Below are positions 1 to 64,000 of a stretch of 64,000 nt of DNA, one piece after another. The notes under the pieces were generated by a model, which was given only the letters and a program-made list of their open reading frames with translations, ran no database searches and was not told the origin of the DNA. Position 1 is the stretch's first letter, and each line of letters begins with the position of its first letter. The stretch covers positions 1 to 64,000 of the forward strand of contig NZ_SDWV01000007.1 in the NCBI RefSeq assembly GCF_004137345.1, given 5' to 3'. This stretch comes from Nocardioides zhouii (GTDB lineage Bacteria; Actinomycetota; Actinomycetes; Propionibacteriales; Nocardioidaceae). Both the position numbers and the translations under genes were made by a program.

Positions 1-69
1 CTGAGCACCGCCATCCGCGTCATGGACCCAGCATCAAGCCCGAACCACGCTCAACATTGGAGACACGCC

Positions 70-753
70 CTAGCTGCGCGCGGCCTCGTCGATCAGGGCG
101 GCCAGCGCGGCCGGCTGGGTGAACATCGGCCAGTGGCCGGAGTCGATGTCGACGAAGTCGACGCTGGTGGACTTGGCGAGCTCGGGGATGTCGCCCGACT
201 CCATCCACTCCTTCGCCTGGGCCGGGGAGTACTCCGGGCACACCATCGTCACCGGCACGCCGTAGCGGCGCTCGTCGGTGAGGTGGATGGTGCCCTGCGT
301 GACGGCGGCCGGTACGGCGATGGCGCCGGCCGCGACGCTCGCCTTGAGCTCGGCGGACATGTCGTCGGAGTCCGGGCCCTCGAACGGCTCCCACCCCGGG
401 AACGGCACCACGCCGTCGACCGGGGCGAAGAAGCCGAAGTAGGTCTCGCCATCACCGTTGGGCATGCCGCCCACCAGTGCGACGCGCGCCACCTTCTCGG
501 GCCGGGCGTCGGCGGCGACCCAGGCCAGCGCACAGGCCGCCGAGTGGCCGACCACGAACGCCGGTCCGTCCGTGGCGTCGACCGCGGAGAGGATCGCGGC
601 CACCTGGTCGTCGTACGTCGCCGCGGTGTTGCCGTCGCCCTGCCCGGGCAGCGTGAGGGCCTGGGGACGGTGCCCGAGCCGCTCGAGCTCGGGGACGACG
701 TCGTCCCACGCGGATCCGTCGAGCCACATGCCGGCGATGAGGACGATGTCCAT
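70..753 (-). CDS. alpha/beta hydrolase
   Basis: A 227-residue single-domain alpha/beta hydrolase, probably a cytoplasmic esterase or related enzyme of unknown substrate. The nucleophile elbow reads VVGHSAA (Ser about residue 71), and the likely catalytic His is in SGHWPMF near the C-terminus. The N-terminal strand MDIVLIAGMW leads into the oxyanion region. I chose the ATG at 753 because GGGAGA lies just upstream; an upstream in-frame start at 819 would add a Pro-rich stretch unlike the family. It is divergent from the WYL regulator at 861 with about 107 bp between, a common regulator-target layout, so control by that regulator is plausible but inferred. Confidence 0.85.
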   Translation of the reverse strand: MDIVLIAGMWLDGSAWDDVVPELERLGHRPQALTLPGQGDGNTAATYDDQVAAILSAVDATDGPAFVVGHSAACALAWVAADARPEKVARVALVGGMPNGDGETYFGFFAPVDGVVPFPGWEPFEGPDSDDMSAELKASVAAGAIAVPAAVTQGTIHLTDERRYGVPVTMVCPEYSPAQAKEWMESGDIPELAKSTSVDFVDIDSGHWPMFTQPAALAALIDEAARS

Positions 754-860
754 GGTGTTCTCCCAGTTGAGTGCGGGTGGGGTCGGTGGTGGAGGTACGT
801 CGACCACGCTAACGAGCATTCCGGACGCTCCACGACCGGATCCGGTGGCACCATCGCCCC

Positions 861-1817
861 ATGAGCGAGATCAGCCCGACCGCGCGCGCCCTCCGGGCGC
901 TCGACATCCTGCAGACCCGGCCGGGCATCACGGCCGCCGACCTCGCCCAGCGGCTCGGCGTCACCGAGCGTGCCGCGCGCCGCTACGTCGCGATCCTGCG
1001 CGAGGCCGACATCCCGGTGGAGTCGACCCGCGGGCCGTACGGCGGTTACACCCTGGGCCGGGGCCTGCGGCTGCCACCGCTCGTCTTCTCCGCGACCGAG
1101 GCGCTCGGCCTGGTGATGGCCGCGCTCGACTCCCAGCACGCGGTCGCCGACCCCGACGACCCGGTCGGCTCCGCGCTCGGCAAGATCCTGCGGGTGCTGC
1201 CGAGCAACGTCGCCCGGCAGGCCGTCGCCCTCCGCGAGACCGCTCGCGCCGTGCCCGAGCGCTTCCCGGCCAAGCCCGACGCCACCGTGACCACCGAGCT
1301 GGTGGAGGCCGTCGCGGGGCAGCGCCAGGTGCGGCTCGGCTACCGCACGGCTGCCGGCAACGCTCGTACGTTCGAGGTCGACCCGTGGTCCGTGGTGGTC
1401 CGCTACGGCCGGTGGTACCTGCTCTGCCACTCCCACCACGCCAGCGAGCTGCGCACCTTCCGGATCGACCGGATCACCGAGGTCCACCTCCTCGACGGCA
1501 CCTTCGAGGTGCCCGCCGACCTCGACCCCGCGGCCGAGCTCGAGGCCAACCTGGGCAAGGGCTGGGAGCACGAGACGTACGTCGTGTTTGAGGCGCCGCT
1601 CGAGGAGGTCAGGCCGTGGATCCGGCCCACGCTCGGCGAGCTGCGCGCGCGGCCGGGAGGTGGCTGCGAGCTGGTGGGCACCACGAGCAACGCGACGGCG
1701 TACGCCGGCGAGTGGCTGGCCGGCGTCCCGTTCGCGTTCACCGTCGTGGGAGGTGCGGAGCTGAAGGCTGCGGTGGCGGTGCTGGGGGCGCGCTTCACGG
1801 CCGCCGTCAGCGACTGA
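861..1817 (+). CDS. WYL-domain transcriptional regulator (YafY type)
   Basis: A 318-residue DNA-binding regulator. The N-terminal winged helix (about residues 5-60) contains ITAADLAQRLGVTERAARRY. A linker region follows, then the WYL domain (about 145-215) with the signature GRWYLLCHSHH and the conserved FRIDRI strand, and a C-terminal WCX-like extension. WYL domains sense small ligands or nucleic acid; the ligand here is unknown. The gene is divergent from the hydrolase at 70-753, its likely target. Its 3' end overlaps the convergent gene at 1807-2439 by 11 bp. Confidence 0.9.
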   Translation: MSEISPTARALRALDILQTRPGITAADLAQRLGVTERAARRYVAILREADIPVESTRGPYGGYTLGRGLRLPPLVFSATEALGLVMAALDSQHAVADPDDPVGSALGKILRVLPSNVARQAVALRETARAVPERFPAKPDATVTTELVEAVAGQRQVRLGYRTAAGNARTFEVDPWSVVVRYGRWYLLCHSHHASELRTFRIDRITEVHLLDGTFEVPADLDPAAELEANLGKGWEHETYVVFEAPLEEVRPWIRPTLGELRARPGGGCELVGTTSNATAYAGEWLAGVPFAFTVVGGAELKAAVAVLGARFTAAVSD

Positions 1818-2439
1818 CCGCGACCTCCTTGCCGAGGGTCCAGCCGTCGGAGATCGGGAGGTAGTCGCCGCTCCAGAAGGTGCCCGGGTCGTACCAGGTG
1901 GCGCGGCGGTCGTCTCGCAGGATGCCCATCTCGATGTAGCAGCTCGCCACGATCTCCGCGCAGAACGCCGCCTCGGGGGTGACGCGTCGGGCCCGGTGAC
2001 GGTGCGGGACGTACGCGTCGCGGCCGCGCAGCCAGCGCGCGCCGAGCTTGGTGAGGCTGGGGAAGGAGACGCCGTCGAGGCGCGCGACCGTACGGAGCAT
2101 GCCGTCCTCCTCGACCTGGCCGATCTCCGGCTCGAGCTGGCGCAGCCACGCGTCCTGGCCGTACTCGGTCTGCCACCGCGACACCGCCTCGCGCAGGTCG
2201 TGCAGCTGGACGCCGCGGTGGTGGCCGCCGGTCCACATGTCGACCTGCTTCTTGCCGAGCTCGGCGTGGAAGATCAGCGGCGGCAGGTCGTCGACGACCA
2301 CAGCGATCCCGACGTGGTTGACCGGCGAGTTCGTCACCGCGCGGATCGCCCGGTCGGGCGCGCGGCGCCCACGGAACAGCCAGATGTCGCCGCTCCGGGT
2401 CAGGTCCACCGCCTGGTCGAGGGTCACCGACGTCGCCAT
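1807..2439 (-). CDS. YiiX/NlpC-P60-like permuted papain-fold protein
   Basis: A 210-residue protein resembling the permuted NlpC/P60 (YiiX, poxvirus G6R-like) cysteine hydrolases. The features seen are GDIWLFRGR near the N-terminus, NHVGIAVVVDD (candidate catalytic His, about residue 41) and AAFCAEIVASCY (candidate Cys) about 120 residues later, the reverse of the usual Cys-His order. No signal peptide is seen. The ATG at 2439 starts a protein with a sensible N-terminus; the longer reading to 2634 is not supported. It may cleave lipid or peptide amide bonds; the substrate is unknown. Confidence 0.65.
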   Translation of the reverse strand: MATSVTLDQAVDLTRSGDIWLFRGRRAPDRAIRAVTNSPVNHVGIAVVVDDLPPLIFHAELGKKQVDMWTGGHHRGVQLHDLREAVSRWQTEYGQDAWLRQLEPEIGQVEEDGMLRTVARLDGVSFPSLTKLGARWLRGRDAYVPHRHRARRVTPEAAFCAEIVASCYIEMGILRDDRRATWYDPGTFWSGDYLPISDGWTLGKEVAVSR

Positions 2440-2499
2440 GCCGGGAAGTCTGCCGCACGACCCCGCCTCGCGGTGCGCGGTCGGGGATACGCTCGGGCC

Positions 2500-2670
2500 A
2501 TGCGCGTGTGGAAGCTGCTCGGCCTGGCCGGGATCCTGGCCGGTGTCGCGACCGGTGCCGCGGTCGCCCGCGACGAGCGCGTACGCCGCCACTACGACGC
2601 CGGCGAGATCCGCGACCGCCTCCACGCCCGCCACGACGAGGCCGTCGCCCGGGAGTCCTCGGACTCCTGA
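2500..2670 (+). CDS. small membrane-anchored protein
   Basis: A 56-residue ORF starting MRVWKLLGLAGILAGVATG: a short basic N-terminus, one hydrophobic segment (about residues 5-23), then a charged tail rich in Arg, Asp and His (RRHYDAGEIRDRLHARHDE). It looks like a single-pass or secreted small protein of unknown role. It is divergent from the gene at 1807-2439 and is followed by a large stem-loop at 2691-2753. Coding status rests on the composition and the clear start and stop; no family was recognised. Confidence 0.6.
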   Translation: MRVWKLLGLAGILAGVATGAAVARDERVRRHYDAGEIRDRLHARHDEAVARESSDS

Positions 2671-2690
2671 GCGCTCGTGTGCGCGCCGGG

Positions 2691-2753
2691 GGTAGTCCAG
2701 TGAGGGATGGCTGTCGAGACGGCCTCCGGACAGCCGAAAGTCACTGGACTACC
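2691..2753. terminator. long nested stem-loop between convergent genes
   Basis: GGTAGTCCAGTGA (2691-2703) is exactly complementary to 2741-2753. Inside, GGCTGTC (2709-2715) pairs with 2729-2735, separated from the outer stem by two 5-nt internal-loop strands. No T-tract follows. It fills the gap between the plus-strand small gene and the minus-strand LysE gene, whose stop is at 2754, so it probably ends transcription from both sides. It resembles the hairpin at 24393-24443. Confidence 0.7.
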
Positions 2754-3356
2754 TCAGGAGCCTAGGGCCAGCCGGACCGCAATCGCGAGCATCACCAGCC
2801 CGATGAGGACGTCGAGGACCTGCCAGGCGCGGGGGTTCGCGAGCCGCGGCGCGGCGAGCCGGGCGCCGTACGCCAGACCGGTGAACCAGCCGATGCTGGC
2901 CAGGCACGCGCCGAGGGCGAACCACCAGCGGCCGGGGTGGCCGTGGGTGCCGGCGATCGAGCCGAGCAGCAGGACGGTGTCGAGGTAGACGTGCGGGTTG
3001 AGCCAGGTCAGCGCGACCGCGCGGGCCACCACGCCGCCGCGCGACTCGACCACCGCTCCGTCGACGGCGAGCGCCTGGGTTCGGCGCGCGCGCAGCAGCG
3101 AGGCGAGGCCGTACGCCGTCAGGAACGCGACGCCGAGCCAGCGGATCACCTCGATCGCCCACGGCGCGCGGTCGACCACCACGCCGATGCCGGCGACGCC
3201 GGCCACGATGAGTACTGCGTCGGAGACCGCGCAGATCGCGACGACGACCGCGACATGGCTGCGGCGCAGGCCCTGGCGGAGGACGAAAGCGTTCTGCGCG
3301 CCGATCGCGACGATGAGGGAGAGGCCCGTCAGCAGCCCGGCGGCGATGTCTCCCAC
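2754..3356 (-). CDS. LysE/ArgO family amino acid exporter
   Basis: A 200-residue inner-membrane protein with about six hydrophobic segments. The N-terminus GLLTGLSLIVAIGAQNAFVL carries the GAQN motif typical of LysE/ArgO exporters, and WLNPHVYLDTVLLLGS matches the conserved NPH segment later in the family. It should export basic or other amino acids from the cytoplasm; the exact substrate cannot be read from sequence. No LysG-type regulator is next to it. It is divergent from the ABC exporter at 3491. Confidence 0.9.
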   Translation of the reverse strand: MGDIAAGLLTGLSLIVAIGAQNAFVLRQGLRRSHVAVVVAICAVSDAVLIVAGVAGIGVVVDRAPWAIEVIRWLGVAFLTAYGLASLLRARRTQALAVDGAVVESRGGVVARAVALTWLNPHVYLDTVLLLGSIAGTHGHPGRWWFALGACLASIGWFTGLAYGARLAAPRLANPRAWQVLDVLIGLVMLAIAVRLALGS

Positions 3357-3415
3357 GCGCTCAACCTAGAGGTGCGACAGCAGTGGTCCAGACCCCTGCC
3401 GACACCCCGGCACAC

Positions 3416-3433
3416 CCCTGACGGATGTCAGGG
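3416..3433. promoter_or_regulatory. CCCTGAC-4-GTCAGGG inverted repeat upstream of ABC exporter
   Basis: A perfect 7-bp inverted repeat with a GGAT spacer lies 58 bp upstream of the ATP-binding gene start and about 60 bp from the divergent LysE start. Its dyad form fits a dimeric regulator, for example a NarL-type response regulator, near the exporter promoter. No regulator gene is adjacent. Confidence 0.4.
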
Positions 3434-3490
3434 CAGGCTGGGGGTGATATCCCATGGCTGCCCGCTTCGCAGCCCTGCGAGACTCGTCGC

Positions 3491-4267
3491 ATGACTCAGC
3501 AGCCGGGGGACGCGACGAACGCCGTCGCAGCAAGCGCACGCGACCTGATCAAGGTGTACGGCAAGGGCGAGGCGGAGGTGCGGGCCCTCGACGGTGTGAC
3601 CGTCGACCTCATGCAGGGGGAGTTCACGGCCATCATGGGGCCGTCCGGCTCCGGCAAGTCGACCCTCATGCACTGCCTGGCCGCCCTCGACACCCCGACC
3701 TCCGGCGAGGCCGTCGTCGACGGCACCTCCCTCGGCAAGCTCAAGGACAAGGACCTCACCACGCTGCGCCGGGAGCGGGTCGGCTTCGTCTTCCAGTCGT
3801 TCAACCTCGTGCCCACCCTCAGCGCGGAGGAGAACATCCTGCTGCCGCTGAGCCTCGCCGGCCGCAAGCCCGACCGCGCGTGGTTCGACCAGGTCGTCGA
3901 CGCGGTCGGGCTGCGCCCGCGCCTCGGTCACCGTCCGAGCGAGATGTCGGGCGGCCAGCAGCAGCGCGTCGCCTGCGCCCGCGCGCTGGTCAGCCAGCCG
4001 AGGATCGTCTTCGCCGACGAGCCCACCGGCAACCTCGACTCCACGAGCAGCGCCGAGGTGCTCGGCTTCCTCCGCCGCAGCGTCGACGAGTTCGGCCAGA
4101 CCGTCGTGATGGTGACGCACGACCCCGTCGCGGCGTCGTACACGGACCGGGTGCTGTTCCTCGCCGACGGCGTCATCGTCGACGAGCTGCGCTCGCCCGA
4201 CCGCGACCAGATCCTCGCCAAGATGGCCAGCCTGCAGGACGCCGCCGTGAAGAAGGCGGCGAGCTGA
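3491..4267 (+). CDS. ABC exporter ATP-binding protein (MacB/LolD type)
   Basis: A 258-residue ATPase subunit. It has Walker A GPSGSGKST, Q-loop FQSFN, signature MSGGQQQRVACARA, Walker B IVFADEPTGNLDS and an H-loop in VTHDP. The NLDS after Walker B is typical of the LolD/MacB class that drives FtsX-type permeases. The ATG at 3491 gives the usual N-terminus; the reading from 3425 adds an unsupported leader. The FtsX-family permease begins 1 nt after the stop, so the two form an operon and a transporter, probably exporting a lipid, peptide or drug. Confidence 0.93.
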   Translation: MTQQPGDATNAVAASARDLIKVYGKGEAEVRALDGVTVDLMQGEFTAIMGPSGSGKSTLMHCLAALDTPTSGEAVVDGTSLGKLKDKDLTTLRRERVGFVFQSFNLVPTLSAEENILLPLSLAGRKPDRAWFDQVVDAVGLRPRLGHRPSEMSGGQQQRVACARALVSQPRIVFADEPTGNLDSTSSAEVLGFLRRSVDEFGQTVVMVTHDPVAASYTDRVLFLADGVIVDELRSPDRDQILAKMASLQDAAVKKAAS

Positions 4268-4268
4268 C

Positions 4269-6827
4269 GTGCTCCTCCTGACCTGGCGCAACCTGCTCGC
4301 CCGCAAGGTGCGCCTGCTGATGAGCACGCTCGCGATCGTGCTCGGAATCGGCTTCCTCGCCGGCGTGATGACCTTCAGCACCGGCCTCAACGCCACCTTC
4401 CAGAACATCGTCAGCGGGTCGACCCCCGACGGCCTGGTGCGACCGGCCGGTGACGTCTCGGGCGCCAACGCGGGTGTCGCCACCACGCAGCTGATCACCC
4501 CTGCCGACATCGACAAGATCGGCGCCCTGCCCGAGGTGGCGGCCGCGACCGGCTCCGTCGACGGCTTCGGCTCGTTCCTCCTCGGCAAGGACGACAAGCT
4601 GGTCGGCGGGCAGGGTGCCCCGACGCTGGCGTTCAACTACGCGCCCGGCGAGAACATGGCCGGTGACGAGGTCCTCGAGCTCAGCCAGGGCGGCTGGCCC
4701 GAGAAGCCCGGCGAGGTCACGCTCGACACCTCGTCGGCGGAGCGCGGCGGCTACGACATCGGTGACACCGTCACGATGATCGTGCCGACCGAGGTCCAGG
4801 ACCCCCGGCGTACGTTCACGCTCGTCGGCACCGCCGACTTCAACGGTGGCGGCACGGCCGGCGCGACGCTGGTGCTGCTCGACACGTCGGAGGCGCAGGA
4901 GATCTTCCTCGGCGGCGAGGACGCGTTCACGAGCGTCGCGCTCACCGCAGCGGACGGCGTCTCCCAGACGCAGCTCGCCGATGCCGCGGACGCGGTGGTG
5001 CCGGGGGGCTTCACCGCCGTGACCGGCGACAAGGTGGTCAAGGAGACCCAGGACCAGATCGGCCAGTTCCTCGACGTCATCTCCATCTTCCTGACCACCT
5101 TCGCCGTGATCGCGATCGTGGTCGGCGCCTTCATCATCTTCAACACCTTCTCGATCCTCGTCTCCCAGCGGGTGCGGGAGTCCGCCCTGTTGCGCGCGCT
5201 CGGGGCGAGCAAGAAGCAGGTCACCCGCTCGGTGCTCATCGAGGCGTTCCTGATGGCGGTGGTCGGAGCGACGCTCGGGCTCCTGCTCGGGCTGGGGCTG
5301 TCGCGCCTGCTCGCGGGGCTCTTCCGTACGTTCGGCCTCGACATCGCCGGCGACGTGCTGACCCTCACGCCCTTCACGATCATCGCGGGCTACGTCGTGG
5401 GCATCCTGGTGACGATGGTCGCGGCCTTCGTCCCTGCCCGCCGGGCCGCCAAGGTGCCGCCCGTCGCGGCGATGCGCGACGACCTCGTGGTCCAGGAGAA
5501 GGGAATGGGCCGGCGCCTCGTGCTGGGCTCGATCGCCATGGCCGTGGGCGTCGCCCTCGCCGCGGCCGGGCTGGTCGGAGCACCCGGCACGGACGCCATC
5601 TGGATCGGTGCCGGCGCGGTGATCTGGGTCATCACGACCGCGGTGCTCGCACCCGTCCTCGGCCACCCGGTGCTGGTCGCGTGCCGCGCCGTGTTCGGCC
5701 GGCTGTTCGGCACGGCGGGTCTCCTCGCCGGTGAGAACGCCCTGCGCAACCCGCGTCGTACGGGCGCCACCGCGTCCGCCCTGATGATCGGGCTCGCGGT
5801 CGTCTCGGCCGTCGGCGTCCTCGCCTCGTCGCTCAGCGCGACGAACGACAAGGTGGTCGACGACCAGTTCAAGAGCGACTTCCTCGTGCAGATGCCGACC
5901 TTCCAGGGCTTCCCGTCCGGCTTCGGAGACCGGATGCAGGACGTCGACGGCGTCGACCTGGTCTCGCGCCAGCAGGGCACGCCGGTGAGCGTCGACGTCG
6001 ACGGCACGCCCGACCAGACCTTCGCGATCGGCGTCGACCCCGGCTTCTTCGAGATCTACGACCTCACCATGATCGACGGGACCGACCAGATCTCCGGCCA
6101 CCAGACGCTCCTCAGCGAGGGCCGCGCCGACGACCTGAAGGCCGGTCCCGGCGACACCATCGACGTGGAGTTCCCCGGTGGGAAGAAGATCCCGCTGGAG
6201 GTCGTGGGGGTCTTCGAGGACACCCCGACCACGGGCGGGATCACCTTCCCGCTCTCCGTGCTCGCCGACGCCGGCATCAAGCGCAGCGACTCCACCCTCA
6301 GCATCACCCTCGCCGACGGCGCCGACCGCGCGACGGTCAAGCGGGACCTCGAGGACGTGGTCAAGGACCTGCCGATCCTGTCGGTGCAGGACAAGGAGGA
6401 GTTCAAGGAGCTGATCAGCGGCCAGGTCAACCAGCTGCTCTACGTCATCTACGGACTCCTCGCCCTCGCCGTCGTCATCGCGGTCATCGGCATCGTCAAC
6501 ACCCTCGGGCTCAGCGTCCTCGAGCGGACCCGCGAGATCGGGCTGCTGCGCGCCGTCGGGCTCTCGCGGCGCAAGCTGCGCACCATGATCACCCTCGAGT
6601 CGGTGGCGATCGCCCTGCTCGGCGCCGTCCTGGGGATGGTGGTCGGCCTGGTCATCGGGGTCGTGCTGCGGCAGTCGCTCAAGGACGACCTGACGGTGCT
6701 CTCACTGCCGGTGAGCAACCTGCTGATCTTCCTGGTGGTCGCCGTGATCTTCGGCGTGCTTGCGGCGATCGTCCCCGCCATCCGTGCCTCGCGGATGAAG
6801 GTGCTGGCGGCCATCGCGACGGAGTGA
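4269..6827 (+). CDS. FtsX-family ABC permease
   Basis: An 852-residue permease starting at GTG 4269. The N-terminal helix (LLARKVRLLMSTLAIVLGIGF) is followed by a large extracytoplasmic domain (about 40-245). Two FtsX/MacB-type membrane blocks follow, about 255-400 and 730-850, with further hydrophobic segments around 415-480 and another soluble domain between. The conserved FtsX sequence LRALGASKKQV and its repeat LRAVGLSRRKL mark the two cores. With the ATPase at 3491-4267 it makes a complete transporter; the cargo is unknown. Confidence 0.92.
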   Translation: MLLLTWRNLLARKVRLLMSTLAIVLGIGFLAGVMTFSTGLNATFQNIVSGSTPDGLVRPAGDVSGANAGVATTQLITPADIDKIGALPEVAAATGSVDGFGSFLLGKDDKLVGGQGAPTLAFNYAPGENMAGDEVLELSQGGWPEKPGEVTLDTSSAERGGYDIGDTVTMIVPTEVQDPRRTFTLVGTADFNGGGTAGATLVLLDTSEAQEIFLGGEDAFTSVALTAADGVSQTQLADAADAVVPGGFTAVTGDKVVKETQDQIGQFLDVISIFLTTFAVIAIVVGAFIIFNTFSILVSQRVRESALLRALGASKKQVTRSVLIEAFLMAVVGATLGLLLGLGLSRLLAGLFRTFGLDIAGDVLTLTPFTIIAGYVVGILVTMVAAFVPARRAAKVPPVAAMRDDLVVQEKGMGRRLVLGSIAMAVGVALAAAGLVGAPGTDAIWIGAGAVIWVITTAVLAPVLGHPVLVACRAVFGRLFGTAGLLAGENALRNPRRTGATASALMIGLAVVSAVGVLASSLSATNDKVVDDQFKSDFLVQMPTFQGFPSGFGDRMQDVDGVDLVSRQQGTPVSVDVDGTPDQTFAIGVDPGFFEIYDLTMIDGTDQISGHQTLLSEGRADDLKAGPGDTIDVEFPGGKKIPLEVVGVFEDTPTTGGITFPLSVLADAGIKRSDSTLSITLADGADRATVKRDLEDVVKDLPILSVQDKEEFKELISGQVNQLLYVIYGLLALAVVIAVIGIVNTLGLSVLERTREIGLLRAVGLSRRKLRTMITLESVAIALLGAVLGMVVGLVIGVVLRQSLKDDLTVLSLPVSNLLIFLVVAVIFGVLAAIVPAIRASRMKVLAAIATE

Positions 6828-6846
6828 TCGGTGGCATGATCGTCAC

Positions 6847-7557
6847 GTGATCGAGGCCCTCGGCTGGGGAGCGCTGGGCGCCAGCTCGCTGCTGATCGGC
6901 GCCGCGCTGGCGCTGGTGCGGACGTGGTCGGACCGCGTCGTCGGGCTGGTGCTCGGCTTCGGCGCGGGCGCACTGATCGCGAGCGTGTCCTTCGAGCTCG
7001 CGGAGGAGGGGCTCAAGGTCGGCAGTGCGTACGCCGTGGCGGGCGGGCTGGCCCTGGGCGGCCTCACCTTCTTCGCCGCCGACCGGCTGGTCGAGCGGTG
7101 GGGTGACCGCTCAGGTGGTTCGTCGGCCGGGGCGCCGCTCGCCGTCGGCGCCTTCCTCGACGGCATCCCCGAGCAGGCGGTCCTCGGGATCGGCATCGCG
7201 GCGGGCGGCGGCGTCAGTGCGGCGCTCGTGGTCGCGATCTTCGCCTCCAACCTCCCCGAGGCGATCGGCTCCGCATCCGACATGCGCTCGGGTGGCCGGT
7301 CGGGTCGCTCGATCCTCGGACTGTGGGCTGGTGTCGCTGCCCTCTGTGCCGCCGCGACGGTCGGCGGCGCGGCGCTGTCCGACGTGGTGTCGAGCGAGGG
7401 CCAGGCCTTCATCGACGGCTTCGCAGCCGGCGCGCTGCTCACGATGCTGATCGACTCGATGGTGCCCGAGGCCAAGGACAAGGCGAAGGACCTCGCCGGC
7501 CTGGCCACCGTGGTCGGCTTCGCGATCGCTGCCGGCCTCTCGCTGATCGGTCAGTAG
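6847..7557 (+). CDS. ZIP family metal transporter
   Basis: A 236-residue membrane protein with about eight hydrophobic segments and a GTG start at 6847. It has the ZIP hallmarks in degenerate form: GAFLDGIPEQAVLGIG (helix IV-like) and FASNLPEAIGSA (helix V-like, matching the usual HNxPEG). The metal-binding His residues of classic ZIPs are largely replaced by Asp, Glu and Asn, so specificity could differ from zinc. It begins 19 bp after the permease and may be cotranscribed. The hairpin at 7589-7637 follows. Confidence 0.82.
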   Translation: MIEALGWGALGASSLLIGAALALVRTWSDRVVGLVLGFGAGALIASVSFELAEEGLKVGSAYAVAGGLALGGLTFFAADRLVERWGDRSGGSSAGAPLAVGAFLDGIPEQAVLGIGIAAGGGVSAALVVAIFASNLPEAIGSASDMRSGGRSGRSILGLWAGVAALCAAATVGGAALSDVVSSEGQAFIDGFAAGALLTMLIDSMVPEAKDKAKDLAGLATVVGFAIAAGLSLIGQ

Positions 7558-7588
7558 CCGGCATTCTGCTGTCACTCGGTGCTGATGG

Positions 7589-7637
7589 CGACAGTGGAGC
7601 CAGCGGCCCGACCTAGCGCCCTCGGGCTCCACTGTCG
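7589..7637. terminator. 13-bp stem-loop between convergent genes
   Basis: CGACAGTGGAGCC (7589-7601) is exactly complementary to 7625-7637 with a 23-nt loop. It sits between the ZIP gene stop (7557) and the DinB stop (7642) and can act in both directions. There is no T-tract. Confidence 0.7.
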
Positions 7638-7641
7638 TCGG

Positions 7642-8682
7642 TCAGTAGCCGCCGTCGGGCGGGACCATCTCCCCGCGCACGCCGAGCAGCCGTACGCGTC
7701 GCTGGTCGTCGAGCGCGAGGTAGAGGTCGTACGCCGTCTGCGTGATCACCTCGACGTCGAAGGTCGGCTCGGGCAGCTTGCGCACCTTGGTGAAGGTGAA
7801 GAACGGCGCGAACCGGACCTTGAGGTGCACCCGCTGCACCGCGCGCTCCTCCTTGCGTACGTCGTCGACGACGCGCGCGGCGAGCTCGGCCAGCGCGGCG
7901 CGCACCTCGTCGGGCGTGATCAGGTCGGCCTGGTAGGTCGTCTCTCGGCCGTGTGCGCGTGCCACCCACGGGGTGTCGTCGGGCGTCGTCCGTCCGCCAC
8001 CTCGCCCGAGCCGACCCAGGTGGGAGCCGCTCGCCGGTCCGAAGGCGGCGACCAGTGCCTCCTCGTCTGCCGCGGCCAGGTCGGCGACCGTGCGGATGCC
8101 GATCGCCTCCAGCCGTGCACCGATCTTCGTGCCGACACCCCACAGGGCCGTCGTCGGCCGCTCGCCCATGACCTCCATCCAGTTGTCGCGGGTGAGCCGG
8201 AACGTGCCCTGCGGCTTGCCGAAGTCGGTGGCGATCTTGGCCCGTACGAGCGTGTCGCCGATGCCGACCGAGCAGTGAAGTCCGGTCGCCTCGAGCACCG
8301 CCGCCTGGATCGAGCGGGCCGCCGCGAGCGGGTCGTCGGTCTCGATGCCGACGAACGCCTCGTCCCACCCCAGCACCTCGACGACGGCACCAGGCGTCGC
8401 GCGCAACGTCTGCATCACCACCGCCGACGCGGCCTCGTAGACCGGGAAGTCCACCGGCAGGAACACCGCGTCGGGGCTGCGCCGCTTGGCCAGCTTGAGC
8501 GCCAGCCCGCTGCGCACGCCGTGCGCCCGCGCCTCGTACGACGCCGTCGACACCACCGCTCGTTCGGTGGGGTCGCCCCGCCCGCCCACCACGACCGGCA
8601 GCCCCACGAGCTCGGGGCGGCGCAGCAGCTCGACCGCGACCAGGAACTGGTCCATGTCGACGTGGAGCACCCAGGGGGTCAC
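7642..8682 (-). CDS. dinB: DNA polymerase IV (Y-family)
   Basis: A 346-residue Y-family translesion polymerase. The palm motif VDMDQFLVAVE gives the first catalytic Asp, and the second catalytic site is LGWDEAFVG, where most DinB proteins have SIDEA. The thumb helix-hairpin-helix is in ALWGVGTKIGARLEAIGI, and a little-finger domain follows. The start MTPWVLHVDMDQF is normal for the family. No clear C-terminal beta-clamp-binding peptide was seen. The GWDEA variant occurs in one actinobacterial DinB branch, so activity is expected. Confidence 0.9.
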   Translation of the reverse strand: MTPWVLHVDMDQFLVAVELLRRPELVGLPVVVGGRGDPTERAVVSTASYEARAHGVRSGLALKLAKRRSPDAVFLPVDFPVYEAASAVVMQTLRATPGAVVEVLGWDEAFVGIETDDPLAAARSIQAAVLEATGLHCSVGIGDTLVRAKIATDFGKPQGTFRLTRDNWMEVMGERPTTALWGVGTKIGARLEAIGIRTVADLAAADEEALVAAFGPASGSHLGRLGRGGGRTTPDDTPWVARAHGRETTYQADLITPDEVRAALAELAARVVDDVRKEERAVQRVHLKVRFAPFFTFTKVRKLPEPTFDVEVITQTAYDLYLALDDQRRVRLLGVRGEMVPPDGGY

Positions 8683-9045
8683 GCCGTCATTGTGGCCGAG
8701 GGGTGCGACAGCGGGGTGCGTCGAAAACCAGGTGCGCTGCGATGCGGTCGGCTCCTACCCTTGGTCGCGGCGAGATCAGCGGCAGGCCAGGAGTTCCGGG
8801 GCCGGTTCCGCGCGTCGTACCTCGCCACCAGCCCTGACAAGGCAATGGCATCGGAGCTGTTCACTCCTGTGAGTTCGACTCTCACTTCCTCAGGTGGTGG
8901 CCGGTGACGACGCGCAGGGTCGAGCCCTGAGGCGGATCCGGTCAGCACGACGGTTCCGGTCCCCGCTCGACGTTGTGGTCACCGGCCACCATCCCCATCC
9001 CATCCGTCACGCACACCCACCACGCCCACCAGAAGGAGGATCGCC
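8683..9045. other. 363-bp intergenic region with structured leader
   Basis: No protein gene is supported here. The left part (8683-8860) shows nothing clear. From 8871 there is a T-arm-like hairpin and then a nested stem-loop (8896-8990), listed separately, and a strong AGGAGG ribosome site just before the slipin start. Transcription is probably toward slipin. Confidence 0.6.
8896..8990 (+). ncRNA. candidate structured leader RNA
   Basis: Three nested helices can form: GGTGGCCGGTGAC (8896-8908) with 8978-8990, 13 bp; GTCGAGC (8919-8925) with 8965-8971, 7 bp; and GGA/CCGG (8934-8936, 8938-8941) with 8956-8962, 7 bp with a bulged T. A further hairpin GTGAG/CTCAC with loop TTCGACT lies just upstream (8871-8887). 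It ends about 50 nt before slipin's Shine-Dalgarno, so it could be a 5' regulatory leader or a small RNA. No known riboswitch class was recognised. Confidence 0.4.
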
Positions 9046-9750
9046 ATGTCCCTCATCCACTCACTCATCCACGTCCTGCGGCCCCGTCTCACGGTGCAGC
9101 CGTGGCAGGTCGCGCTCGAGCGCCGCGACGGTGAGCCCACCCGGGTGCTGCAGCCGGGTCGGCACATCGAGCGGACCCGGGCGACGTACGACGTCCTCGA
9201 CGTGCGTCAGCACATCGACGTCGTGCCGGCCCAGGAGCTGCTGACCGCCGACGGTGTCACCGTCAAGGTGTCGGCGGTCTGGGTGTGGACCATCGGCGAC
9301 CCGGTCGTGTTCACCGAGAAGGTGCGCGACCCGGTTCACGCGGTCTACCTCGCCATCCAGCTCGCCCTGCGTGACGCGCTGGCGACGCAGGAGGCCGAGG
9401 CGCTGGTGCGCTCACCGCGGACCGGTCTGGTGGCCGGCTTCACCGAGACCGTCGCGGGGGCGGCGGCCGAGGTGGGCATCCGGGTGCACGACGTCGTCGT
9501 CAAGGACGTCGTGCTGCCGATCGACCTGCGGATGGCCTACTCCGAGCTCGTCGTCGGCCGGCACCGGGCGCAGGCTCAGCTCGAGGCAGCGCGGGCGGAG
9601 ACGGCCGCGCTGCGGTCGCTCGCCAACGGCGCCAAGCTGCTCGACGACCACCCGTCGCTCGCGCAGCTGCGGCTGGTCCAGGCGCTGCCGCCCGGCTCGC
9701 GTGTCGAGCTGGTGCAGCCCGGCCGCTCCGGCTCGCGGTCCGGGGAGTAG
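9046..9750 (+). CDS. slipin / SPFH (band 7) domain protein
   Basis: A 234-residue SPFH-domain protein. The band 7 core runs from about residue 15 to 165 with LTADGVTVKVSAVWVWTIGDP and the conserved alanine-rich RDALATQEAEAL region, ending in a short coiled coil (RAQAQLEAARAETAALRSL). There is no clear transmembrane helix at the N-terminus, unlike typical slipins, so it may be peripheral to the membrane. The start is fixed by AGAAGGAGG upstream of ATG 9046. No NfeD-type partner is adjacent. Confidence 0.85.
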   Translation: MSLIHSLIHVLRPRLTVQPWQVALERRDGEPTRVLQPGRHIERTRATYDVLDVRQHIDVVPAQELLTADGVTVKVSAVWVWTIGDPVVFTEKVRDPVHAVYLAIQLALRDALATQEAEALVRSPRTGLVAGFTETVAGAAAEVGIRVHDVVVKDVVLPIDLRMAYSELVVGRHRAQAQLEAARAETAALRSLANGAKLLDDHPSLAQLRLVQALPPGSRVELVQPGRSGSRSGE

Positions 9751-9756
9751 GCCGTC

Positions 9757-9810
9757 GAGCGGTGCGCGAGGCAGGTTCTGTCGTCCGGGAACCTGTCCCG
9801 CGCACCGCTC
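9757..9810 (+). terminator. near-perfect 22-bp stem-loop after slipin
   Basis: GAGCGGTGCGCG (9757-9768) pairs with 9799-9810 and CAGGTTC (9772-9778) with 9789-9795. The 3-nt steps between can partly pair, leaving a 10-nt loop. It begins 6 nt after the slipin stop. Confidence 0.65.
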
Positions 9811-9879
9811 CCGGAGGCGTGGACGCCACCACCCCTGTGGGCGACCACGGCGGTACGCCGTCGGCGTAGCGTCGCGAGC

Positions 9880-10110
9880 ATGAGCGACGACCAGCCCGAG
9901 GCCGACCCCTACGCCGTGCACTCCGAGGAGTCGGACTTCCCGGCCGCCGGTGAGCGGGTCAGCGACGAGGACCGGCAGCGCGCCCTCGACGCCGAGCCCG
10001 CGGGCAACGCCACCGTCGGCGACACCGTGGACACCGACGGCCTGGACTCGCGTACGCACGAGGACGGTGCGGGCTCGGAGGAAGTCGCCGAGCAGGCGCA
10101 CGACAACTGA
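9880..10110 (+). CDS. small acidic hypothetical protein
   Basis: A 76-residue, strongly acidic protein (many Asp and Glu, few hydrophobics) with no signal peptide or membrane segment. It is probably disordered and cytoplasmic. It contains ERVSDEDRQRALDAEPAGN. Similar short acidic proteins are common in this group of actinomycetes; I know no function. It lies after the slipin terminator and before the GNAT gene, with a run of A just after its stop. Confidence 0.6.
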   Translation: MSDDQPEADPYAVHSEESDFPAAGERVSDEDRQRALDAEPAGNATVGDTVDTDGLDSRTHEDGAGSEEVAEQAHDN

Positions 10111-10155
10111 AAAAACGCGGTGCCGCGCAGGCGGCGGCGGTGCGAGAGTGCGGCC

Positions 10156-11001
10156 ATGACTCCCGAGCGGCTGGACATCGACGCTGCCCTCCCGCGCATG
10201 CAGGCCCTGGCCTCGTCGCTCTGGTCGCCGCGGGCGCGCCACCACCCCGGGCAGCTCGCCTGGTCGGCGGCGTACGGCGAACCCGCGGCGCTCGACCTCG
10301 GACCGGTGTTCATCACCGACGGTGCCTGGGCCTGGCTGGAGTCGCCGGGGTGGCTGGAGGTCTGCGGCGCCGACCCCGAGGCCGTACGCGCCGTCGTGGA
10401 CGCCGCGCTCGGAGAGTGCGACGGCGAGGTCAGGACCAGCACCCTCGAGACCGAGGACGTGGTGCTGGCGGTGCTGGCCGACGTCGCTTTCGTCGAGGTC
10501 GAGTCGCCATGGTTCACCCACCACTTCATCGACCTGGCCGACCTGCCGGACGTGGCCCTTCCCGAGGGGTACGCCGTCCGCGCGGTGCGCGAGGGCGAGC
10601 ACGAGCCGCGGTCGGCGGTCCACCGCGCCGCCTGGTCGGCGACGTCGCTTGTCACGAGCGCGGCGTACGAACGGCTGATGGCCACGGCGCCTTATCGCGC
10701 GGCCACCGACCACGTCGTCGTCACGGACGAGGGCGAGTGGGTCGCGTCGTGCTGCGTGTGGCTCGACGAGGCGACCGGCATGGCACTGGTCGAGCCCGTC
10801 GGCTGCGTGGATCCGCACGCGCGCCGCGGCCTCGCGACTGCCGCCTCCGTCTCGGCCCTCACCGCCGCCCGCGAGCTGGGGGCGACCACCGGGCTGGTCT
10901 GCCCGCGCGGTGACGACGACTACCCGGCGCCGGCATTGCTCTACCGCGGCATCGGGTTCGAGCCGGGCGCGCGCACGCGGACCTACCGACAGCGGGGCTA
11001 G
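10156..11001 (+). CDS. GNAT family N-acetyltransferase
   Basis: A 281-residue protein whose C-terminal half (about 130-280) is a GNAT fold: the strand WVASCCVWLDEATGMALVEPVGCVDPHARRGLATA holds the acetyl-CoA loop (HARRGLATA in place of RGxGxG), followed by LLYRGIGFEPGARTRTY. The N-terminal half looks like a degenerate second GNAT-like domain. The substrate is unknown. The ATG at 10156 is preferred to the upstream ORF extension, which is Arg-rich and out of character. Confidence 0.82.
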   Translation: MTPERLDIDAALPRMQALASSLWSPRARHHPGQLAWSAAYGEPAALDLGPVFITDGAWAWLESPGWLEVCGADPEAVRAVVDAALGECDGEVRTSTLETEDVVLAVLADVAFVEVESPWFTHHFIDLADLPDVALPEGYAVRAVREGEHEPRSAVHRAAWSATSLVTSAAYERLMATAPYRAATDHVVVTDEGEWVASCCVWLDEATGMALVEPVGCVDPHARRGLATAASVSALTAARELGATTGLVCPRGDDDYPAPALLYRGIGFEPGARTRTYRQRG

Positions 11002-11071
11002 GTCGACCTTCGCTCGCGGATGCCGCGAGCCGACTTCGAGTCAGGCACGTCGGAGGCCGAGCGTGGCTCGC

Positions 11072-11278
11072 TCAGTCGGTGCGCCGGTACGCGGCCCACG
11101 CACAGAGCAGGAATCCCACGGCCACTGCCGCCCGCAGCCAGCTGAAGCCGTCGAGGAGCCAGAGCCCCTGCATGATGCCGAGGAACGCCAGGAGCATCGC
11201 CTCCCACCTGTGCTTGCGCGCGCGGTCCGGGGCGAAGCCGGCGGCGCACTCCTCCGGCGTCCCGAACTCCTCCTGCAC
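11072..11278 (-). CDS. small two-helix membrane protein
   Basis: A 68-residue protein with a GTG start. A soluble N-terminus (MQEEFGTPEECAAGFAPDRARKHRW) precedes two hydrophobic segments, AMLLAFLGIMQGLWLL and AAVAVGFLLCAWAAY. No family was recognised. An AT-rich stretch TATATA at about 11302, unusual in this GC-rich DNA, could be its promoter. It lies 39 bp downstream, on the same strand, of the aminotransferase gene. Confidence 0.6.
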   Translation of the reverse strand: MQEEFGTPEECAAGFAPDRARKHRWEAMLLAFLGIMQGLWLLDGFSWLRAAVAVGFLLCAWAAYRRTD

Positions 11279-11317
11279 CGTCCGTCCAGCGTGTGCATAC
11301 CTATATACGGCACAACC

Positions 11318-12514
11318 TCACTTCAGGAAGTCGTCGAGGCCCTCGAGCAGGCGGTCCACGTCGGAGTCGTCGGTGTACGCCGCGAGCCCGATCCGCAGGC
11401 CCGAGTCGACGGGCAGGCCGAGCGCGCGGAACGTCTCGTACGCGTAGAAGGTGCCGGCCGGGACCAGCACGTCACGCTTCGCGAGCGCCTCGTACGCGTC
11501 CACGGGCAGGCGGTCGCGGAACGTGAGGAACAGCGTGGAGGTGCGATCGGCGGCGCGCGAGTGGAGCGTGAGGTCATCGCCCAGGTCGGCGAGGCCATCC
11601 TCGATCCGGAGTCGCAGCCGTAGCTCGTGCTCGGCGATCGAGGCGGCGGCCGAGACGAGCCGTTCGCGTCGGGTCGCGCCCGAGCCGAGGGAGGCGATCA
11701 GGTCGATCGCCGCGGTCGCGCCGGCGAGCAGCTCGTAGGGCAGCGTGCCGAGCTCGAACCGCTCCGGCACGGCGTCGCTCGACGGCAGCAGCTTGTCGGG
11801 GCGGAGCGTCCCCAGCAGGGCCGGGTCGGCGACGAGCGCGCCGCAGTGGGGCCCGAAGAACTTGTACGGCGAGCAGACCATGAGGTCCGCGCCCATCGCG
11901 GCGAGGTCGGGGGCGGCGTGCGCGGCGTGGTGGACGCCGTCGACGTAGACCAGTGCACCCACCTCGTGCGCGCGCGCGGCGACGGTCGCGACCGGCGGCT
12001 GCGTGCCGAGCAGGTTGGACGCCGCGGTCATCGCGACGAGCCGGGTGCGCTCGGTGATCGCGTCGAGCGACGACAGGTCGAGCTCGCCGGTGGCGGGGTC
12101 GAGCCGCAGCCACCGCACGGTGACGCCGGCCCGCTCGGCCGACTGGATCCATGGCCGCACGTTGGAGTCGTGGTCGAGCTCGCAGAGGACGATCTCGTCG
12201 CCCGGCGACCAGGTGCGCGACAGCGTGCGCGAGAAGTCGTACGTCAGTGCCGTCGCGCTGCGCCCGTGGACGACCCCCTCGGCCACCCCGCCGACCAGGT
12301 CGGCGATGGCCGAGCGGAAGCCGGCGACGGACTCCTCGGCGTTGCGCTGGCTGGTCGTCGCGGCGCCGCGCTGCGACAGCGGCCCGGTGAGGGTACGGGC
12401 GATCGCCTCGCCGACCACTCGGGGCGTCTGGGTGCCGCCGGGGTTGTCGAAGTGGGCGATGCCCGACTCGAGCGAGGGGAACTCGGCACGGAAGCCAGCG
12501 ACGTCGAAGGACAT
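11318..12514 (-). CDS. cysteine desulfurase-like class V aminotransferase
   Basis: A 398-residue PLP enzyme of the NifS/SufS-like group. HFDNPGGTQTP is the conserved N-terminus, HDSNVRPW lies in the cofactor region, YVDGVHHAAH has the Asp that contacts the pyridine N, and CSPYKFFGPHCG contains the PLP lysine. The active-site Cys of true desulfurases is not evident near the C-terminus, so it may act on another substrate (NCBI-style name: cysteine desulfurase-like protein). The start at ATG 12514 matches the family. No suf genes are nearby. Confidence 0.85.
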   Translation of the reverse strand: MSFDVAGFRAEFPSLESGIAHFDNPGGTQTPRVVGEAIARTLTGPLSQRGAATTSQRNAEESVAGFRSAIADLVGGVAEGVVHGRSATALTYDFSRTLSRTWSPGDEIVLCELDHDSNVRPWIQSAERAGVTVRWLRLDPATGELDLSSLDAITERTRLVAMTAASNLLGTQPPVATVAARAHEVGALVYVDGVHHAAHAAPDLAAMGADLMVCSPYKFFGPHCGALVADPALLGTLRPDKLLPSSDAVPERFELGTLPYELLAGATAAIDLIASLGSGATRRERLVSAAASIAEHELRLRLRIEDGLADLGDDLTLHSRAADRTSTLFLTFRDRLPVDAYEALAKRDVLVPAGTFYAYETFRALGLPVDSGLRIGLAAYTDDSDVDRLLEGLDDFLK

Positions 12515-12524
12515 GCAGGGCACG

Positions 12525-13472
12525 CTAGTTGGCGATGTGCACGACCGCGTCACCGGAGTTGACGAGGGGCGCCTCGGTGCGGCCGATGACGATGCCGTCG
12601 CGGCTGGCGTACACCGCGCGCAGCGTCCGGCCGAAGGAGTCGAAGAGGGTGCCGAGCCGCTCGCCGTCGCTGACCTTCTGGCCGAGGGCGACATCGAGGT
12701 GCAGGATCCCGGTGCGGCGCGCCCGCACCCACCCGCTCGACCGGCACTCCAGGCTGGGCTCGACCGTCGGCTCGTCGACCGGCTCGGTCATGCCGAGCGA
12801 CGCCAGCACGCGGCGTACGCCGATCACGCCCGCGTCGACGGCGTACGCGTCGAACCGCAGGGGTTCGCCGGCCTCGTAGAGCAGCACCTTCGCGCCCTGC
12901 TCGCGGGCGGCGTGGCGCAGCGACCCGTCGCGGATCTTGGCGTGCAGCATGACCGGGGCACCGAAGGACTGGGCGAGCTCGCGGGTGCCGGGGTCGTCGA
13001 GGTCGGCGCGGATCTGGGGCAGGTTGCTGCGGCGGTCGGACCCGGTGTGGAGGTCGATGCCGACCTCGCAGCCAGCCACGATCTCGCGCATGAAGAGGTA
13101 GGCGATCCGGCTCGCGAGCGACCCGCGCGCCGAGCCGGGGAACGACCGGTTGAGGTCGCGGCGGTCGGGGAGGTAGCGGTCGCCGTTCATGAAGCCGAGC
13201 ACGTTGACGATCGGCACCGCGACGAGCGTCCCGCGGAACGTCTTGGGGTCGAGGCCGGCCATCACCTGTCGAACGATCTCGACACCGGCGACCTCGTCGC
13301 CGTGGATGGCGGCGTCGATCCACACGCTCGGCCCGTCCTCGCGACCGTGCACGACCCGCACCGGGAGCGTCACGTCGGCACCGGTCACCAGGCGGGTGAT
13401 CGGAAGCTCGAGGGCGCGCACCGTGCCGGCGCGGATCCGGACGCCGCCGATGGCGAAGGACTCGCGGGCCAC
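12525..13472 (-). CDS. succinylglutamate desuccinylase/aspartoacylase family zinc enzyme
   Basis: A 315-residue zinc carboxypeptidase-fold deacylase. The metal ligands are in AAIHGDEVAG (His and Glu) and GIDLHTGSDRR (His), and the catalytic Glu is probably in LLYEAGEPLRF. The C-terminal beta domain (about 235-315) is typical of the AstE/aspartoacylase group that is often encoded beside RimK-like ATP-grasp ligases. RimB and RimK homologues lie about 4 kb away (17811-19555), which supports a link to removal of amino-acyl or glutamate modifications, though they are not in one operon. It is followed by the aminotransferase gene 10 bp downstream. Confidence 0.85.
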   Translation of the reverse strand: MARESFAIGGVRIRAGTVRALELPITRLVTGADVTLPVRVVHGREDGPSVWIDAAIHGDEVAGVEIVRQVMAGLDPKTFRGTLVAVPIVNVLGFMNGDRYLPDRRDLNRSFPGSARGSLASRIAYLFMREIVAGCEVGIDLHTGSDRRSNLPQIRADLDDPGTRELAQSFGAPVMLHAKIRDGSLRHAAREQGAKVLLYEAGEPLRFDAYAVDAGVIGVRRVLASLGMTEPVDEPTVEPSLECRSSGWVRARRTGILHLDVALGQKVSDGERLGTLFDSFGRTLRAVYASRDGIVIGRTEAPLVNSGDAVVHIAN

Positions 13473-13530
13473 TAGGCAGCCTGAGCGGGAGCGGCGGCAG
13501 TGGTCACGGGCTCAGGGTAGTCGCGCACGA

Positions 13531-13576
13531 GACCCGCCCCGGCCACCTCACGGGGAGAGGCGGTCCGGGGCGGGTC
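13531..13576 (-). terminator. stem-loop after the Asp/Gly-rich gene
   Basis: GACCCGCCCCGG (13531-13542) is exactly complementary to 13565-13576 with a 22-nt loop. It lies 9 bp beyond the stop of the minus-strand gene at 13586 and probably ends the surface-protein operon. Confidence 0.65.
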
Positions 13577-13585
13577 GGTCGGGGG

Positions 13586-14044
13586 TCAGCTGTTCTGCGT
13601 GGCGGAGTCCGAGGTCGAGCCGGAGTCGGTCCCGCTGTCGGAGTCGGTGTCGGGCTGGCCGTCGCCGTCGAAGTCCGGCGCCTGCCCGGTGCTGCCGTCG
13701 CCCTGCGTCGTGCCGTCCATCGGACCGCCCGGCATCTGGCCGCCCATCTGCCCGTCGCCGTCCATGTCGCCCATCGGGCCGCGGTCGCCGGGCATCCCGC
13801 GGTCTTCCCAGTCGGTGCCGGTGGTCCGGGTGGTCGCGGCGTCGTCCGCGCCGCTGTCCGCGACCGCGTACCCGGCGCCGAAGCCTGCACCGCCGATCGC
13901 GAGCCCGGCCACGACGGCGCCGGCCGCGGCCGCCTTGCGACCCGACGGGAGGCGGTCACGCCAGGTGCGCCGCGCCGCCGGCTGGTCGACGGGGGTGGCG
14001 GAGCCTTCGGTGGCGGGGGCGGTGGGGAACTGGTTCTCGGTCAT
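13586..14044 (-). CDS. Asp/Gly-rich single-pass membrane protein
   Basis: A 152-residue protein: a polar N-terminus with RRTWRDRLPSGRK, one membrane helix (about 38-60, AAAAGAVVAGLAIGGAGFG), then an exported tail with MGDMDGDGQMGG and APDFDGDGQPDTDSDSG. The DxDGDG spacing resembles calcium-binding loops of dockerin or thrombospondin type 3 repeats. The start at ATG 14044 has AAGGA at good spacing; an upstream ATG at 14101 lacks one. It follows the Cthe_2159-like lipoprotein in the same operon, so it may act with it at the cell surface. Confidence 0.75.
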   Translation of the reverse strand: MTENQFPTAPATEGSATPVDQPAARRTWRDRLPSGRKAAAAGAVVAGLAIGGAGFGAGYAVADSGADDAATTRTTGTDWEDRGMPGDRGPMGDMDGDGQMGGQMPGGPMDGTTQGDGSTGQAPDFDGDGQPDTDSDSGTDSGSTSDSATQNS

Positions 14045-14106
14045 GGAGGTTCCTTCTTCTTCTTCTGGAGTGGTGGAGGGAGTGGAGGTGCGGTCGGTCA
14101 TCGGAG

Positions 14107-15636
14107 TCAGCCGCCCATCGGGCCGCGGCCCCCGGCCGGTGCCACGCCGGCGGTGACGGTGGTCGCGGTGCCGTCGACCGTGACGGTGTAGGTCGAGCCC
14201 TGCTCGATGTCGACCGACGAGAAGACGACGGAGGCGAAGTCCTTCTCGATCGCGTACGTCGCCACCTCGGCGCCGTCGGCGTCGCTGATCACGACCTCCG
14301 AGCCGGCCGCGGCGGTCGAGGCGAGGGCGGTGGCGATCCAGCCCTGCGCGGAGTCGGTCGACGGGGCGACCATCATCCCGGAGCTGCCGGTGGCGACCAG
14401 GGTGCCGCCGCTGACCTCGAAGGTGCCGTTCACGTCGAGGGCGCCGTTGCCGTCGGTGGTGGGTCCGTAGACCATGATGTCGCCGGCGGTGATCGTGGCG
14501 TTGCCGTTGGAGTCGAGGCCGTCGCCGCTCGCCCAGACCTCGAGCGAGCCGCCGTTGACGAACAGGTGCAGCGAGTCGTCGGCCTGCATCGCGCCGCCGC
14601 CCATCCCGCCGCCCTGTCCGGCCTCGCCGTCGGTGGCGGCACTGTCGTCGGACGTCGCGGCGTTGACCCCGTCGTCGGCGGAGTGCAGCTCGACGTCGCC
14701 GTCGTCGATGATGATCAGCGAGCCCTCCATGGCCTCGTTGGAACCAGCCACGTCGATGGTGCCGCCGCTGACGAGCACCTGGACGCCCTTGATGCCGTCG
14801 TCCTGGGTGGTGACGGTGAGCTCGCCGCCCTCGACGAGCACGAAGCCGGAGCCCGCGTCCTCGGTGTTGTCGGACTTGAAGGCGTCGCCGACGGAGTCGA
14901 CCGTGACGCTGCCGTCGGTCAGGACGAGGTAGTCCTTGCCGATGATCCCGTCGTCGACCGAGGTCACCTCGACGGTGCCGCCGGTGATGACGAGCCCGTC
15001 CTTGCCGACGATGCCGTTGTTGCTGTTGCCGGTCACCGTCAGCGATCCGGCGCCGCCGATGGTGAGGTCGGCGGTGGAGTACAGCGTCGCGGTGGGCGCG
15101 TCCTCGGACGAGTCGGCGTACGTCGCCGCGTCGCTCAGCGCGTTGTCGCTGCCGTCGGCGAGCACGACCACGACCGACCGGGCGTCGACCACGTTGATCG
15201 CTGCCGTGGTGTCGGAGGTGATGGTCGCGTCGTCGAGCACGAGGCGTACGACGCCGTCGGCCGCGCTGTCGACGACCACCTGGCCGGTGAGGTCGCCGGT
15301 CAGGACGTAGGTGCCGGCGGCGGTGATAGTGACCGTGCCGTCCTCGGTGCGCACCGCGTCGCTGTCGGCGCTGGCGGTCGTGCCGTCGAGGGTGACCGCG
15401 ATCGCGTCCGACTCGTCGTACGCCGTGTCGCCGGTCTCGACGGTGACGTCGTCGGCCAGGGCGTCGGCCACCGTGGTGCCGTCACTGGCCACCACGGACG
15501 TCGAGGAGCTCGTCGACGTCGTGGTGGTGGACGTGGTCTCGCTGGCGACGGAGGTGCCGCAGCCGGCGAGGAGGAGGACGGCGGCCCCGCCGGCGACGGC
15601 CTGGCGGATCCTGGTCGAGGTGGGCAGAAGTCGCAT
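14107..15636 (-). CDS. Cthe_2159-like carbohydrate-binding lipoprotein
   Basis: A 509-residue exported protein. The lipoprotein signal is AVAGGAAVLLLAGCG with lipidated Cys about residue 26, followed by a Ser/Thr linker. The body (about 90-440) is a repetitive beta-solenoid with repeated turns such as GNSNNGIVGKDGL, SVDDGIIGKDYL and TQDDGIKGVQVL. This matches the family known as carbohydrate-binding domain-containing protein (Cthe_2159, polygalacturonate and cellulose binding, calcium dependent). The rich Asp content fits calcium. Genes of this family commonly accompany VTC and CotH genes, as here. Confidence 0.85.
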   Translation of the reverse strand: MRLLPTSTRIRQAVAGGAAVLLLAGCGTSVASETTSTTTTSTSSSTSVVASDGTTVADALADDVTVETGDTAYDESDAIAVTLDGTTASADSDAVRTEDGTVTITAAGTYVLTGDLTGQVVVDSAADGVVRLVLDDATITSDTTAAINVVDARSVVVVLADGSDNALSDAATYADSSEDAPTATLYSTADLTIGGAGSLTVTGNSNNGIVGKDGLVITGGTVEVTSVDDGIIGKDYLVLTDGSVTVDSVGDAFKSDNTEDAGSGFVLVEGGELTVTTQDDGIKGVQVLVSGGTIDVAGSNEAMEGSLIIIDDGDVELHSADDGVNAATSDDSAATDGEAGQGGGMGGGAMQADDSLHLFVNGGSLEVWASGDGLDSNGNATITAGDIMVYGPTTDGNGALDVNGTFEVSGGTLVATGSSGMMVAPSTDSAQGWIATALASTAAAGSEVVISDADGAEVATYAIEKDFASVVFSSVDIEQGSTYTVTVDGTATTVTAGVAPAGGRGPMGG

Positions 15637-15679
15637 GGGAGCGGCCTTTCGGGGCAGGTGGAGAAGAAGGGAGCCGGGT

Positions 15680-16790
15680 TCAGCGGCTGGTGGAGTCGAC
15701 TGTGGTCGGCTCGCCTGTCGGGGACGTGGGCTGACCTTGTGGACTGCCTGTGAGACCAGCCGGCGCCCGGAAGACGAAGCCGCGCTGGGCCGCGAAGCTC
15801 GTTGAGACGAGGGCCAGCTCGGTGACGACCTTGGCCGGGAGCAGCCCGACGCCCGCGCCGGAGAGCGCGCTGAGCAGGAGGTAGTTGAGGCCCAGCAGGC
15901 CGGTGGCGAGGAGGGCGTAGCGGCCGATGGCGCTGCGGGTGCGGACCCGGTGCCCGGCGTCGAAGACGAGCTGACGGTTGACCGCGAAGTTCACGCCGGC
16001 GCTCGTCAGCCGCGCTCCGACGACCGCGACGAGCAGGTCGCCCGTCATCGCCTGGAGCGCGACCAGCGCCACTGTGTCGATCACGAAGGCGGCGAGCGAC
16101 GAGGCCAGGAAGGCCACGACTGGGGCGTAGACCCGCAGCGAGTCGAGCACGGGCCGGAAGTGGGACGACGCGTTGTGCTCGAGGTAGATCGTGGCGATCG
16201 GCAGCTGGTCGAGCTCGATGCCGGCCCGCCCCGCGCGCAGCAGGACCTGGAGCTCGTACTCGTACCTCGCGCCCGGCACGGCGCAGGCCCAAGGCCAGCA
16301 GGCCGGCCGGGATGCCGCGCAGGCCGGTCTGGGTGTCGGTGATCCGGGTGCGGGTGGCGGCGGTGAACAGCCACCGGGTGACGGTGTTGCCGAGCTGGCT
16401 GCGCAGCGGCACCCGACCGTCGAAGGTCCGCGCGCCGAGGACGAGTCGACGCGCGTCTGGGTCGGCGACGAGTCGTTCGCCGACGGCGACGATGTCGTCC
16501 AGCGCGTGCTGGCCGTCGGCGTCCGCGCAGACCACGGGTGCGCCGGGTCGGGTCGCTGCGACGTGGGCGAGCCCGGCCTTGAGGGCGGCGCCCTTTCCGC
16601 GGTTGGTCGGCAGGGTGACGACCTCGGCCCCGGCCGCGCGGGCCGCCTCGAAGAGACCGGCGTACGCCGCTCCGGAACCGTCGTCGACGACGAGCAGCGC
16701 CCAGTCGGGGCGGGCCGTCCGGAGGTCGGCGAGGGTCTGGAGCAGGGCGGGACCGGGGACGTACGCCGGCACCAGCACGGTGGGCAACAC
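15680..16790 (-). pseudogene. GT2-GtrA fusion glycosyltransferase, broken by a one-base frameshift
   Basis: The first frame (from GTG 16790) encodes a GT2 catalytic domain: VLVPAYVPG, LLVVDDGSG, ADADGQHALDD (metal-binding DxD type) and TDTQTGLRGIPAGLLA. A second frame then continues with VPGARYEYELQVLLR, IYLEHNASSHFRP and a GtrA-type membrane domain (four helices). One extra base at 16291-16292 (AA in GGCCCAAGGCC) separates the frames; deleting it restores LLAWACAVPGARYEYE, the family consensus. Repaired length is 369 residues. The role would be transfer of a sugar onto or from polyprenyl phosphate in envelope glycan synthesis. The GTG starts 4 nt after the upstream gene's stop. It could be a real mutation or a sequencing error. 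Confidence 0.85.
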
Positions 16791-16794
16791 GGGG

Positions 16795-17724
16795 TCAGCC
16801 CTTGACGTAGAGGATGTCGGAGGTGCCGCGCTCACCGCCGTTGCTCGGCTGGTTCACCAGCTCGCCGTCGAAGACCATCGTCGAGGAGCCGCCGCCGTCG
16901 ATGTTGTACGCGGTGACGGCGCCCAGCCCCTGCATCAGCGTCGCGAGCTCGGTCATCGTCGCGCCGGCGCTGTAGCCCGAGGACCGGCCGTCGACCACCA
17001 CGAGCAGCAGGTGGTTGTCGTCGACGACGCCGACGGCGGTGCGCGGCTGGTCGCCCTGGATCGAGTGGTTGCCGACATTGGTGTCGACCTCGACCTCGTC
17101 GATGCCGCTCAACACCTGGCCGTCCGCGACGAGCGCCGGGCCGAAGGACAGCGTGTTCCACACCCCGGCGTCGACGAGGGTCGCGGCGTCGGTCGCCGTC
17201 TCGTCGTAGAGCTCGACGTGGCCGTCGCGGTAGAACGCGAGCCCCTCACGGGCGCCCGCGTCGCGGTAGGCGACGCCGTTGCGGATCACGATGCCGGTCT
17301 CGCGGAAGCCGTAGTAGTCGCCGTTGATCGCGAAGATCGCGCCGTTCTGCTCGGCGATGTCGGAGGTCTCGTCGACGATGTTGGTGCCGAAGGAGTCGCC
17401 GGCGAAGGCGGAGCGCAGCACCGTCGCGTCGCTGAGGACGAGGTCGGCGACGAAGTACGTCACGGTCTGGCTGCCCGATCCGGTGCTGACCTCGCGCACC
17501 GTGAGCGTGGTGCCGTCGGCCGACCAGCCGTCGTCGGTGAGCACGGCCTGCGAGGTGTCGAGCTCGGCGCCGTCGCTGCCCTGGCTCGCCTCGTACGCCG
17601 ACGCGTCGGCGATCTCGACGTGGTCGATGACGAAGCGGTCGAGCGCCCACGCGCCGGTGCCGGTGGTCAGGGTGAGGGCGGTGAGGCCGCCCACGAGGAA
17701 GGCGCGTCGGGTGGGTGTTGGCAC
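16795..17724 (-). CDS. exported phosphodiester glycosidase family protein
   Basis: A 309-residue secreted protein with a twin-arginine-like signal (TPTRRAFLVGGLTAL). The NAGPA-type phosphodiester glycosidase domain covers about 110-309: AIFAINGDYYG, TAVGVVDDNHLLLVVVDGRSSGYS and AYNIDGGGSSTMVF, including the conserved NGDY and DGGGSS motifs. It would cleave sugar-phosphodiester bonds in envelope polymers. It is first in a minus-strand operon with the GT2-GtrA gene, the Cthe_2159-like lipoprotein and the Asp-rich protein. Confidence 0.88.
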   Translation of the reverse strand: MPTPTRRAFLVGGLTALTLTTGTGAWALDRFVIDHVEIADASAYEASQGSDGAELDTSQAVLTDDGWSADGTTLTVREVSTGSGSQTVTYFVADLVLSDATVLRSAFAGDSFGTNIVDETSDIAEQNGAIFAINGDYYGFRETGIVIRNGVAYRDAGAREGLAFYRDGHVELYDETATDAATLVDAGVWNTLSFGPALVADGQVLSGIDEVEVDTNVGNHSIQGDQPRTAVGVVDDNHLLLVVVDGRSSGYSAGATMTELATLMQGLGAVTAYNIDGGGSSTMVFDGELVNQPSNGGERGTSDILYVKG

Positions 17725-17810
17725 GGGAGGATTCCTGTCGTCGATGTGTTCTCGACGATGGGTCGACTCCCTGTTCGGACCCTGTGGTCCGCCTCACGAT
17801 TCGATGTGGG

Positions 17811-18323
17811 CTACCGGCCCCAGTTCCTCCGTCGGACGGCCCGGCGCGGCTTGCCACCGGCGTACGAGCGTGCCGAGTCGACGAGGAAGCCGCGCTCGAG
17901 AGCCTCGCGCCCGATCAGCATCCGGAAGCCCATCTCGTCGCGGTTGCTCAGGGTCATCACGGTCGTGATGGTGCGCCCGGCGAGCGTCACGTCCAGCGCG
18001 ACGGCGTACCTCTGCTCGACCTGGCCGTTGCTCGAGCGGACCTCGCGCCGGTCGAGGACCGGGAGGCTGACCTCGACGTGGTCCTCGTCGGACTTCTGCC
18101 AGGGATGGAGGGAGAAGCGCACCCACTCCGCGCCGTCGCGGTCGAAGGCCTCGAGGTCGAAGGCATGGATGGCCGACGACCGCGCGCCGGTGTCGATCTT
18201 GGCCTTGACCCACTCGACGCCGGCCTGCGGGAGGGCGACCCACTCGCGCCAGCCGACGACCACGGGATCGGTCACCTCGACGGGCTGGTCCCCGGAAAGC
18301 GAGGTCTCGGGGGAGGTGGACAC
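17811..18323 (-). CDS. RimB-like putative ATP-dependent zinc protease (aspartyl-protease fold)
   Basis: A 170-residue soluble protein of the RimB family. The core motif is VKAKIDTGARSSAIHA (Asp-Thr-Gly as in retropepsins), followed by FRMLIGREALERGFLVD, the typical C-terminal motif. RimB homologues are usually encoded beside RimK and assist or process its glutamylated targets. Here the gene is divergent from rimK with a 32-bp gap, so the two probably share a control region. Confidence 0.88.
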   Translation of the reverse strand: MSTSPETSLSGDQPVEVTDPVVVGWREWVALPQAGVEWVKAKIDTGARSSAIHAFDLEAFDRDGAEWVRFSLHPWQKSDEDHVEVSLPVLDRREVRSSNGQVEQRYAVALDVTLAGRTITTVMTLSNRDEMGFRMLIGREALERGFLVDSARSYAGGKPRRAVRRRNWGR

Positions 18324-18355
18324 CCGACCATCCTGTCAGGTCGCCTCGTGCTTGT

Positions 18356-19555
18356 ATGAGGCCCGTGAAGCTCGCCATCCTCTCCCGCGCACCGCGCTCC
18401 TACAGCACCCAGCGACTCCGCACCGCCGCCCTCGAGCGCGGCCACGACGTCAAGGTGCTCAACACGTTGCGCTTCGGCATCGACCTCACCGGGGACGAGC
18501 CCGACCTGCTCTTCCGCGGAAAGCAGCTCTCGACGTACGACGCCGTGCTGCCGCGCATCGGCAACTCGATCACCTACTTCGGCACCGCCGTCGTGCGACA
18601 GTTCGAGCAGATGGACGTCTACACGCCCAACACCAGCTATGGCATCGCCAACAGCCGCGACAAGCTCCGCGCGACGCAGATCCTCTCGCGCCACAAGATC
18701 CCGATGCCGGCGACGACCTTCGTGCAGGACCGCGCCGACGTGATCCCCGCGATCGAGAGCGTCGGCGGTGCGCCGGTCGTGATCAAGCTGCTCGAGGGCA
18801 CCCAGGGCATCGGCGTGATCCTCGCGCCGACGCTGAAGGTCGCCGAGGCGATCATCGAGACGCTGCAGAGCACCCGGCAGAACGTGCTGATCCAGCGCTT
18901 CGTCAAGGAGAGCAAGGGGCGCGACATCCGCGCTCTCGTCGTCGGCGACCGCGTGGTCGCGGCGATGCGTCGCGTGGCGCAGGGCGATGAGTTCCGCTCC
19001 AACGTGCACCGCGGCGGCAGCGTCGAGCCCGTCGCGCTCGACGAGGAGTTCGAGCGCGTGGCCGTACGCTCGGCGCAGATCATGGGCCTGCGCGTCGCCG
19101 GTGTCGACATGCTCGAGGGCAAGAACGGTCCGCAGGTGATGGAGGTGAACTCCTCGCCCGGCCTGGAGGGCATCGAGGCCGCGACCAAGCTCGACGTCGC
19201 CGGCGCGATCATCGACTACATCGACAACCAGGTCGCCTTCCCCGACATCGACGTACGCCAGCGGCTGACGGTCTCGACCGGCTACGGCGTGGCCGAGATC
19301 GTCGTGCACGCGGGCTCCGACATGGTCGGCAAGAAGCTCGGCGACTCGGGCCTCGACGAGCGCGACATCACCGTCCTGACGCTCCACCGCGGCCCGCAGG
19401 TCATCCCGAACCCCCGCAACAAGACGGTCCTCGAGGGCGAGGACCGGCTGCTCTGCTTCGGCAAGCTCGAGGAGATGCGCTCGATGATCCCCGACCGCAA
19501 GGAGCGCCGCGTCAAGCGGCTGATGAAGAAGCACCTGCCGCCCACGTCGCCGTAG
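18356..19555 (+). CDS. rimK: RimK-type ATP-grasp glutamate ligase with C-terminal RCK_C domain
   Basis: A 399-residue protein, about 100 longer than E. coli RimK. The RimK core spans about 1-300: SRAPRSYSTQRL, IGNSITYFGTAVVRQFE, the ATP-grasp lysines in PVVIKLLEGTQGIGV and metal-binding MEVNSSPGLEGIE. It should ligate glutamate to ribosomal protein S6 or another C-terminus. Residues about 305-385 (YGVAEIVVHAGSDMVGKKLG, then DITVLTLHRGPQVIPNPRN and LEGEDRLLCFG) match an RCK_C/TrkA-C domain, a known ligand-binding module in K+ channels and some c-di-AMP receptors. The start is ATG 18356; a GTG at 18365 is an alternative. Confidence 0.9.
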   Translation: MRPVKLAILSRAPRSYSTQRLRTAALERGHDVKVLNTLRFGIDLTGDEPDLLFRGKQLSTYDAVLPRIGNSITYFGTAVVRQFEQMDVYTPNTSYGIANSRDKLRATQILSRHKIPMPATTFVQDRADVIPAIESVGGAPVVIKLLEGTQGIGVILAPTLKVAEAIIETLQSTRQNVLIQRFVKESKGRDIRALVVGDRVVAAMRRVAQGDEFRSNVHRGGSVEPVALDEEFERVAVRSAQIMGLRVAGVDMLEGKNGPQVMEVNSSPGLEGIEAATKLDVAGAIIDYIDNQVAFPDIDVRQRLTVSTGYGVAEIVVHAGSDMVGKKLGDSGLDERDITVLTLHRGPQVIPNPRNKTVLEGEDRLLCFGKLEEMRSMIPDRKERRVKRLMKKHLPPTSP

Positions 19556-19562
19556 GGCTGCG

Positions 19563-19985
19563 TCACATGTGGTGCGCGCCGAGGGAGCCCTGGACGGCGC
19601 CCGCCGGGTACGTCCGGTTGTGGACGTTGACGTAGTACCTGCCCGGTTGATCGGCGATGCGACGGATCAACCGACGCGAGGCGTTCGTGCACTTCGCGCC
19701 GCCGGTCACCGACCCCGTCAGGTCCACGACCACCTGCCCGTCCGATCGGCGGTGGATGTGGGCCGCGGAGGGCTTGTCGATCCCGGACCACGAGATGGTC
19801 GCGCAGACTCGGCTCACGGCCGGCCTGAGCGTGACCATCGCCATGCCCGAGCCGTCAGCGTCACCGCTCGGTGCGAGCGAGGCGTGCAGCACGGTGGCAC
19901 TGACCAGGAGGGCGCCGGCGGAGGACGCCGGCAGGAGCAGCAGGGCGGCACCGAACGCGGCCGCGGCACGGGTGGCGAGGTTCAT
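19563..19985 (-). CDS. exported CHRD domain protein
   Basis: A 140-residue secreted protein with an Ala/Leu-rich signal peptide (about 1-25). The CHRD-like domain shows ISWSGIDKPSAAHIHRRS, a DLTGSVTGG turn and GRYYVNVHNRTYPAGAVQGSL, which is the classic CHRD ending. CHRD domains occur in chordin and in many bacterial exported proteins; the bacterial function is unknown. It converges on rimK with only 7 bp between the stops. Confidence 0.85.
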   Translation of the reverse strand: MNLATRAAAAFGAALLLLPASSAGALLVSATVLHASLAPSGDADGSGMAMVTLRPAVSRVCATISWSGIDKPSAAHIHRRSDGQVVVDLTGSVTGGAKCTNASRRLIRRIADQPGRYYVNVHNRTYPAGAVQGSLGAHHM

Positions 19986-20057
19986 CTACTGATGGTGCTC
20001 CGAGCGACCCACGAAGTCGAGTGCGCGGCCCCGTGGCGACCACTACCGCGAGCGCAC

Positions 20058-20450
20058 TCAACCTCGGGGGCGCGTGCGCCAGAGCCAGGCCAGGCCCACG
20101 AACGGCAGGACGAGCGGCAGCCAGCCGTAGCCCGCGCCGTACGCCGACCACACGGTCTGGTCGGGGAACAGCTCCGGGTCGAGGACGGTCAGCGTGCCGA
20201 CCGTGAGCACCCCGACCAGCTCGAAGCCGACGGCCGCCCAGGCCAGCCGGCGCGGTGCCGGTCCGACCTCGGCGAGCCCGAGGGTGGCGGCGACGTAGAC
20301 CAGCGCGGCGAGGGCCGAGAGGGCGTACGCGAGCGGCGCCTCGTCGGCCTTGGTCGCCAGCTGCACCAGCGAGCGCGCGGTGGCGGCGAGGGCGAAGACG
20401 CCGTAGACCGCGACGAGGGCGCGCCCCGCGCCGCTGCGCGTGGAGCTCAC
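20058..20450 (-). CDS. four-helix membrane protein
   Basis: A 130-residue integral membrane protein with about four hydrophobic segments (ALVAVYGVFALAAT, LSALAALVYVAATLGL, AWAAVGFELVGVLTVGTL, WLPLVLPFVGLAWLW). Its GTG start overlaps the stop of the upstream gene as GTGA (20447-20450), showing translational coupling. No named family was recognised; it resembles small actinobacterial proteins annotated only as integral membrane. Confidence 0.7.
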   Translation of the reverse strand: MSSTRSGAGRALVAVYGVFALAATARSLVQLATKADEAPLAYALSALAALVYVAATLGLAEVGPAPRRLAWAAVGFELVGVLTVGTLTVLDPELFPDQTVWSAYGAGYGWLPLVLPFVGLAWLWRTRPRG

Positions 20451-20803
20451 GACCACACCTGCAGCGTGCGTACGATGACAAAGGCTTGGGTCAGGCCCGT
20501 CACGGCGAGTACAGCGGTCGCCCCGCGGCTCCGCTCGGCGAGCGACCACACGAAGCCGATCGGCAGCACGACCAGTCCGGCCAGCAGGTAGCCGAAGAGC
20601 GTGACGGTGGCGCCGCCGCTCAGGTCAGCGTTGCCGACCTGGACACCGGCGATCACCAGGAGCACGAGCGTCCCGGCCTCGATCAGCCCGGCGAAGCCGA
20701 GCAGGCCCCAGTCGGGCGTACGGGCGAGGGCGACGTACACCAGCACCACCACGGCGAACGCCAGCGACGCGTAGATGAGCACGAGGGGCAGGGGTCCGTC
20801 CAC
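20447..20803 (-). CDS. small integral membrane protein
   Basis: A 118-residue membrane protein with about four helices (LVLIYASLAFAVVVLVYVAL, LLGFAGLIEAGTLVLLVIAG, TLFGYLLAGLVVLPIGFVW, ATAVLAVTGLTQAFVIV). I chose GTG 20803 as the start because upstream sequence is Arg-rich and non-membrane. It is coupled to the next gene by a GTGA overlap. Divergent from the DUF4956 operon, it shares the control region 20804-20928. Confidence 0.68.
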   Translation of the reverse strand: MDGPLPLVLIYASLAFAVVVLVYVALARTPDWGLLGFAGLIEAGTLVLLVIAGVQVGNADLSGGATVTLFGYLLAGLVVLPIGFVWSLAERSRGATAVLAVTGLTQAFVIVRTLQVWS

Positions 20804-20817
20804 GGCGCCGATCCTCT

Positions 20818-20876
20818 CAGGTCGGTCCGCATCTACAGCGCGGCCACAGGTCGGGAGCAGGCGGGCGACAGGTCGG
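20818..20876. promoter_or_regulatory. three CAGGTCGG direct repeats upstream of DUF4956-VTC-cotH
   Basis: CAGGTCGG occurs at 20818-20825, 20847-20854 and 20869-20876, spaced 29 and 22 bp. Helically phased direct repeats are the usual layout for OmpR-type regulators. They lie 50-110 bp before the DUF4956 start and just upstream of the divergent membrane protein. Confidence 0.4.
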
Positions 20877-20928
20877 CGCGACAACCTCGGGGCACACCGA
20901 ACGCCGCCCGATCTGCAAGGACACCGCA

Positions 20929-21528
20929 ATGAACCCGACCTACCTCCTCGCCGCCGTCGACCTGGTCGCCGTGCTGGTGCTCGCCATGGCCGTCTACTAC
21001 CCGCGCCACCGTCGCGCCGACCTCGTCACCGCCTTCATCGCCGTCAACGTCGGCGTCCTGGCGGTGACGATCGTGCTGTCCGGCAGCGCGGCGACCGTCG
21101 GCCTCGGGCTGGGGCTGTTCGGTGTCCTCTCGATCATCCGGCTCCGCTCCGACGAGCTCGGGCAGCACGAGATCGCCTACTACTTCGCCGCGCTGGCCAT
21201 CGGCCTCATCGGCGGCCTCGGCACCGGTGACGTCGCGCTCTCCGTCACCCTGATGGCCGCGTTGGTGGGCGTCCTCGCTCTTGCTGACAGCCGGCTGCTG
21301 CACGGCACCGGGCTGCGGCAGGTCGTCGTGCTCGACTCAGCGATCACCGACGAGGCGACGCTCGTCGAGCGCCTCGAGCTGCTGCTCGACGCCCGGGTCA
21401 CCCGCGTCACGCCGGTGCGCGTCGACCTGGTCAACGACACGACCACCGTCGAGGTCCACTACGCCGCAGCGTCCCGACCTGCCATGCCCCGGGTGGAGCG
21501 CCACGACGTGCCGGCGGTCACCCGATGA
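20929..21528 (+). CDS. DUF4956 membrane protein
   Basis: A 199-residue protein with about four N-terminal membrane helices (LLAAVDLVAVLVLAMAVYY, VTAFIAVNVGVLAVTIVL, TVGLGLGLFGVLSIIRLRS, IAYYFAALAIGLIGGLG) and a cytoplasmic ferredoxin-like C-terminal domain (about 130-185). The FGVLSIIRLRSDEL motif is characteristic of DUF4956. These proteins are nearly always encoded with VTC-domain and CotH genes, as here, and are thought to form part of a membrane polymerising or kinase complex. AAGGA precedes ATG 20929. Confidence 0.9.
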   Translation: MNPTYLLAAVDLVAVLVLAMAVYYPRHRRADLVTAFIAVNVGVLAVTIVLSGSAATVGLGLGLFGVLSIIRLRSDELGQHEIAYYFAALAIGLIGGLGTGDVALSVTLMAALVGVLALADSRLLHGTGLRQVVVLDSAITDEATLVERLELLLDARVTRVTPVRVDLVNDTTTVEVHYAAASRPAMPRVERHDVPAVTR

Positions 21529-21529
21529 A

Positions 21530-21588
21530 CACCCCACGACGTTCTCCTCCCCCGCTCCGCTCCTCCGAACAACGCCGTAGGGACCCCG
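21530..21588 (+). repeat. 59-bp dispersed repeat, copy 1
   Basis: This copy fills the gap between the DUF4956 stop and the VTC start and matches 49181-49239 at 57 of 59 positions. It begins CACCCCACGACGTT and ends AGGGACCCCG, so it supplies the ribosome-binding AGGGA to the downstream ATG. Short reading frames through the two copies are in different phases, so conservation is at the nucleic-acid level. Confidence 0.85.
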
Positions 21589-21589
21589 C

Positions 21590-22369
21590 ATGAGTGCCGT
21601 CGATCGCCTTCCGACCGTCTCCCTCGCCGAGCTCAACGAGCGGGCCGAGCTGCTGACCCGCACCGATCGCAAGTACGTCATCCCTGCGGGCGACCTCGAC
21701 GCCGTGCTGACCGGCATCCCCGGGATGCGCGTGCTGGAGATCGACGGCCGGCGCTCCTCGCGCTACGAGTCGACCTACCTCGACACCGTCGACCTCGACA
21801 GCTGGACCTCCGCCGCCCACCGCCGGCGGAGGCGGTGGAAGGTGCGGACGAGGACGTACGCCGACTCCGGCGAGCGCTGGCTCGAGGTCAAGACCCGCGG
21901 CCGCCGCGGCGTCACGGTCAAGGAACGGCTGCCCGGCTCCGGCGACGACATCCTCGTCATCGACGGGGGCGCGGGCGCGTGGGTGCGCGGCCGCCTCGCC
22001 GCGGCCCACGTGCACGACGTGGACCCGGCCGGTCTCGTGGCCACGCTGCACACGAGCTATCGCCGTACGACGCTCCTGCTCGACGGCGACACCGCCCGGG
22101 CGACCATCGACCGCGACCTCCGCTGGGTCTCCGGCCACGGCACCGCCGAGGTCGGCGACGTGCTGGTCGTCGAGACCAAGTCGGCCAGCGCCCGGCCCGG
22201 TCCACTCGACCGCCGGCTCTGGGAGCTCGGCCACCGGCCGACCCGGATCTCCAAGTACGGCACCGGACTCGCGCTCCTGACCCCCGACCTGCAGGGCAAC
22301 CGCTGGCACCGCGTCACCAGCCAGCACCTCGCCAGCCGGCTCACCCTGCACACCGGGGTGCTCGCATGA
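21590..22369 (+). CDS. VTC-domain polyphosphate polymerase-like protein
   Basis: A 259-residue cytoplasmic VTC domain, related to the catalytic part of yeast Vtc4 and to the triphosphate tunnel enzymes. Residues seen: RTDRKYVIP near the N-terminus, RYESTYLDT, RKVR-like basic strand KVRTRTYADSGERWLEVK, TVKERLP and VVETKSASARPG, and the ending RISKYGTGL. These supply the Lys, Arg and Glu of a phosphate tunnel. Bacterial VTC proteins beside CotH may bind or make polyphosphate; activity is inferred. Its ATG follows the 59-bp repeat, and its stop overlaps the cotH start as ATGA. Confidence 0.9.
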   Translation: MSAVDRLPTVSLAELNERAELLTRTDRKYVIPAGDLDAVLTGIPGMRVLEIDGRRSSRYESTYLDTVDLDSWTSAAHRRRRRWKVRTRTYADSGERWLEVKTRGRRGVTVKERLPGSGDDILVIDGGAGAWVRGRLAAAHVHDVDPAGLVATLHTSYRRTTLLLDGDTARATIDRDLRWVSGHGTAEVGDVLVVETKSASARPGPLDRRLWELGHRPTRISKYGTGLALLTPDLQGNRWHRVTSQHLASRLTLHTGVLA

Positions 22370-22854
22370 GGCGCGGGCTCGCCGGTGTCGTTGCCGTTGC
22401 CGCCCTCACGCTCGGTGGCTGCGCCGACGGGGGCCCGCCGGACGCGGGATCGGGAGTCTCCGCGGCCGCTCGTACGGTGGCCGACGGCGCCGGCGTCTGG
22501 GACGCGAGCACCGTCCACCAGATCGCGATCGAGGTCGACGAGTCCGCGGTCGCCGCGATGATCGACACCTACCAGGAGACGGACGAGAAGGAGTGGCTGG
22601 AGGCCGCGGTCACGATCGACGGCACCACCTTCGAGCACGCGGGCATCCGGCTGAAGGGCAACTCCTCCCTGCGCGGCGTCGGCGACGGCGCCGACCCGAC
22701 CGACCTGCCGTGGCTCGTACGCCTCGACGAGTACGTCGACGGCCAGGCGCTGGACGGCTGGACCGAGCTCGTGGTGCGGTCGAACGGCTCCGAGACCGCG
22801 CTCAACGAGGCGGTGGCGCTCGACCTGCTCGCGAAGGCCGGCCTCGCGAGCGAG
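22366..22854 (+). pseudogene. cotH: CotH family protein, 5' half (split by inversion)
   Basis: Residues 1-163 of a CotH protein. A lipoprotein signal (VAVAALTLGGCADGG, Cys about 19) is followed by the CotH N-terminal region: ALNEAVALDLL and IRLKGNSSLRGVG are typical of this atypical kinase-like family. After GLASE the frame runs into palindromic repeat sequence and then antisense cotH, giving a meaningless tail to 23166. The remaining 217 codons lie inverted at 22893-23546. Joining GAG (22852-22854) to CAC (complement of 23544-23546) gives GLASEHAIASSFSVNG, a normal CotH continuation. The gene is the last of the DUF4956-VTC-cotH operon and is disrupted in this orientation. Confidence 0.93.
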
Positions 22855-22895
22855 TGCCCGGTCAGAGGTCAGGACGGGCACGAAGTGCCCGGTCA
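22855..22895. repeat. palindromic repeat cluster, left (half unit plus full unit)
   Basis: A half unit TGCCCGGTCA (22855-22864) abuts the cotH breakpoint, followed by a full unit (22873-22895) with arms GACGGGCAC and GTGCCCGGTC around GAA. The last three bases (22893-22895) are the stop codon of the inverted cotH 3' half. The half unit is the missing partner of the half at 23547-23560. Confidence 0.88.
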
Positions 22896-23546
22896 GCTGA
22901 GCACGTCGCGGATTTCGTCGGCCTCCTGCTGCACGGTGTCGGCGTCCACGAGGGCGTTGGACCCGCCGCGCATCCCGCCGCCGGCGCCCCCGGGGCCGCC
23001 CTCCGGCCGCTCGCCGTCCGGCATCTCGGGCATCCCCTCTGGCGCTCCCTCCGGGCGCTCGCCCGGGAAGCCGCCGGGGCCGCCACCGGAGCCGCCGGGC
23101 GACCCGCCGAACGCGAGGTTGTGGTCCCACGCGACGACGGTGAACCCGCCGGACTCGGCGTCGTAGCGGAGGTAGGCGTTGTTGCCCGGACCGTCGATGT
23201 CGTCGAAGTTGCCGACGAGCTCCTCGAACGCGAGGTAGCGGGCGAAGGCCTCCACGTCGAGCCGTTCGGGCAGCTCGGCGGCGAAGTCCTCGTCGCTGCT
23301 GGTGTCGAGGAACTCGAGGAAGTCGATCAACGGCGTCAGGTCGTCGTCGCCGGTCTCCTGGTCGAAGACGTCGGTGTACGCGTCGGGGTCGTCGCCCCGG
23401 TAGGTCCAGTCGCCGCCGGCCTCGGCCTTGTAGAGCAGGCCGGGGGTGCTGAAGTTCTCCGCCTCCCAGGCCTCGTCGAGCCCCTGGACGACCAGGCGCA
23501 GGCGGGCGTCCGCGCCGTTGACGCTGAACGACGACGCGATCGCGTG
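22893..23546 (-). pseudogene. cotH: CotH family protein, 3' half (inverted)
   Basis: 217 codons encoding the C-terminal part of CotH on the opposite strand from its 5' half. It has LLYKAEAGGDWTYRG, DPDAYTDVFDQ, YLAFEELVGNFDDIDGPG, NNAYLRYD and VVAWDHNLAFG, all classic CotH kinase-core motifs including the DxN-type metal site. A Gly/Pro/Glu-rich tail follows (PGGFPGERPEGAPEGMPEM). The open frame extends back to 23624, but those 26 residues are palindrome sequence. No promoter or ribosome site is seen, so it is unlikely to be expressed in this state. Confidence 0.93.
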
Positions 23547-23623
23547 CTTCGTGCCCGTCCTCATCGGCGGACGGGCACGAACTGCCCGGTCGGTCTTCAT
23601 GACCGGCACGAAGTGCCCGGTCA
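23547..23623. repeat. palindromic repeat cluster, right (half unit plus two units)
   Basis: The half unit CTTCGTGCCCGTCC (23547-23560) abuts the inversion breakpoint. Full units follow at 23570-23591 and 23601-23623. The last one includes the stop codon of the EcsC gene (23621-23623), mirroring how another copy holds the cotH stop. In the restored order this forms a multi-hairpin array between two convergent genes. Confidence 0.88.
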
Positions 23624-24328
23624 CTGCACGGCGGGGAACTCCGTCATCGCATGGTCGGCGATCTTCTTCATCATGAAGCCGTCGATGCCGCCTCCGACGA
23701 GCCCGCCGGCCACGGGGATGCCGCGGCCGAAGCGGGAGAGCACCTTTTCGCTCACCCCGCGCATCAGGCGGAAGCCGACGGCCTTGTTGACCACCATCAG
23801 CGCCGCGGGCGGCAGGCCCTTGAGGGCGTACGACGTGACGCGGCTGCCGGCGGTCGCCATCCCGGCTTTCTTGAGCACCTCGTCGGAGTCCGAGCCGACG
23901 AGCGTGAGGAGGACGGCCGTACGCACCCGCGGCTCGGCGATGTCGTACCCCCGGAGCGTCGCGATGCCGCCGACCATCCGCACGGCCTGGACGTAGAACT
24001 CCGCGACGTTGACCGGCAGCGCAACCGGCATCGTGACGAAGCCGCCGAGCCCGGTGACGAAGCCACCGATGCTGCCGGTGACCATCGTCGAGCGGGCGAG
24101 CCGGTTGATCGCCTGCTCGCGGTCGCCGTGGGTCTTGGCGAGCGCCCCGTCGGCCAGCTCGCGCGCCGAGCTCAGCGGTCCGCGCCCCTCGAGCCCCGTG
24201 TCGACCAGCATTGCGACGAGCTTGTCGATCGCACCGGGGTCGGGGTCGACGTCATTGGCGGCGTCGAGCGCGGCGCGCGTCTTCTTCGTCTCGGAGCGGC
24301 CCGGCTTGAGCATGTCGATGAGTCCCAT
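23621..24328 (-). CDS. EcsC family protein
   Basis: A 235-residue protein of the EcsC family: MGLIDMLKPGRS at the N-terminus, Ala/Gly-rich central helices (GSIGGFVTGLGGFVTMPVALPVNVAEFYVQAV), SDSDEVLKKAGM, and the Gly-rich ending GIPVAGGLVGGGIDGFMMKK. EcsC-like proteins are membrane-associated and of unknown biochemical role. I chose ATG 24328; a start at 24367 would add an Arg-rich leader. Its stop codon lies inside a palindromic repeat. Confidence 0.85.
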   Translation of the reverse strand: MGLIDMLKPGRSETKKTRAALDAANDVDPDPGAIDKLVAMLVDTGLEGRGPLSSARELADGALAKTHGDREQAINRLARSTMVTGSIGGFVTGLGGFVTMPVALPVNVAEFYVQAVRMVGGIATLRGYDIAEPRVRTAVLLTLVGSDSDEVLKKAGMATAGSRVTSYALKGLPPAALMVVNKAVGFRLMRGVSEKVLSRFGRGIPVAGGLVGGGIDGFMMKKIADHAMTEFPAVQ

Positions 24329-24392
24329 GCCGGGGAGCCTACGAACCCAGCGCCGGTGGCGGCTCACCCGAGCGAGTCTTTCAGCGCTGCGA

Positions 24393-24443
24393 GCGGTGGT
24401 CCACCCACATTTCGACAGCTTGAAAAGGTGGCTGGACCACCGC
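24393..24443 (-). terminator. stem-loop after copA, related to the 2691 hairpin
   Basis: GCGGTGGTCCA (24393-24403) is exactly complementary to 24433-24443, and CCAC/GTGG can extend the stem. The stem begins 12 bp beyond the copA stop. The arm GGTGGTCCA here and GGTAGTCCA at 2691 differ by a G-to-A change matched by C-to-T in the opposite arm. Confidence 0.65.
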
Positions 24444-24455
24444 CCGAGCGGGATG

Positions 24456-26717
24456 TCAGATGGAGGAGCGGAAGCCCCGCAGCCGCAGGCTGTTGGTCAC
24501 CACGAAGACGCTCGAGAACGCCATCGCGGCACCGGCGAGCATCGGGTTGAGCAGGCCGGTGGCGGCGAGGGGCAGGGCGGCGACGTTGTAGGCGAAGGCC
24601 CAGAACAGGTTGCCCTTGATCGTGCCGAGGGTGCGGCGTGAGAGCCGGATCGCGTCGACGGCGACGAGCAGGTCGCCGCGTACGAGCGTCAGGTCGCTGG
24701 CCTCGATCGCCACGTCCGTGCCGGTGCCCATCGCCAGGCCGAGGTCGGCCTGCGCCAGCGCGGCGGCGTCGTTGACGCCGTCGCCGACCATCGCGACGAC
24801 CTTGCCGGCCGCCTGCAGCCGCTGCACCTCTGCCACCTTCTCGGCCGGGAGCACGTCGGCCACGACCGTCTCGATCCCGACCTGGGCGGCGACGGAGCGG
24901 GCGGCGGCCTCGTTGTCGCCGGTCAGCAGGATCGGCGTGAGCCCGAGGTCGCGCAGCCGGGCGATGGCCTCCGCCGACGACGGCTTGACCGTGTCGCCCA
25001 CGACGATGACGCCGCGCGCCTTGCCGTCCCAGCCGACCGCGACGGGCGTACGTCCTTCGCCGTGCGCGCGGTCGACCGCGGCGGCCAACGACGCGTCGAG
25101 GTGCTGCGACCAGTCCGCCAGGAGCCGGGGTCGTCCGACGACGACGGCGTGGCCCTCGACGATGCCCTGCACCCCGAGGCCCGCGACGTTGGCGAAGTCC
25201 TCGACCCCCGATACCTGAGGACGCGGTGAACGGATTCCGAGGTGGATCACGTTCATGGTGTCCTCAGACATCGCGGCGATGGCCCGGCCGATCGGGTGCT
25301 CGGACGCGGACTCGAGGGCGGCGGCCAGACGGCGTACGTCGTCGACGGACTCGCCGTCGGCGGCCACCACGTCGTGGACGGCCATCTCGCCCGTGGTCAC
25401 CGTGCCGGTCTTGTCGAGCACGATCGTGTCCACGCGGCGGGTCGACTCGAGCACCTTGGGGCCCTTGATCAGGATGCCGAGCTGCGCGCCGCGGCCCGTG
25501 CCGACCATGAGCGCCGTCGGCGTCGCCAGCCCCAAGGCACACGGGCAGGCGATGATCAGCACCGAGACCGCGGCCGTGAAGGCAGCCGTCGCCCCGCCGC
25601 CGGCGCCGAGCCAGAAGCCGAGCGTCGCGACGGCCAGGCCGATCACGACGGGCACGAACACCCCGGACACCCGGTCGGCGAGGCGCTGGACCTCCGCCTT
25701 GCCGTTCTGCGCGTCCTCGACGAGTCGCGCCATCTGGGCGAGCTGCGTGTCGGCGCCGACCCGCGTCGCGCGCACCACCAGCCGCCCGCCGGCGTTGACC
25801 GTCGCGCCGACGACGAGGTCGCCGGGACGGACCTCGACGGGCACGGACTCGCCGGTGAGCATTGAGGCGTCGACGGCGGACGTCCCCTCGAGGACCTCGC
25901 CGTCCGTGGCGACCTTCTCCCCGGGGCGTACGACGAACTCGTCGCCGACGACCAGCTGGTCGATCGGGACGCGCACCTCGCTCCGCCCACCAGAAGCGTC
26001 GTCGCGCAGCACGCCCGCGTCCCGGACCCCCAGCTCGAGGAGCGCCCGCAGGGCCGCTCCGGACTGGCGCTTCGAGCGGTGCTCGAGCCACCGGCCGGCG
26101 AGCAGGAACGTGGTCACGCCGGCCGCGGCCTCGAGGTAGATGTTGCCCGCGCCGTCGGTGCGGTCGATCGAGATCCGGAACGGGTGGGTCATGCCGGGCT
26201 CACCGGCGGTGCCGAGGAAGAGCGCCCACAGCGACCAGCCGAAGGCTGCCAGCACGCCGACCGAGACGAGGGTGTCCATGGTCGTCGCGCCGTGGCGCAG
26301 GTTGGTCCAGGCGGCCCGGTGGAAGGGCAGCGCACCCCAGACCACGACAGGTGCGGCGAGCGCGAGCGAGGCCCACTGCCAGTAGGTGAACTGCCACGCC
26401 GGCACCATCGCGAGCGCGACGACGGGGATGCTGAGCAGGGTGCTGACCAGCAGCCGCTGGAGCAGCGGGTCCCGCTCCGGCTCAGCGGGGGCCTGGACCG
26501 AAGGCGGCGTCGGCAGCGCGGCGGCGTACCCCGCGGCCTCGACGGTCTTCAGCAGGTCATCGGTCGAGACGGTGTCGGGGTAGGACACCTTGGCCTTCTC
26601 GGTCGAGTAGTTGACCGTCGCCGTGACGCCGTCGAGCTTGTTGAGCTTGCGCTCGATGCGGTTCGCGCACGACGCGCAGGTCATGCCGGTGATGGCGAGC
26701 TCGACGTCAGTGCTCAT
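24456..26717 (-). CDS. copA: copper-translocating P1B-type ATPase
   Basis: A 753-residue copper exporter. The N-terminal HMA domain has [10 protein letters not shown] (Cys 14 and 17). Membrane helices precede the actuator motif LTGESVP, the ion-binding helix carries [11 protein letters not shown], the phosphorylation motif is VLDKTGTVT, the nucleotide domain has SEHPIGRA, and [12 protein letters not shown] closes the P-domain. CPC with these features indicates Cu(I) export. It is last in the csoR-copZ-exported protein-copA operon and starts 11 nt inside the preceding gene. Confidence 0.97.
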
Positions 26718-27633
26718 GGTCGCCTCCTTCGGCGTGGTCGCCCGAGGGTGCTCCGCCGGACTCGACGGTGAACGCGGCCGTACGGACGGTGCCGCGGTGC
26801 TGGAAGTCCAGGAAGAGCCCGTACGTCGCCGGCTCGGGGAACGCGGTGGCGAAGTCGATCGCGGGACCGGGCTCGCCCTCCTCGGGGTGGACGTGGAGGT
26901 AGCCCAGGTCGCCGGCGCGGATCGCGACGAGGTGGCCGAAGGCGCCGAGGTAGGGCTCGAGGTCGGTCACCGGCTCGCCGTCGAGCTCGATGCGGGTGGT
27001 CAGCACGGTCGCCGCGCCCGGCGCGGTGTCGCCCTCGAGAGTCACGGTGTACGTGCCCTCGTCGGTCGCGAGCGTCGCCGTCCGGGTGTCGCTCGGCAGC
27101 GGTTGCGGGGTGAAGTCGCCCACGACCGCGAGGTCGTCGGCGAGCGTGATGCCCTCCCAGCCCTCGGGCGTGAAGTCGGCGACCACGCGCCACACACCCG
27201 GCGTCAGGCGGACGTCGACGGACCAGGTCCCGCTCTCCGGGTCGAGGACCGTGTGCACGTGCTGGAAGCCGGTGAGGTCGCGGCGTACGACGATGAGGTG
27301 CAGGTCCTTGTCGTGCTCGCGCGTGTAGTCGAGCAGCGGCCGACCGCTGGACGTGAGGACCTGGAAGTCGAGCCGAGTGCGTCCGGCGGCCACCTCGCGG
27401 TCGGCCAGCGCCAGGGTGAAGCCGTCGGCGCGTGCGGTGAGGCCACCGACATCGGCGGCCGTCGTCGCGCCGTGCGCATCGCCGTGCTCCGCCGCGTCAC
27501 CGTGCGCGGTGTCCTCGTGGGCAGCGACCGGCTCGGTGTCGATCGGTCCGACGGCCTGGCCCGCGCCCCACGCCACCGCGAAGGCGGCGACGAGGGCGGT
27601 GACGAACGCGGCCACCCGCAACGGCGTACTCAT
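26707..27633 (-). CDS. exported His-rich protein of the copper operon
   Basis: A 308-residue secreted or membrane-anchored protein with an N-terminal hydrophobic segment ([18 protein letters not shown]). A His-rich stretch follows ([19 protein letters not shown]), and another ends the protein ([12 protein letters not shown]). Between are two beta-sandwich-like regions, with [24 protein letters not shown] and [20 protein letters not shown] as near repeats, resembling FixH/YtkA-like folds. It probably binds copper outside the membrane next to CopA. Its start overlaps the copZ stop (ATGA), and it overlaps copA by 11 nt. Confidence 0.78.
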
Positions 27634-27833
27634 GCGATCGCGTAGCCGGCTTCCTCGACGGCGGCCCGGACGGCGGCGGGGTCGAGGGGGGCGGCGCTGG
27701 TGACGGTGACGGCTCCGGTCTCGACGACGACGTCGACGTGCTCGACGCCGGCGATCTCGGAGATCTCCTCGGTGACCGAGGCGGCGCAGTGGCCGCAGGT
27801 CATCCCGGTGACGGTGTAGGTGCTGGTGGTCAT
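27630..27833 (-). CDS. copZ: HMA-domain copper chaperone
   Basis: A 67-residue heavy-metal-associated domain protein: TVTGMTCGHCAASVTEEI carries the CxxC copper site, followed by the standard beta-alpha-beta pattern to [11 protein letters not shown]. It should carry Cu(I) in the cytoplasm to CopA. GAGGAG precedes ATG 27833. It lies between csoR and the His-rich protein in one operon. Confidence 0.95.
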   Translation of the reverse strand: MTTSTYTVTGMTCGHCAASVTEEISEIAGVEHVDVVVETGAVTVTSAAPLDPAAVRAAVEEAGYAIA

Positions 27834-27859
27834 GGTGGCTCCTCGGGCGTGGGGATGGG

Positions 27860-28162
27860 TCAGGACTTCACGAGGCGCGCGATGGCCTCGGAGGCTTCCT
27901 TGAGCTTCTGCTCCTGCTCCGCGCCGCCCTGGCGGGCGGCGTCGACGAGGCAGTGGGCCATGTGGTCGTCGAGCAGCGACAGCGCGAGGGCCTGCAGGGC
28001 CTTCGTGGCCGCGGACACCTGGGTGAGGATGTCGATGCAGTACTTCTCCTCCTCGACCATCCGCTGGATGCCGCGCACCTGCCCCTCGATCCGGCGCAGT
28101 CGCTTGAGGTGGGCCTGGACGGCGGCGTCGTTGCCTTCGAGGTGTCCGTGCTGGTCGCTCAT
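27860..28162 (-). CDS. csoR: CsoR-family copper-sensing repressor
   Basis: A 100-residue all-helical repressor. It has RLRRIEGQVRGIQRMVEEEKYCIDIL (first Cys ligand) and LDDHMAHC (His and second Cys), the Cys-His-Cys Cu(I) set of true CsoR. Copper binding should release it from the operator at 28171-28189, directly upstream of its own start, inducing csoR, copZ, the His-rich protein and copA. Confidence 0.95.
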   Translation of the reverse strand: MSDQHGHLEGNDAAVQAHLKRLRRIEGQVRGIQRMVEEEKYCIDILTQVSAATKALQALALSLLDDHMAHCLVDAARQGGAEQEQKLKEASEAIARLVKS

Positions 28163-28170
28163 GCCTCCAC

Positions 28171-28189
28171 CATACCCCTAGGGGGTATG
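28171..28189. promoter_or_regulatory. CsoR operator
   Basis: Two 8-bp arms, CATACCCC and GGGGTATG, flank TAG. This G-tract dyad is the known form of CsoR operators, and its position 9 bp upstream of the csoR start fits autorepression of the copper operon. Confidence 0.85.
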
Positions 28190-28376
28190 TATTCAAAGTC
28201 GTTGAACCCGCCGCGCCCACCCCTGGGGGTGGAGTTTGCTACCCGATTCACGCTCAACCGGCCGACGGTGAAGGCGATCTGGTCTGGTCCAGTCCTACAG
28301 TGACGAACGACGGTCCGGGGGGACGTCGAGGACGCACTACCGTGCGCTCCTCTTCCTCAGGACTGTCAGGACGCAC

Positions 28377-28994
28377 ATGATCATCCGCGTAGCCATGCTC
28401 GGGGGCGACGAGCTCGTCCGCCGAGGACTCGAGAGCATGCTCCGGACCCTGGGCGGGTTCGAGCTCGGCAGCGTCAAGGACCGCATGCGGGCGCCGATCG
28501 ACATCGCGCTCGTCGAGACGTACGGCACCTCGCTCGACGACACCACGCTCGCGCGCGCCGCCGCCGACCCATTCATCCACCGGGTCGCCGTCTTCACCTG
28601 GAACCACCACCCGGGACTCGTCGACGAGGTGCTCGTCAACGGCGTCGCGGGCTACCTCGGCAAGAGCCTCACGGCCGCCCAGCTCGGTCGCGCGCTGCGC
28701 TCGATCCACGAGGGCCAGGCTGTCGTCGCCCCGCCGCTGCCGGGCCCGGGTGCGCAGGGCATGGCCGTGCCGAGCGAGGTCGACATGCTCACCGCCCGCG
28801 AGCGCGAGACGCTCGCCCTCATCGCCACCGGTCGCAGCAACGACGAGATCGCCCGCGAGATGCGGATCTCGCTCAACTCGGTGAAGTCCTACATCCGCAG
28901 CGCCTACCGGAAGATCGGCGTGCAGAGCCGCAGCCAGGCCGTGCTCTGGGCGGTCACCCACGGTGTCCGCGTCGAGGTCCTCGAGAACGCCTGA
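28377..28994 (+). CDS. LuxR-type response regulator with phosphomimetic receiver
   Basis: A 205-residue regulator with a degenerate receiver (about 1-115) and a LuxR/NarL helix-turn-helix (about 138-200: LTARERETLALIATGRSNDEIA, SLNSVKSYIRSAYRKI). The phosphoacceptor position is Glu 47 (DIALVETYG), where its paralogue at 47581 has Asp, and the acidic pair is reduced to GD. The Thr of VFTWN and Lys of YLGKSL remain. A Glu here can mimic phosphorylation, so it may be always active. No histidine kinase is adjacent. The target is unknown. Confidence 0.88.
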   Translation: MIIRVAMLGGDELVRRGLESMLRTLGGFELGSVKDRMRAPIDIALVETYGTSLDDTTLARAAADPFIHRVAVFTWNHHPGLVDEVLVNGVAGYLGKSLTAAQLGRALRSIHEGQAVVAPPLPGPGAQGMAVPSEVDMLTARERETLALIATGRSNDEIAREMRISLNSVKSYIRSAYRKIGVQSRSQAVLWAVTHGVRVEVLENA

Positions 28995-29015
28995 ACCCGC
29001 ATCGGCCGGGCAGCC

Positions 29016-29819
29016 TCACGCCACCGGCGAGGGGCGTACGACGTCGGGGCGGGTCCACTCGCCCCGGCTGACCAGCACCTCGCGCAGCACGTCCGGCCGG
29101 TCGGTGATGATCCCGTCGACGCCGGCGTCGAGCAGGGTGCGCATGGTGGCCGGGTCGTCCACCGTCCACACCACGACCCGGATGCCGAGGTCGTGGGCAC
29201 GGGCGATGACCCGCGCGGAGTGGATCGGCATCCGCCCCAGCCGCATGGGCACGTGCGCGAAGGCGCCGCCCGAGCTGCCGGTCGCCCGCACGCCGAGCGG
29301 GCGTACGCGCCCCTTCGAGCAGGCGATCAGGGTGGTGAGCGAGCGCCAGCCCAGCGCGGTGGTGACGCCCGGCGCCTCGTCCTGCAGTCGGCTCAGCCAC
29401 CGGCTCCACGCCCCTGCGACGAGCACCCGCTCCGCCCAGCGGGGGTTGGCCGTGAGCAGCCGGGCCATCGAGTCGATGGAGGCCTCGTCCTTGAGGTCGA
29501 TCGCGAACCTCGCCTGGGCGAAGGTTCCCATCGCCTCGGCCAGCGTCGGGATCCGCTCGGTGCCGTGCACCCGGAGCCTCCGCAGGTCGGCGAGGTCGAG
29601 GTCGCTGACCCGGCCCCGTTGTCCGGTCACCCGGCGCAGGTCGGCATCGTGGAAGCAGACGACGTGGCCGTCGCGGGTCGTGTGCACGTCGGTCTCGAGG
29701 TGGGTCAGGCCGAGTGCGGTGGCCCGGCCGAACGCCGCCAGGGTGTTCTCGGGAGCAAGCCCCATGCCACCGCGGTGGGCGATGGCGAGCGGACCGTCAG
29801 TGTCGCCGTAGCTGGTCAC
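29016..29819 (-). CDS. glycerophosphodiester phosphodiesterase
   Basis: A 267-residue GDPD TIM barrel: LAIAHRGGMGLAPENTLAAF holds the catalytic His and Arg, LETDVHTTRDGHVVCFHDADL the metal ligands and second His, then FAIDLKDE, and VVWTVDDPATMRTLLDAGVDGIITDRPD closes the barrel. It hydrolyses glycerophosphodiesters to glycerol-3-phosphate and alcohol. No signal peptide is seen, so it is cytoplasmic. I chose GTG 29819. It is divergent from the NRPS gene. Confidence 0.9.
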   Translation of the reverse strand: MTSYGDTDGPLAIAHRGGMGLAPENTLAAFGRATALGLTHLETDVHTTRDGHVVCFHDADLRRVTGQRGRVSDLDLADLRRLRVHGTERIPTLAEAMGTFAQARFAIDLKDEASIDSMARLLTANPRWAERVLVAGAWSRWLSRLQDEAPGVTTALGWRSLTTLIACSKGRVRPLGVRATGSSGGAFAHVPMRLGRMPIHSARVIARAHDLGIRVVVWTVDDPATMRTLLDAGVDGIITDRPDVLREVLVSRGEWTRPDVVRPSPVA

Positions 29820-29931
29820 GCCTTCAGGATGCGCGTCCGGGCACCTCGCGCGAAGCCGTACGGCCCTCCATCGGCCACTGTTCATGCAGCCTTCGTCCGT
29901 GGTCCGTCCCCGACACCTGCTGGACACCGGG

Positions 29932-32900
29932 ATGCCCCACAATGCGCGCGTGCCGACCCTGCTGACCGCCCTGCTCGCGAGCGGGCGAGCGCCCGCCCCC
30001 CGGACACTGGTCGACATCTTCCGTGAGGTCGTCGACTTCGCGCCGCAGAGCCCGGCGGTCGACAGCGGCGTCGCCCTGCTGACGTACGCCGAGCTGGCGG
30101 AGGCCGCCGACCGGGTGGCCGCCGAGCTCCACGAGGTGGGTGTGCGCGTCGGCGACAAGGTCGGCATTCGCATCCCGTCCGGCACCACCGACCTCTACGT
30201 CGCCATCCTCGGCATCCTCTGCGCGGGTGCCGCCTACGTGCCGGTCGACGCGGATGATCCCGACGAGCGCGCCCGCGTGGTGTTCGAGGAGTCCGGGGCG
30301 GTGGCCGTGATCGGCAACGACCTGCGCATCGAGGCACGTACGCCTGCCGACCTGCCGAGCGCCGACCACGTCGACCACGCCGACCACCCCGACCACGCCG
30401 GTCCGTCGATCGGCGACGACGCGTGGGTGATCTTCACCAGCGGGTCGACCGGCAGGCCCAAGGGTGTCGCGGTCACCCACCGCAACGCGGCGGCGTTCGT
30501 CGACGCCGAGTCGCGGCTCTTCCTGGCCGAGGAGCCCATCGGCCCGGGCGACCGGGTGATGGCCGGACTCTCGGTCGCCTTCGACGCGAGCTGCGAGGAG
30601 ATGTGGCTGGCCTGGGCCCACGGCGCCTGCCTGGTCCCGGCGCCGAGGTCGCTGGTGCGCAGCGGAGTCGACGTCGGACCGTGGCTCGTCGCCAACTCGA
30701 TCACCGTGGTCTCGACCGTGCCGACGCTGGTGGCGCTGTGGCCCGCGGCGAGCCTCGACGACGTCCGGCTGCTGATCATGGGCGGTGAGGCGTGCCCGCC
30801 CGAGCTGGCCCAGCGGTTGCAGCGGCCGGGACGCGAGGTGTGGAACACGTACGGGCCGACTGAGGCCACGGTCGTCGCCTGCGGCGCACTGCTCGACGGC
30901 TCGGACCCGGTCCGGATCGGTCTGCCGCTCGACGGCTGGGACCTGGCCGTCGTCGATTCCCACGGCGAACCGGTGGCCGAGGGCGAGAGCGGGGAGCTGA
31001 TCATCGGAGGCGTCGGCCTCGCGCGCTACCTCGACCCCGAGAAGGACGCCGAGAAGTACGCCCCCATGCCCAGCCTCGGGTGGGAGCGCGCCTACCGCTC
31101 CGGCGACGTGGTCCGCAACGATCCGCTCGGACTGGTCTTCACCGGCCGGGCCGACGACCAGATCAAGCTCGGGGGCCGCCGCATCGAGCTCGGCGAGATC
31201 GACGAGCAGCTGCTGCGCCTGCCGGGCGTGCACCAGGCGGCAGCCGCCGTCCGGTCCACGAAGAGCGGCAACACGCTGCTCGTCGGCTACCTCACCGTCG
31301 ACGACTCGTACGACGCCGTGACGGCCCAGGAGCTGCTCCGGGGCCGGCTGCCAGCAGCCCTCGTGCCCCGGCTGGCCGTGGTCGCGTCCCTCCCGACCCG
31401 CACGAGCGGGAAGGTCGACCGGGACGCCCTCCCGTGGCCGCTGCCCACGGTCGCGAGGCCCACTGTCGGGCTCAACGAGACGCAGCGGTGGGTCGCCGAC
31501 ATCTGGGCGGACGTGCTCGGCGCCGATGTCACCACGCCGGAGGACGACTTCTTCGCGTTCGGCGGCGGCTCGCTCACCGCCGCGCAGGTCGTCAGCCGGA
31601 TCCGCGAGCGCTACCCCGAGGTGGTGGTCGGCGACGTGTACGCCCACCCGACGATCGCTGCCCTCGTCGACGCGCTGTCCGCGCTGGCCGGCAGCCAGGG
31701 CGCCGCGAACCGCGACGTCCGGCCGCTCCCGCTGAAGAGCCAGGTCGGCCAGCTGCTCAGCCTCGTTCCGCTGCGTACGCTCGCCGGCCTCCGCTGGCTG
31801 AGCTGGCTGCTCCTCGGGTCGGCCGTCGCCGGACCACTGCTGGACCTCGACGGCCTCCCGCAGGCGCCCGCCTGGGTGCTCGTGCTGACCACCTGGTTCT
31901 TCCTCGTGCCGCCAGGACGCATGACGCTCGCCGCGCTCCTGGCCCGCCTCGTGCTCCGGCCGCTCACGCCGGGGGAGCACCCGCGCGGAGGGAGGATCCA
32001 CCTCCGGATCTGGCTCGCCGAACAGATCCAGGACGAGCTCGCCGCGACTTCGCTCGCCGGCGCCCCGTGGTTCCCCTACTACGCCCGGCTGCTCGGCAAC
32101 ACCATCGGCAAGGGCGCCGACCTGCACACCCTGCCGCCGGTCACCGGGCTGCTCACCGTGGGCAACGGCGCCGCGATCGAGCCCGAGGTCGACCTCGCCG
32201 GGCACTGGATCGACGGCGACGTGATCCACGTCGGTCCCATCGCGGTCGGTGCCCGGTCGCGCATCGGTGCCCGGTGCACGCTCAGCCCCGGCGCCGTCAT
32301 CGGGAAGGACGCGGAGGTCGCACCGGGCTCGCTGGTCGAGGGCACGGTCCCCGCCGGCGAGTTCTGGGCGGGCTCGCCCGCACAGCAGAGCCGCGCGGAG
32401 GCGCGGGGACCCTGGCAGGGAGCACCGACCGGCCGGACGGCCACTGCCGAGCAGGCCTGGCTCGGCCTCTACGGCGTGATGGCCGTGCTCATCGCCGCGT
32501 TGCCGGCCCTCGCGGTCCTCGCCGGCGCGCTCGTGGTGCTGCCGGTCGTCCGGGACGCCGACGGACTGGGGGACGCCGTGCGACGTGGGATCCCGTGGCT
32601 GCCGCTGGCCGGGTTCGTCGGCTACAGCGCGCTGATCCTCATGATCTGTGCCCTGGTCCGGCTCCTCGGCGCCGGGATGGAGGCCGGTGTCCACAGGGTC
32701 CGCTCGGGGACCGGCGTACGGATCTGGAGCACCCTCCGGGTCCTCGACGAGGCGCGCACCTGGCTGTTCCCGCTGTACGCCAGCGCGCTGACCCCGACCT
32801 GGCTGCGGATGCTCGGTGCCACGGTCGGACCCGGCGTGGAGGCCTCGACGGTCCTGCTCATCCCGAAGTTCACCACCGTCGGCGAGCACGCGTTCCTGGC

Positions 32901-33843
32901 CGACGACACCCTGGTCGGCTGCTACGAGCTGGGTGGCGGATGGATCCGCGTCGACCACGTCAAGATCGGCAAGCGGGCCTTCGTCGGCAACTCCGGCATG
33001 GCGGCTCCGGGCCGCAAGGTCCCGAAGGAGTCGCTGGTCGCCGTGCTCTCCGCCGCGCCCGCGCGGCAGGTCGCGAAGGCGGGCTCGAGCTGGGTCGGGA
33101 GTCCGCCGACCCGCCTGCGTCGTACGGCGGGTGACTCCGACGACACCCGCACCTACTCCCCGGCCACCCGCCTGAAGATCGCCCGCGGGATCGTGGAGAC
33201 GCTGCGCGTGTTCCCGCTCCTCCTGCTGCTCGTCCTCCACCTCGGCGTTGCGGTCGTCCTGCTCGCGCTGCTCGGAGCCCACCCGCTCGCAGCGGTGCTG
33301 CTCGCTGGACCGGTCCTGATCGTCGCCGGGCTCCTCGCCGCCCTGGTGACCGTGGCCGCCAAGCTGGTCCTCGTGGGCCGGCACCGCGTCGGCAACCACC
33401 CGCTCTGGTCGTCGTTCGTCTGGCGCAACGAGCTCGCCGACACCTTCACCGAGGTCCTGGCCGCACCCTGGTTCGCGGCCCCCGCGCGCGGCACGGTCGC
33501 CCTCAACGCATGGCTGCGCCTCCTGGGCGCCCGGATCGGACGAGGGGTGTGGTGCGACTCCTACTGGCTGCCCGAGACCGACCTCGTCACGCTCGACGAC
33601 GGCGCCACCGTCAACCGCGGGTGTGTCGTCCAGACCCACCTCTTCCACGACCGCGTGCTCAGCATGGACGTCGTCACCCTCAAGGCTGGTGCGACCCTGG
33701 GGCCGAACAGCGTTATCCTTCCCGCCGCGACGATTGGTCGGCACGCAACCGTGGGCCCGGTTTCTCTCGTGATGCGCGGCGAGGGCGTCCCCTCCCGCAC
33801 CTGCTGGATCGGCAACCCGATCGGCCCCTGGGAGGCACCATGA
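29932..33843 (+). CDS. Pls/PosA family single-module NRPS (predicted lysine-type polymer synthetase)
   Basis: A 1303-residue membrane enzyme. The adenylation domain (about 20-500) has FTSGSTGRPKG, NTYGPTEATV, YRSGDVV, GRADDQIKLGGRRIELGEID and TSGKVDRDALP. The carrier domain (about 510-580) has the phosphopantetheine Ser 547 in FGGGSLTAAQ. The rest (about 610-1303) is the Pls-type terminal region: three blocks of paired membrane helices alternating with hexapeptide or C-like soluble domains. Code residues read D218, A219, E222, S261, I282, G284, T306, V314, V315, Lys, close to the lysine code DAESIGSVCK. It likely makes a homo-poly(amino acid). The M1 gene overlaps its stop. The start (29932 or 29950) is uncertain. 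Confidence 0.88.
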   Translation: MPHNARVPTLLTALLASGRAPAPRTLVDIFREVVDFAPQSPAVDSGVALLTYAELAEAADRVAAELHEVGVRVGDKVGIRIPSGTTDLYVAILGILCAGAAYVPVDADDPDERARVVFEESGAVAVIGNDLRIEARTPADLPSADHVDHADHPDHAGPSIGDDAWVIFTSGSTGRPKGVAVTHRNAAAFVDAESRLFLAEEPIGPGDRVMAGLSVAFDASCEEMWLAWAHGACLVPAPRSLVRSGVDVGPWLVANSITVVSTVPTLVALWPAASLDDVRLLIMGGEACPPELAQRLQRPGREVWNTYGPTEATVVACGALLDGSDPVRIGLPLDGWDLAVVDSHGEPVAEGESGELIIGGVGLARYLDPEKDAEKYAPMPSLGWERAYRSGDVVRNDPLGLVFTGRADDQIKLGGRRIELGEIDEQLLRLPGVHQAAAAVRSTKSGNTLLVGYLTVDDSYDAVTAQELLRGRLPAALVPRLAVVASLPTRTSGKVDRDALPWPLPTVARPTVGLNETQRWVADIWADVLGADVTTPEDDFFAFGGGSLTAAQVVSRIRERYPEVVVGDVYAHPTIAALVDALSALAGSQGAANRDVRPLPLKSQVGQLLSLVPLRTLAGLRWLSWLLLGSAVAGPLLDLDGLPQAPAWVLVLTTWFFLVPPGRMTLAALLARLVLRPLTPGEHPRGGRIHLRIWLAEQIQDELAATSLAGAPWFPYYARLLGNTIGKGADLHTLPPVTGLLTVGNGAAIEPEVDLAGHWIDGDVIHVGPIAVGARSRIGARCTLSPGAVIGKDAEVAPGSLVEGTVPAGEFWAGSPAQQSRAEARGPWQGAPTGRTATAEQAWLGLYGVMAVLIAALPALAVLAGALVVLPVVRDADGLGDAVRRGIPWLPLAGFVGYSALILMICALVRLLGAGMEAGVHRVRSGTGVRIWSTLRVLDEARTWLFPLYASALTPTWLRMLGATVGPGVEASTVLLIPKFTTVGEHAFLADDTLVGCYELGGGWIRVDHVKIGKRAFVGNSGMAAPGRKVPKESLVAVLSAAPARQVAKAGSSWVGSPPTRLRRTAGDSDDTRTYSPATRLKIARGIVETLRVFPLLLLLVLHLGVAVVLLALLGAHPLAAVLLAGPVLIVAGLLAALVTVAAKLVLVGRHRVGNHPLWSSFVWRNELADTFTEVLAAPWFAAPARGTVALNAWLRLLGARIGRGVWCDSYWLPETDLVTLDDGATVNRGCVVQTHLFHDRVLSMDVVTLKAGATLGPNSVILPAATIGRHATVGPVSLVMRGEGVPSRTCWIGNPIGPWEAP

Positions 33844-35123
33844 GCGACGAGCCCTACATCCCCGACCACGGGGACGACAGCTTCGACGTCACGCACTACT
33901 CGCTGGGCCTGGCCTACAAGGTCGTCGGCAACCGCCTGGACGGAGACGCAGAGCTGGCATGCCTCGCGCGTACGGGCACCACCAGCGTCACCCTCGACCT
34001 CGCCCACCTCCGCGTCAGCAGGGTGCTGCTCGACGGCAAGCCGGTGCGCTACTCGCACCGGGGCTCACGGCTGAAGATCACCGCCGGGCTCGCGGCCGGG
34101 CAGCAGTTCGAGCTGCGCGTGAAGTACGCCGGCTCGCCGAGCACCCTCAAGGCGCGCCACCTCGACGACGCCGGCTGGGAGGAGCTGACCGACGGTGTGA
34201 TCGTCGCGGCCCAGCCGCACGGAGCTCCGACCTGGTTCCCGTGCAACGACCGCCCCAGCAACAAGGCGACGTACGCCGTCACGCTGGCCGCGCCGTCCGA
34301 CTACTACGTCGCCATGTGCGGCCGGTTGACCGACCAGCGTCGCCGCGGCTCGGTCACCGATTGGACGTGGGAAATGACCCACCCGATGGCCACCTACCTC
34401 GCGACCGTGCAGATCGGTCGCTACGAGGTGCGCGACCTGGAGCACGGCATCGTCGTGGTCGCGCCGTCCGACCTCGCGGGCGAGGGGTACGACGCGTCGT
34501 TCGGCGAGCAGCCGGAGATGATGGCCTACTTCGAGACGGTCTTCGGCGACTACCCGTTCGACGCCTACACCGTGGTGGTGACCGACGACCCGCTCGAGAT
34601 CCCGCTGGAGTCGCAGTCGCTCTCGACGTTCGGCCGCAACTTCGCCTCCGCCGACTGGGACGCGGTCCGCCTCGTCGCCCACGAGCTGGCCCACCAGTGG
34701 TTCGGCAACGCGGTGACGTTGACCGAGTGGAACGACATCTGGCTGCACGAGGGCTTCGCCTGCTACGCCGAGTGGCTGTGGTCGGAGGAGTCCGGTCGCG
34801 AGAGCGCCGCGGAGCAGGCCGAGCACCACCACGGCAAGCTCTCCGATCTCGACCAGGACCTGCTGCTCGCCGACCCCGGCCCGGCGCTGATGTTCGACGA
34901 CCGGGTCTACAAGCGCGGCGCACTCACCCTGCACGCCCTGCGCACCACCGTCGGCGACGAGCCGTTCTTCGACGTGCTGCGCCAGTGGGTCGAGCGGTTC
35001 GGTGGCGGCAACGCGACCACGGCGGACTTCGAGGCTGTCGTCGAGGAGGTCACGGGCGAGCCGCGCGCCGACCTGTTCGACTCGTGGCTCAGGGAGCTCC
35101 CGCTCCCGGCGCTCCCCAGCTGA
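33840..35123 (+). CDS. M1 family metallopeptidase
   Basis: A 427-residue zinc peptidase. HELAHQWFGN (His 281, Glu 282, His 285) and Glu 304 in LHEGF form the HExxH-18-E zinc site; a catalytic Tyr is likely in DDRVYKRGAL. The N-terminal beta domain covers about 10-190. The usual GAMEN aminopeptidase motif is replaced by PLESQSLSTFG, so exopeptidase specificity may differ. There is no signal peptide. Translation is coupled to the NRPS (ATGA at 33840-33843), suggesting a role in trimming, release or self-protection against the polymer. Confidence 0.92.
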   Translation: MSDEPYIPDHGDDSFDVTHYSLGLAYKVVGNRLDGDAELACLARTGTTSVTLDLAHLRVSRVLLDGKPVRYSHRGSRLKITAGLAAGQQFELRVKYAGSPSTLKARHLDDAGWEELTDGVIVAAQPHGAPTWFPCNDRPSNKATYAVTLAAPSDYYVAMCGRLTDQRRRGSVTDWTWEMTHPMATYLATVQIGRYEVRDLEHGIVVVAPSDLAGEGYDASFGEQPEMMAYFETVFGDYPFDAYTVVVTDDPLEIPLESQSLSTFGRNFASADWDAVRLVAHELAHQWFGNAVTLTEWNDIWLHEGFACYAEWLWSEESGRESAAEQAEHHHGKLSDLDQDLLLADPGPALMFDDRVYKRGALTLHALRTTVGDEPFFDVLRQWVERFGGGNATTADFEAVVEEVTGEPRADLFDSWLRELPLPALPS

Positions 35124-35598
35124 TCGCGGCGACGTAGCCGTCAGGGGCGTCCAGGTCGTGCCACTGCTCGTCGGCCAGCACGACCTCGATCATCGGGGTC
35201 GCCAGACCCGTGCCGCGCTGCTTGAGCACCGCTTCCTTGCGCGACCAGGCGCGCGCCCGGTCCTCGTCGGTGGCCGGGTCCTCGCCGGGAGCGAGGACGA
35301 GGCTCGCGTCCCAGCGGCGCGCCACGTCGGCGACCGACTCGACGTCGATCCCGACGGGCGCGTAGGCCAGGACGGTGACCAGATGAGCACCGGAGCGCGA
35401 CAGCGACACGTGGTGCGCGACCCCGTAGGCGCGCAGCCACGGGCGTCCGTGCCGCGATGAACCACACTGCAGACACAGGCGCCCGCTGTTCACGACGTCC
35501 GCCGTCACCCCGAGGTGGGCGGCGGCATGGAGCTCGAGCGCTCGCTTGCTGGTGGTGCCGGTGGCGTGCCAGCGGACGTCGTACGGCACCCGGGTCAT
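35089..35598 (-). CDS. 4'-phosphopantetheinyl transferase
   Basis: A 169-residue Sfp-type transferase, on the short side. The motifs are VGIDVES (magnesium Asp) and AWSRKEAVLKQRG (Trp-x-x-Lys-Glu-Ala-x-x-Lys), plus HHVSLSRSG upstream. It should load the phosphopantetheine arm on carrier proteins; the NRPS carrier next door is the obvious client. Its 3' end overlaps the M1 gene by 35 bp in convergent orientation. It follows the TPR gene by 5 bp. Confidence 0.9.
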   Translation of the reverse strand: MTRVPYDVRWHATGTTSKRALELHAAAHLGVTADVVNSGRLCLQCGSSRHGRPWLRAYGVAHHVSLSRSGAHLVTVLAYAPVGIDVESVADVARRWDASLVLAPGEDPATDEDRARAWSRKEAVLKQRGTGLATPMIEVVLADEQWHDLDAPDGYVAAISWGAPGAGAP

Positions 35599-35603
35599 GG
35601 CGC

Positions 35604-36014
35604 TCAGGCTCGGTACCCGCCGAGCAGCTCAGCCAGCCGGAGGTGCGGTTGGGCCTCGTCGCGACGACCCTGCCGCTGCAGGGACCGCCCCACCAGGAGG
35701 TGGGCGTACGGCTCGTTGGGGTCGTGCTCGAGCAGCTCGGTCGCGACCCGGATCGCCCCGTTGAGCTGGGCGGAGTGGTAGAGCGAGCGCGCCAGCAGGA
35801 GGCGTACGTCGGTGAGCTCGTGGCGTACGTCGTCGGACGCATCGGCGGCATCGAGCAGCTCGGTCAGCAGCACCGCCGCCTCGCGGTAGGCGCGCTCGTC
35901 GAAGAGCGCCTGGGCCCGCACCCAGCGGTCGTGGTCGCTGTCCCCGAGCAGCCCCGCGTGTCCGCGCAGCAACTGTTCGAATGGGATCTGGTCGAAGGGG
36001 GTGAAGTCGGTCAT
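35604..36014 (-). CDS. TPR-like hypothetical protein
   Basis: A 136-residue helical protein with repeat-like units: RWVRAQALFDERAYREAAVLLTELL, VRLLLARSLYHSAQLNGAIRVATELLEHDP and YAHLLVGRSLQRQGRRDEAQPHLRLAELLG, matching tetratricopeptide spacing. It is probably a small scaffold. It starts the minus-strand pair with the phosphopantetheinyl transferase and is divergent from the luciferase-like gene across a 154-bp control region. Confidence 0.82.
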   Translation of the reverse strand: MTDFTPFDQIPFEQLLRGHAGLLGDSDHDRWVRAQALFDERAYREAAVLLTELLDAADASDDVRHELTDVRLLLARSLYHSAQLNGAIRVATELLEHDPNEPYAHLLVGRSLQRQGRRDEAQPHLRLAELLGGYRA

Positions 36015-36090
36015 CGTCGCTCCTCTCGAGCGGGTCTCTCCTCCGAGCGTGCGCCCGGACACCGTCCCAACGCCGTAACGGTGCCCGGCG

Positions 36091-36148
36091 ATTCCGCGGA
36101 ATACTGCAGCCTCCAGCCTCGTTGGAGATAATACAAACTTCAACCACT
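36091..36148. promoter_or_regulatory. control region of the CE1758/CE1759 flavin pair
   Basis: ATTCCGCGGAAT (36091-36102) is a perfect 12-bp palindrome. GATAAT at 36127-36132 fits a -10 element for the plus strand. AACTTCAACCACT (36136-36148) closely matches the right arm of the yceI operator at 60842-60855, suggesting one regulator for both genes. The divergent TPR gene is on the other side. Confidence 0.45.
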
Positions 36149-36168
36149 GTGCATCTGGGAGGAACACC

Positions 36169-37305
36169 ATGCAGTTCGGCATCTTCAGCGTCGGCGACGT
36201 CACCGAGGACCCCACCACGGGTCGCACGGTGTCGGAGGCCGAGCGCATCGAGCTCATGACGAAGATCGCGCTGAAGTCCGAAGAGGTCGGCCTCGACGTC
36301 TTCGCGACCGGTGAGCACCACAACCCGCCCTTCGTCGTGTCGTCCCCGACCACCCACCTGGCGTACATCGCGGCGAAGACCGAGAAGCTGCTGCTCTCCA
36401 CGAGCACCACGCTGATCACCACCAACGACCCGGTGAAGATCGCCGAGGACTACGCGTTCCTCCAGCACCTGTCCGGCGGCCGCGTCGACCTGATGATGGG
36501 CCGCGGCAACACCGGCCCGGTCTACCCCTGGTTTGGCAAGGACATCCGCGACGGCATCAAGCTCGCGGTCGAGAACTACCACCTCCTCCGCAAGCTCTGG
36601 CGCGAGCCGCAGGTCAACTGGCAGGGCCAGTTCCGTACGCCGCTGCAGGGCTACACCTCGACGCCCGCGCCGCTCGACGGCACGCCGCCGTTCGTGTGGC
36701 ACGGTTCGATCCGCAGCAGCGAGATCGCCGAGCAGGCGGCCTACTACGGCGACGGCTTCTTCCACAACCACATCTTCTGGAACAAGGAGCACACCGAGGC
36801 CATGGTGAAGCTCTACCGCCGCCGCTTCGAGCACTACGGCCACGGCGCCGCGGACCAGGCGATCGTCGGACTCGGCGGGCAGGTCTTCATGGCATCGTCC
36901 GAGGCCGAGGCCAAGCGGGTCTTCCGGCCCTACTTCGACAACGCGCCGGTCTACGGCCACGGCCCGTCGCTGGAGGACTTCAGCGAGATGACGCCGCTGA
37001 CCGTCGGCACGCCCGAGCAGGTCATCGAGCGCACGCTCGGCTTCGCCGACTACGTCGGTGACTACCAGCGCCAGCTCTTCCTCGTCGACCACGCCGGCCT
37101 GCCCGAGTCGCTGGTCCTGGAGCAGGTGGAGATGCTCGGCACCGAGGTCGTGCCCGTGCTTCGCAAGGAGTTCGAGCGCCGCCGTCCGGCCCACGTGCCG
37201 AGCGACCCGCCGACCCACGCCTCGCTCGTTGCCGCCGGCCCTGACGCCCCGCACCACCTCGTCGAGCCGGCCCGCGCGCGGGCCGAGGAGCTGGCGAAGG
37301 CATGA
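36169..37305 (+). CDS. CE1758-family FMN-dependent luciferase-like monooxygenase
   Basis: A 378-residue LLM flavin enzyme. The luciferase-like barrel is shown by MQFGIFSVGDV, GLDVFATGEHHNPPFVVSSP, LSTSTTLITTNDPVKIAEDYAF (given in part), GGRVDLMMGRGNTG and FVWHGSIRSS. The pairing with a CE1759-type FMN reductase in the next, overlapping gene is the defining mark of this subfamily. It should oxidise an unknown organic substrate with reduced FMN and oxygen. GGGAGG precedes ATG 36169. The C-terminal 40 residues are Pro/Ala-rich. Confidence 0.92.
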   Translation: MQFGIFSVGDVTEDPTTGRTVSEAERIELMTKIALKSEEVGLDVFATGEHHNPPFVVSSPTTHLAYIAAKTEKLLLSTSTTLITTNDPVKIAEDYAFLQHLSGGRVDLMMGRGNTGPVYPWFGKDIRDGIKLAVENYHLLRKLWREPQVNWQGQFRTPLQGYTSTPAPLDGTPPFVWHGSIRSSEIAEQAAYYGDGFFHNHIFWNKEHTEAMVKLYRRRFEHYGHGAADQAIVGLGGQVFMASSEAEAKRVFRPYFDNAPVYGHGPSLEDFSEMTPLTVGTPEQVIERTLGFADYVGDYQRQLFLVDHAGLPESLVLEQVEMLGTEVVPVLRKEFERRRPAHVPSDPPTHASLVAAGPDAPHHLVEPARARAEELAKA

Positions 37306-37964
37306 CGCGGAACATCGTCGTGGTGACGGCGGGACTGACCGTCCCGTCGTCCACCCGGCTGCTCGCCGACCAGATCGCCGAGGCCACCTCGGCTCAGGTC
37401 ACCGCGCGCGGCGAGTCGGTCGACGTCGAGTTCGTCGAGCTGCGCGAGGTCGCGAGCGAGCTGGCGACCTTCATGACCACGGGCGGCATCCCAACCCCGC
37501 GGATCACCCGGCTGCGCGAGCAGGTCGCCGCGGCCGACGGCCTGGTCGCCGTGACGCCGGTCTTCAACGCCGCGTACAGCGGGCTGTTCAAGATGTTCTT
37601 CGACGCCCTCGACCCCGACGGCCTCACCGGTACGCCGGTGCTGATCGCCGCGACCGCCGGCACGGCCCGGCACTCGCTGGTGCTCGACCACGCGATGCGC
37701 CCGCTCTTCGCCTACCTCCGCGCGGTCGTCGTACCGACCGGGGTGTTCGCGGCCACCGAGGACTTCGGCAGCCACGGGCTCTCCGACCGGATCACCCGGG
37801 CCGCCTCCGAGCTCGCCGCGGCAGTGCTGAGCCAGGGCGACTACGGCGTCGGTGGGTTCGCTCCCGACCTCGCCGCCCGCCCCCGGCGTACGTCCGGCAC
37901 GCAGGTGGAGTCCGATGTGACGCCCTTCGGTGACCTCCTCAGGGGTCACAGCGGCACCGACTGA
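37302..37964 (+). CDS. CE1759-family FMN reductase
   Basis: A 220-residue flavodoxin-fold reductase: VVTAGLTVPSSTRLLADQI is the phosphate-binding start, VTPVFNAAYSGLFKMFFDAL the flavin region and TAGTARHSLVLDHAMRPLF the helix typical of this group. It supplies reduced FMN to the overlapping monooxygenase (ATGA at 37302-37305). Its last codons and stop fall in a 30-bp sequence repeated after the kinase gene at 39649-39678. Confidence 0.92.
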   Translation: MTRNIVVVTAGLTVPSSTRLLADQIAEATSAQVTARGESVDVEFVELREVASELATFMTTGGIPTPRITRLREQVAAADGLVAVTPVFNAAYSGLFKMFFDALDPDGLTGTPVLIAATAGTARHSLVLDHAMRPLFAYLRAVVVPTGVFAATEDFGSHGLSDRITRAASELAAAVLSQGDYGVGGFAPDLAARPRRTSGTQVESDVTPFGDLLRGHSGTD

Positions 37965-37965
37965 C
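37936..37965 (+). repeat. 30-bp direct repeat, copy 1
   Basis: This copy covers the end of the FMN reductase gene including its TGA. It is identical to 39649-39678. The sequence begins TCCTCAGGGGTCACAGC and ends CACCGACTGAC. Confidence 0.9.
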
Positions 37966-38083
37966 GCCTCCCCGGTTCCGGTAGGTACGCCCCGAATCGC
38001 GTGCCCGTCGGCCACTCCGTCGTTAGCGTTCCGCTGGAGCGCAGCCGACGAGGTCGGGCTGGGCGTGGTCAAGGGGGCGTGGG

Positions 38084-39616
38084 ATGGCGGGTCTGCCCGG
38101 CGAGGGTGCGACGTTCGGTCGGTACGACCTGAAGCGGCGGATCGGTCGCGGCGGGATGGGCGTGGTGTACGAGGCGACCCACCGCGACCTGCAGCGATCG
38201 GTGGCGCTCAAGCTGTTGTCGATGGACCTGCTGGACAACGAGGCACTGCGCAACCGCTTCATCCGCGAGGCGCAGGCACTGGCGGCCGTGGACTCGCCGA
38301 TGATCGTGCCGGTCTTCGACGCGGGTGAGCACGAGGGCTGGCTCTACATCGCCACCAAGCTGTATCCCGACGGCGACCTCGGCGACTGGATCCATGAGCA
38401 CGGCGCCCTGTCGCAGGAGGAGTCGATCTCGGTGCTGGCGCAGGTGGCCGAGGGGCTGGCCGACGCCCACGAGGCGGGATTCCTCCATCGCGACATCAAG
38501 CCGTCCAACGTCCTGCTGCAGCAGCGTCCGGGCGGCCTGCGCGCGGTGATCTGCGACTTCGGCATCGCGTTCGCCGAAGGCAGCGAGCACACCAAGACCG
38601 TGGGCGTCATCGGGACGCTGGGCTACATGGCGCCGGAGCGCCACGAAGGGTTGCCGGCCACTGCCGCCTCTGATGTGTACAGCCTGGGCTGCGTGCTCTA
38701 CGCGTGCCTGCAGGGTCGGGCGCCCTGGGTCGGCACCGACGTCAAGGTGGCGATGGGCCACCTCTACAACCCCGTGCCGCAGATCCCCGAGGGCGCTGAC
38801 GCGCTGAACCGCGTGCTGGCGCGCGCGCTCGCCAAGAGCCCCGACGATCGGTACCAGACCGCGGGGGAGTTCAGGGCCGCGCTCCTCCGCGTCGACGAAC
38901 CCGAGGAGTCGACCGTCATCGTCGACTTCGCGCCCGGGGGGAGTGCCGAGGACCTGGTGGTCGTGCCGCCCGATCTCACCTACCTGCTGCCCGCCTCGTC
39001 GTCCGGCAACGGTCCGACCGTCGACGACACTTTCGTCCCCCGGATCGAGGCGGCCGCCGCGGCGCCCGAACCCATCGACCCGCCTTCCCCTCCTCGCCCT
39101 GACGGGGATCGCCACGTGGTCGCCGAGGACACCGTCGTCCCGCTCGCCGGCGCCGTTCCGGTCGCCCCGACGGAGTCGTCGCCGGCGTCCTGGCGCGACC
39201 GGCTCGCCGGGCTCGACCGCCGGCGTACGTGGTGGGTCGCAGGAGCAGCTGCCGTGCTGGTGGGCGCGCTCGCGCTGATCCCGGTGCTGAACGGGAGCGA
39301 CGAAGCGCCGGCGAGCACTGGCCCGGACACGCTCACGCTCGAGGTCGTGGGCAACTGCACGCCGTACGAGCCGCGCTGCGACAAGGTGCGCATTCTCGCG
39401 ACGGGACTTCCGCCGAATGAGCTGGTGCTCGTGCGGACACTCGTCGACGGGGTGATCGACACGGAAGGCTGCAGCTACGAGGACGACACGGTCCTGCCCT
39501 GCTTCTCCGGGACGACGTCGAGCACCGGCCGCCTCGAGGTGGGCATCGACTGGACGTCTCCCGGCGACATCGAGGTCCAGCTCCGGGGCAAGACCGCGAG
39601 CGTCGAGGTGCCGTAG
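38084..39616 (+). CDS. transmembrane Ser/Thr protein kinase (PknB type)
   Basis: A 510-residue kinase. The catalytic domain (about 12-270) has the Gly loop IGRGGMGVVYEA, Lys in VALKLL, catalytic HRDIKPSN, metal-binding DFG and GTLGYMAPER. A Pro/Ala-rich linker (about 300-380) leads to one membrane helix (about 385-403, WWVAGAAAVLVGALALIPVL) and a 105-residue extracellular domain with Cys pairs (NCTPYEPRCD, EGCSYEDD, LPCF). No PASTA repeats are present. The gene sits alone between 30-bp direct repeats. Confidence 0.95.
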   Translation: MAGLPGEGATFGRYDLKRRIGRGGMGVVYEATHRDLQRSVALKLLSMDLLDNEALRNRFIREAQALAAVDSPMIVPVFDAGEHEGWLYIATKLYPDGDLGDWIHEHGALSQEESISVLAQVAEGLADAHEAGFLHRDIKPSNVLLQQRPGGLRAVICDFGIAFAEGSEHTKTVGVIGTLGYMAPERHEGLPATAASDVYSLGCVLYACLQGRAPWVGTDVKVAMGHLYNPVPQIPEGADALNRVLARALAKSPDDRYQTAGEFRAALLRVDEPEESTVIVDFAPGGSAEDLVVVPPDLTYLLPASSSGNGPTVDDTFVPRIEAAAAAPEPIDPPSPPRPDGDRHVVAEDTVVPLAGAVPVAPTESSPASWRDRLAGLDRRRTWWVAGAAAVLVGALALIPVLNGSDEAPASTGPDTLTLEVVGNCTPYEPRCDKVRILATGLPPNELVLVRTLVDGVIDTEGCSYEDDTVLPCFSGTTSSTGRLEVGIDWTSPGDIEVQLRGKTASVEVP

Positions 39617-39943
39617 CGACGTCCTTCACGATGAGGGGTCCTTAGGGGTCCTCAGGGGTCACAGCGGCACCGACTGACCCACGCGTGCCGTCCGGGCGCT
39701 GTCCACCCCTATCAAGGAGGTGGACTCCGAGGATCACGCGTGGTTACGTCGAAGGCGCACCACAGATCCCTGGGGAGGGAACATGCGTGACACCGTACGG
39801 AGGGACGTCGACGGCGTGATCGGGGCGGACCGGTGATCCGCGTCGGACGGGATCCTGCCTCGCGGCTGCCGCGGCCACTTCTTCCGCGACCGCGGCAGGA
39901 GTCACTAGGTTGGGTCGACAACACCGAGCCACGGGAGCCGACG
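39617..39943. other. 327-bp intergenic region
   Basis: No coding sequence is supported. It holds a short tandem array in which AGGGGTCC-like decamers occur three times (39635-39660), merging into the second 30-bp direct repeat. The remainder shows no clear promoter or hairpin. Confidence 0.6.
39649..39678 (+). repeat. 30-bp direct repeat, copy 2
   Basis: Identical to 37936-37965, placed 33 bp after the kinase stop and outside any gene. The 1.68-kb stretch between the copies holds only the kinase gene. Confidence 0.9.
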
Positions 39944-40369
39944 ATGTCGATCAACCTCAACCCCTACCTCAACTTCCCCGACGCCAAGGCGCGCGAGGCG
40001 ATGGAGTTCTACCACTCGGTCCTCGGTGGCGAGCTCAGCGTGATGACGTTCGGCGACATGGGCACCGAGGGGCCGCTGGCCGACCAGGTCATGCACGGCC
40101 AGCTCCAGGCGCCGGGCGGTCTCGTGCTGATGGGCGCAGACGCGCCGCCGGAGATGGTGCAGGTCACCTTCGGCGACAACGTCTCGGTGAGCCTGTCCGG
40201 CGGGCCCGAGGACGCCGACGAGCTGCGTGGCTGGTTCGCTGCGCTCGCCGAGGGCGGCGACGTACGCCAGCCGCTCGAGGCCGCCCCCTGGGGCGACGAG
40301 TTCGGGATGTTCGTCGACCGCTTCGGGATCAGCTGGCTCGTGAACATCGCGGGTGCGGCTGCCTCCTGA
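39944..40369 (+). CDS. VOC family protein (PhnB/glyoxalase-like)
   Basis: A 141-residue vicinal oxygen chelate protein. YLNFPDAKAREAMEFYHSVLGGEL, VMTFGDMG and DQVMHGQL at the N-terminus, and PWGDEFGMFVDRFGISWLVNI at the C-terminus, match the PhnB/3-demethylubiquinone-like group. These proteins form dimers with a metal-site cleft; many lack known activity. ATG 39944 follows GGGAG. It is followed by msrB with a 32-bp gap. Confidence 0.88.
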   Translation: MSINLNPYLNFPDAKAREAMEFYHSVLGGELSVMTFGDMGTEGPLADQVMHGQLQAPGGLVLMGADAPPEMVQVTFGDNVSVSLSGGPEDADELRGWFAALAEGGDVRQPLEAAPWGDEFGMFVDRFGISWLVNIAGAAAS

Positions 40370-40401
40370 GATCGGCTCGCTTCGGTCCGTAGGCTCGTCC
40401 C

Positions 40402-40854
40402 ATGTTCAAGCGGCGCTCCCGACCTCAGCCACCGGTGGTGCGTACGGACGCGGAGTGGCGGGCGCGCCTGGAGCCGGAGGCCTACCGCGTGCTCCGTCAG
40501 GCGGGCACGGAAGCCCCGGGGAGCAGTCCGTACGCCCACCCGTCGCCCGGCTCCGACGGGATCTACCGGTGCGCCGGCTGCGAGGCCGAGCTGTTCCGGG
40601 CAGGGGACCAGTTCGACTCGAGGACGGGCTGGCCCAGCTTTTCGGATGCGGCGACCCGCGATGCGGTGTCGATCCACACCGACTTCAAGCTGCTGATCCC
40701 GCGCCGCGAGGCGACCTGCGCCACGTGTGGTGGCCACCTCGGGCACGTGTTCGGCGACGGTCCTCGGCCTACCGGCCAGCGGTGGTGCATCAACGGCGCC
40801 GCCCTCACCCTCGATGACACCCGTCCACAGGGGATCGAACACCTTGACGGATAG
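40402..40854 (+). CDS. msrB: peptide-methionine (R)-S-oxide reductase
   Basis: A 150-residue MsrB. Structural zinc Cys pairs are in YRCAGCEAEL and ATCATCGGHLGHVF; FDSRTGWPSF is the conserved substrate region, and the catalytic Cys is in RWCINGAAL (usual RYCINSAAL). It repairs methionine R-sulfoxide in proteins using thioredoxin. It has no signal peptide, so it is cytoplasmic. Confidence 0.95.
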   Translation: MFKRRSRPQPPVVRTDAEWRARLEPEAYRVLRQAGTEAPGSSPYAHPSPGSDGIYRCAGCEAELFRAGDQFDSRTGWPSFSDAATRDAVSIHTDFKLLIPRREATCATCGGHLGHVFGDGPRPTGQRWCINGAALTLDDTRPQGIEHLDG

Positions 40855-40872
40855 TGTCTTTCGGCGGTAGGA

Positions 40873-40886
40873 TGGACGTACGTCCA
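40873..40886. promoter_or_regulatory. 14-bp perfect palindrome before the HNH gene
   Basis: TGGACGTACGTCCA is self-complementary and lies 109 bp upstream of the HNH gene start, just after msrB. It could be an operator or protein-binding site; nothing else supports a role. Confidence 0.3.
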
Positions 40887-40994
40887 CGAGCTTCCGGGCC
40901 ACCACTTCAGGCGGTGCGCTTTCCCGGTTGTGATGAGGACGAGTTGCGAGGGTAAGTAATAGCCCGGTCACCGGGCCTCCAGGAGCGACGACCG

Positions 40995-42317
40995 TTGTCA
41001 GGCACGCGAGCGCGTGCAGACCCCGTCGTCGAGAGGAGGCCGACCGTGACCGATGTGGCGACGCATCCGATCGTGGCAGCCGTGTCCGACGTCCGGTCCT
41101 CGCTCAAGTCGGTGTCGGGGGTGAACCCGACCTTCATGTCGACCGCCGACAAGGCTGTGGCGCTGATCGACCTGATCCGCGCGGAGTCGCAGCTCGCGGA
41201 GCTGCGGCTGCGGATCCTGGCCGATGCCGGCGACCTCGCGCACGAGACCGCTGCGAAGGATGCTGCCGGTTGGCTCGCGCAGGTGACCCGGACGCGGTTC
41301 GCCGACGCCCGCGCCGACCTGGGCTTGGCCTCCGCTTTGGTCCAGGACCGTACGAGCGTTGCTGCGGCGATGCGCGAGGGCTCGGTGACCTTGGCGCAGG
41401 CGCACGTGATCCACCGGGCTGTCTCGGCGCTTCCCGCGTCGGTGGACAGCGACACCGTGGCGCGTGCGGAGTCCCACCTCGTGGAGAAGGCGGGCGAGTT
41501 CGGGCCGAAGGAGCTCGGCCGGATCGGACGCCGGATTCTCGACGTGGTCGCACCCGAGATCGCCGAGGCCGTCGAGGCGGCCCGGCTGGCCGACCTCGAA
41601 GCGAATGCTGCGGGCCGGACCCGGCTCACGTTGCGTCGCCTCGGCGACGGAACCACCCGGATCTCCGGGCGGGTACCGGACGCTGTCGGCACGCGGTTCG
41701 CGACCTACCTCGAAGCCTTCGCCAACCCCCGCCTCCAGAAGAAGACCAGTGGAGGCGACCCGGTGGCCCGGTCGGCGTACCCGAAGCGGCTGGGCCAGGC
41801 GTTCAGCCTGTTCCTCGAGGCCGTCAACCCGAACCGTCTCCCGCTCCACGGCGGCGACGCCACGACCCTGATCGTCACCATCCCGCTCGCCGCGCTCCTG
41901 TCCGATCTCGCCGCAGGCGACCTCATCGGCGCCGGTCTCGTCCCCGGCGACGACCTCACTGGCGACCGGATCACTGCCGCCCAGGCGCGACGGCTCGCGT
42001 GCACCGCCAACATCCTTCCCGCGGTCCTCGGCGGTGACAGCCTGCCGCTCGACCTGGGCCGCACCCGGCGCTTCTTCAACTGGCCGCAGCGCAGGGCCTT
42101 GCTCGTGCGCGACAAGACCTGCCGCGGAGAGGGCTGCGACGTCCCCGGCGCCTGGTGCGAGGCCCACCACCGGGGCAAGCCCTGGAGCCAGGGCGGCCGC
42201 ACCGACCTCGACGACGGTGAGCTTCTCTGCGGCCATCATCACCATCGGGTCCACGACCCCGCCTACCGCACCGAACGCCTCCCCAACGGCGACCTCAGGT
42301 TTCACCGACGCAAATAG
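40995..42317 (+). CDS. DUF222/HNH endonuclease (13E12 repeat family)
   Basis: A 440-residue protein. DUF222 covers about 40-320 (IRAESQLAELRLRILADAG, GWLAQVTRTRFADARADL, LAQAHVIHRAVSALP). A C-terminal HNH domain (about 365-425) has CRGEGCDVPGAWCEAHH, WSQGGRTDLDDGELLCGHHH and RVHDP. This is the mycobacterial 13E12-type family, multi-copy in actinomycetes and often near mobile DNA, with unproven nuclease function. The start TTG 40995 has CCAGGAG upstream; GTG 41046 is an alternative. Confidence 0.88.
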   Translation: MSGTRARADPVVERRPTVTDVATHPIVAAVSDVRSSLKSVSGVNPTFMSTADKAVALIDLIRAESQLAELRLRILADAGDLAHETAAKDAAGWLAQVTRTRFADARADLGLASALVQDRTSVAAAMREGSVTLAQAHVIHRAVSALPASVDSDTVARAESHLVEKAGEFGPKELGRIGRRILDVVAPEIAEAVEAARLADLEANAAGRTRLTLRRLGDGTTRISGRVPDAVGTRFATYLEAFANPRLQKKTSGGDPVARSAYPKRLGQAFSLFLEAVNPNRLPLHGGDATTLIVTIPLAALLSDLAAGDLIGAGLVPGDDLTGDRITAAQARRLACTANILPAVLGGDSLPLDLGRTRRFFNWPQRRALLVRDKTCRGEGCDVPGAWCEAHHRGKPWSQGGRTDLDDGELLCGHHHHRVHDPAYRTERLPNGDLRFHRRK

Positions 42318-42886
42318 GAGCCCTCGCCGAGGCTATGAAGGTGACTGCCGGCGGGTGTTGCATCCGAAGACGCGACGTGTCAACGAGGCGCTGGACAGCG
42401 CCGCTTGTCGGGCCGGACTTGCGCCAGGTCTCGTCCCACGTCGACCGCGAGCTCGTCAACATCCGACACTGACATCGCAGAGACCCGCGAGCTGCCGGAG
42501 TCCTGACGCCGGATCGAGGTGCGGGCCGAGTACCGCTCGTTAAACGCCCGATAGACAAACCACCCCCGACGAAACCCGCCGGGGGTGGTGATGGTGTCTC
42601 GTGCCCCCTCTCAGGGGGTCCGGGTGTCCGTTCTCTCGACCACCCGATCCTGGGGCAACGAGCATTCATGAATGCGTTGCCACCTGAAGTGACCGTACCC
42701 GGAATCGATCGTGGGATCCGTCTGTGCGCCCGTTGTCGCTCAGTCGTGACAACTGCCAACGTTGTGAGGCGGCCAGTGTGCGTACGGCGGAGCGTCAGGC
42801 ATGAGGCATGAGGCATGTGCGCGTGGGTGATCTTCGTGGTCGCCCGTGCGTTCGAGTCCGGCCCAGGGACATGTCGGCGCGTTGAG
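42318..42886. other. 569-bp non-coding region
   Basis: No ORF here looks coding. It contains a T-rich-free hairpin (42559-42589), a second small hairpin CCCCCT/AGGGGG (42604-42618), a perfect 14-bp palindrome GCATTCATGAATGC (42662-42675), and a GGCATGA tandem repeat (42798-42817). It lies between convergent genes, so some of this may be terminators. A small RNA is possible. Confidence 0.5.
42559..42589. terminator. 10-bp stem-loop downstream of the HNH gene
   Basis: ACCACCCCCG (42559-42568) is exactly complementary to 42580-42589 with an 11-nt loop. It lies 242 bp after the HNH gene stop, far for a simple terminator, so it may end a separate short transcript. Confidence 0.5.
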
Positions 42887-43672
42887 CTAGCTCGCCTGGG
42901 GCGCCGGCTCAGTGACGGTCGCATTGCCTTGATTGTGGTGCGCCACGATGTCCTGGGCCATCTGCCGCAACTTGATGTTGAGGTCTTGGGAGTGGCCAGT
43001 GAGCTTCTCGAACGCCGCCGCATCGTCGAGCTTGTACTGCGCCATCATCAGTCCCAGTGCCTTGCCGATCTGGCGGCTGCTCTCCATCCCCTGCTCGAGC
43101 TGCTCGGCTAGCTTCCGGTAGTGTTCGGCGGCTGCTTCAACCTCGTGCCGCCGCTCTTCCTCCAGTCGCACGACCCGAATCGCGGCGAGGCGCAGCTCGA
43201 GTGAGTCCATCACGGTGGCGGCAAGCGTCCGGAGCGTTACTGCTTCTTGCACGCTGAGCTGGCGTGGCTGACGGTCGATGATGCACAGGGTGCCTAGCCG
43301 ATGTCCCTCAGCGGTGATGAGCGGCTGGCCGGCGTAGAACTGCAGACCCATAGCGCCTGCGACCAACGGGTTGGCGAGAGTGCGCGGGTCGGCCTGTGCG
43401 TCCTCGACCACGTAGATGTCATCCGCCAGGATCGCCGAAGCGCAGAGCCCTGGGTCGCGGGAGGTCTCTGCGGCGTCGACGCCGTGATGGGACTTGAACC
43501 AGATCCGGTCGGTGTCGACGATGCTCACGATCGAGATCGGCACGCCGAATAAACTCGACGCCAATTCCGTGATCCGGTCGAAGGCGCCGTCGCGCGGCGT
43601 GTCGAGGATGTCGTAACGACGCACGGCTGCGAGACGCTCGACCTCGATCTCCGCCAGATGACGGTCATTCAC
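42887..43672 (-). CDS. GAF-ANTAR sensor/antiterminator
   Basis: A 261-residue protein with a GAF domain (about 20-165: YDILDTPRDGAFDRITELAS, ISIVSIVDTDRIWFKSHHG, GHRLGTLCIIDRQPR), a short coiled coil (RRHEVEAAAEHYRKLAEQL) and an ANTAR domain (about 198-250: QIGKALGLMMAQYKLDDAAAFEKL). ANTAR domains bind paired hexaloop RNA hairpins to prevent termination; GAF senses a ligand or redox state. No kinase or target is adjacent. Confidence 0.9.
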   Translation of the reverse strand: MNDRHLAEIEVERLAAVRRYDILDTPRDGAFDRITELASSLFGVPISIVSIVDTDRIWFKSHHGVDAAETSRDPGLCASAILADDIYVVEDAQADPRTLANPLVAGAMGLQFYAGQPLITAEGHRLGTLCIIDRQPRQLSVQEAVTLRTLAATVMDSLELRLAAIRVVRLEEERRHEVEAAAEHYRKLAEQLEQGMESSRQIGKALGLMMAQYKLDDAAAFEKLTGHSQDLNIKLRQMAQDIVAHHNQGNATVTEPAPQAS

Positions 43673-44072
43673 ATCGAGGGACGTGTCGTGACCACCCCGG
43701 GACGCGGGTTGATTGCCCTTGGTTGTAGAGATCGTCGCTCCTTCCCCGAGTTCCGCCAGAACCCCACCCGGCCAGCATGTCCTGATGGGGAGTTGATCGC
43801 TCCACTGCGCGAGGACCTCTGAGCTGAGTGAGAGGCCACCGGTCGCACTGCCGACACCTCGCTGACGAACACCGCTAGCGCGTGCGTCGATACAAAGGTG
43901 CGGGGGTCAGGGCACCACCCGCCAACTTACCGCAATCCTAGAGGGTGGAAGAACTACGGGTCGGCCGCGAGAGTGCGTCCTTTCGCCGCCAATGCCCGCC
44001 GCGTTGCGTACTCACCAGTCCAACTGCAAGCAGTAGAACCAGGCCGCGTGCTCTGGGCATAGCCCTCAGTGC
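43673..44072. other. 400-bp intergenic region
   Basis: Nothing coding is supported. It separates the start of the GAF-ANTAR gene from the end of the gene at 44073, both on the minus strand, and should contain the GAF-ANTAR promoter. A mildly AT-richer stretch around 43880-43950 is the only compositional change noted. Confidence 0.5.
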
Positions 44073-44891
44073 TCAGAAGCCGCCGAAGTCGAATCCGCCG
44101 CCGCCGTCGAACCCGCCGCCATCGAAGCCCCCACCATCGCCACCACCGTCGTACCCGCCGCTGTCACCACCGTCGGATCCGCCACCGTCGCCGGAGTCGT
44201 CGCCCCCGTCACCACCGCCGTCGTAGCCGCCACCGAAGTCGCCGAACATCATCCCGCCCATGAACATCCACGACATGGGGCCGAAGGCGCCGAAGTAGCC
44301 GGCGGCGTACGGCTCGTAGGCGCGGCCGCCCTGGTAGTAGGGGACGCGCTGCGCGCCGACCATCACCTTGCGGACGTCGGGCTCGGCGCCGGCGTTGACG
44401 CGCTCGACGTCGAGGGCGCAGGCGGGGACGTCACGCTCGACGCCGTCCGGCGGGACGAAGAGGACGTCGGCGACGGACGGTCCGTGGCGGGGGTCGAAGA
44501 AGCACGGCGGCCGTCGGGTGGGCAGCGGTCGTCCTTCGACCCGGGCGCGCACGCACGCGACGGCGTACCGACCGTCCTCGACGATCGAGGTGATGTGGCG
44601 GATGTCCTCGGGCTTCGTGATGGAGTCACCCGCGGTCTTGGCCGACTCGTACGTGTCGAGTGCGCGCTGGTAGTCGGCGTTGGCGCCGGCATCCAGGTCG
44701 TGGCCGCTCATCTCGTAGTCGAGCTCCTGCAGGTCGACACCGAACGCGGTGATGTCCTCGAAGGCGAGCTTCTTCACCGGGGCGAGCTCGTCCTCGCGTC
44801 GCTGGAGCTCACGCTCCTTGGTGCGACGTGACATGACGACCGCGACGGCGCCGACGACACCCAGGACCACCAACAGCAGGATCAGCTCCAT
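44073..44891 (-). CDS. membrane-anchored protein with Gly/Asp-rich tail
   Basis: A 272-residue protein with an N-terminal membrane anchor (MELILLLVVLGVVGAVAVVM) followed by RRTKERELQRREDEL. A helical soluble part contains AVACVRARVEGRP and CFFDPRHGPSVADVLF, then VERVNAGAEP. A hydrophobic Met/Gly-rich segment (MSWMFMGGMMFGDFGG) leads to about 60 residues of Gly-Asp-Ser repeats ending FDFGGF. Bacterial proteins with such tails (TPM or DUF-type) are common; the function is unknown. Confidence 0.78.
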   Translation of the reverse strand: MELILLLVVLGVVGAVAVVMSRRTKERELQRREDELAPVKKLAFEDITAFGVDLQELDYEMSGHDLDAGANADYQRALDTYESAKTAGDSITKPEDIRHITSIVEDGRYAVACVRARVEGRPLPTRRPPCFFDPRHGPSVADVLFVPPDGVERDVPACALDVERVNAGAEPDVRKVMVGAQRVPYYQGGRAYEPYAAGYFGAFGPMSWMFMGGMMFGDFGGGYDGGGDGGDDSGDGGGSDGGDSGGYDGGGDGGGFDGGGFDGGGGFDFGGF

Positions 44892-44900
44892 GACGAGAGC

Positions 44901-45362
44901 CTAGGTGGCCAGTCGAAGCCGGTGCTCCGTCTCGTCCTCGCCGACGTACGCGAAGCCGCACGACTCCCAGAAAGCGCGGGCGCGCGGGTTGTCCTTCTCC
45001 ACGCCGAGCTCGACCGGCAGCCCGTCCGCGCGGGCCGAGGCGACGACGCCCTCGACGATGGTCCGTCCGACCCCGCGGGACTGGTGGTCGGGAAGCAGCT
45101 GCAGCCCGGCGATCTCGACGAGCCCGCCCCGGCGTACGACGCGCAGGCGGCCCGCGGGCTCACCGTCGACCTCCACCACCGAGATCGACGACCCGGCGCC
45201 GTCGCCGTCGACCTGCTCGGCGGTCCACGCGCCGAAGCCGGCGCGGTAGTCGACCTCGTCGAAGTCGTCGGGCAGTCGCCCCTGGTGCAACGTCGCCTCG
45301 ATCACCACGGTCGTCAGGAAGTCGACGTCGGCGCGGGTGGCGGGACGGACGGTGACCTCCAC
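44901..45362 (-). CDS. GNAT family N-acetyltransferase
   Basis: A 153-residue acetyltransferase: EVTVRPATRADVDFLTTVV starts the fold, IAGLQLLPDHQSRGVGRTIVEG is the acetyl-CoA loop (QSRGVG), and VEKDNPRARAFWESCGFAYVGE is the typical end. It resembles small-molecule N-acetyltransferases; the substrate is unknown. GTG 45362 is chosen as the start. It follows the HIT-like gene by 5 bp on the same strand, suggesting an operon. Confidence 0.88.
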   Translation of the reverse strand: MEVTVRPATRADVDFLTTVVIEATLHQGRLPDDFDEVDYRAGFGAWTAEQVDGDGAGSSISVVEVDGEPAGRLRVVRRGGLVEIAGLQLLPDHQSRGVGRTIVEGVVASARADGLPVELGVEKDNPRARAFWESCGFAYVGEDETEHRLRLAT

Positions 45363-45367
45363 GCCGT

Positions 45368-46006
45368 TCAGGACTCCCACGCCGGGCCGGACCCGCCGAG
45401 GCGCTCGACCAGGAGACGCCCGACGTGAGCGGCGTTGGCGCGACGTACGTCGTCGGGGATGTCGGGAAGGTTCTCCTCCCAGTCCAGGACGCACGAGCCG
45501 CGGAGCTGGCCCATGCGGGCCGGGCGACCGAAGAAGAACGGGTGCAGGTGCGCACCGCCGTCGCCGTAGCGCCCGACGTGGCAGCGACCCACGCTCGGCA
45601 GCGACTCGATGGCCGCGGTGATCGCGACCATCAGCCGGCCCATCTCCGAGGCGAGGTCGTCGGGGAGATCGGCCAGGTCGTGGTGGGCGCGCGGCTTCAG
45701 GATGAGCGTGACCGGGAGCTTCATCCCGGCGTCGGAGACGACCCACCGCTCGTTGCTCCACACCACCCGGGCCTCCTGCTCGGCCGAGGTGGGCTGGGCG
45801 CACGGGCACTCGGCCGGGTCCTCGCCGCGGCGGGCGGGCTCCTCGTCCAGCAGCGGCTCGAGCGGCTTGATCCGCAGGCCCTCGAGCTCGAACGGGAAGA
45901 TGTCCCACCCCGGCATCAGCTCGATCGCGACGGGCAGCCGGCCCTCGTCGTCGGTCGCGGCGGCGACGCGTGCGTGGAAGTCCTCGGCGCTCTCGAGATC
46001 GCTCAT
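45368..46006 (-). CDS. HIT-like superfamily protein
   Basis: A 212-residue protein with a degenerate histidine-triad motif, GDGGAHLHPFFFGRPARM, and the preceding strand WSNERWVVSDAG. CPCAQPTSAEQEARVVW adds a Cys pair upstream. HIT proteins bind nucleotides and act as hydrolases or transferases; only two of the usual His are present, so activity is uncertain. It is co-oriented with the GNAT gene and starts just after the SDR gene's stop. Confidence 0.78.
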   Translation of the reverse strand: MSDLESAEDFHARVAAATDDEGRLPVAIELMPGWDIFPFELEGLRIKPLEPLLDEEPARRGEDPAECPCAQPTSAEQEARVVWSNERWVVSDAGMKLPVTLILKPRAHHDLADLPDDLASEMGRLMVAITAAIESLPSVGRCHVGRYGDGGAHLHPFFFGRPARMGQLRGSCVLDWEENLPDIPDDVRRANAAHVGRLLVERLGGSGPAWES

Positions 46007-46024
46007 GGCGCCGAGTCTGTCAGG

Positions 46025-47530
46025 TCACCAGGGGGACGGCTGGTAGTCCTTCACGAAGCAGCCGAAGAGGTCCGTGCCGGCCTCGCCGAGCACGATCGGG
46101 TCGTACACCCGGGCCGCGCCGTCGACGAGGTCGAGGGGCGCGTGCCAGCCCTCGGCGGCGATCCGCAGCTTCTCGTGGTGCGGCCGCTCGTCGGTGATCC
46201 AGCCGGTGTCGACGGCCGTCATCAGGATCTTGTCCGTCTCGAACAGCTCGCCCGACGAGGTGCGGGTCATCATGTTGAGCGCGGCCTTGGCCATGTTGGT
46301 GTGCGGGTGCCCAGGGCCCTTGTAGCGCCGCGAGAACTGGCCCTCCATCGCCGAGACATTGACGACGTACGCCCTGCCGGAGGCCGCCGATGTGGCCGCT
46401 GCGGCGAGCGCCGGCCGGAGCCGGGAGACCAGCAGGAACGGGGCGATCGAGTTGCACAGCTGCACCTCGAGGAGCTCCAGCGGGTCGACCTCGCCGACGG
46501 TCTGGGTCCACGAGTTGTTGACCTGCATGTCCGGCAGCAGGCCGCCGGCGTCGACGGCCGTGCCGGCGAGGTGTGCGTCGAGCGAGGCGTGCCCGGCCTT
46601 GAGCGCGAGCGCGGTCAGGGTCGCCGCGTTGTGGGCTGCGAGGGCCTGCTCGGCGGTCTCGCCGACGTGGTGCGCGACCGCGGTGTCGGTGAGCGCTCCG
46701 GCGATCGCGGCCGGGTGCGCCTCGGAGATGTGGTCGAACGTCACCAGCTCGGGCAGGGCGATCCCCGACGGGAGCGGCTGCTGCTCGGCGTCGACCAGCG
46801 GGGCGTACGCGCCGGGCGTGCGACGTACGGTCTGGCACGCGTTGTTGATGAGGATGTCGAGCGGACCGGACGCCGAGACGTCGTCGGCGAGCGAGATCAC
46901 CTGGGTCGGGTCGCGCAGGTCGATGCCGACGATCTTGAGCCGGTCGATCCAGTCCGCCGCGTCCGGCAGTGAGGAGAAGCGGCGGACGGCGTCCTTGGGG
47001 AACCGGGTGGTGATCGTGGTGTGCGCGCCGTCGCGGAGCAGACGGAGTGCGATGTACATCCCGATCTTGGCGCGCCCGCCGGTGAGCAGCGCGCGCTTGC
47101 CGGTGAGGTCGGTGCGCTGGTCGCGCTTGGCGTGGCTCGTGGCCGCGCAGGCGGGGCAGAGCCAGTGGTAGAACGCGTCGACCAGGGTGAAGTCCTGCTT
47201 GCAGATGTAGCAGCCGCGCGCGACCGCCAGCTCGCCGGCGAACGCGCCGACAGTGGTCGACACCAGCGGGATGCCGGCGGTCTCGTCGTCGATGCGCATC
47301 GCCGACCCGGTCGCGGTGCGCTCGATGATCTCGCGGTCGTGGGCCAGCTCCGCGGCGCGCGCGGCCAGCTTCCGCTCGGCCTTGATCGACTTGTACATGT
47401 GCGAGGCCGCCCGCTTGACCGTGACGTGGTCGGGGTGGTCGCCGGGCAGGTGGTGCAGCGCCGCCAGCACCCGGAGCGTCGCGGCGAGGTCCTCGGGGTC
47501 GACGCCGTCGACCTGGGGGTGCTCGCTCAC
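46025..47530 (-). CDS. SDR family oxidoreductase with N-terminal zinc-ribbon domain
   Basis: A 501-residue protein. Residues about 1-150 form a separate domain with a four-Cys zinc-ribbon-like region (RGCYICKQDF and LCPACAATSHAK). The SDR Rossmann domain follows, with GKRALLTGGRAKIGMYIAL, LDILINNACQTVRR and a C-terminal half containing MEGQFSRRYKGPGHPHTNMAKAA. Here Tyr-x-x-x-Lys is not canonical; YKG and HPHTNMAKAA are the candidates. Substrate unknown. Similar fused proteins occur in plants and bacteria. Confidence 0.85.
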   Translation of the reverse strand: MSEHPQVDGVDPEDLAATLRVLAALHHLPGDHPDHVTVKRAASHMYKSIKAERKLAARAAELAHDREIIERTATGSAMRIDDETAGIPLVSTTVGAFAGELAVARGCYICKQDFTLVDAFYHWLCPACAATSHAKRDQRTDLTGKRALLTGGRAKIGMYIALRLLRDGAHTTITTRFPKDAVRRFSSLPDAADWIDRLKIVGIDLRDPTQVISLADDVSASGPLDILINNACQTVRRTPGAYAPLVDAEQQPLPSGIALPELVTFDHISEAHPAAIAGALTDTAVAHHVGETAEQALAAHNAATLTALALKAGHASLDAHLAGTAVDAGGLLPDMQVNNSWTQTVGEVDPLELLEVQLCNSIAPFLLVSRLRPALAAAATSAASGRAYVVNVSAMEGQFSRRYKGPGHPHTNMAKAALNMMTRTSSGELFETDKILMTAVDTGWITDERPHHEKLRIAAEGWHAPLDLVDGAARVYDPIVLGEAGTDLFGCFVKDYQPSPW

Positions 47531-47580
47531 CGGGGAAGCGTACGGGCGATGTCGCCCGCCCCGGACATCCGGAATGGGGG

Positions 47581-48228
47581 TCAGCTGCGAGCGGGGGACC
47601 CGTTGATCCGTACGCGGTCGGCGCGCATGCCGTGCTCGACGCCCCAGAGCACCGCCTTGGAGCGGGAGTCGACGTCGATCTTGCGGTAGGCCGAGCGGAT
47701 GTAGGACTTGATCGAGTTGAGCGACAGCAGGGTGCGCTCGGCGATCTCCTGGTTGCTCAGGCCCATCGTGATGAGGGACAGCACCTCGGCCTCGCGGGCG
47801 GTCAGGCCCTCCTCGCGGCCGGGCCAGTCGCCACCGACGAGCGACGAGCGGCCGCGCGAGGGGGAGACGACGAGCTGGCCGGCGGAGATCGCGTGGAGCG
47901 CGTCGACGAGCCGGGCCGCCGGGAGGCTCTTGGAGAGGTAGCCGCGGACGCCGGTGCTGAGGGTGTCGCGGGTCAGCCAGGGCTGGAAGTTCCAGGTGTA
48001 GACGGCGACGCTGCGCACCTGCGGGCTGTCCACCAGTCGCTGCACCGCGGGGCCGTTGCCCTGGCCCATCCCGAAGGTGTCGTAGAGGGCCACGTCGACC
48101 GGCTGGCTGACCGGCTTGCTCGCGACGAGCTCGACGACCTCGATCCGCTGGCTGTAGTTGCGCATCATCGCATCGAGGCCGCGGACGACGACCTCGTCGT
48201 CGTTGACGAGCGCTACACGTATGACCAT
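47581..48228 (-). CDS. LuxR-type response regulator
   Basis: A 215-residue paralogue of the regulator at 28377. The receiver has the acidic pair NDDE (Asp 10-11), phosphoacceptor Asp 50 (DVALYDTFG) and Lys in YLSKSL, so it looks phosphorylatable. The LuxR HTH is LTAREAEVLSLITMGLSNQEIAERTL with SLNSIKSYIRSAYRKID. No sensor kinase is near. It is divergent from the ABC exporter genes, with the start codons 64 bp apart, so it is the likely local regulator. Confidence 0.92.
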   Translation of the reverse strand: MVIRVALVNDDEVVVRGLDAMMRNYSQRIEVVELVASKPVSQPVDVALYDTFGMGQGNGPAVQRLVDSPQVRSVAVYTWNFQPWLTRDTLSTGVRGYLSKSLPAARLVDALHAISAGQLVVSPSRGRSSLVGGDWPGREEGLTAREAEVLSLITMGLSNQEIAERTLLSLNSIKSYIRSAYRKIDVDSRSKAVLWGVEHGMRADRVRINGSPARS

Positions 48229-48292
48229 GCGCTCAACGTACGTCAGTTTATGTATGTTGAAGCCCGTTGTTCATGACTTAGGGGGGGACGTG

Positions 48293-49177
48293 CGGGGAAG
48301 GGCCACCACGGTCGAGGAGACCCGCACGGGAGGACTCGGCATCCGCTGCGAGGGCGTCGTCCACCTCTACAAGACCTTCGGCGGTCACGACGTCGTGGCG
48401 CTGCGCGGCGTCGACCTGACGATCCGTGCCGGCGAGCGCGTCGCCTTCCTAGGGCCCAGCGGCTCGGGCAAGTCCACCCTGCTCGCGCTGCTCGGCGGCA
48501 TCCAGCGCCCCAGCGCCGGCCAGATCTTCCTCGGCGAGGAGGAGGTCTCGCGGATGGGCGAGCGCTACCTCGCCCGGATCCGCTCGCGCCAGGTCTCGAC
48601 GATGCTCCAGGGCGCCACGCGCAACCTGCTGTCGTACGCCACCGCTCGCCAGAACATCGCCTTCGCGCGGCTCTCGCTGTCCGGCAGCGAGCGCGAGGAC
48701 GCGCTCATCGACACCGAGCTCCTCGACCGCGTCGGACTGCTCGACCAGGCCGACCAGGTGGTCTCCACGATGTCGGGCGGCCAGCGCCAGCGCCTGGCCC
48801 TCGCCTGCGCCGTGTCCACCTCGCCGCGCCTGCTGCTCGCCGACGAGCCGACCAGCCAGCTCAGCCACGCCGACCGCGACCACGTGCTGCACCTGATCCA
48901 CTCGCTCGGCGACGACTTCGGCACCACGATCGTGGTCGTCACCCACCAGCCCGAGGTGGCCGCGACCTTCCCGCGCACCGTCACGATGAAGGGCGGCCGC
49001 GTCGGGGCCGAGGGCCACGGCGGTTCGGAGTACGCCGTCGTGGGCGAGGACGGCGTCCTCCACCTGCCCGGCCACATCGCCGCCGAGTGGCCTCCCGGCA
49101 CGCTGGTGCGGTTCGAGGACGACGAGCAGGGACGGATCATCGTGACCCGCGCGAGCAACGAAGGGGCACAGTCATGA
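48293..49177 (+). CDS. ABC exporter ATP-binding protein 1
   Basis: A 294-residue ATPase: Walker A GPSGSGKST, signature MSGGQRQRLALACAV, Walker B LLLADEPTS, H-loop VTHQP. Q-loop residues are in STMLQGATRN. A C-terminal extension of about 60 residues (GEDGVLHLPGHIAAEWPPG) is unusual for this family. I chose GTG 48293 with GGGGGG upstream; ATG 48254 is a longer option. It starts a four-gene exporter operon. Confidence 0.88.
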   Translation, partial: RGRATTVEETRTGGLGIRCEGVVHLYKTFGGHDVVALRGVDLTIRAGERVAFLGPSGSGKSTLLALLGGIQRPSAGQIFLGEEEVSRMGERYLARIRSRQVSTMLQGATRNLLSYATARQNIAFARLSLSGSEREDALIDTELLDRVGLLDQADQVVSTMSGGQRQRLALACAVSTSPRLLLADEPTSQLSHADRDHVLHLIHSLGDDFGTTIVVVTHQPEVAATFPRTVTMKGGRVGAEGHGGSEYAVVGEDGVLHLPGHIAAEWPPGTLVRFEDDEQGRIIVTRASNEGAQS

Positions 49178-49180
49178 CCT

Positions 49181-49239
49181 CACCCCACGACGTTCTTCTC
49201 CCCCGCTCCGCTCCTCCGAACAACGCCGCAGGGACCCCG
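49181..49239 (+). repeat. 59-bp dispersed repeat, copy 2
   Basis: It lies between the first and second exporter ATPase genes and matches 21530-21588 at 57 of 59 positions. As there, it ends in AGGGACCCCG just before the next ATG (49242), giving the downstream gene its ribosome site. Confidence 0.85.
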
Positions 49240-49241
49240 AA

Positions 49242-49919
49242 ATGACGCTCGGCGGCTTCCGGCCCGGCCCCGTGGTGACCGACACGGCACTGCGGCTCGA
49301 CTCGATCACGTACGTCGCCGGCCGCACCCTCCTCGACGACGTCAGCGTCACCTTCCCCGCCGGCAAGGTGACCGCGCTGTCCGGGCCCAGCGGGTCGGGC
49401 AAGACCACGCTGCTCTCCATCGCGGGCGGGCTGCTCCAGGCCACCTCCGGCACCGCCGAGCTCGACGGGCGCGAGATGTGGACCGGCAGCGGCGACCCGC
49501 TCCCGCAGGTCGCGTTCGTGCTCCAGGTCTACGGCCTGGTGCCGATCCTGTCCGCCCGCGAGAACGTCTCCATCGCGCTGAGGGCCCGCGGCACCGCGCC
49601 CGCCGACGCCGACGACGCCGCGGAGGCCGCGCTGGCCCGCTTCGGCATCGCCGACCTCGGGGAGCGGCAGGTGGAGGAGCTCTCGGGCGGCCAGATGCAG
49701 CGCGTCGCCTGTGCCCGCGGCTTCGTCGTGGGCGCCGAGGTGCTGCTGGCCGACGAGCCGACCTCCGAGCTCGACGAGGGCAACCGCGGCGTCGTGCTCG
49801 CCGAGCTCCGCGAGGAGGCGGCCCGCGGGGCCGTCGTCGTCGTCGCCACCCACGACCCCGCCGTCGTCGAGGCCTGCGACCTCCACATCGCCCTCGACGA
49901 GGGCCGGGTCGTCGGGTGA
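49242..49919 (+). CDS. ABC exporter ATP-binding protein 2
   Basis: A 225-residue ATPase with Walker A GPSGSGKTT, FVLQVYGLVPILSARENV at the Q-loop region, signature LSGGQMQRVACARG, Walker B VLLADEPTSELD and H-loop ATHDP. It is of the LolD/MacB class that works with FtsX permeases. Its GTGA overlap with permease 1 (49916-49919) shows coupling. Two ATPases for two permeases may form a heteromeric exporter. Confidence 0.93.
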   Translation: MTLGGFRPGPVVTDTALRLDSITYVAGRTLLDDVSVTFPAGKVTALSGPSGSGKTTLLSIAGGLLQATSGTAELDGREMWTGSGDPLPQVAFVLQVYGLVPILSARENVSIALRARGTAPADADDAAEAALARFGIADLGERQVEELSGGQMQRVACARGFVVGAEVLLADEPTSELDEGNRGVVLAELREEAARGAVVVVATHDPAVVEACDLHIALDEGRVVG

Positions 49920-52288
49920 GCCGAGTCCTTCGCGGGGCCTGGAGTCGTCGCGGTGCCCTGACCACGCTGGTCCTGATGACCGTCGTGGTCGTCGGTGGCG
50001 CGGTGACCGTGCTCCAGTTCGCCGAGGCGGCCGGCACGTCGCGATGGCTGACCGCGCCGCTGCTCCTGCTGGGCGCGGTCGCCGTGCCCAGCATCGGCGC
50101 CGAGCTCGCCGTCGCACGGCGCGAGGAGATAGGGCTGGCGCGACTGCGCGGGATCCACGGCCTCCGGCTCTGGCGCTTCCTGCTGGTCGAGCCCTTGCTG
50201 GCCATCGCGATCGGCACCCTGCTGGGCCTCGCCGTCGGCGCGGCCGGCACCGTCCTGGCCACCCGTACGTGGCTCGACGACACCGCCGCCGCGCTCCAGC
50301 AGCCGGCCCTCGTCGCCGCGGCCGCCATCGCCGGTGCGGCGCTCGTGATCATCGCGCTGTCCGCCGCCGCCGCGCTCCGCGAGCCGCTGGCGGTCCAGGT
50401 CTCGATGCGACGACGGCCGCGCCGCGCGACGACCGTCGCGGTGTTCCTCAGCGTCCTCGTGCTGGTCGGCGCGGCGGTCGCGGCCTACCGCAGCCGCTCC
50501 GCGAGCGACGAGCCCGACCTCGTCGTCCTGCTCGGCCCGGCCCTGGTCGGGCTGGCGCTCGGGCAGGCCGCCATCTGGGTCATCCGCATCGCGGCGCGCG
50601 GCCTCACGCCGGTCACCGAGCGGCGCGGCATGGGCGCGTTCCTCGCGGCCCGCCGGCTGGCCCGCGCCGACGACCTGGTCACCCCGGTCCGCCTGGTGGT
50701 GGCCGCGGCCATCGTCGGGTCGCTCGCGCTGAGCGGCGCGGTCAGCGTCAGCAGCTGGACCCGCGACCAGGCGGGCGTCGAGGTGCCCGGGGCCCGCACC
50801 ATCGACGCCACTGAGCTCGGCGCCGTCGGTGCCGTCGACCTCACCGAACGCGCCGACCCCGAGGGCGACCACCTCATCGCCTCGGCGATCGTGCGCAACG
50901 AGGAGCGCCTCGGCGAGCGCCGGGCGTACGTCGACGCCGCCCGCTGGGACGCCGTCGTGGGCGACTTCTACGACGGCACTCCCGCCCGGGCCGCCTCCGA
51001 CGCGGTCGACCGGCTGAGCACGGACGCGGCGCCCCTGCAGGTGCGCGGCGACCGGTTCGAGGTCACGCTCTCGGGCATCGTGGTGCCGGCGGTGCGCTCT
51101 ATCAACCTGCCCGGTGAAGAGGTCTACAGCAGCGGCGGCGGAGCAGCCGAGGTGACGCTGACCTACGTCACGACCGCCAACGCCTCCGGCTCGGTCGCCG
51201 TACAGCTCGTCACCCCCGGCGACGGCACGCCCGCGACCGCTCGGGCGCGGGTCCGCGAGTGCGCCCAGGGGTGCACCGTCACCGGGCTCGAGTTCGGCCG
51301 CAACGACGAGGGCGTCATCGACGACAGCGAGTTCGTGGTCCTCGCCGAGCGCCTCACGCTGGGCGACACCGACCTGCTGGCCTCGACGTGGGCACCCGAC
51401 CCGGCATCGGTGCAGGCCGTGCTCAACAACAACTTCATCCGCGGCTGGACCCCACCGGGCAGCTTCGTCGTCAACCGGACCGACGGCCTCCAGGTGGCGA
51501 TGCTGCCCATCGGCGCCGTGCTCGACGTCCACCTGGACCGCACGGGCGACGCTGTCCCGGTGCTCGTCGCCCCGGTCGACGACGAGGCCGAGACCCAGGC
51601 CCTCGACCTCGGCGGCGACGACCGGACGACCGACGTGATCGGCATCGGCGGCTCGCTGCCGCTGGTCGGCAGCGTCGGAGTGCTCTCCGACATCCGCACC
51701 TCGGCGGCCGGCTCCGGTCCGACGGTCCCGTCGGCCGAGGTGCAGATCGTCGCGGCTTCCGGCACCCCGGACGCCGTGCTCGACGAGGTCGCGGAGGCGA
51801 CCGGGACGTCGTGGCGATCCTCCGGGGCCGTACGCGACTCGCTCGGCGAGACCTACGGCGGCGACCAGTCGGTGGCGTACGCCCTCACCGCCCTCGCCTG
51901 CGCGCTCGTCGCGCTGCTCGCGCTGGGCGCCGGGGTGGCGCGGCACCTGCGCGACTACCGTCGCGACGTGGCTTCCCTGCGCGTGCTCGGCATCTCCGTC
52001 GGCACCGCCCGCAGGGCCGGCCGTGCCGAGCTCGTCAGCCTGACCGTGCTCGTGCTGGCCATGGTCGTGGCAGGCGGCTGGCTGGCCGTGACCCTGCTCC
52101 TCGGCGGCCTCCCACTCCTGGCGCTCCCCGTCGCGGCGCTGCCGCTCGACACCGCTCCGCACCTCCTGCCCCTGGTGATCCCGGCGGTCCTCTCGGCCGC
52201 CGCGGTCGTGCTCGTCGGCGGCCGCGCCCGCGCGGTGCGGGCGTCGACCACCCGGCCCAGCCTGCTGCGCGAGGAGGACCAGTCATGA
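49916..52288 (+). CDS. FtsX-family exporter permease 1
   Basis: A 790-residue permease. It has an N-terminal membrane block (about 10-190, LTTLVLMTVVVVGGAVTVLQF onward, with ARREEIGLARLRGIHGLRLW, the FtsX Arg-rich loop), further helices to about 290, and a large extracytoplasmic region (about 290-640). The C-terminal block (about 650-770) contains LRDYRRDVASLRVLGIS. Cargo unknown. It begins by GTGA overlap and ends by ATGA overlap with permease 2. Confidence 0.92.
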   Translation: MSRVLRGAWSRRGALTTLVLMTVVVVGGAVTVLQFAEAAGTSRWLTAPLLLLGAVAVPSIGAELAVARREEIGLARLRGIHGLRLWRFLLVEPLLAIAIGTLLGLAVGAAGTVLATRTWLDDTAAALQQPALVAAAAIAGAALVIIALSAAAALREPLAVQVSMRRRPRRATTVAVFLSVLVLVGAAVAAYRSRSASDEPDLVVLLGPALVGLALGQAAIWVIRIAARGLTPVTERRGMGAFLAARRLARADDLVTPVRLVVAAAIVGSLALSGAVSVSSWTRDQAGVEVPGARTIDATELGAVGAVDLTERADPEGDHLIASAIVRNEERLGERRAYVDAARWDAVVGDFYDGTPARAASDAVDRLSTDAAPLQVRGDRFEVTLSGIVVPAVRSINLPGEEVYSSGGGAAEVTLTYVTTANASGSVAVQLVTPGDGTPATARARVRECAQGCTVTGLEFGRNDEGVIDDSEFVVLAERLTLGDTDLLASTWAPDPASVQAVLNNNFIRGWTPPGSFVVNRTDGLQVAMLPIGAVLDVHLDRTGDAVPVLVAPVDDEAETQALDLGGDDRTTDVIGIGGSLPLVGSVGVLSDIRTSAAGSGPTVPSAEVQIVAASGTPDAVLDEVAEATGTSWRSSGAVRDSLGETYGGDQSVAYALTALACALVALLALGAGVARHLRDYRRDVASLRVLGISVGTARRAGRAELVSLTVLVLAMVVAGGWLAVTLLLGGLPLLALPVAALPLDTAPHLLPLVIPAVLSAAAVVLVGGRARAVRASTTRPSLLREEDQS

Positions 52289-55200
52289 TCCAGCTCCTCG
52301 GCGCCATCGTCCGCGGACTGCGCTCGCGCGCGCTGCTGTCCGCCGGCTCGGTGCTCCTGACCGCCCTCGCGATCGGCTCGGCCGTGCTCGGCCCGGTCTT
52401 CTCCGAGGCCGTCACCAACTCCTACATCGTGACGCGCCTCCAGGAGACGCCGGCCGGACTGACCGGCCTCAGCCGCGTCCTCACCCCGGACTCCACCAGC
52501 TCGGTCGAGCAGGCCGAGCGGGACGCCGTGGCCGTCGCGGACGCGGTGAACGTGGGGCCGTGGGCCCCGTCGGTCACCACAGTCGAGTCGCCGCGGTTCA
52601 TGGCGCTGCGGGGCGCCGTCCGCTTCTGGGCCCGCGACGGGGCGTGCGAGAGCCTCGAGGTGACGGGCCGCTGCCCGGAGCGTGTCGGCGAGGTCCTGAT
52701 GCTCACCGCCGACGTCGAGACGACCGGCGCCACGCTGGGCGAGCCGCTGACGCTGGCCACCTTCGAGCCCGTCGAGCTGCAGCGGCTCGGACTCGAGCGC
52801 CCGGGCCTCGACCAGGTGGTCGTGGTCGGGTCGTACGACACCCCGCGGACGGACGAGGACTGGCTGATCCCGAGCCGGCTCACCAAGTCGAACGAGCAGA
52901 CCAGCATCAACGGCGGCTACCAGCCGTACACGCCGGCCCCGTTCATCACGACCCCGGAGACGGTGGAGGCGCTCGGTGGCTGGACAGTCCGCGTCGACAC
53001 CCATCTGTCGATCCCGGCGGACCTGACCCCCGAGCAGCTCGACGAGGCCGCGGCGGCGGCGGTCGCCGTGCCGCGCGACACCGAGGTCGAGGTCGAGGGC
53101 GGCACCATCCGGGCCGACGACACCAACTCGCTCGCCGACGTCGTCGAGGAGGTGCGCTTCCAGCAGTCGACCGCGCGCAGCTCCATCGCCCCGGCCGTCC
53201 TCTCGCTCGTCCTCGTCGCCTTGGCGCTGCTGATGCGCCTGCTCAACGCGGCCAGCGAGCTCCGCGTCCCCGAGCTCGCCCTCGCCTCGCTGCGCGGCGT
53301 GACCGCGCGCCGGCTGTGGGGCCTCGGTCTCGCCGAGCCGCTGGGGATCCTGCTGATCGCCACCCCGCTCGGGATCGCGTTCGGCATGGGCCTCTCGTTC
53401 CTGCTCGTCCGCAGCTGGCTGGTGCCCGGCCTGCCCGTCCCGCTCCCCTGGGCGAGCTGGGTGGCGGGAGCGCTGGTGCTGCTCGCGGCCTTCGCCGTCG
53501 CGTGCGTCGCCGTCGGCCTCGTGGTGCGCGAGTCGCTGGCCTCCCAGCTCAGCGGCGTACGACGTCCGGTGGCCGCGCGCCGCTGGTCGGTCATCGCCCA
53601 GCTGACCCTCGTCGCGCTCGCCGTGGCCGTCCTCGCCAGCAAGCTGTCCGCGAGCGGACCGGGCGAGCCCGACGCGACCGACCTCGTCCTCCCGGTGCTG
53701 CTCGCCGTCGTGGCCGGGCTCGCAGCCACGCGGCTGACCGCGATGCTCGCCACCTGGTGGACCGCCCGCTCGCGTGGCCGCTCGCTGAGCGGCTTCGTCT
53801 CCTCCCGGGCGATCTCGCGCCGGCAGGAGGGCACCCTGGTGATCCTGCCGATCACCGCGGCGATCGCGGTGGCGGTCTTCGGGGTGGGGGTGTACGACTC
53901 CGCCGCCACCTGGCGCACCAGCGTGGCCGCGACGGTCTCGCCGGCCCAGACGACCTGGGCCACCACCCTCACGCTCTCCGAGGCCATCGACCTCACCCGG
54001 AAGGTCGACCCCGACGGGGACTGGATCATGGCCGCCGGCAGTGCGACCAACCCCGGTGCGAACTTCTCGATCGTCGACTCCAGCAGGCTCGAGCGGGTCG
54101 CCACCTGGCCCGCCACCTGGAGCCCGGGGCTCGAGGTCGGTCAGGTCGTCGACGACATCAGGCCCGCGGGCGTGGTGCCGACGGTCACCGGCAAGAGGCT
54201 CACCCTCACCATCGACAACCAGGCGGAGATGACGGCCGACCTGGCCGTCGAGGTCAGGTTCGGCAGCCGTGGCGGCCGGCCGCTCAAGGCGTACCTCGGC
54301 CCCTTCCCGCGCGGCGAGCAGACCCGATCGGTCCGGATCCCGTTCTGCAAGGACGGATGCCCGCTCGAGGGCATGACCCTCGGTGGCGGGGCCGGCACCA
54401 ACACGGCGATGTCCGGGACGCTGCGGCTCGCGGGCATCGAGGTCGACGGCGCGCCGGTCGACGGCGCCATCGACGGGGCCGGCTGGACGCCGACCCCCGA
54501 CCCCTCCGTACGGACGTCGATCGTCGAGATGACCGAGTCGGACGGGGGGCTCGACATGACCGTCGACACCGGCGACTCGGTCGGGATGGCGCGCATCACC
54601 GTCGGCGGCATCACCCGCGACCGGCCCGCGCTGGCCGGCCCCGGCGTGCAGCAGCGCGCGATCGCCAAGCTCGACGAGGGCTTCGGCCTGATCCCGGTCG
54701 CGCAGGTCGGCGAGATCGAGGGCATGCCCTTCACCGGGCCGTCCGGCCTGCTGGTCGACTACTCCTCCTTCATCACCGACCACTCCGTGTACGACAACCT
54801 CGTCACGGTCCGCGTGCTGGCGCGCGAGGGCACGCCCGCCTCGATCGAGGCGGCGCTCTCGGAGGCCGGGCTCACTGTCGGCACGACCCTGGCGCAGGAG
54901 CGGCACGTGCTCGACCAGAGTGCGTACGCCCTCGCGCTCCGGCTCTACGGCGTGGTCGCCGCGCTCGTGCTCGCGATGGCGCTGGCCGGCCTCTTCGTCA
55001 GCGCAGCCGTGCAGCTCCCCGCCCGGCGCCGGGACGCCGCTGCGCTGCGGGTGGTCGGGGTGCCCAAGGGAGCCGTGATGGTCGCGGTGGTCCGCGAGCT
55101 GGCGGTCGTGCTCGGCAGCGCGGCGATCGCGGGCATCCTCGCCGGCTCGCTCGCGCAGTGGGTCGTGCTGCGCACGATCACGCTGGGCTACGCCGACGAC

Positions 55201-55356
55201 CCGACGACGCCGGCGCTCGTCGCGGCGATCTCGCCGCTCCGGCTCGTGGTGCTGGCGCTGCTCGCGGCGGCGGTCTTCGGCACCGTGGCACTGATCAGTG
55301 CCTCGATGACGGTCCGGGGTGCGCGCGGCGCGACCCTGCGGGAGTCGGCCCGCTGA
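52285..55356 (+). CDS. FtsX-family exporter permease 2
   Basis: A 1023-residue permease, longer than permease 1. An N-terminal helix (LLSAGSVLLTALAIGSAVLG) precedes a soluble domain (about 40-290), a membrane block (about 295-420, with LALASLRGVTARRLWGLG), more helices and a second extracytoplasmic domain (about 550-870). The C-terminal block has LPARRRDAAALRVVGVPKGAVM. It completes the four-gene exporter; paired large FtsX permeases suggest export of a peptide, lipid or antibiotic. Confidence 0.92.
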   Translation: MIQLLGAIVRGLRSRALLSAGSVLLTALAIGSAVLGPVFSEAVTNSYIVTRLQETPAGLTGLSRVLTPDSTSSVEQAERDAVAVADAVNVGPWAPSVTTVESPRFMALRGAVRFWARDGACESLEVTGRCPERVGEVLMLTADVETTGATLGEPLTLATFEPVELQRLGLERPGLDQVVVVGSYDTPRTDEDWLIPSRLTKSNEQTSINGGYQPYTPAPFITTPETVEALGGWTVRVDTHLSIPADLTPEQLDEAAAAAVAVPRDTEVEVEGGTIRADDTNSLADVVEEVRFQQSTARSSIAPAVLSLVLVALALLMRLLNAASELRVPELALASLRGVTARRLWGLGLAEPLGILLIATPLGIAFGMGLSFLLVRSWLVPGLPVPLPWASWVAGALVLLAAFAVACVAVGLVVRESLASQLSGVRRPVAARRWSVIAQLTLVALAVAVLASKLSASGPGEPDATDLVLPVLLAVVAGLAATRLTAMLATWWTARSRGRSLSGFVSSRAISRRQEGTLVILPITAAIAVAVFGVGVYDSAATWRTSVAATVSPAQTTWATTLTLSEAIDLTRKVDPDGDWIMAAGSATNPGANFSIVDSSRLERVATWPATWSPGLEVGQVVDDIRPAGVVPTVTGKRLTLTIDNQAEMTADLAVEVRFGSRGGRPLKAYLGPFPRGEQTRSVRIPFCKDGCPLEGMTLGGGAGTNTAMSGTLRLAGIEVDGAPVDGAIDGAGWTPTPDPSVRTSIVEMTESDGGLDMTVDTGDSVGMARITVGGITRDRPALAGPGVQQRAIAKLDEGFGLIPVAQVGEIEGMPFTGPSGLLVDYSSFITDHSVYDNLVTVRVLAREGTPASIEAALSEAGLTVGTTLAQERHVLDQSAYALALRLYGVVAALVLAMALAGLFVSAAVQLPARRRDAAALRVVGVPKGAVMVAVVRELAVVLGSAAIAGILAGSLAQWVVLRTITLGYADDPTTPALVAAISPLRLVVLALLAAAVFGTVALISASMTVRGARGATLRESAR

Positions 55357-55369
55357 TCGAGCTGCTTGG

Positions 55370-56128
55370 TTACAGGCAGCAGGGGTCGAAGCGGAACCCG
55401 ACGCCGCGGATGGTGCGGATCCACTGGTTGTCGGCCGAGGCGCTGCGCAGCTTGCGGCGCAGGTTGGCCAGGTGGACGTCGACGACGTGGGTGCTCTCGG
55501 GCACGAAGTCGGTGGACCACACGGCGCGGAGCAGGTCCTCGCGCGCCACGACGACGCCGGGATGGCTGACGAGGTGGGCGAGCAGGTCGAACTCGGTGCG
55601 GGTGAGCTCGATCTCCTCGCCGTCGACCCGCACCTCGCGGGCACGCGGGTTGAGCACGAGGTCGTCGCAGCCGGTCTGCCCCGAGACGTCGACCGGCGCC
55701 TGCAGGGCAGGGCCGTCCTGGGCGAGGGGCGCCTCGGGGGCGGCGATCAGCTCGCCGCTGCGGGGACGACGGAAGAGCGCCGCGACCCGCGCCTGCAGCT
55801 CGCGCATCGAGAACGGCTTGACCAGGTAGTCGTCGGCACCGACCTCGAGGCCGACGAGACGGTCGACCTCGCTCGTACGGCCGCTGACGACGATCACGTA
55901 GCAGTCGCTGAGGGTGCGGATCTGGCGGCAGACCTCGACACCGTCGATGTCGGGAAGGGTCAGGTCGAGGGTGACCAGGTCGGGGTCCTGCTCCCGGACC
56001 ACGGTGAGCGCCTGCGCGCCCGTACGCGCCACGGTGACGTCGAACCCGGCCTGGACGAGCAGGCGCGAGAGGGCGTCGCCGACGTCGTGGTCGTCTTCCA
56101 CGACCACGGCTGTGCGTGTGTTGTCCAT
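55370..56128 (-). CDS. OmpR/PhoB-type response regulator 1
   Basis: A 252-residue regulator with a receiver (about 1-120: VVVEDDHDVG, phosphoacceptor Asp in LVTLDLTLPDIDG, Lys in YLVKPFS) and a winged helix (about 155-250: ELTRTEFDLLAHLVSHPG, DVHLANLRRKL, RTIRGVGFRFD). All phosphorylation residues are present. It is convergent with permease 2 and next to a paralogue; no sensor kinase is close. Confidence 0.95.
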   Translation of the reverse strand: MDNTRTAVVVEDDHDVGDALSRLLVQAGFDVTVARTGAQALTVVREQDPDLVTLDLTLPDIDGVEVCRQIRTLSDCYVIVVSGRTSEVDRLVGLEVGADDYLVKPFSMRELQARVAALFRRPRSGELIAAPEAPLAQDGPALQAPVDVSGQTGCDDLVLNPRAREVRVDGEEIELTRTEFDLLAHLVSHPGVVVAREDLLRAVWSTDFVPESTHVVDVHLANLRRKLRSASADNQWIRTIRGVGFRFDPCCL

Positions 56129-56277
56129 GCGTCTGTCCCCCGACGGCCGATCCTATGGTGCACACGATTGTGCCGACCAGAGCGCCGCTCGTCCCTGGGG
56201 ACGCGCGCAGCCGAGCCACTGCCGATGCTAGGCGGCAGGGCTCGGCGCGCGTGGCGTTATCGCGATGCGAGCGGGAC

Positions 56278-57108
56278 TCAGAAATCGAGGCCGCGGGCCC
56301 AGTCCTCGGAGTCGATGCGCGCCACGAGGTAGGGGCCGCCACCTGCACGACGGTCCTGCTGCTGGCCCTCACGGTCCATCCGGTAGCCGATGCCGCGGAT
56401 CGTGTGGATCCAGGTGGCGTCGGAGTGCCGGCGCAGCTTGCCTCGCAGGTTGGCCACGTGCACGTCCACCAGGTGGTGGTCGTGCGTGAGCGCGCTGCTC
56501 CAGATGGCCAGGACCATCTCCTCGCGGGTGCACACCCGCGAGAGGTGCGTGGCGAGGTACTCGAGCACGTCGTACTCGATGCGGGTCAGCTCGACGATCG
56601 AGCCGTCGATCTGCACCTCGCGCCGGGCCGAGTTGATGACCAGGCCCGCACCGCACGAGATCGTGGTCGGCTCATCGGCCGGCTGCGACGGGCTCGGCAC
56701 GTGCGGGGCCGAGGCCGGCACGTCCTCGCTCGCCATCGCCGAGCGCGGCCGGCGGAACAGCGCGGCGACACGGGCCCGCAGCTCGCGCGGTGAGAACGGC
56801 TTGAGGACGAAGTCGTCCGCGCCGACCTCCAGCCCGATCAGCTTGTCCACCTCGTCGGACCGTGCGGACACGATCACGATGTAGCAGTCGCTGGTCTCCC
56901 GGATGCGGCGGCACACCTCGATGCCGTCCATGTGCGGCAAGGTCAGGTCGAGCGTGACCAGGTCCGGTGGATCGGCTGCCGCCACGTCCACCGCTGCCCG
57001 TCCGTCGCGCGCCGAGGTCACGCGGAAGCCCGCGCCCTCCAGTGTCTCCACCAGCGCCGAGGAAATGTCCGGATCGTCTTCGACGACCAATGCATGTAGA
57101 TCTTGCAC
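56278..57108 (-). CDS. OmpR/PhoB-type response regulator 2
   Basis: A 276-residue paralogue of the previous regulator (shared LVTLDLTLPHMDGIEVCRRI, FVLKPFSPRELRARVAALF and winged helix VELTRIEYDVLEYLATHL). The receiver has VVEDDPD and phosphoacceptor Asp in TLDLTLP. A 30-residue tail (GQQQDRRAGGGPYLVARIDS) extends beyond the winged helix. GTG 57108 follows GGGGG. The linker is longer than in regulator 1. No histidine kinase is adjacent. Confidence 0.94.
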   Translation of the reverse strand: MQDLHALVVEDDPDISSALVETLEGAGFRVTSARDGRAAVDVAAADPPDLVTLDLTLPHMDGIEVCRRIRETSDCYIVIVSARSDEVDKLIGLEVGADDFVLKPFSPRELRARVAALFRRPRSAMASEDVPASAPHVPSPSQPADEPTTISCGAGLVINSARREVQIDGSIVELTRIEYDVLEYLATHLSRVCTREEMVLAIWSSALTHDHHLVDVHVANLRGKLRRHSDATWIHTIRGIGYRMDREGQQQDRRAGGGPYLVARIDSEDWARGLDF

Positions 57109-57202
57109 GTTGAAACCCCCACAGAAAAAGCCGAAACAGGGACCCCACGTCCCCGCCGTGGCGCCGCCCGATCCGGCGTCGGTCGATGGTAAGGCCAAGA
57201 TC

Positions 57203-57214
57203 CCCTCTAGAGGG
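57203..57214. promoter_or_regulatory. 12-bp palindrome upstream of response regulator 2
   Basis: CCCTCTAGAGGG is self-complementary and lies 95 bp upstream of the GTG start, within the 176-bp gap to the GNAT gene. It may be an operator; no further support. Confidence 0.3.
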
Positions 57215-57284
57215 AGCGTTGTTTCCGAAGGCGAGTCGGATGTCTAGACCAGTGGATTTGACGGAAACTTTTGCCATGAGGCAA

Positions 57285-58226
57285 TTAGTGTGCGCTTTCC
57301 GTGGTTGGCGCGACGTCGATCGCACGGTTGACCCAGATGCTCTCTGCGACCATTCCGACCCGTTCGTAGAGGCCGAGCGCGCCGGTGCGCGAGTCCGTGC
57401 TCAGCTCGGACGTCGACGTCCCGTGGGCCCGCGCCTGCGCGAAGGAATCGACGAGGAGCGCCTGCGCCAGCCCGCGGTTGCGCTGGTCGCGGCGCACCGC
57501 CAGCCGGTCGACGTACCCCGTCGAGCCGGTGTCTGAGACCAGCACCAGCGAGACCCCCACGACCGTGCCGTCGGGGTCGAGCGCCACACGGAGGTTCCAC
57601 GGCTCGAAGCCGGGCCGGCCGGTCGTCGAGGCCGTGAAGTCCTCGAAGCTCTCGCGCTCGCGCACCGACCACTCGAGGAAGGCGTCCTCCAGGACGTCGT
57701 GGGCGTCCCGCAGCTCGCCGGGCTCGGCCGTACGGACGACGTAGCCCTCGGGCAGGTCGCGCTCCGGGATCGTCGCGCCCGCGGGGAGCTTGAGCACCCA
57801 GCTGGTCCACCGCACCCGGAAGCCGAGCTCCTCCAGGAGCCGGTCGCCGGGGGAGCCCTGCGGCACCGGCATCCCGACGACGCCCGACCTGACGCGACGA
57901 CCGAGGTCCTGGAGCCAGTGGGCCAGCCAGGTGCCGATGCCGCGACCCCGGTGGGAGGGGAGCACGGAGGTGTCGGCGCGGTCGGCGCCCATCAGCTCGG
58001 CGTACGCCACCAGCGTCTCCCCGTCGAACACCCCGACCGAGCGGGCACCGAGGTCGTGGCTGGGCTTGGCCCAGTCGCTGACGATGTCGGACTCCTCGAT
58101 GGCGACCTCGCCGATGTCCTCCTGCTCCTGGGCGGCCATCAGCACGAAGACGGCGTGCGCGTCGGACTTCTCCAGCGGGCGGGTGGTGAGACCGGCGGGG
58201 AGGGTAGACGGGTGCTGGTCGGGCAT
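57285..58226 (-). CDS. tandem-GNAT acetyltransferase
   Basis: A 313-residue protein with two GNAT domains. Domain 1 (about 15-150) has DTSVLPSHRGRGIGTWL as its acetyl-CoA loop; domain 2 (about 165-310) has VDRLAVRRDQRNRGLAQALL and LGLYERVGMVAES. Both loops are intact, so either may be active. The layout is that of mycothiol synthase-like and other tandem GNATs, though identity with MshD is not shown. ATG 58226 is the start. Confidence 0.88.
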   Translation of the reverse strand: MPDQHPSTLPAGLTTRPLEKSDAHAVFVLMAAQEQEDIGEVAIEESDIVSDWAKPSHDLGARSVGVFDGETLVAYAELMGADRADTSVLPSHRGRGIGTWLAHWLQDLGRRVRSGVVGMPVPQGSPGDRLLEELGFRVRWTSWVLKLPAGATIPERDLPEGYVVRTAEPGELRDAHDVLEDAFLEWSVRERESFEDFTASTTGRPGFEPWNLRVALDPDGTVVGVSLVLVSDTGSTGYVDRLAVRRDQRNRGLAQALLVDSFAQARAHGTSTSELSTDSRTGALGLYERVGMVAESIWVNRAIDVAPTTESAH

Positions 58227-58326
58227 GGGGAAAGTGTGCTGCCTCACGTGGCGCGCTGTCGCGCGCTTATTGCCGGTCTCCGGGCCCGCTGGGGAATGTC
58301 CGATTCCCCCGTGAGGCCCTACCTTT

Positions 58327-60069
58327 GTGAGCGTGAGTGACGACCAGCCCGACGCCCCCCAGCAGACCTTCGCCGACCTCGGTCTCTCGCCCGAGGTCCT
58401 CAAGGCCCTGTCCGACGTCGGCTACGAGTCGCCGTCGCAGATCCAGGCCCAGACCATCCCGCCTCTGCTCGAGGGTCGTCACGTCGTCGGGCTCGCCCAG
58501 ACCGGGACCGGCAAGACCGCGGCCTTCGCGCTGCCGATCCTGTCGCAGCTCGACATGAACCAGAAGACCCCGCAGGCGCTCGTCCTGGCCCCGACCCGCG
58601 AGCTCGCGCTCCAGGTCTCGGAGGCCTTCGAGAAGTACGCCGCGCACATGAAGGGCGTACGCGTCCTGCCGATCTACGGCGGCCAGGGCTACGGCGTCCA
58701 GCTCTCCGCGCTGCGCCGCGGCGTCCACGTCGTGGTCGGCACGCCCGGTCGCATCATGGACCACCTCGAGAAGGGCACGCTCGACCTGTCCGAGCTGCGC
58801 TTCCTTGTCCTCGACGAGGCCGACGAGATGCTCAAGATGGGCTTCGCGGAGGACGTCGAGACGATCCTCGCCGACACCCCCGACAGCAAGCACGTGGCGC
58901 TGTTCTCGGCCACGATGCCGGCGCAGATCCGCCGCATCTCCAAGAAGTACCTCCACGACCCGGTCGAGATCACCGTCAAGAACAAGACGTCGACGGTCTC
59001 CTCGATCACCCAGCGCTACCTGATCGTGTCGTACCCGCAGAAGGTCGACGCCCTCACGCGCATCCTCGAGGTCGAGAACTTCGAGGGGATGATCGTGTTC
59101 GTCCGCACCAAGAACGAGACCGAGACGCTCGCCGAGAAGCTCCGCGCGCGCGGCTACTCCGCGATGGCGATCAACGGCGACGTCGCCCAGGTGCAGCGTG
59201 AGCGCACGATCAACCAGCTCAAGGCCGGCAAGCTCGACATCCTGGTCGCGACCGACGTCGCCGCCCGCGGCCTCGACGTCGAGCGGATCAGCCACGTCGT
59301 CAACTACGACATCCCCACCGACACCGAGTCCTACGTCCACCGCATCGGGCGTACGGGCCGCGCCGGGCGCAGCGGCGACTCGATCGCCTTCGTCACCCCG
59401 CGCGAGCGCCACCTGCTGCGCTCGATCGAGAAGGCCACCCGCCAGCCGCTCACCCAGATGCAGCTGCCGACGGTCGACGACGTGAACGCCACCCGCCTGT
59501 CCCGCTTCGACGAGCAGATCACCCAGGCGCTGACCGAGCCGGACCGGATCGACTTCTTCCGCGACGTGGTCTCGCACTATGTCAGCGAGCACGACGTGCC
59601 CGAGGTCGACGTCGCCGCCGCCCTGGCCGCCGTCATGCACGGCGCCCAGCCGCTGCTGCTCGAGCCGGAGCCGGAGCGGTCCACGCGCACCTTCGACGAG
59701 CGCCCCACGCACGGCGGCAAGGCCGAGCGCGCGCCGCGGGAGTCGCGCACCGGCCAGCCGATGGCGGCGTACCGCATCGAGGTCGGCAAGCGCCACAAGG
59801 TCGAGCCGCGCCAGATCGTCGGCGCGCTCGCCAACGAGGGCGGCCTCTCGCGCGGCGACTTCGGCTACATCTCGATCAAGCCGGACTTCTCCGTCGTCGA
59901 GCTGCCCGCCGACCTGCCCGCCGGCACGATCGAGCGCCTCGCGGCCACCCGTATCTCTGGCAAGCTCATCGAGATCAAGCCCGACAACGGCCCGTTCCGC
60001 GGCCGTCCAGGCGGCGGCCACCGCGGCAGCTCGTCCGGCGGCGGCTACAAGGGCAAGAACCCCCGCTGA
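58327..60069 (+). CDS. deaD: DEAD-box RNA helicase (CsdA/DeaD type)
   Basis: A 580-residue helicase. Q motif FADLGLSPEVLKAL, Walker A AQTGTGKTAAF, Ia APTRELALQ, DEAD box VLDEADEML, SAT motif FSATMPAQ, and VI in HRIGRTGRAGRSG. The C-terminal DbpA-like RNA-binding domain (about 475-555) has YRIEVGKRHKVEPRQIVGALANEG and FGYISIKPDFSVVELP, and a Gly-rich basic tail follows. It unwinds structured RNA in ribosome assembly or decay. Start GTG 58327 is likely; the stop lies within a palindromic repeat. Confidence 0.95.
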   Translation: MSVSDDQPDAPQQTFADLGLSPEVLKALSDVGYESPSQIQAQTIPPLLEGRHVVGLAQTGTGKTAAFALPILSQLDMNQKTPQALVLAPTRELALQVSEAFEKYAAHMKGVRVLPIYGGQGYGVQLSALRRGVHVVVGTPGRIMDHLEKGTLDLSELRFLVLDEADEMLKMGFAEDVETILADTPDSKHVALFSATMPAQIRRISKKYLHDPVEITVKNKTSTVSSITQRYLIVSYPQKVDALTRILEVENFEGMIVFVRTKNETETLAEKLRARGYSAMAINGDVAQVQRERTINQLKAGKLDILVATDVAARGLDVERISHVVNYDIPTDTESYVHRIGRTGRAGRSGDSIAFVTPRERHLLRSIEKATRQPLTQMQLPTVDDVNATRLSRFDEQITQALTEPDRIDFFRDVVSHYVSEHDVPEVDVAAALAAVMHGAQPLLLEPEPERSTRTFDERPTHGGKAERAPRESRTGQPMAAYRIEVGKRHKVEPRQIVGALANEGGLSRGDFGYISIKPDFSVVELPADLPAGTIERLAATRISGKLIEIKPDNGPFRGRPGGGHRGSSSGGGYKGKNPR

Positions 60070-60226
60070 CCGGGCGGTTCCTCGCGCTGACATGCACTGA
60101 CCGGGCGCTTCGTGCCCGTCCTGAACGCCGACCGGGCACCTCGTGCCCGTCCTGAACGCCGACCGGGCACCTCGTGCGAAACGAGGTGCCCGGTCGATCA
60201 TGGTGACGGGCACGAAGTGCCCGCTC
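60067..60226. repeat. palindromic repeat array between helicase and yceI
   Basis: At least four clear units: 60098-60120, 60130-60151, 60161-60195 and 60205-60226, plus a degenerate one starting at the helicase stop (60067). Consensus arms are GACCGGGCAC and GTGCCCGTC around a 3-nt TTC or CTC. A 31-bp tandem period (starting CTGAACGCC) runs 60121-60177. The third unit forms a 15-bp stem (60161-60175 with 60181-60195) and a GCGAA loop. The same family flanks the cotH inversion. Confidence 0.9.
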
Positions 60227-60235
60227 AGCGGTAGG

Positions 60236-60805
60236 TCAGGCGCTCTTGATCGCCGAGATGTCGAACTCGAGCTTGATCTTGTCGGAGACGAGGACGCCGC
60301 CGGTCTCGAGCGCGGCGTTCCAGGTGAGGCCCCAGTCCTTGCGGCTGATGGTGGTCTCGCCCTCGAAGCCGACGCGGACGTTGCCGAAGGGGTCCTGGGC
60401 GGAGCCGGTCTGCTCGAACGGGATCGTGACGGAGTGGGTGACGTCCTTGATGGTGAGGTCGCCGGTGATGGTCCAGTCGCTGCCGTCGCGCTTCACGTCG
60501 GTCGAGGTGAAGGTGATGTTCGGGTAGGTCTCGGCGTCGAAGAAGTCGCCGGACTTGAGGTGGCCGTCGCGGTCGGCGCTGCCGGTGTCGACGGAGGTGA
60601 CGTCGATGGAGAGGTCGACCTTGGAGTCCGCGGGGGTGGCCTCGTCGATGTGCGCGGTGCCGGTGAAGGCGCCGAGCTGGCCGCGCACCTTGGTCACCAT
60701 GGCGTGGCGGGCGACGAAGCCGAGGCGGCTGTGGCTCACGTCGAGGGTGTAGTCGCCGGTGATGTCGTTGATGGCGGTGGTGGGGGCGTCGAACGAGGTG
60801 GTCAT
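60236..60805 (-). CDS. YceI family lipocalin-like protein
   Basis: A 189-residue YceI-fold protein: YTLDVSHSRLGFVARHAMVTKVRG at the N-terminus, SGDFFDAETYPNITFTST, LTIKDVTHSVTIPFEQTG and RKDWGLTWNAAL are the family signatures. YceI proteins are beta-barrels binding isoprenoid or fatty-acid chains. No signal peptide is present, as is common in actinomycetes. AGGAG precedes ATG 60805. An inverted repeat upstream (60824-60855) may be a MarR-type operator. Confidence 0.94.
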   Translation of the reverse strand: MTTSFDAPTTAINDITGDYTLDVSHSRLGFVARHAMVTKVRGQLGAFTGTAHIDEATPADSKVDLSIDVTSVDTGSADRDGHLKSGDFFDAETYPNITFTSTDVKRDGSDWTITGDLTIKDVTHSVTIPFEQTGSAQDPFGNVRVGFEGETTISRKDWGLTWNAALETGGVLVSDKIKLEFDISAIKSA

Positions 60806-60823
60806 CGGAAATGCTCCTGGGGT

Positions 60824-60855
60824 AGTGGTGGAAGTTGGTAGAACTTTCAACCACT
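60824..60855. promoter_or_regulatory. inverted repeat upstream of yceI
   Basis: AGTGGTGGAAGTT (60824-60836) and AACTTTCAACCACT (60842-60855) are near-complementary arms around GGTAG. It lies 19-50 bp before the yceI start. The right arm recurs as AACTTCAACCACT at 36136-36148 upstream of the flavin gene pair. A MarR-type regulator would fit, but no such gene is adjacent. Confidence 0.5.
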
Positions 60856-60982
60856 AGAACGAGAGAGGTCCGAGCTTCATTCCCGATGGGCGGAAAGTTT
60901 TTCCGGCACCCCGGCACGAGGGCGTGACATGCAGCGAGCCACGCACCCGGGTGGGGCGTGGCTCGTCAGCGGGGGAGCGCGG

Positions 60983-61108
60983 TCAGGCGGCCTGGACCGC
61001 GGTTGCCTGCGCAACCGCCCAGCGTGCCTCCATGTGGGTGCGACCCGACGCATCCGTCACGGAGATCCAGGTGCAGACCGGCGCTCCGGTCATCTGCTGC
61101 TTGCTCAT
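60983..61108 (-). CDS. 41-residue small protein
   Basis: A short ORF starting MSKQQMTGAPVCTWISV and ending QATAVQAA, with an excellent GGGAGGTG ribosome site 6 nt before ATG 61108 and a -10-like TGCTAGTTT upstream. It has no clear membrane segment or motif. It lies between yceI and the glmS operon, divergent from the latter. Coding status rests on the strong start context. Confidence 0.6.
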   Translation of the reverse strand: MSKQQMTGAPVCTWISVTDASGRTHMEARWAVAQATAVQAA

Positions 61109-61355
61109 GTGACACCTCCCGTTCACTTTCTGTTCACCTAAACTAGCACGTCCCCACCAGCGCGCACGCATTTCGCTGAAAGAGCGTCGACATTCCCCAC
61201 TCGCGCACCATCTGATCGCGTGTTGACCGGATGGCGCCCCACTTGTGGCGGATGGTGCACGGGCGATCCGAGCCTGGTCACTGCCAATCACTGGAACCTG
61301 CCCGAAATCGGGCAGGAAATTGGCTTTCGACGGCACGCGCGCTCATCCTGTTGCG

Positions 61356-61616
61356 GTGCCCGATCCCGCTCTCGTCTCCCACGTCGTCGCCACCACGTCG
61401 CTGACACCGGGAGAGGCGGCCCGCGTGATCGACGACGTGATCGCCTTCCACGCCCAGACCGTGGAGGAGTACGTCCGTGTCCGGCACGCCCACCTCAAGA
61501 CGTACGGGGCGAAGAACCCCGAGATCTTCGCCCGGATCGCCGACGAGCTCAGCGGCCGCGTCGTCGCGGCCCCCGAGCTCTCCGAGCGCCAGCTGCGTCG
61601 CCTCGTCTACGGATGA
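61356..61616 (+). CDS. small conserved protein upstream of glmS
   Basis: An 86-residue helical protein: ALVSHVVATTSLTPGEAARVIDDVIAFHAQTVEEY followed by VRVRHAHLKTYGAKNPEIF and a basic C-terminus. It has no signal or membrane segment. GTG 61356 gives the natural start; the longer ORF from 61245 includes a Cys/Lys-rich stretch that does not belong. It is 28 bp ahead of glmS on the same strand, suggesting cotranscription. Function unknown. Confidence 0.7.
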   Translation: MPDPALVSHVVATTSLTPGEAARVIDDVIAFHAQTVEEYVRVRHAHLKTYGAKNPEIFARIADELSGRVVAAPELSERQLRRLVYG

Positions 61617-61644
61617 CCAGAAGTAGGAACAAGGAGCTCATCGC

Positions 61645-63468
61645 ATGTGTGGAATCGTCGGCTACATCGGCCGCCAGGACGCGGCACCCGTCGTCCTCGA
61701 AGGACTGACCCGCCTCGAGCACCGCGGCTACGACTCGGCCGGCGTGGCCGTGCTGGGGTCACGCGGCATCAAGGTGGCCAAGCAGTCGGGCCGCGTCCGT
61801 GACCTGACGACGGCGCTGCCCAAGCGCTTCGCCGGCACGACCGGGATCGGTCACACCCGCTGGGCCACCCACGGTCCGGCCACCGACGCCAACGCGCACC
61901 CGCACCAGGACGAGTCGGGTCGGGTGGCCGTCGTGCACAACGGCATCATCGACAACTCCGCCGCCCTCCGCGCCGCGCTCACCGACGACGGCGTCACGCT
62001 GGCCAGCGACACCGACACCGAAGTCATCGCCCACCTGGTCGCGCGCAGCAGCGCCGACACCCTCGAGGGCAAGGTGCGCGACGCCCTCGGCTCGGTCGTC
62101 GGGACGTACGGCCTGGCGGTGCTGCACGCCGACTTCCCCGACCGCATCGTCGTCGCCCGCAACGGCAGCCCGCTCGTCGTGGGAGTCGGTGACAAGGAGA
62201 TGTACGTCGCCTCCGACCTCGCCGCGATCGTGCGCCACACGACCACCGTGGCGATGCTCGACGACGGCGAGATGGCCACCGTGACGGCGGCCGGCTTCAC
62301 GACCATGCGCCACAGCGACCTCTCCTCGACCGGCAAGACCGCGAGCGAGGTCGACATCGACGCGTCGGCGTACGACGCCGGCGACCACGAGTCCTTCATG
62401 CGCAAGGAGATCCTCGAGCAGCCCACCACCGCGCAGGCCGTGCTCCGCGGCCGGCTCGACGACCGGTTCGGCACCGCGCACCTCGGTGGCCTCGACATGG
62501 ATGCCCGCGACCTGCGCGCCGTACGCCGGGTGAAGATCCTCGGCTGCGGCTCGGCCTACTACGTCGGCCAGATGGGCGCCGCACTGATCGAGGAGCTGGC
62601 CCGCATCCCCGCCGACGCCGAGGCCGCCAGCGAGTTCCGCTACCGCGACCCGGTGATCGAGCCCGACACCCTCTACGTCGCGGTCAGCCAGTCCGGCGAG
62701 ACGATCGACACCCTGCTGGCCGTCCAGGAGGTACGCCGCAAGGGCGGGCGCTGTGTCGGGCTGGTCAACGTCGTGGGGTCGGCGATCGCCCGCGAGTGCG
62801 ACGGCGGGATCTACCTGCACGCCGGGCCCGAGGTCGCGGTCGCCAGCACCAAGGCGCTGACCAACATGTTCCTGGGCTTCGCGCTGCTCGCGCTGCAGCT
62901 GGGCCGGGTGCGCGACCTGTCTATCGCCGACGGCAAGCGGCTGGTCGCCGGGCTCGAGCGGCTGCCCGGGCAGATCGAGGAAGTGCTGGCCGGCGAGGCC
63001 GCGCTGATCGAGATCGCGCAGTCGCTGGCCGAGGCCCGGAGCCTCTTCTTCATCGGTCGCGTACGGGGCTTCCCGGTGGCTCGCGAGGGCGCGCAGAAGT
63101 TCAAGGAGATCAGCTATCGGCACGCCGAGGCCTACCAGACATCCGAGCTCAAGCACGGCCCGCTGGCGCTCATCGACCCCGAGGTGCCGACCGTCGCGCT
63201 GGTGCCGCGCGACGAGCTGACCGAGCGCAACATCGGGGCGCTGCACGAGATCGATGCGCGCCAGGGCCCGCTCGTCGTGATCACCCACGCGGAGGTCGAC
63301 CTCGGGGAGGTCCGCGCGCGCCGGATCGACGTACCCCGCAACGAGCCGGAGCTCGACCCGATCCTGCTCACCATCCCGCTGCAGCTGCTGGCCTACCACG
63401 CGGCGCAGCACCTGGGTCACGACATCGACAAGCCGCGCAACCTCGCGAAGTCCGTCACGGTGGAGTAG
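61645..63468 (+). CDS. glmS: glutamine--fructose-6-phosphate aminotransferase (isomerizing)
   Basis: A 607-residue GlmS. The class II glutaminase domain begins MCGIVGYIG with Cys 2 as nucleophile, LEHRGYDSAG and GIGHTRWATHG; two SIS domains (about 290-580) bear CGSAYYVGQM, AVSQSGETIDT and the C-terminus NLAKSVTVE. It makes glucosamine-6-phosphate for peptidoglycan and mycothiol. AAGGAG precedes ATG 61645. No glmS ribozyme or riboswitch was seen upstream. A hairpin at 63484 ends it. Confidence 0.97.
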   Translation: MCGIVGYIGRQDAAPVVLEGLTRLEHRGYDSAGVAVLGSRGIKVAKQSGRVRDLTTALPKRFAGTTGIGHTRWATHGPATDANAHPHQDESGRVAVVHNGIIDNSAALRAALTDDGVTLASDTDTEVIAHLVARSSADTLEGKVRDALGSVVGTYGLAVLHADFPDRIVVARNGSPLVVGVGDKEMYVASDLAAIVRHTTTVAMLDDGEMATVTAAGFTTMRHSDLSSTGKTASEVDIDASAYDAGDHESFMRKEILEQPTTAQAVLRGRLDDRFGTAHLGGLDMDARDLRAVRRVKILGCGSAYYVGQMGAALIEELARIPADAEAASEFRYRDPVIEPDTLYVAVSQSGETIDTLLAVQEVRRKGGRCVGLVNVVGSAIARECDGGIYLHAGPEVAVASTKALTNMFLGFALLALQLGRVRDLSIADGKRLVAGLERLPGQIEEVLAGEAALIEIAQSLAEARSLFFIGRVRGFPVAREGAQKFKEISYRHAEAYQTSELKHGPLALIDPEVPTVALVPRDELTERNIGALHEIDARQGPLVVITHAEVDLGEVRARRIDVPRNEPELDPILLTIPLQLLAYHAAQHLGHDIDKPRNLAKSVTVE

Positions 63469-63483
63469 CCAGAAATGGACTGG

Positions 63484-63517
63484 GCGCCCCTTGCCGCATG
63501 GGGTCGGCAAGGGGCGC
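63484..63517 (+). terminator. 13-bp stem-loop after glmS
   Basis: GCGCCCCTTGCCG (63484-63496) is exactly complementary to 63505-63517 with an 8-nt loop, beginning 15 bp after the glmS stop. Confidence 0.8.
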
Positions 63518-63639
63518 GCCGTGGAGAACGATCCCACCGGCCCGGCACGGTGTCCCTGCTTCTCCGGAAGTCCCGATGGATTTTGCTGTCGCCTTGATCA
63601 CTGGCGGCTCAACCGCCCCACGGGTGTGCCGGCGCCTCG

Positions 63640-64000
63640 TCAGCGAGCGACGGAACGGTTCTGGGCGACGAGCTCGAGGGCACGCTCGGCCAGCGGCTCG
63701 GCGACGGCCCGGTCCGCGGCGATGAGGCCCACGCGCGTACGCCGGTCGAGCAGGTCGTCGACGTCGTGGGCGCCCTCATGGGTGATCGCGAAGACCAGCT
63801 CGGCGAGCGTCACCGGCACCTCGGGCGACGCCGGCGCCAGCAGCTCGTCGTCGCCGAACCCGGTGACCTCCCGGGCCGTGGCCAGCACCAGGTCGGCGTC
63901 GGTGCCGAAGCGGCGAACCAGACGATCGGGGGCGAGCCGGGTCGGAGCGGTCGTGTGCTCGAGCGGCCCGGCGCCGAGGAGGGGGAGCGAGGCGGTGCGG
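63640..64000 (-). CDS. glpD: C-terminal part of a GlpD-like glycerol-3-phosphate dehydrogenase (cut by window edge)
   Basis: The last 119 codons and stop of a longer gene that continues beyond 64000. VPVTLAELVFAITHEGAHDVDDLLDRRTRVGLIA matches the end of the DAO_C domain of GlpD, with the THEG and RRTR motifs. The frame is open to the window edge, so the start and FAD domain are not seen. It converges on glmS. The identity is fairly secure but partial. Confidence 0.8.
   Translation of the reverse strand, partial: RTASLPLLGAGPLEHTTAPTRLAPDRLVRRFGTDADLVLATAREVTGFGDDELLAPASPEVPVTLAELVFAITHEGAHDVDDLLDRRTRVGLIAADRAVAEPLAERALELVAQNRSVAR

What the first reader, a model, noticed from the sequence alone, without database searches (positions are those of the whole stretch)
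22366..23623. cotH split by a precise 692-bp inversion with one breakpoint inside a palindromic repeat
Seen: cotH codons 1-163 run on the plus strand to GAG at 22854. Codons for the other 217 residues run on the minus strand from 23546 to 22893. Flipping 22855-23546 joins GAG to CAC in frame (GLASEHAIASSF) and at the same time rebuilds a complete palindrome unit from halves TGCCCGGTCA and CTTCGTGCCCGTCC. Two independent repairs from one operation make chance very unlikely. The breaks share only 2 nt (AG/CT), so this is not recombination between long inverted repeats. Inference: a break near the centre of a hairpin, as in palindrome cleavage or REP-transposase-like activity, then inverted rejoining; a reversible ON/OFF switch is possible but unproven. 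CotH is the last gene of a surface-linked operon, a plausible phase-variation target.
Basis: partly seen in the sequence, partly recalled or inferred. Interest (0 to 1): 0.95.

Follow-up and report, generated by a model that had tools for sequence, protein, structure and literature searches.

The report
Repeat-array inversion, new REP-like system
In this assembled Nocardioides genome a gene (cotH) is cut in two by a flipped 692-base segment, one end of which lies inside a small array of palindromic repeats; such arrays are scattered through the genome and also flank one gene predicted to encode a DNA-binding nuclease, which likely forms with them a mobile-repeat system like REP elements but built on an unrelated protein.

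Summary
Observation confirmed. Flipping 22855-23546 gives one 380-codon cotH frame and restores a four-unit F F R R array 3' of cotH. In 17 relatives the two pieces abut at exactly that codon. Neither half shows decay, so the inversion is likely recent. The breaks share 2 nt; a programmed switch is not supported. Reads could not be checked.

The breakpoint palindrome belongs to a dispersed family: 42 matches in this genome, none for the reversed control, F copies then R copies, mostly 31 nt apart. The same arrays flank one 336-aa gene between pgl and rbpA whose predicted fold is AbiEi-like plus Vsr-like endonuclease. Of tested family loci in Nocardioides, 68 of 69 lie between inverted repeats, against 0 of 66 shifted windows; in other genera 17 of 18 against 0 of 17. 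Units differ between lineages; in both genomes tested, the unit read from the gene's flanks proved dispersed (G072 70 hits, G267 89). This resembles REPIN-RAYT with a non-HUH partner. Likely cause of the inversion: breakage in the array hairpin, then end joining. Mobilisation and nuclease activity are inferred.

The parts
22366..22854 (+). cotH, codons 1-163 (N-terminal piece)
   Evidence: aligns to residue 163 in 17 relatives where the C piece begins
22855..23546 (.). inverted segment (692 bp); ends ambiguous by 2 nt (AG/CT)
   Evidence: flip restores the cotH frame and the four-unit array
22855..22864 (-). left half of the broken repeat unit F2 (TGCCCGGTCA)
22873..22894 (-). complete 22-nt palindromic unit F1, carried along by the inversion
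22893..23546 (-). cotH, codons 164-380 plus stop (C-terminal piece, CotH kinase Pfam match)
   Evidence: PF08757 E 8.5e-21
23547..23560 (+). right half of broken unit F2 (CTTCGTGCCCGTCC)
23570..23591 (-). palindromic unit R1
   Evidence: 1 mismatch
23601..23622 (-). palindromic unit R2; its last bases with 23623 supply the stop codon of the convergent gene
23621..24367 (-). convergent neighbour gene, EcsC-family protein
   Evidence: PF12787; follows cotH directly in 10 of 18 relatives
21590..22369 (+). VTC-domain gene upstream of cotH (same predicted operon)
   Evidence: PF09359
20929..21528 (+). DUF4956 gene upstream (same predicted operon)
   Evidence: PF16316
60067..60226 (.). second array of the same family between the convergent DEAD-box helicase and YceI genes; its first TGA is the helicase stop

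Best explanation
In this assembly cotH is split by a 692-bp inversion with one end inside an array of dispersed 31-bp palindromic repeats; the array likely broke at its hairpin, possibly cut by the predicted AbiEi/Vsr-like nuclease whose gene the same repeats flank, and was likely rejoined backwards by end joining. Shown: the split, the exact flip, the dispersed family, the gene flanked by arrays in many genomes, the lineage-specific pairing of unit and gene, and the absence of the array at the orthologous cotH junction of relatives. Inferred: that the gene product acts on the repeats and spreads them (REPIN-RAYT logic), that it or hairpin processing made the break, and that Ku-type joining closed it. 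The event is most likely a one-off loss of cotH, not a switch.
Confidence: 0.68

Rival explanations
1. Assembly or library artefact: the hairpin array caused chimeric reads and the true order is an intact cotH.
For: The array is a strong hairpin, the assembly is in 47 contigs, reads are not available.
Against: Both junctions are exact reciprocals of one flip with no base lost; only 2 nt are shared, too few for a k-mer mis-join; the other arrays of this genome are assembled with regular 31-nt spacing.
Confidence: 0.15
2. Replication error: template switching at the stalled hairpin inverted the segment, without nuclease or end joining.
For: Long hairpin next to one break; 2-nt microhomology fits template switching as well as end joining.
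Against: Needs two switches that give a perfectly balanced inversion; nothing here separates it from breakage and joining.
Confidence: 0.25
3. Programmed ON/OFF inversion of cotH by a site-specific recombinase (2-bp overlap as in serine recombinases; recalled).
For: Conservative, base-exact, 2-bp overlap; surface-type gene.
Against: The two sites share no arms beyond 2 nt; the 17 relatives with both pieces aligned all have the uninterrupted order; no recombinase among the 6 neighbouring genes scanned.
Confidence: 0.04
4. The arrays are only bidirectional terminators, or operator sites of an AbiEi-type regulator, and the flanked gene does not move them.
For: Both window arrays lie between convergent genes and touch stop codons; AbiEi proteins bind inverted repeats in their promoters (PMC7319586, abstract).
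Against: Operators do not explain tens of dispersed copies, nor an array downstream of the gene as well; terminators do not explain why the unit on the gene's flanks predicts the dispersed unit of each genome tested.
Confidence: 0.25

Closest known systems
REPIN / RAYT systems (REP doublets with REP-associated tyrosine transposases; PMC3116915 abstract, PMC3733652 abstract and passages)
   Same: Short dispersed palindromes, inverted doublets that can fold into hairpins, often 3' of genes, one gene flanked by its own repeats, lineage-specific units.
   Different: The partner is not a Y1/HUH transposase but an AbiEi-like plus Vsr-fold protein; no GTAG tag; regular 31/32-bp tandem arrays; found here in Actinomycetes. 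PMC3733652 has 0 occurrences of the word Actinobacteria, though one passage cites earlier REP-like sequences in M. tuberculosis without conserved end motifs.
CGTC-tagged REPs (PMC3733652, abstract and passages)
   Same: Palindromic dispersed repeats; the G000 unit ends in CGTC.
   Different: CGTC REPs are reported to lack a dedicated transposase; units of related species here end otherwise (for example CTCGCGCT), and the stem lacks the AT pairs reported for CGTC stems.
AbiE type IV toxin-antitoxin, AbiEi antitoxin (6y8q; PMC7319586 abstract)
   Same: Fold of the N-terminal two thirds; AbiEi binds inverted repeats.
   Different: Extra C-terminal endonuclease-fold domain; the four neighbours scanned are metabolic and RNA-polymerase-binding proteins, not a DUF1814 toxin; repeats dispersed in the genome.
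Vsr / DUF559 / REase_MTES_1575 endonuclease domains
   Different: Fused to an AbiEi-like region and flanked by cognate repeat arrays; activity untested.
Invertible phase-variation switches (Hin/Gin type; recalled)
   Same: Conservative inversion of a short segment that changes a surface-type gene.
   Different: No matching inverted recombination sites, no recombinase among the 6 neighbours scanned, no second orientation seen.

Membership tests
REPIN/RAYT | short palindromic repeats in many dispersed copies | tested here: met
   42 matches in G000, 0 in the reversed control; 70 in G072 (control 1) and 89 in G267 (control 0) for their own units
REPIN/RAYT | inverted doublets able to fold into one hairpin | tested here: met
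   F..F R..R arrangement; rebuilt cotH array stretch -101 kcal/mol
REPIN/RAYT | a gene flanked by the repeats | tested here: met
   68 of 69 and 17 of 18 loci against 0 of 66 and 0 of 17 shifted windows
REPIN/RAYT | the gene is a Y1 (HUH) tyrosine transposase | tested here: not met
   PF01797 absent from G000 while 5 of 14 control genomes ring; the flanked gene folds as AbiEi plus Vsr
REPIN/RAYT | terminal GTAG tag | tested here: not met
   Unit TGACCGGGCACTTCGTGCCCGTC has no GTAG
REPIN/RAYT | repeats are mobilised by the partner | not testable with these tools
   Only presence/absence at the cotH-EcsC junction of relatives was seen
AbiE type IV toxin-antitoxin | AbiEi-like DNA-binding/antitoxin fold | tested here: met
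AbiE type IV toxin-antitoxin | adjacent DUF1814 nucleotidyltransferase toxin gene | tested here: not met
   Neighbours scanned in G000 are OpcA, pgl, RbpA and TIM; the gene sits alone between its arrays
Vsr-type endonuclease | Vsr fold | tested here: met
Vsr-type endonuclease | nicking activity | not testable with these tools
   Conserved E220, D253, E264, H271, D279 suggest an active site; no assay
Site-specific inversion switch | matching inverted recombination sites at both ends | tested here: not met
   Only AG/CT shared
Site-specific inversion switch | both orientations occur | tested here: inconclusive
   One orientation in the assembly; no reads, no second strain

The most novel reading that the evidence does not exclude
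Actinomycetes carry a class-wide counterpart of REPIN-RAYT built on a different enzyme: an AbiEi-like DNA-binding region fused to a Vsr-fold nickase binds and nicks its own 31/32-bp arrays, spreads them into 3' ends of genes, and its stray cuts at the array hairpin caused the cotH inversion.
Probability: 0.4. Interest if true: 0.93.

Novelty: new variant of a known kind. Interest (0 to 1): 0.82.

Why it matters
In the papers seen here, GTAG REPs are tied to HUH tyrosine transposases (RAYTs) and CGTC REPs to no dedicated enzyme (PMC3733652). A second, unrelated protein tied to its own repeats would show that dispersed palindromes evolved with different enzymes. Homologs at E <= 1e-15 occur in 134 of 197 sampled genomes of the class, though flanks were tested for a part only (69 Nocardioides loci and 18 of other genera). 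It would suggest a function for a large family that PADLOC models read as AbiEi, with a directly testable DNA target: the arrays beside its own gene. The cotH inversion is a worked example of a gene broken at such an array.

Tried and rejected
RAYT/Y1 transposase in the genome: none. Recombination between long inverted repeats: the best inverted pair across the segment, 22854-22894 with 23538-23578, is palindrome against palindrome and out of register with the breaks. Serine-recombinase reading of the 2-bp overlap: the arms do not match. The C:C mismatch at the break in the folded array: by my estimate about one site in four would touch an unpaired base, so not used as evidence. Mismatched-genome control for flank similarity: useless, since flanks are syntenic and score high between genomes (up to 519 and 350); replaced by shifted windows in the same loci. 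Rows dropped before counts: of 72 Nocardioides loci, L126 (on) and L163, L180 for short flanks; of 20 loci from other genera, 2 for short flanks. Intact same-species cotH: none in the protein search (best 120 of 266 listed; P0003 is this genome's own annotation). Literature: the searches listed no title or abstract that describes repeats tied to an AbiEi/DUF559 gene; that library holds open-licence PMC papers only, and the lists were capped. Papers: PMC3733652 outline, abstract and passages; PMC3710099 two passages; PMC7319586 and PMC3116915 outline and abstract; all others as search listings.

Full report
1. The observation. The flip of 22855-23546 gives a 380-codon frame and, in the same step, a four-unit array after the cotH stop: F 23507, F 23538, R 23570, R 23601. 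The first search found matches to the C piece in 26 of 118 genus genomes, G000 included. In 17 of the other 25 the N piece ends and the C piece starts at the same codon of one frame; in 2 (L007, L020) the N match ends earlier, at residues 144 and 105; 6 have only weak partial matches. Of the two pieces only the C piece has a CotH Pfam match, so the split separates the 163-residue N-terminal part from the kinase core and most likely inactivates the gene. Codon comparison with ten relatives shows no sign of decay in either half, which fits a recent event but cannot date it.

2. The breakpoints. The cotH break is ordinary coding sequence. The other lies in unit F2, between GACCGGGCA and CTTCGTGCCC. 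Only AG/CT is shared, so three neighbouring break positions are equivalent. The rebuilt 128-nt array stretch folds as one long hairpin (-101 kcal/mol, RNA parameters). Ku is encoded in the genome, so end joining is possible; LigD was not searched.

3. The palindrome is a dispersed repeat family. The pattern GACCGGGCACTTCGTGCCCGTC with up to 3 mismatches has 42 matches in the 4.6-Mb genome and none for the reversed pattern. A 3-mismatch hit such as C24 stands alone and may be chance. Most units are spaced 31 nt, and in every multi-unit array listed F copies precede R copies. Both window arrays lie between convergent genes: cotH/EcsC (after the flip) and DEAD-helicase/YceI. Array ends supply stop codons: the TGA of the first unit ends cotH after the flip and ends the helicase, and the last TCA ends the EcsC gene.

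4. The array at cotH looks like a lineage-specific insertion. In 10 of 18 relatives inspected (L042-L047, L049, L050, L052, L053) the EcsC gene, recognised by eye, follows cotH with no such array, and none of the 18 shows tandem units in the stretch after the cotH stop. Two of the 18 carry the family elsewhere: L050 is N. furvisabuli, with the contig length of G007, and L051 is N. potassii, with that of G019.

5. A gene flanked by the arrays. One place (G000:C33:133688-134957) has four F and four R units on either side of a single 336-aa gene between 6-phosphogluconolactonase and rbpA. The 10 closest congeners (62-76% identity: G019, G070, G095, G012, G073, G007, G045, G083, G086, G030) have the gene between inverted arrays of similar units, 31 or 32 nt apart; for nine the flanks were printed and show the same neighbours by eye, for the tenth the unit positions. 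The unit head is GACCGGGCACTTC or close to it, while the second half differs by species (GTGCCCGTC, CTCGCGCTG, CTGCCCGTC, CTCCCCGTC).

6. Generality. A degenerate pattern for tandem units, designed from these loci, hits 19 of 118 genus genomes (reversed control: 1 hit each in 2 of 118). At least two hits occur in all 11 genomes whose best homolog scores above 440 bits and in 6 of the other 107; in G086 there are only 2 hits, so dispersal is not shown there. More distant homologs have different units with the same design, for example G058, G060, G072 and G087, with period 32. The tested loci were taken from the top-scoring homologs, not at random. Inverted repeats (score 30 or more) flank the gene in 68 of 69 loci with at least 200 nt of flank, G000 included, against 0 of 66 windows shifted 600 nt outward; for 18 of 20 loci from other genera of the class it is 17 against 0 of 17; at a score of 40 it is 66 of 69 and 15 of 18 against none. 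Earlier, with shorter flanks allowed, 69 of 71 exceeded the 99th percentile of shuffles. Tandem units with 80% or more identity occur in 35 of 69 loci, 14 at period 31 and 18 at period 32, and in 0 of 66 shifted windows.

7. Predictions from the flanks. Two were tested and both held. The unit read beside the G072 gene has 70 matches in G072 (9 of them beside the gene), 0 in G000, G058, G060 and G012, 1 in G087 and in G023, and 7 (all at 3 mismatches, a related unit) in G001; reversed controls gave 1 in G072, 2 in G058, 1 in G087 and 1 in G001. The unit beside the G267 gene, from another family of the class, has 89 matches in G267 (7 beside the gene), 4 in G206, 1 in G193, 0 in the seven others, and 0 in all reversed controls. 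So in these genomes the repeats on the gene's flanks are also the dispersed repeats. Unit similarity rises with protein identity (Mantel r 0.34, p 0.0005 for 56 loci; r 0.21, p 0.0005 for pairs under 50% identity), though shared ancestry contributes. Two paralogs in one genome can have unlike units (unit score per nt 0.27 in G060, 0.20 in G044).

9. How it most likely works. Shown: repeats, gene, pairing, one site with and without the array, one inversion. Inferred: the AbiEi-like region recognises its own units, the Vsr-like domain nicks at or near them, and copies are placed at 3' ends of genes, as RAYTs are thought to do for REPINs. The cotH array then broke near its tip, by this protein or by hairpin processing or fork stalling, and the free ends were joined to a second break in cotH in the wrong direction.

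10. Against. Orphan arrays exist: in G116, G088, G017 and G074 the member beside rbpA lacks CCGGGC-type flanking units (other units are clear in L138, L140 and L144, weak in L139 with score 32) while such arrays remain in the genome; gene replacement is a possible reason, untested. G044 and G075 are not orphans, as their homologs are flanked by such units. Loci without significant flanking repeats: L158 (score 25) and L180 (16, short flank), L218 (18). Nothing links the protein to the inversion beyond position.

11. Verdict. The inversion is real in the assembly, shows no decay, and is best read as one accident at a repeat array. The wider thing is a REP-like system with an unrelated partner. 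It works like REPIN-RAYT but fails its defining enzyme test, so it is not filed there.

Noticed in passing
window 60067-60226: A second array of the same family between a DEAD-box helicase and a YceI gene; the helicase stop codon is the first TGA of the array.
   Followed up: yes
L050 4838-5000 (N. furvisabuli): At the same cotH-EcsC junction another species carries two different hairpin-like palindromes (cores ACTTCCACTCG and CGAGTGGAA), so this junction may receive repeats repeatedly.
   Followed up: no
L202, L203, L206-L210 (other genera): Flanks of family members in several other actinomycete genera share the core GATCATGCA, which may be a widespread unit type of its own (dispersal tested in G267 only for one form).
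   Followed up: partly
G116, G088, G017, G074: CCGGGC-type arrays persist though the family member at the rbpA locus lacks such flanking units: possible gene replacement that left orphan arrays.
   Followed up: partly
G045:C1:261398-263270 and G045:C11:432525-435054 (L103, L104): F and R units stand 1.8 and 2.4 kb apart with other DNA between them; whether a cargo gene lies between was not examined.
   Followed up: no
window 21835-23166 +: After the inversion the cotH N piece stays open for about 100 more codons through the antisense of its own C part, so a chimeric protein could be made.
   Followed up: no
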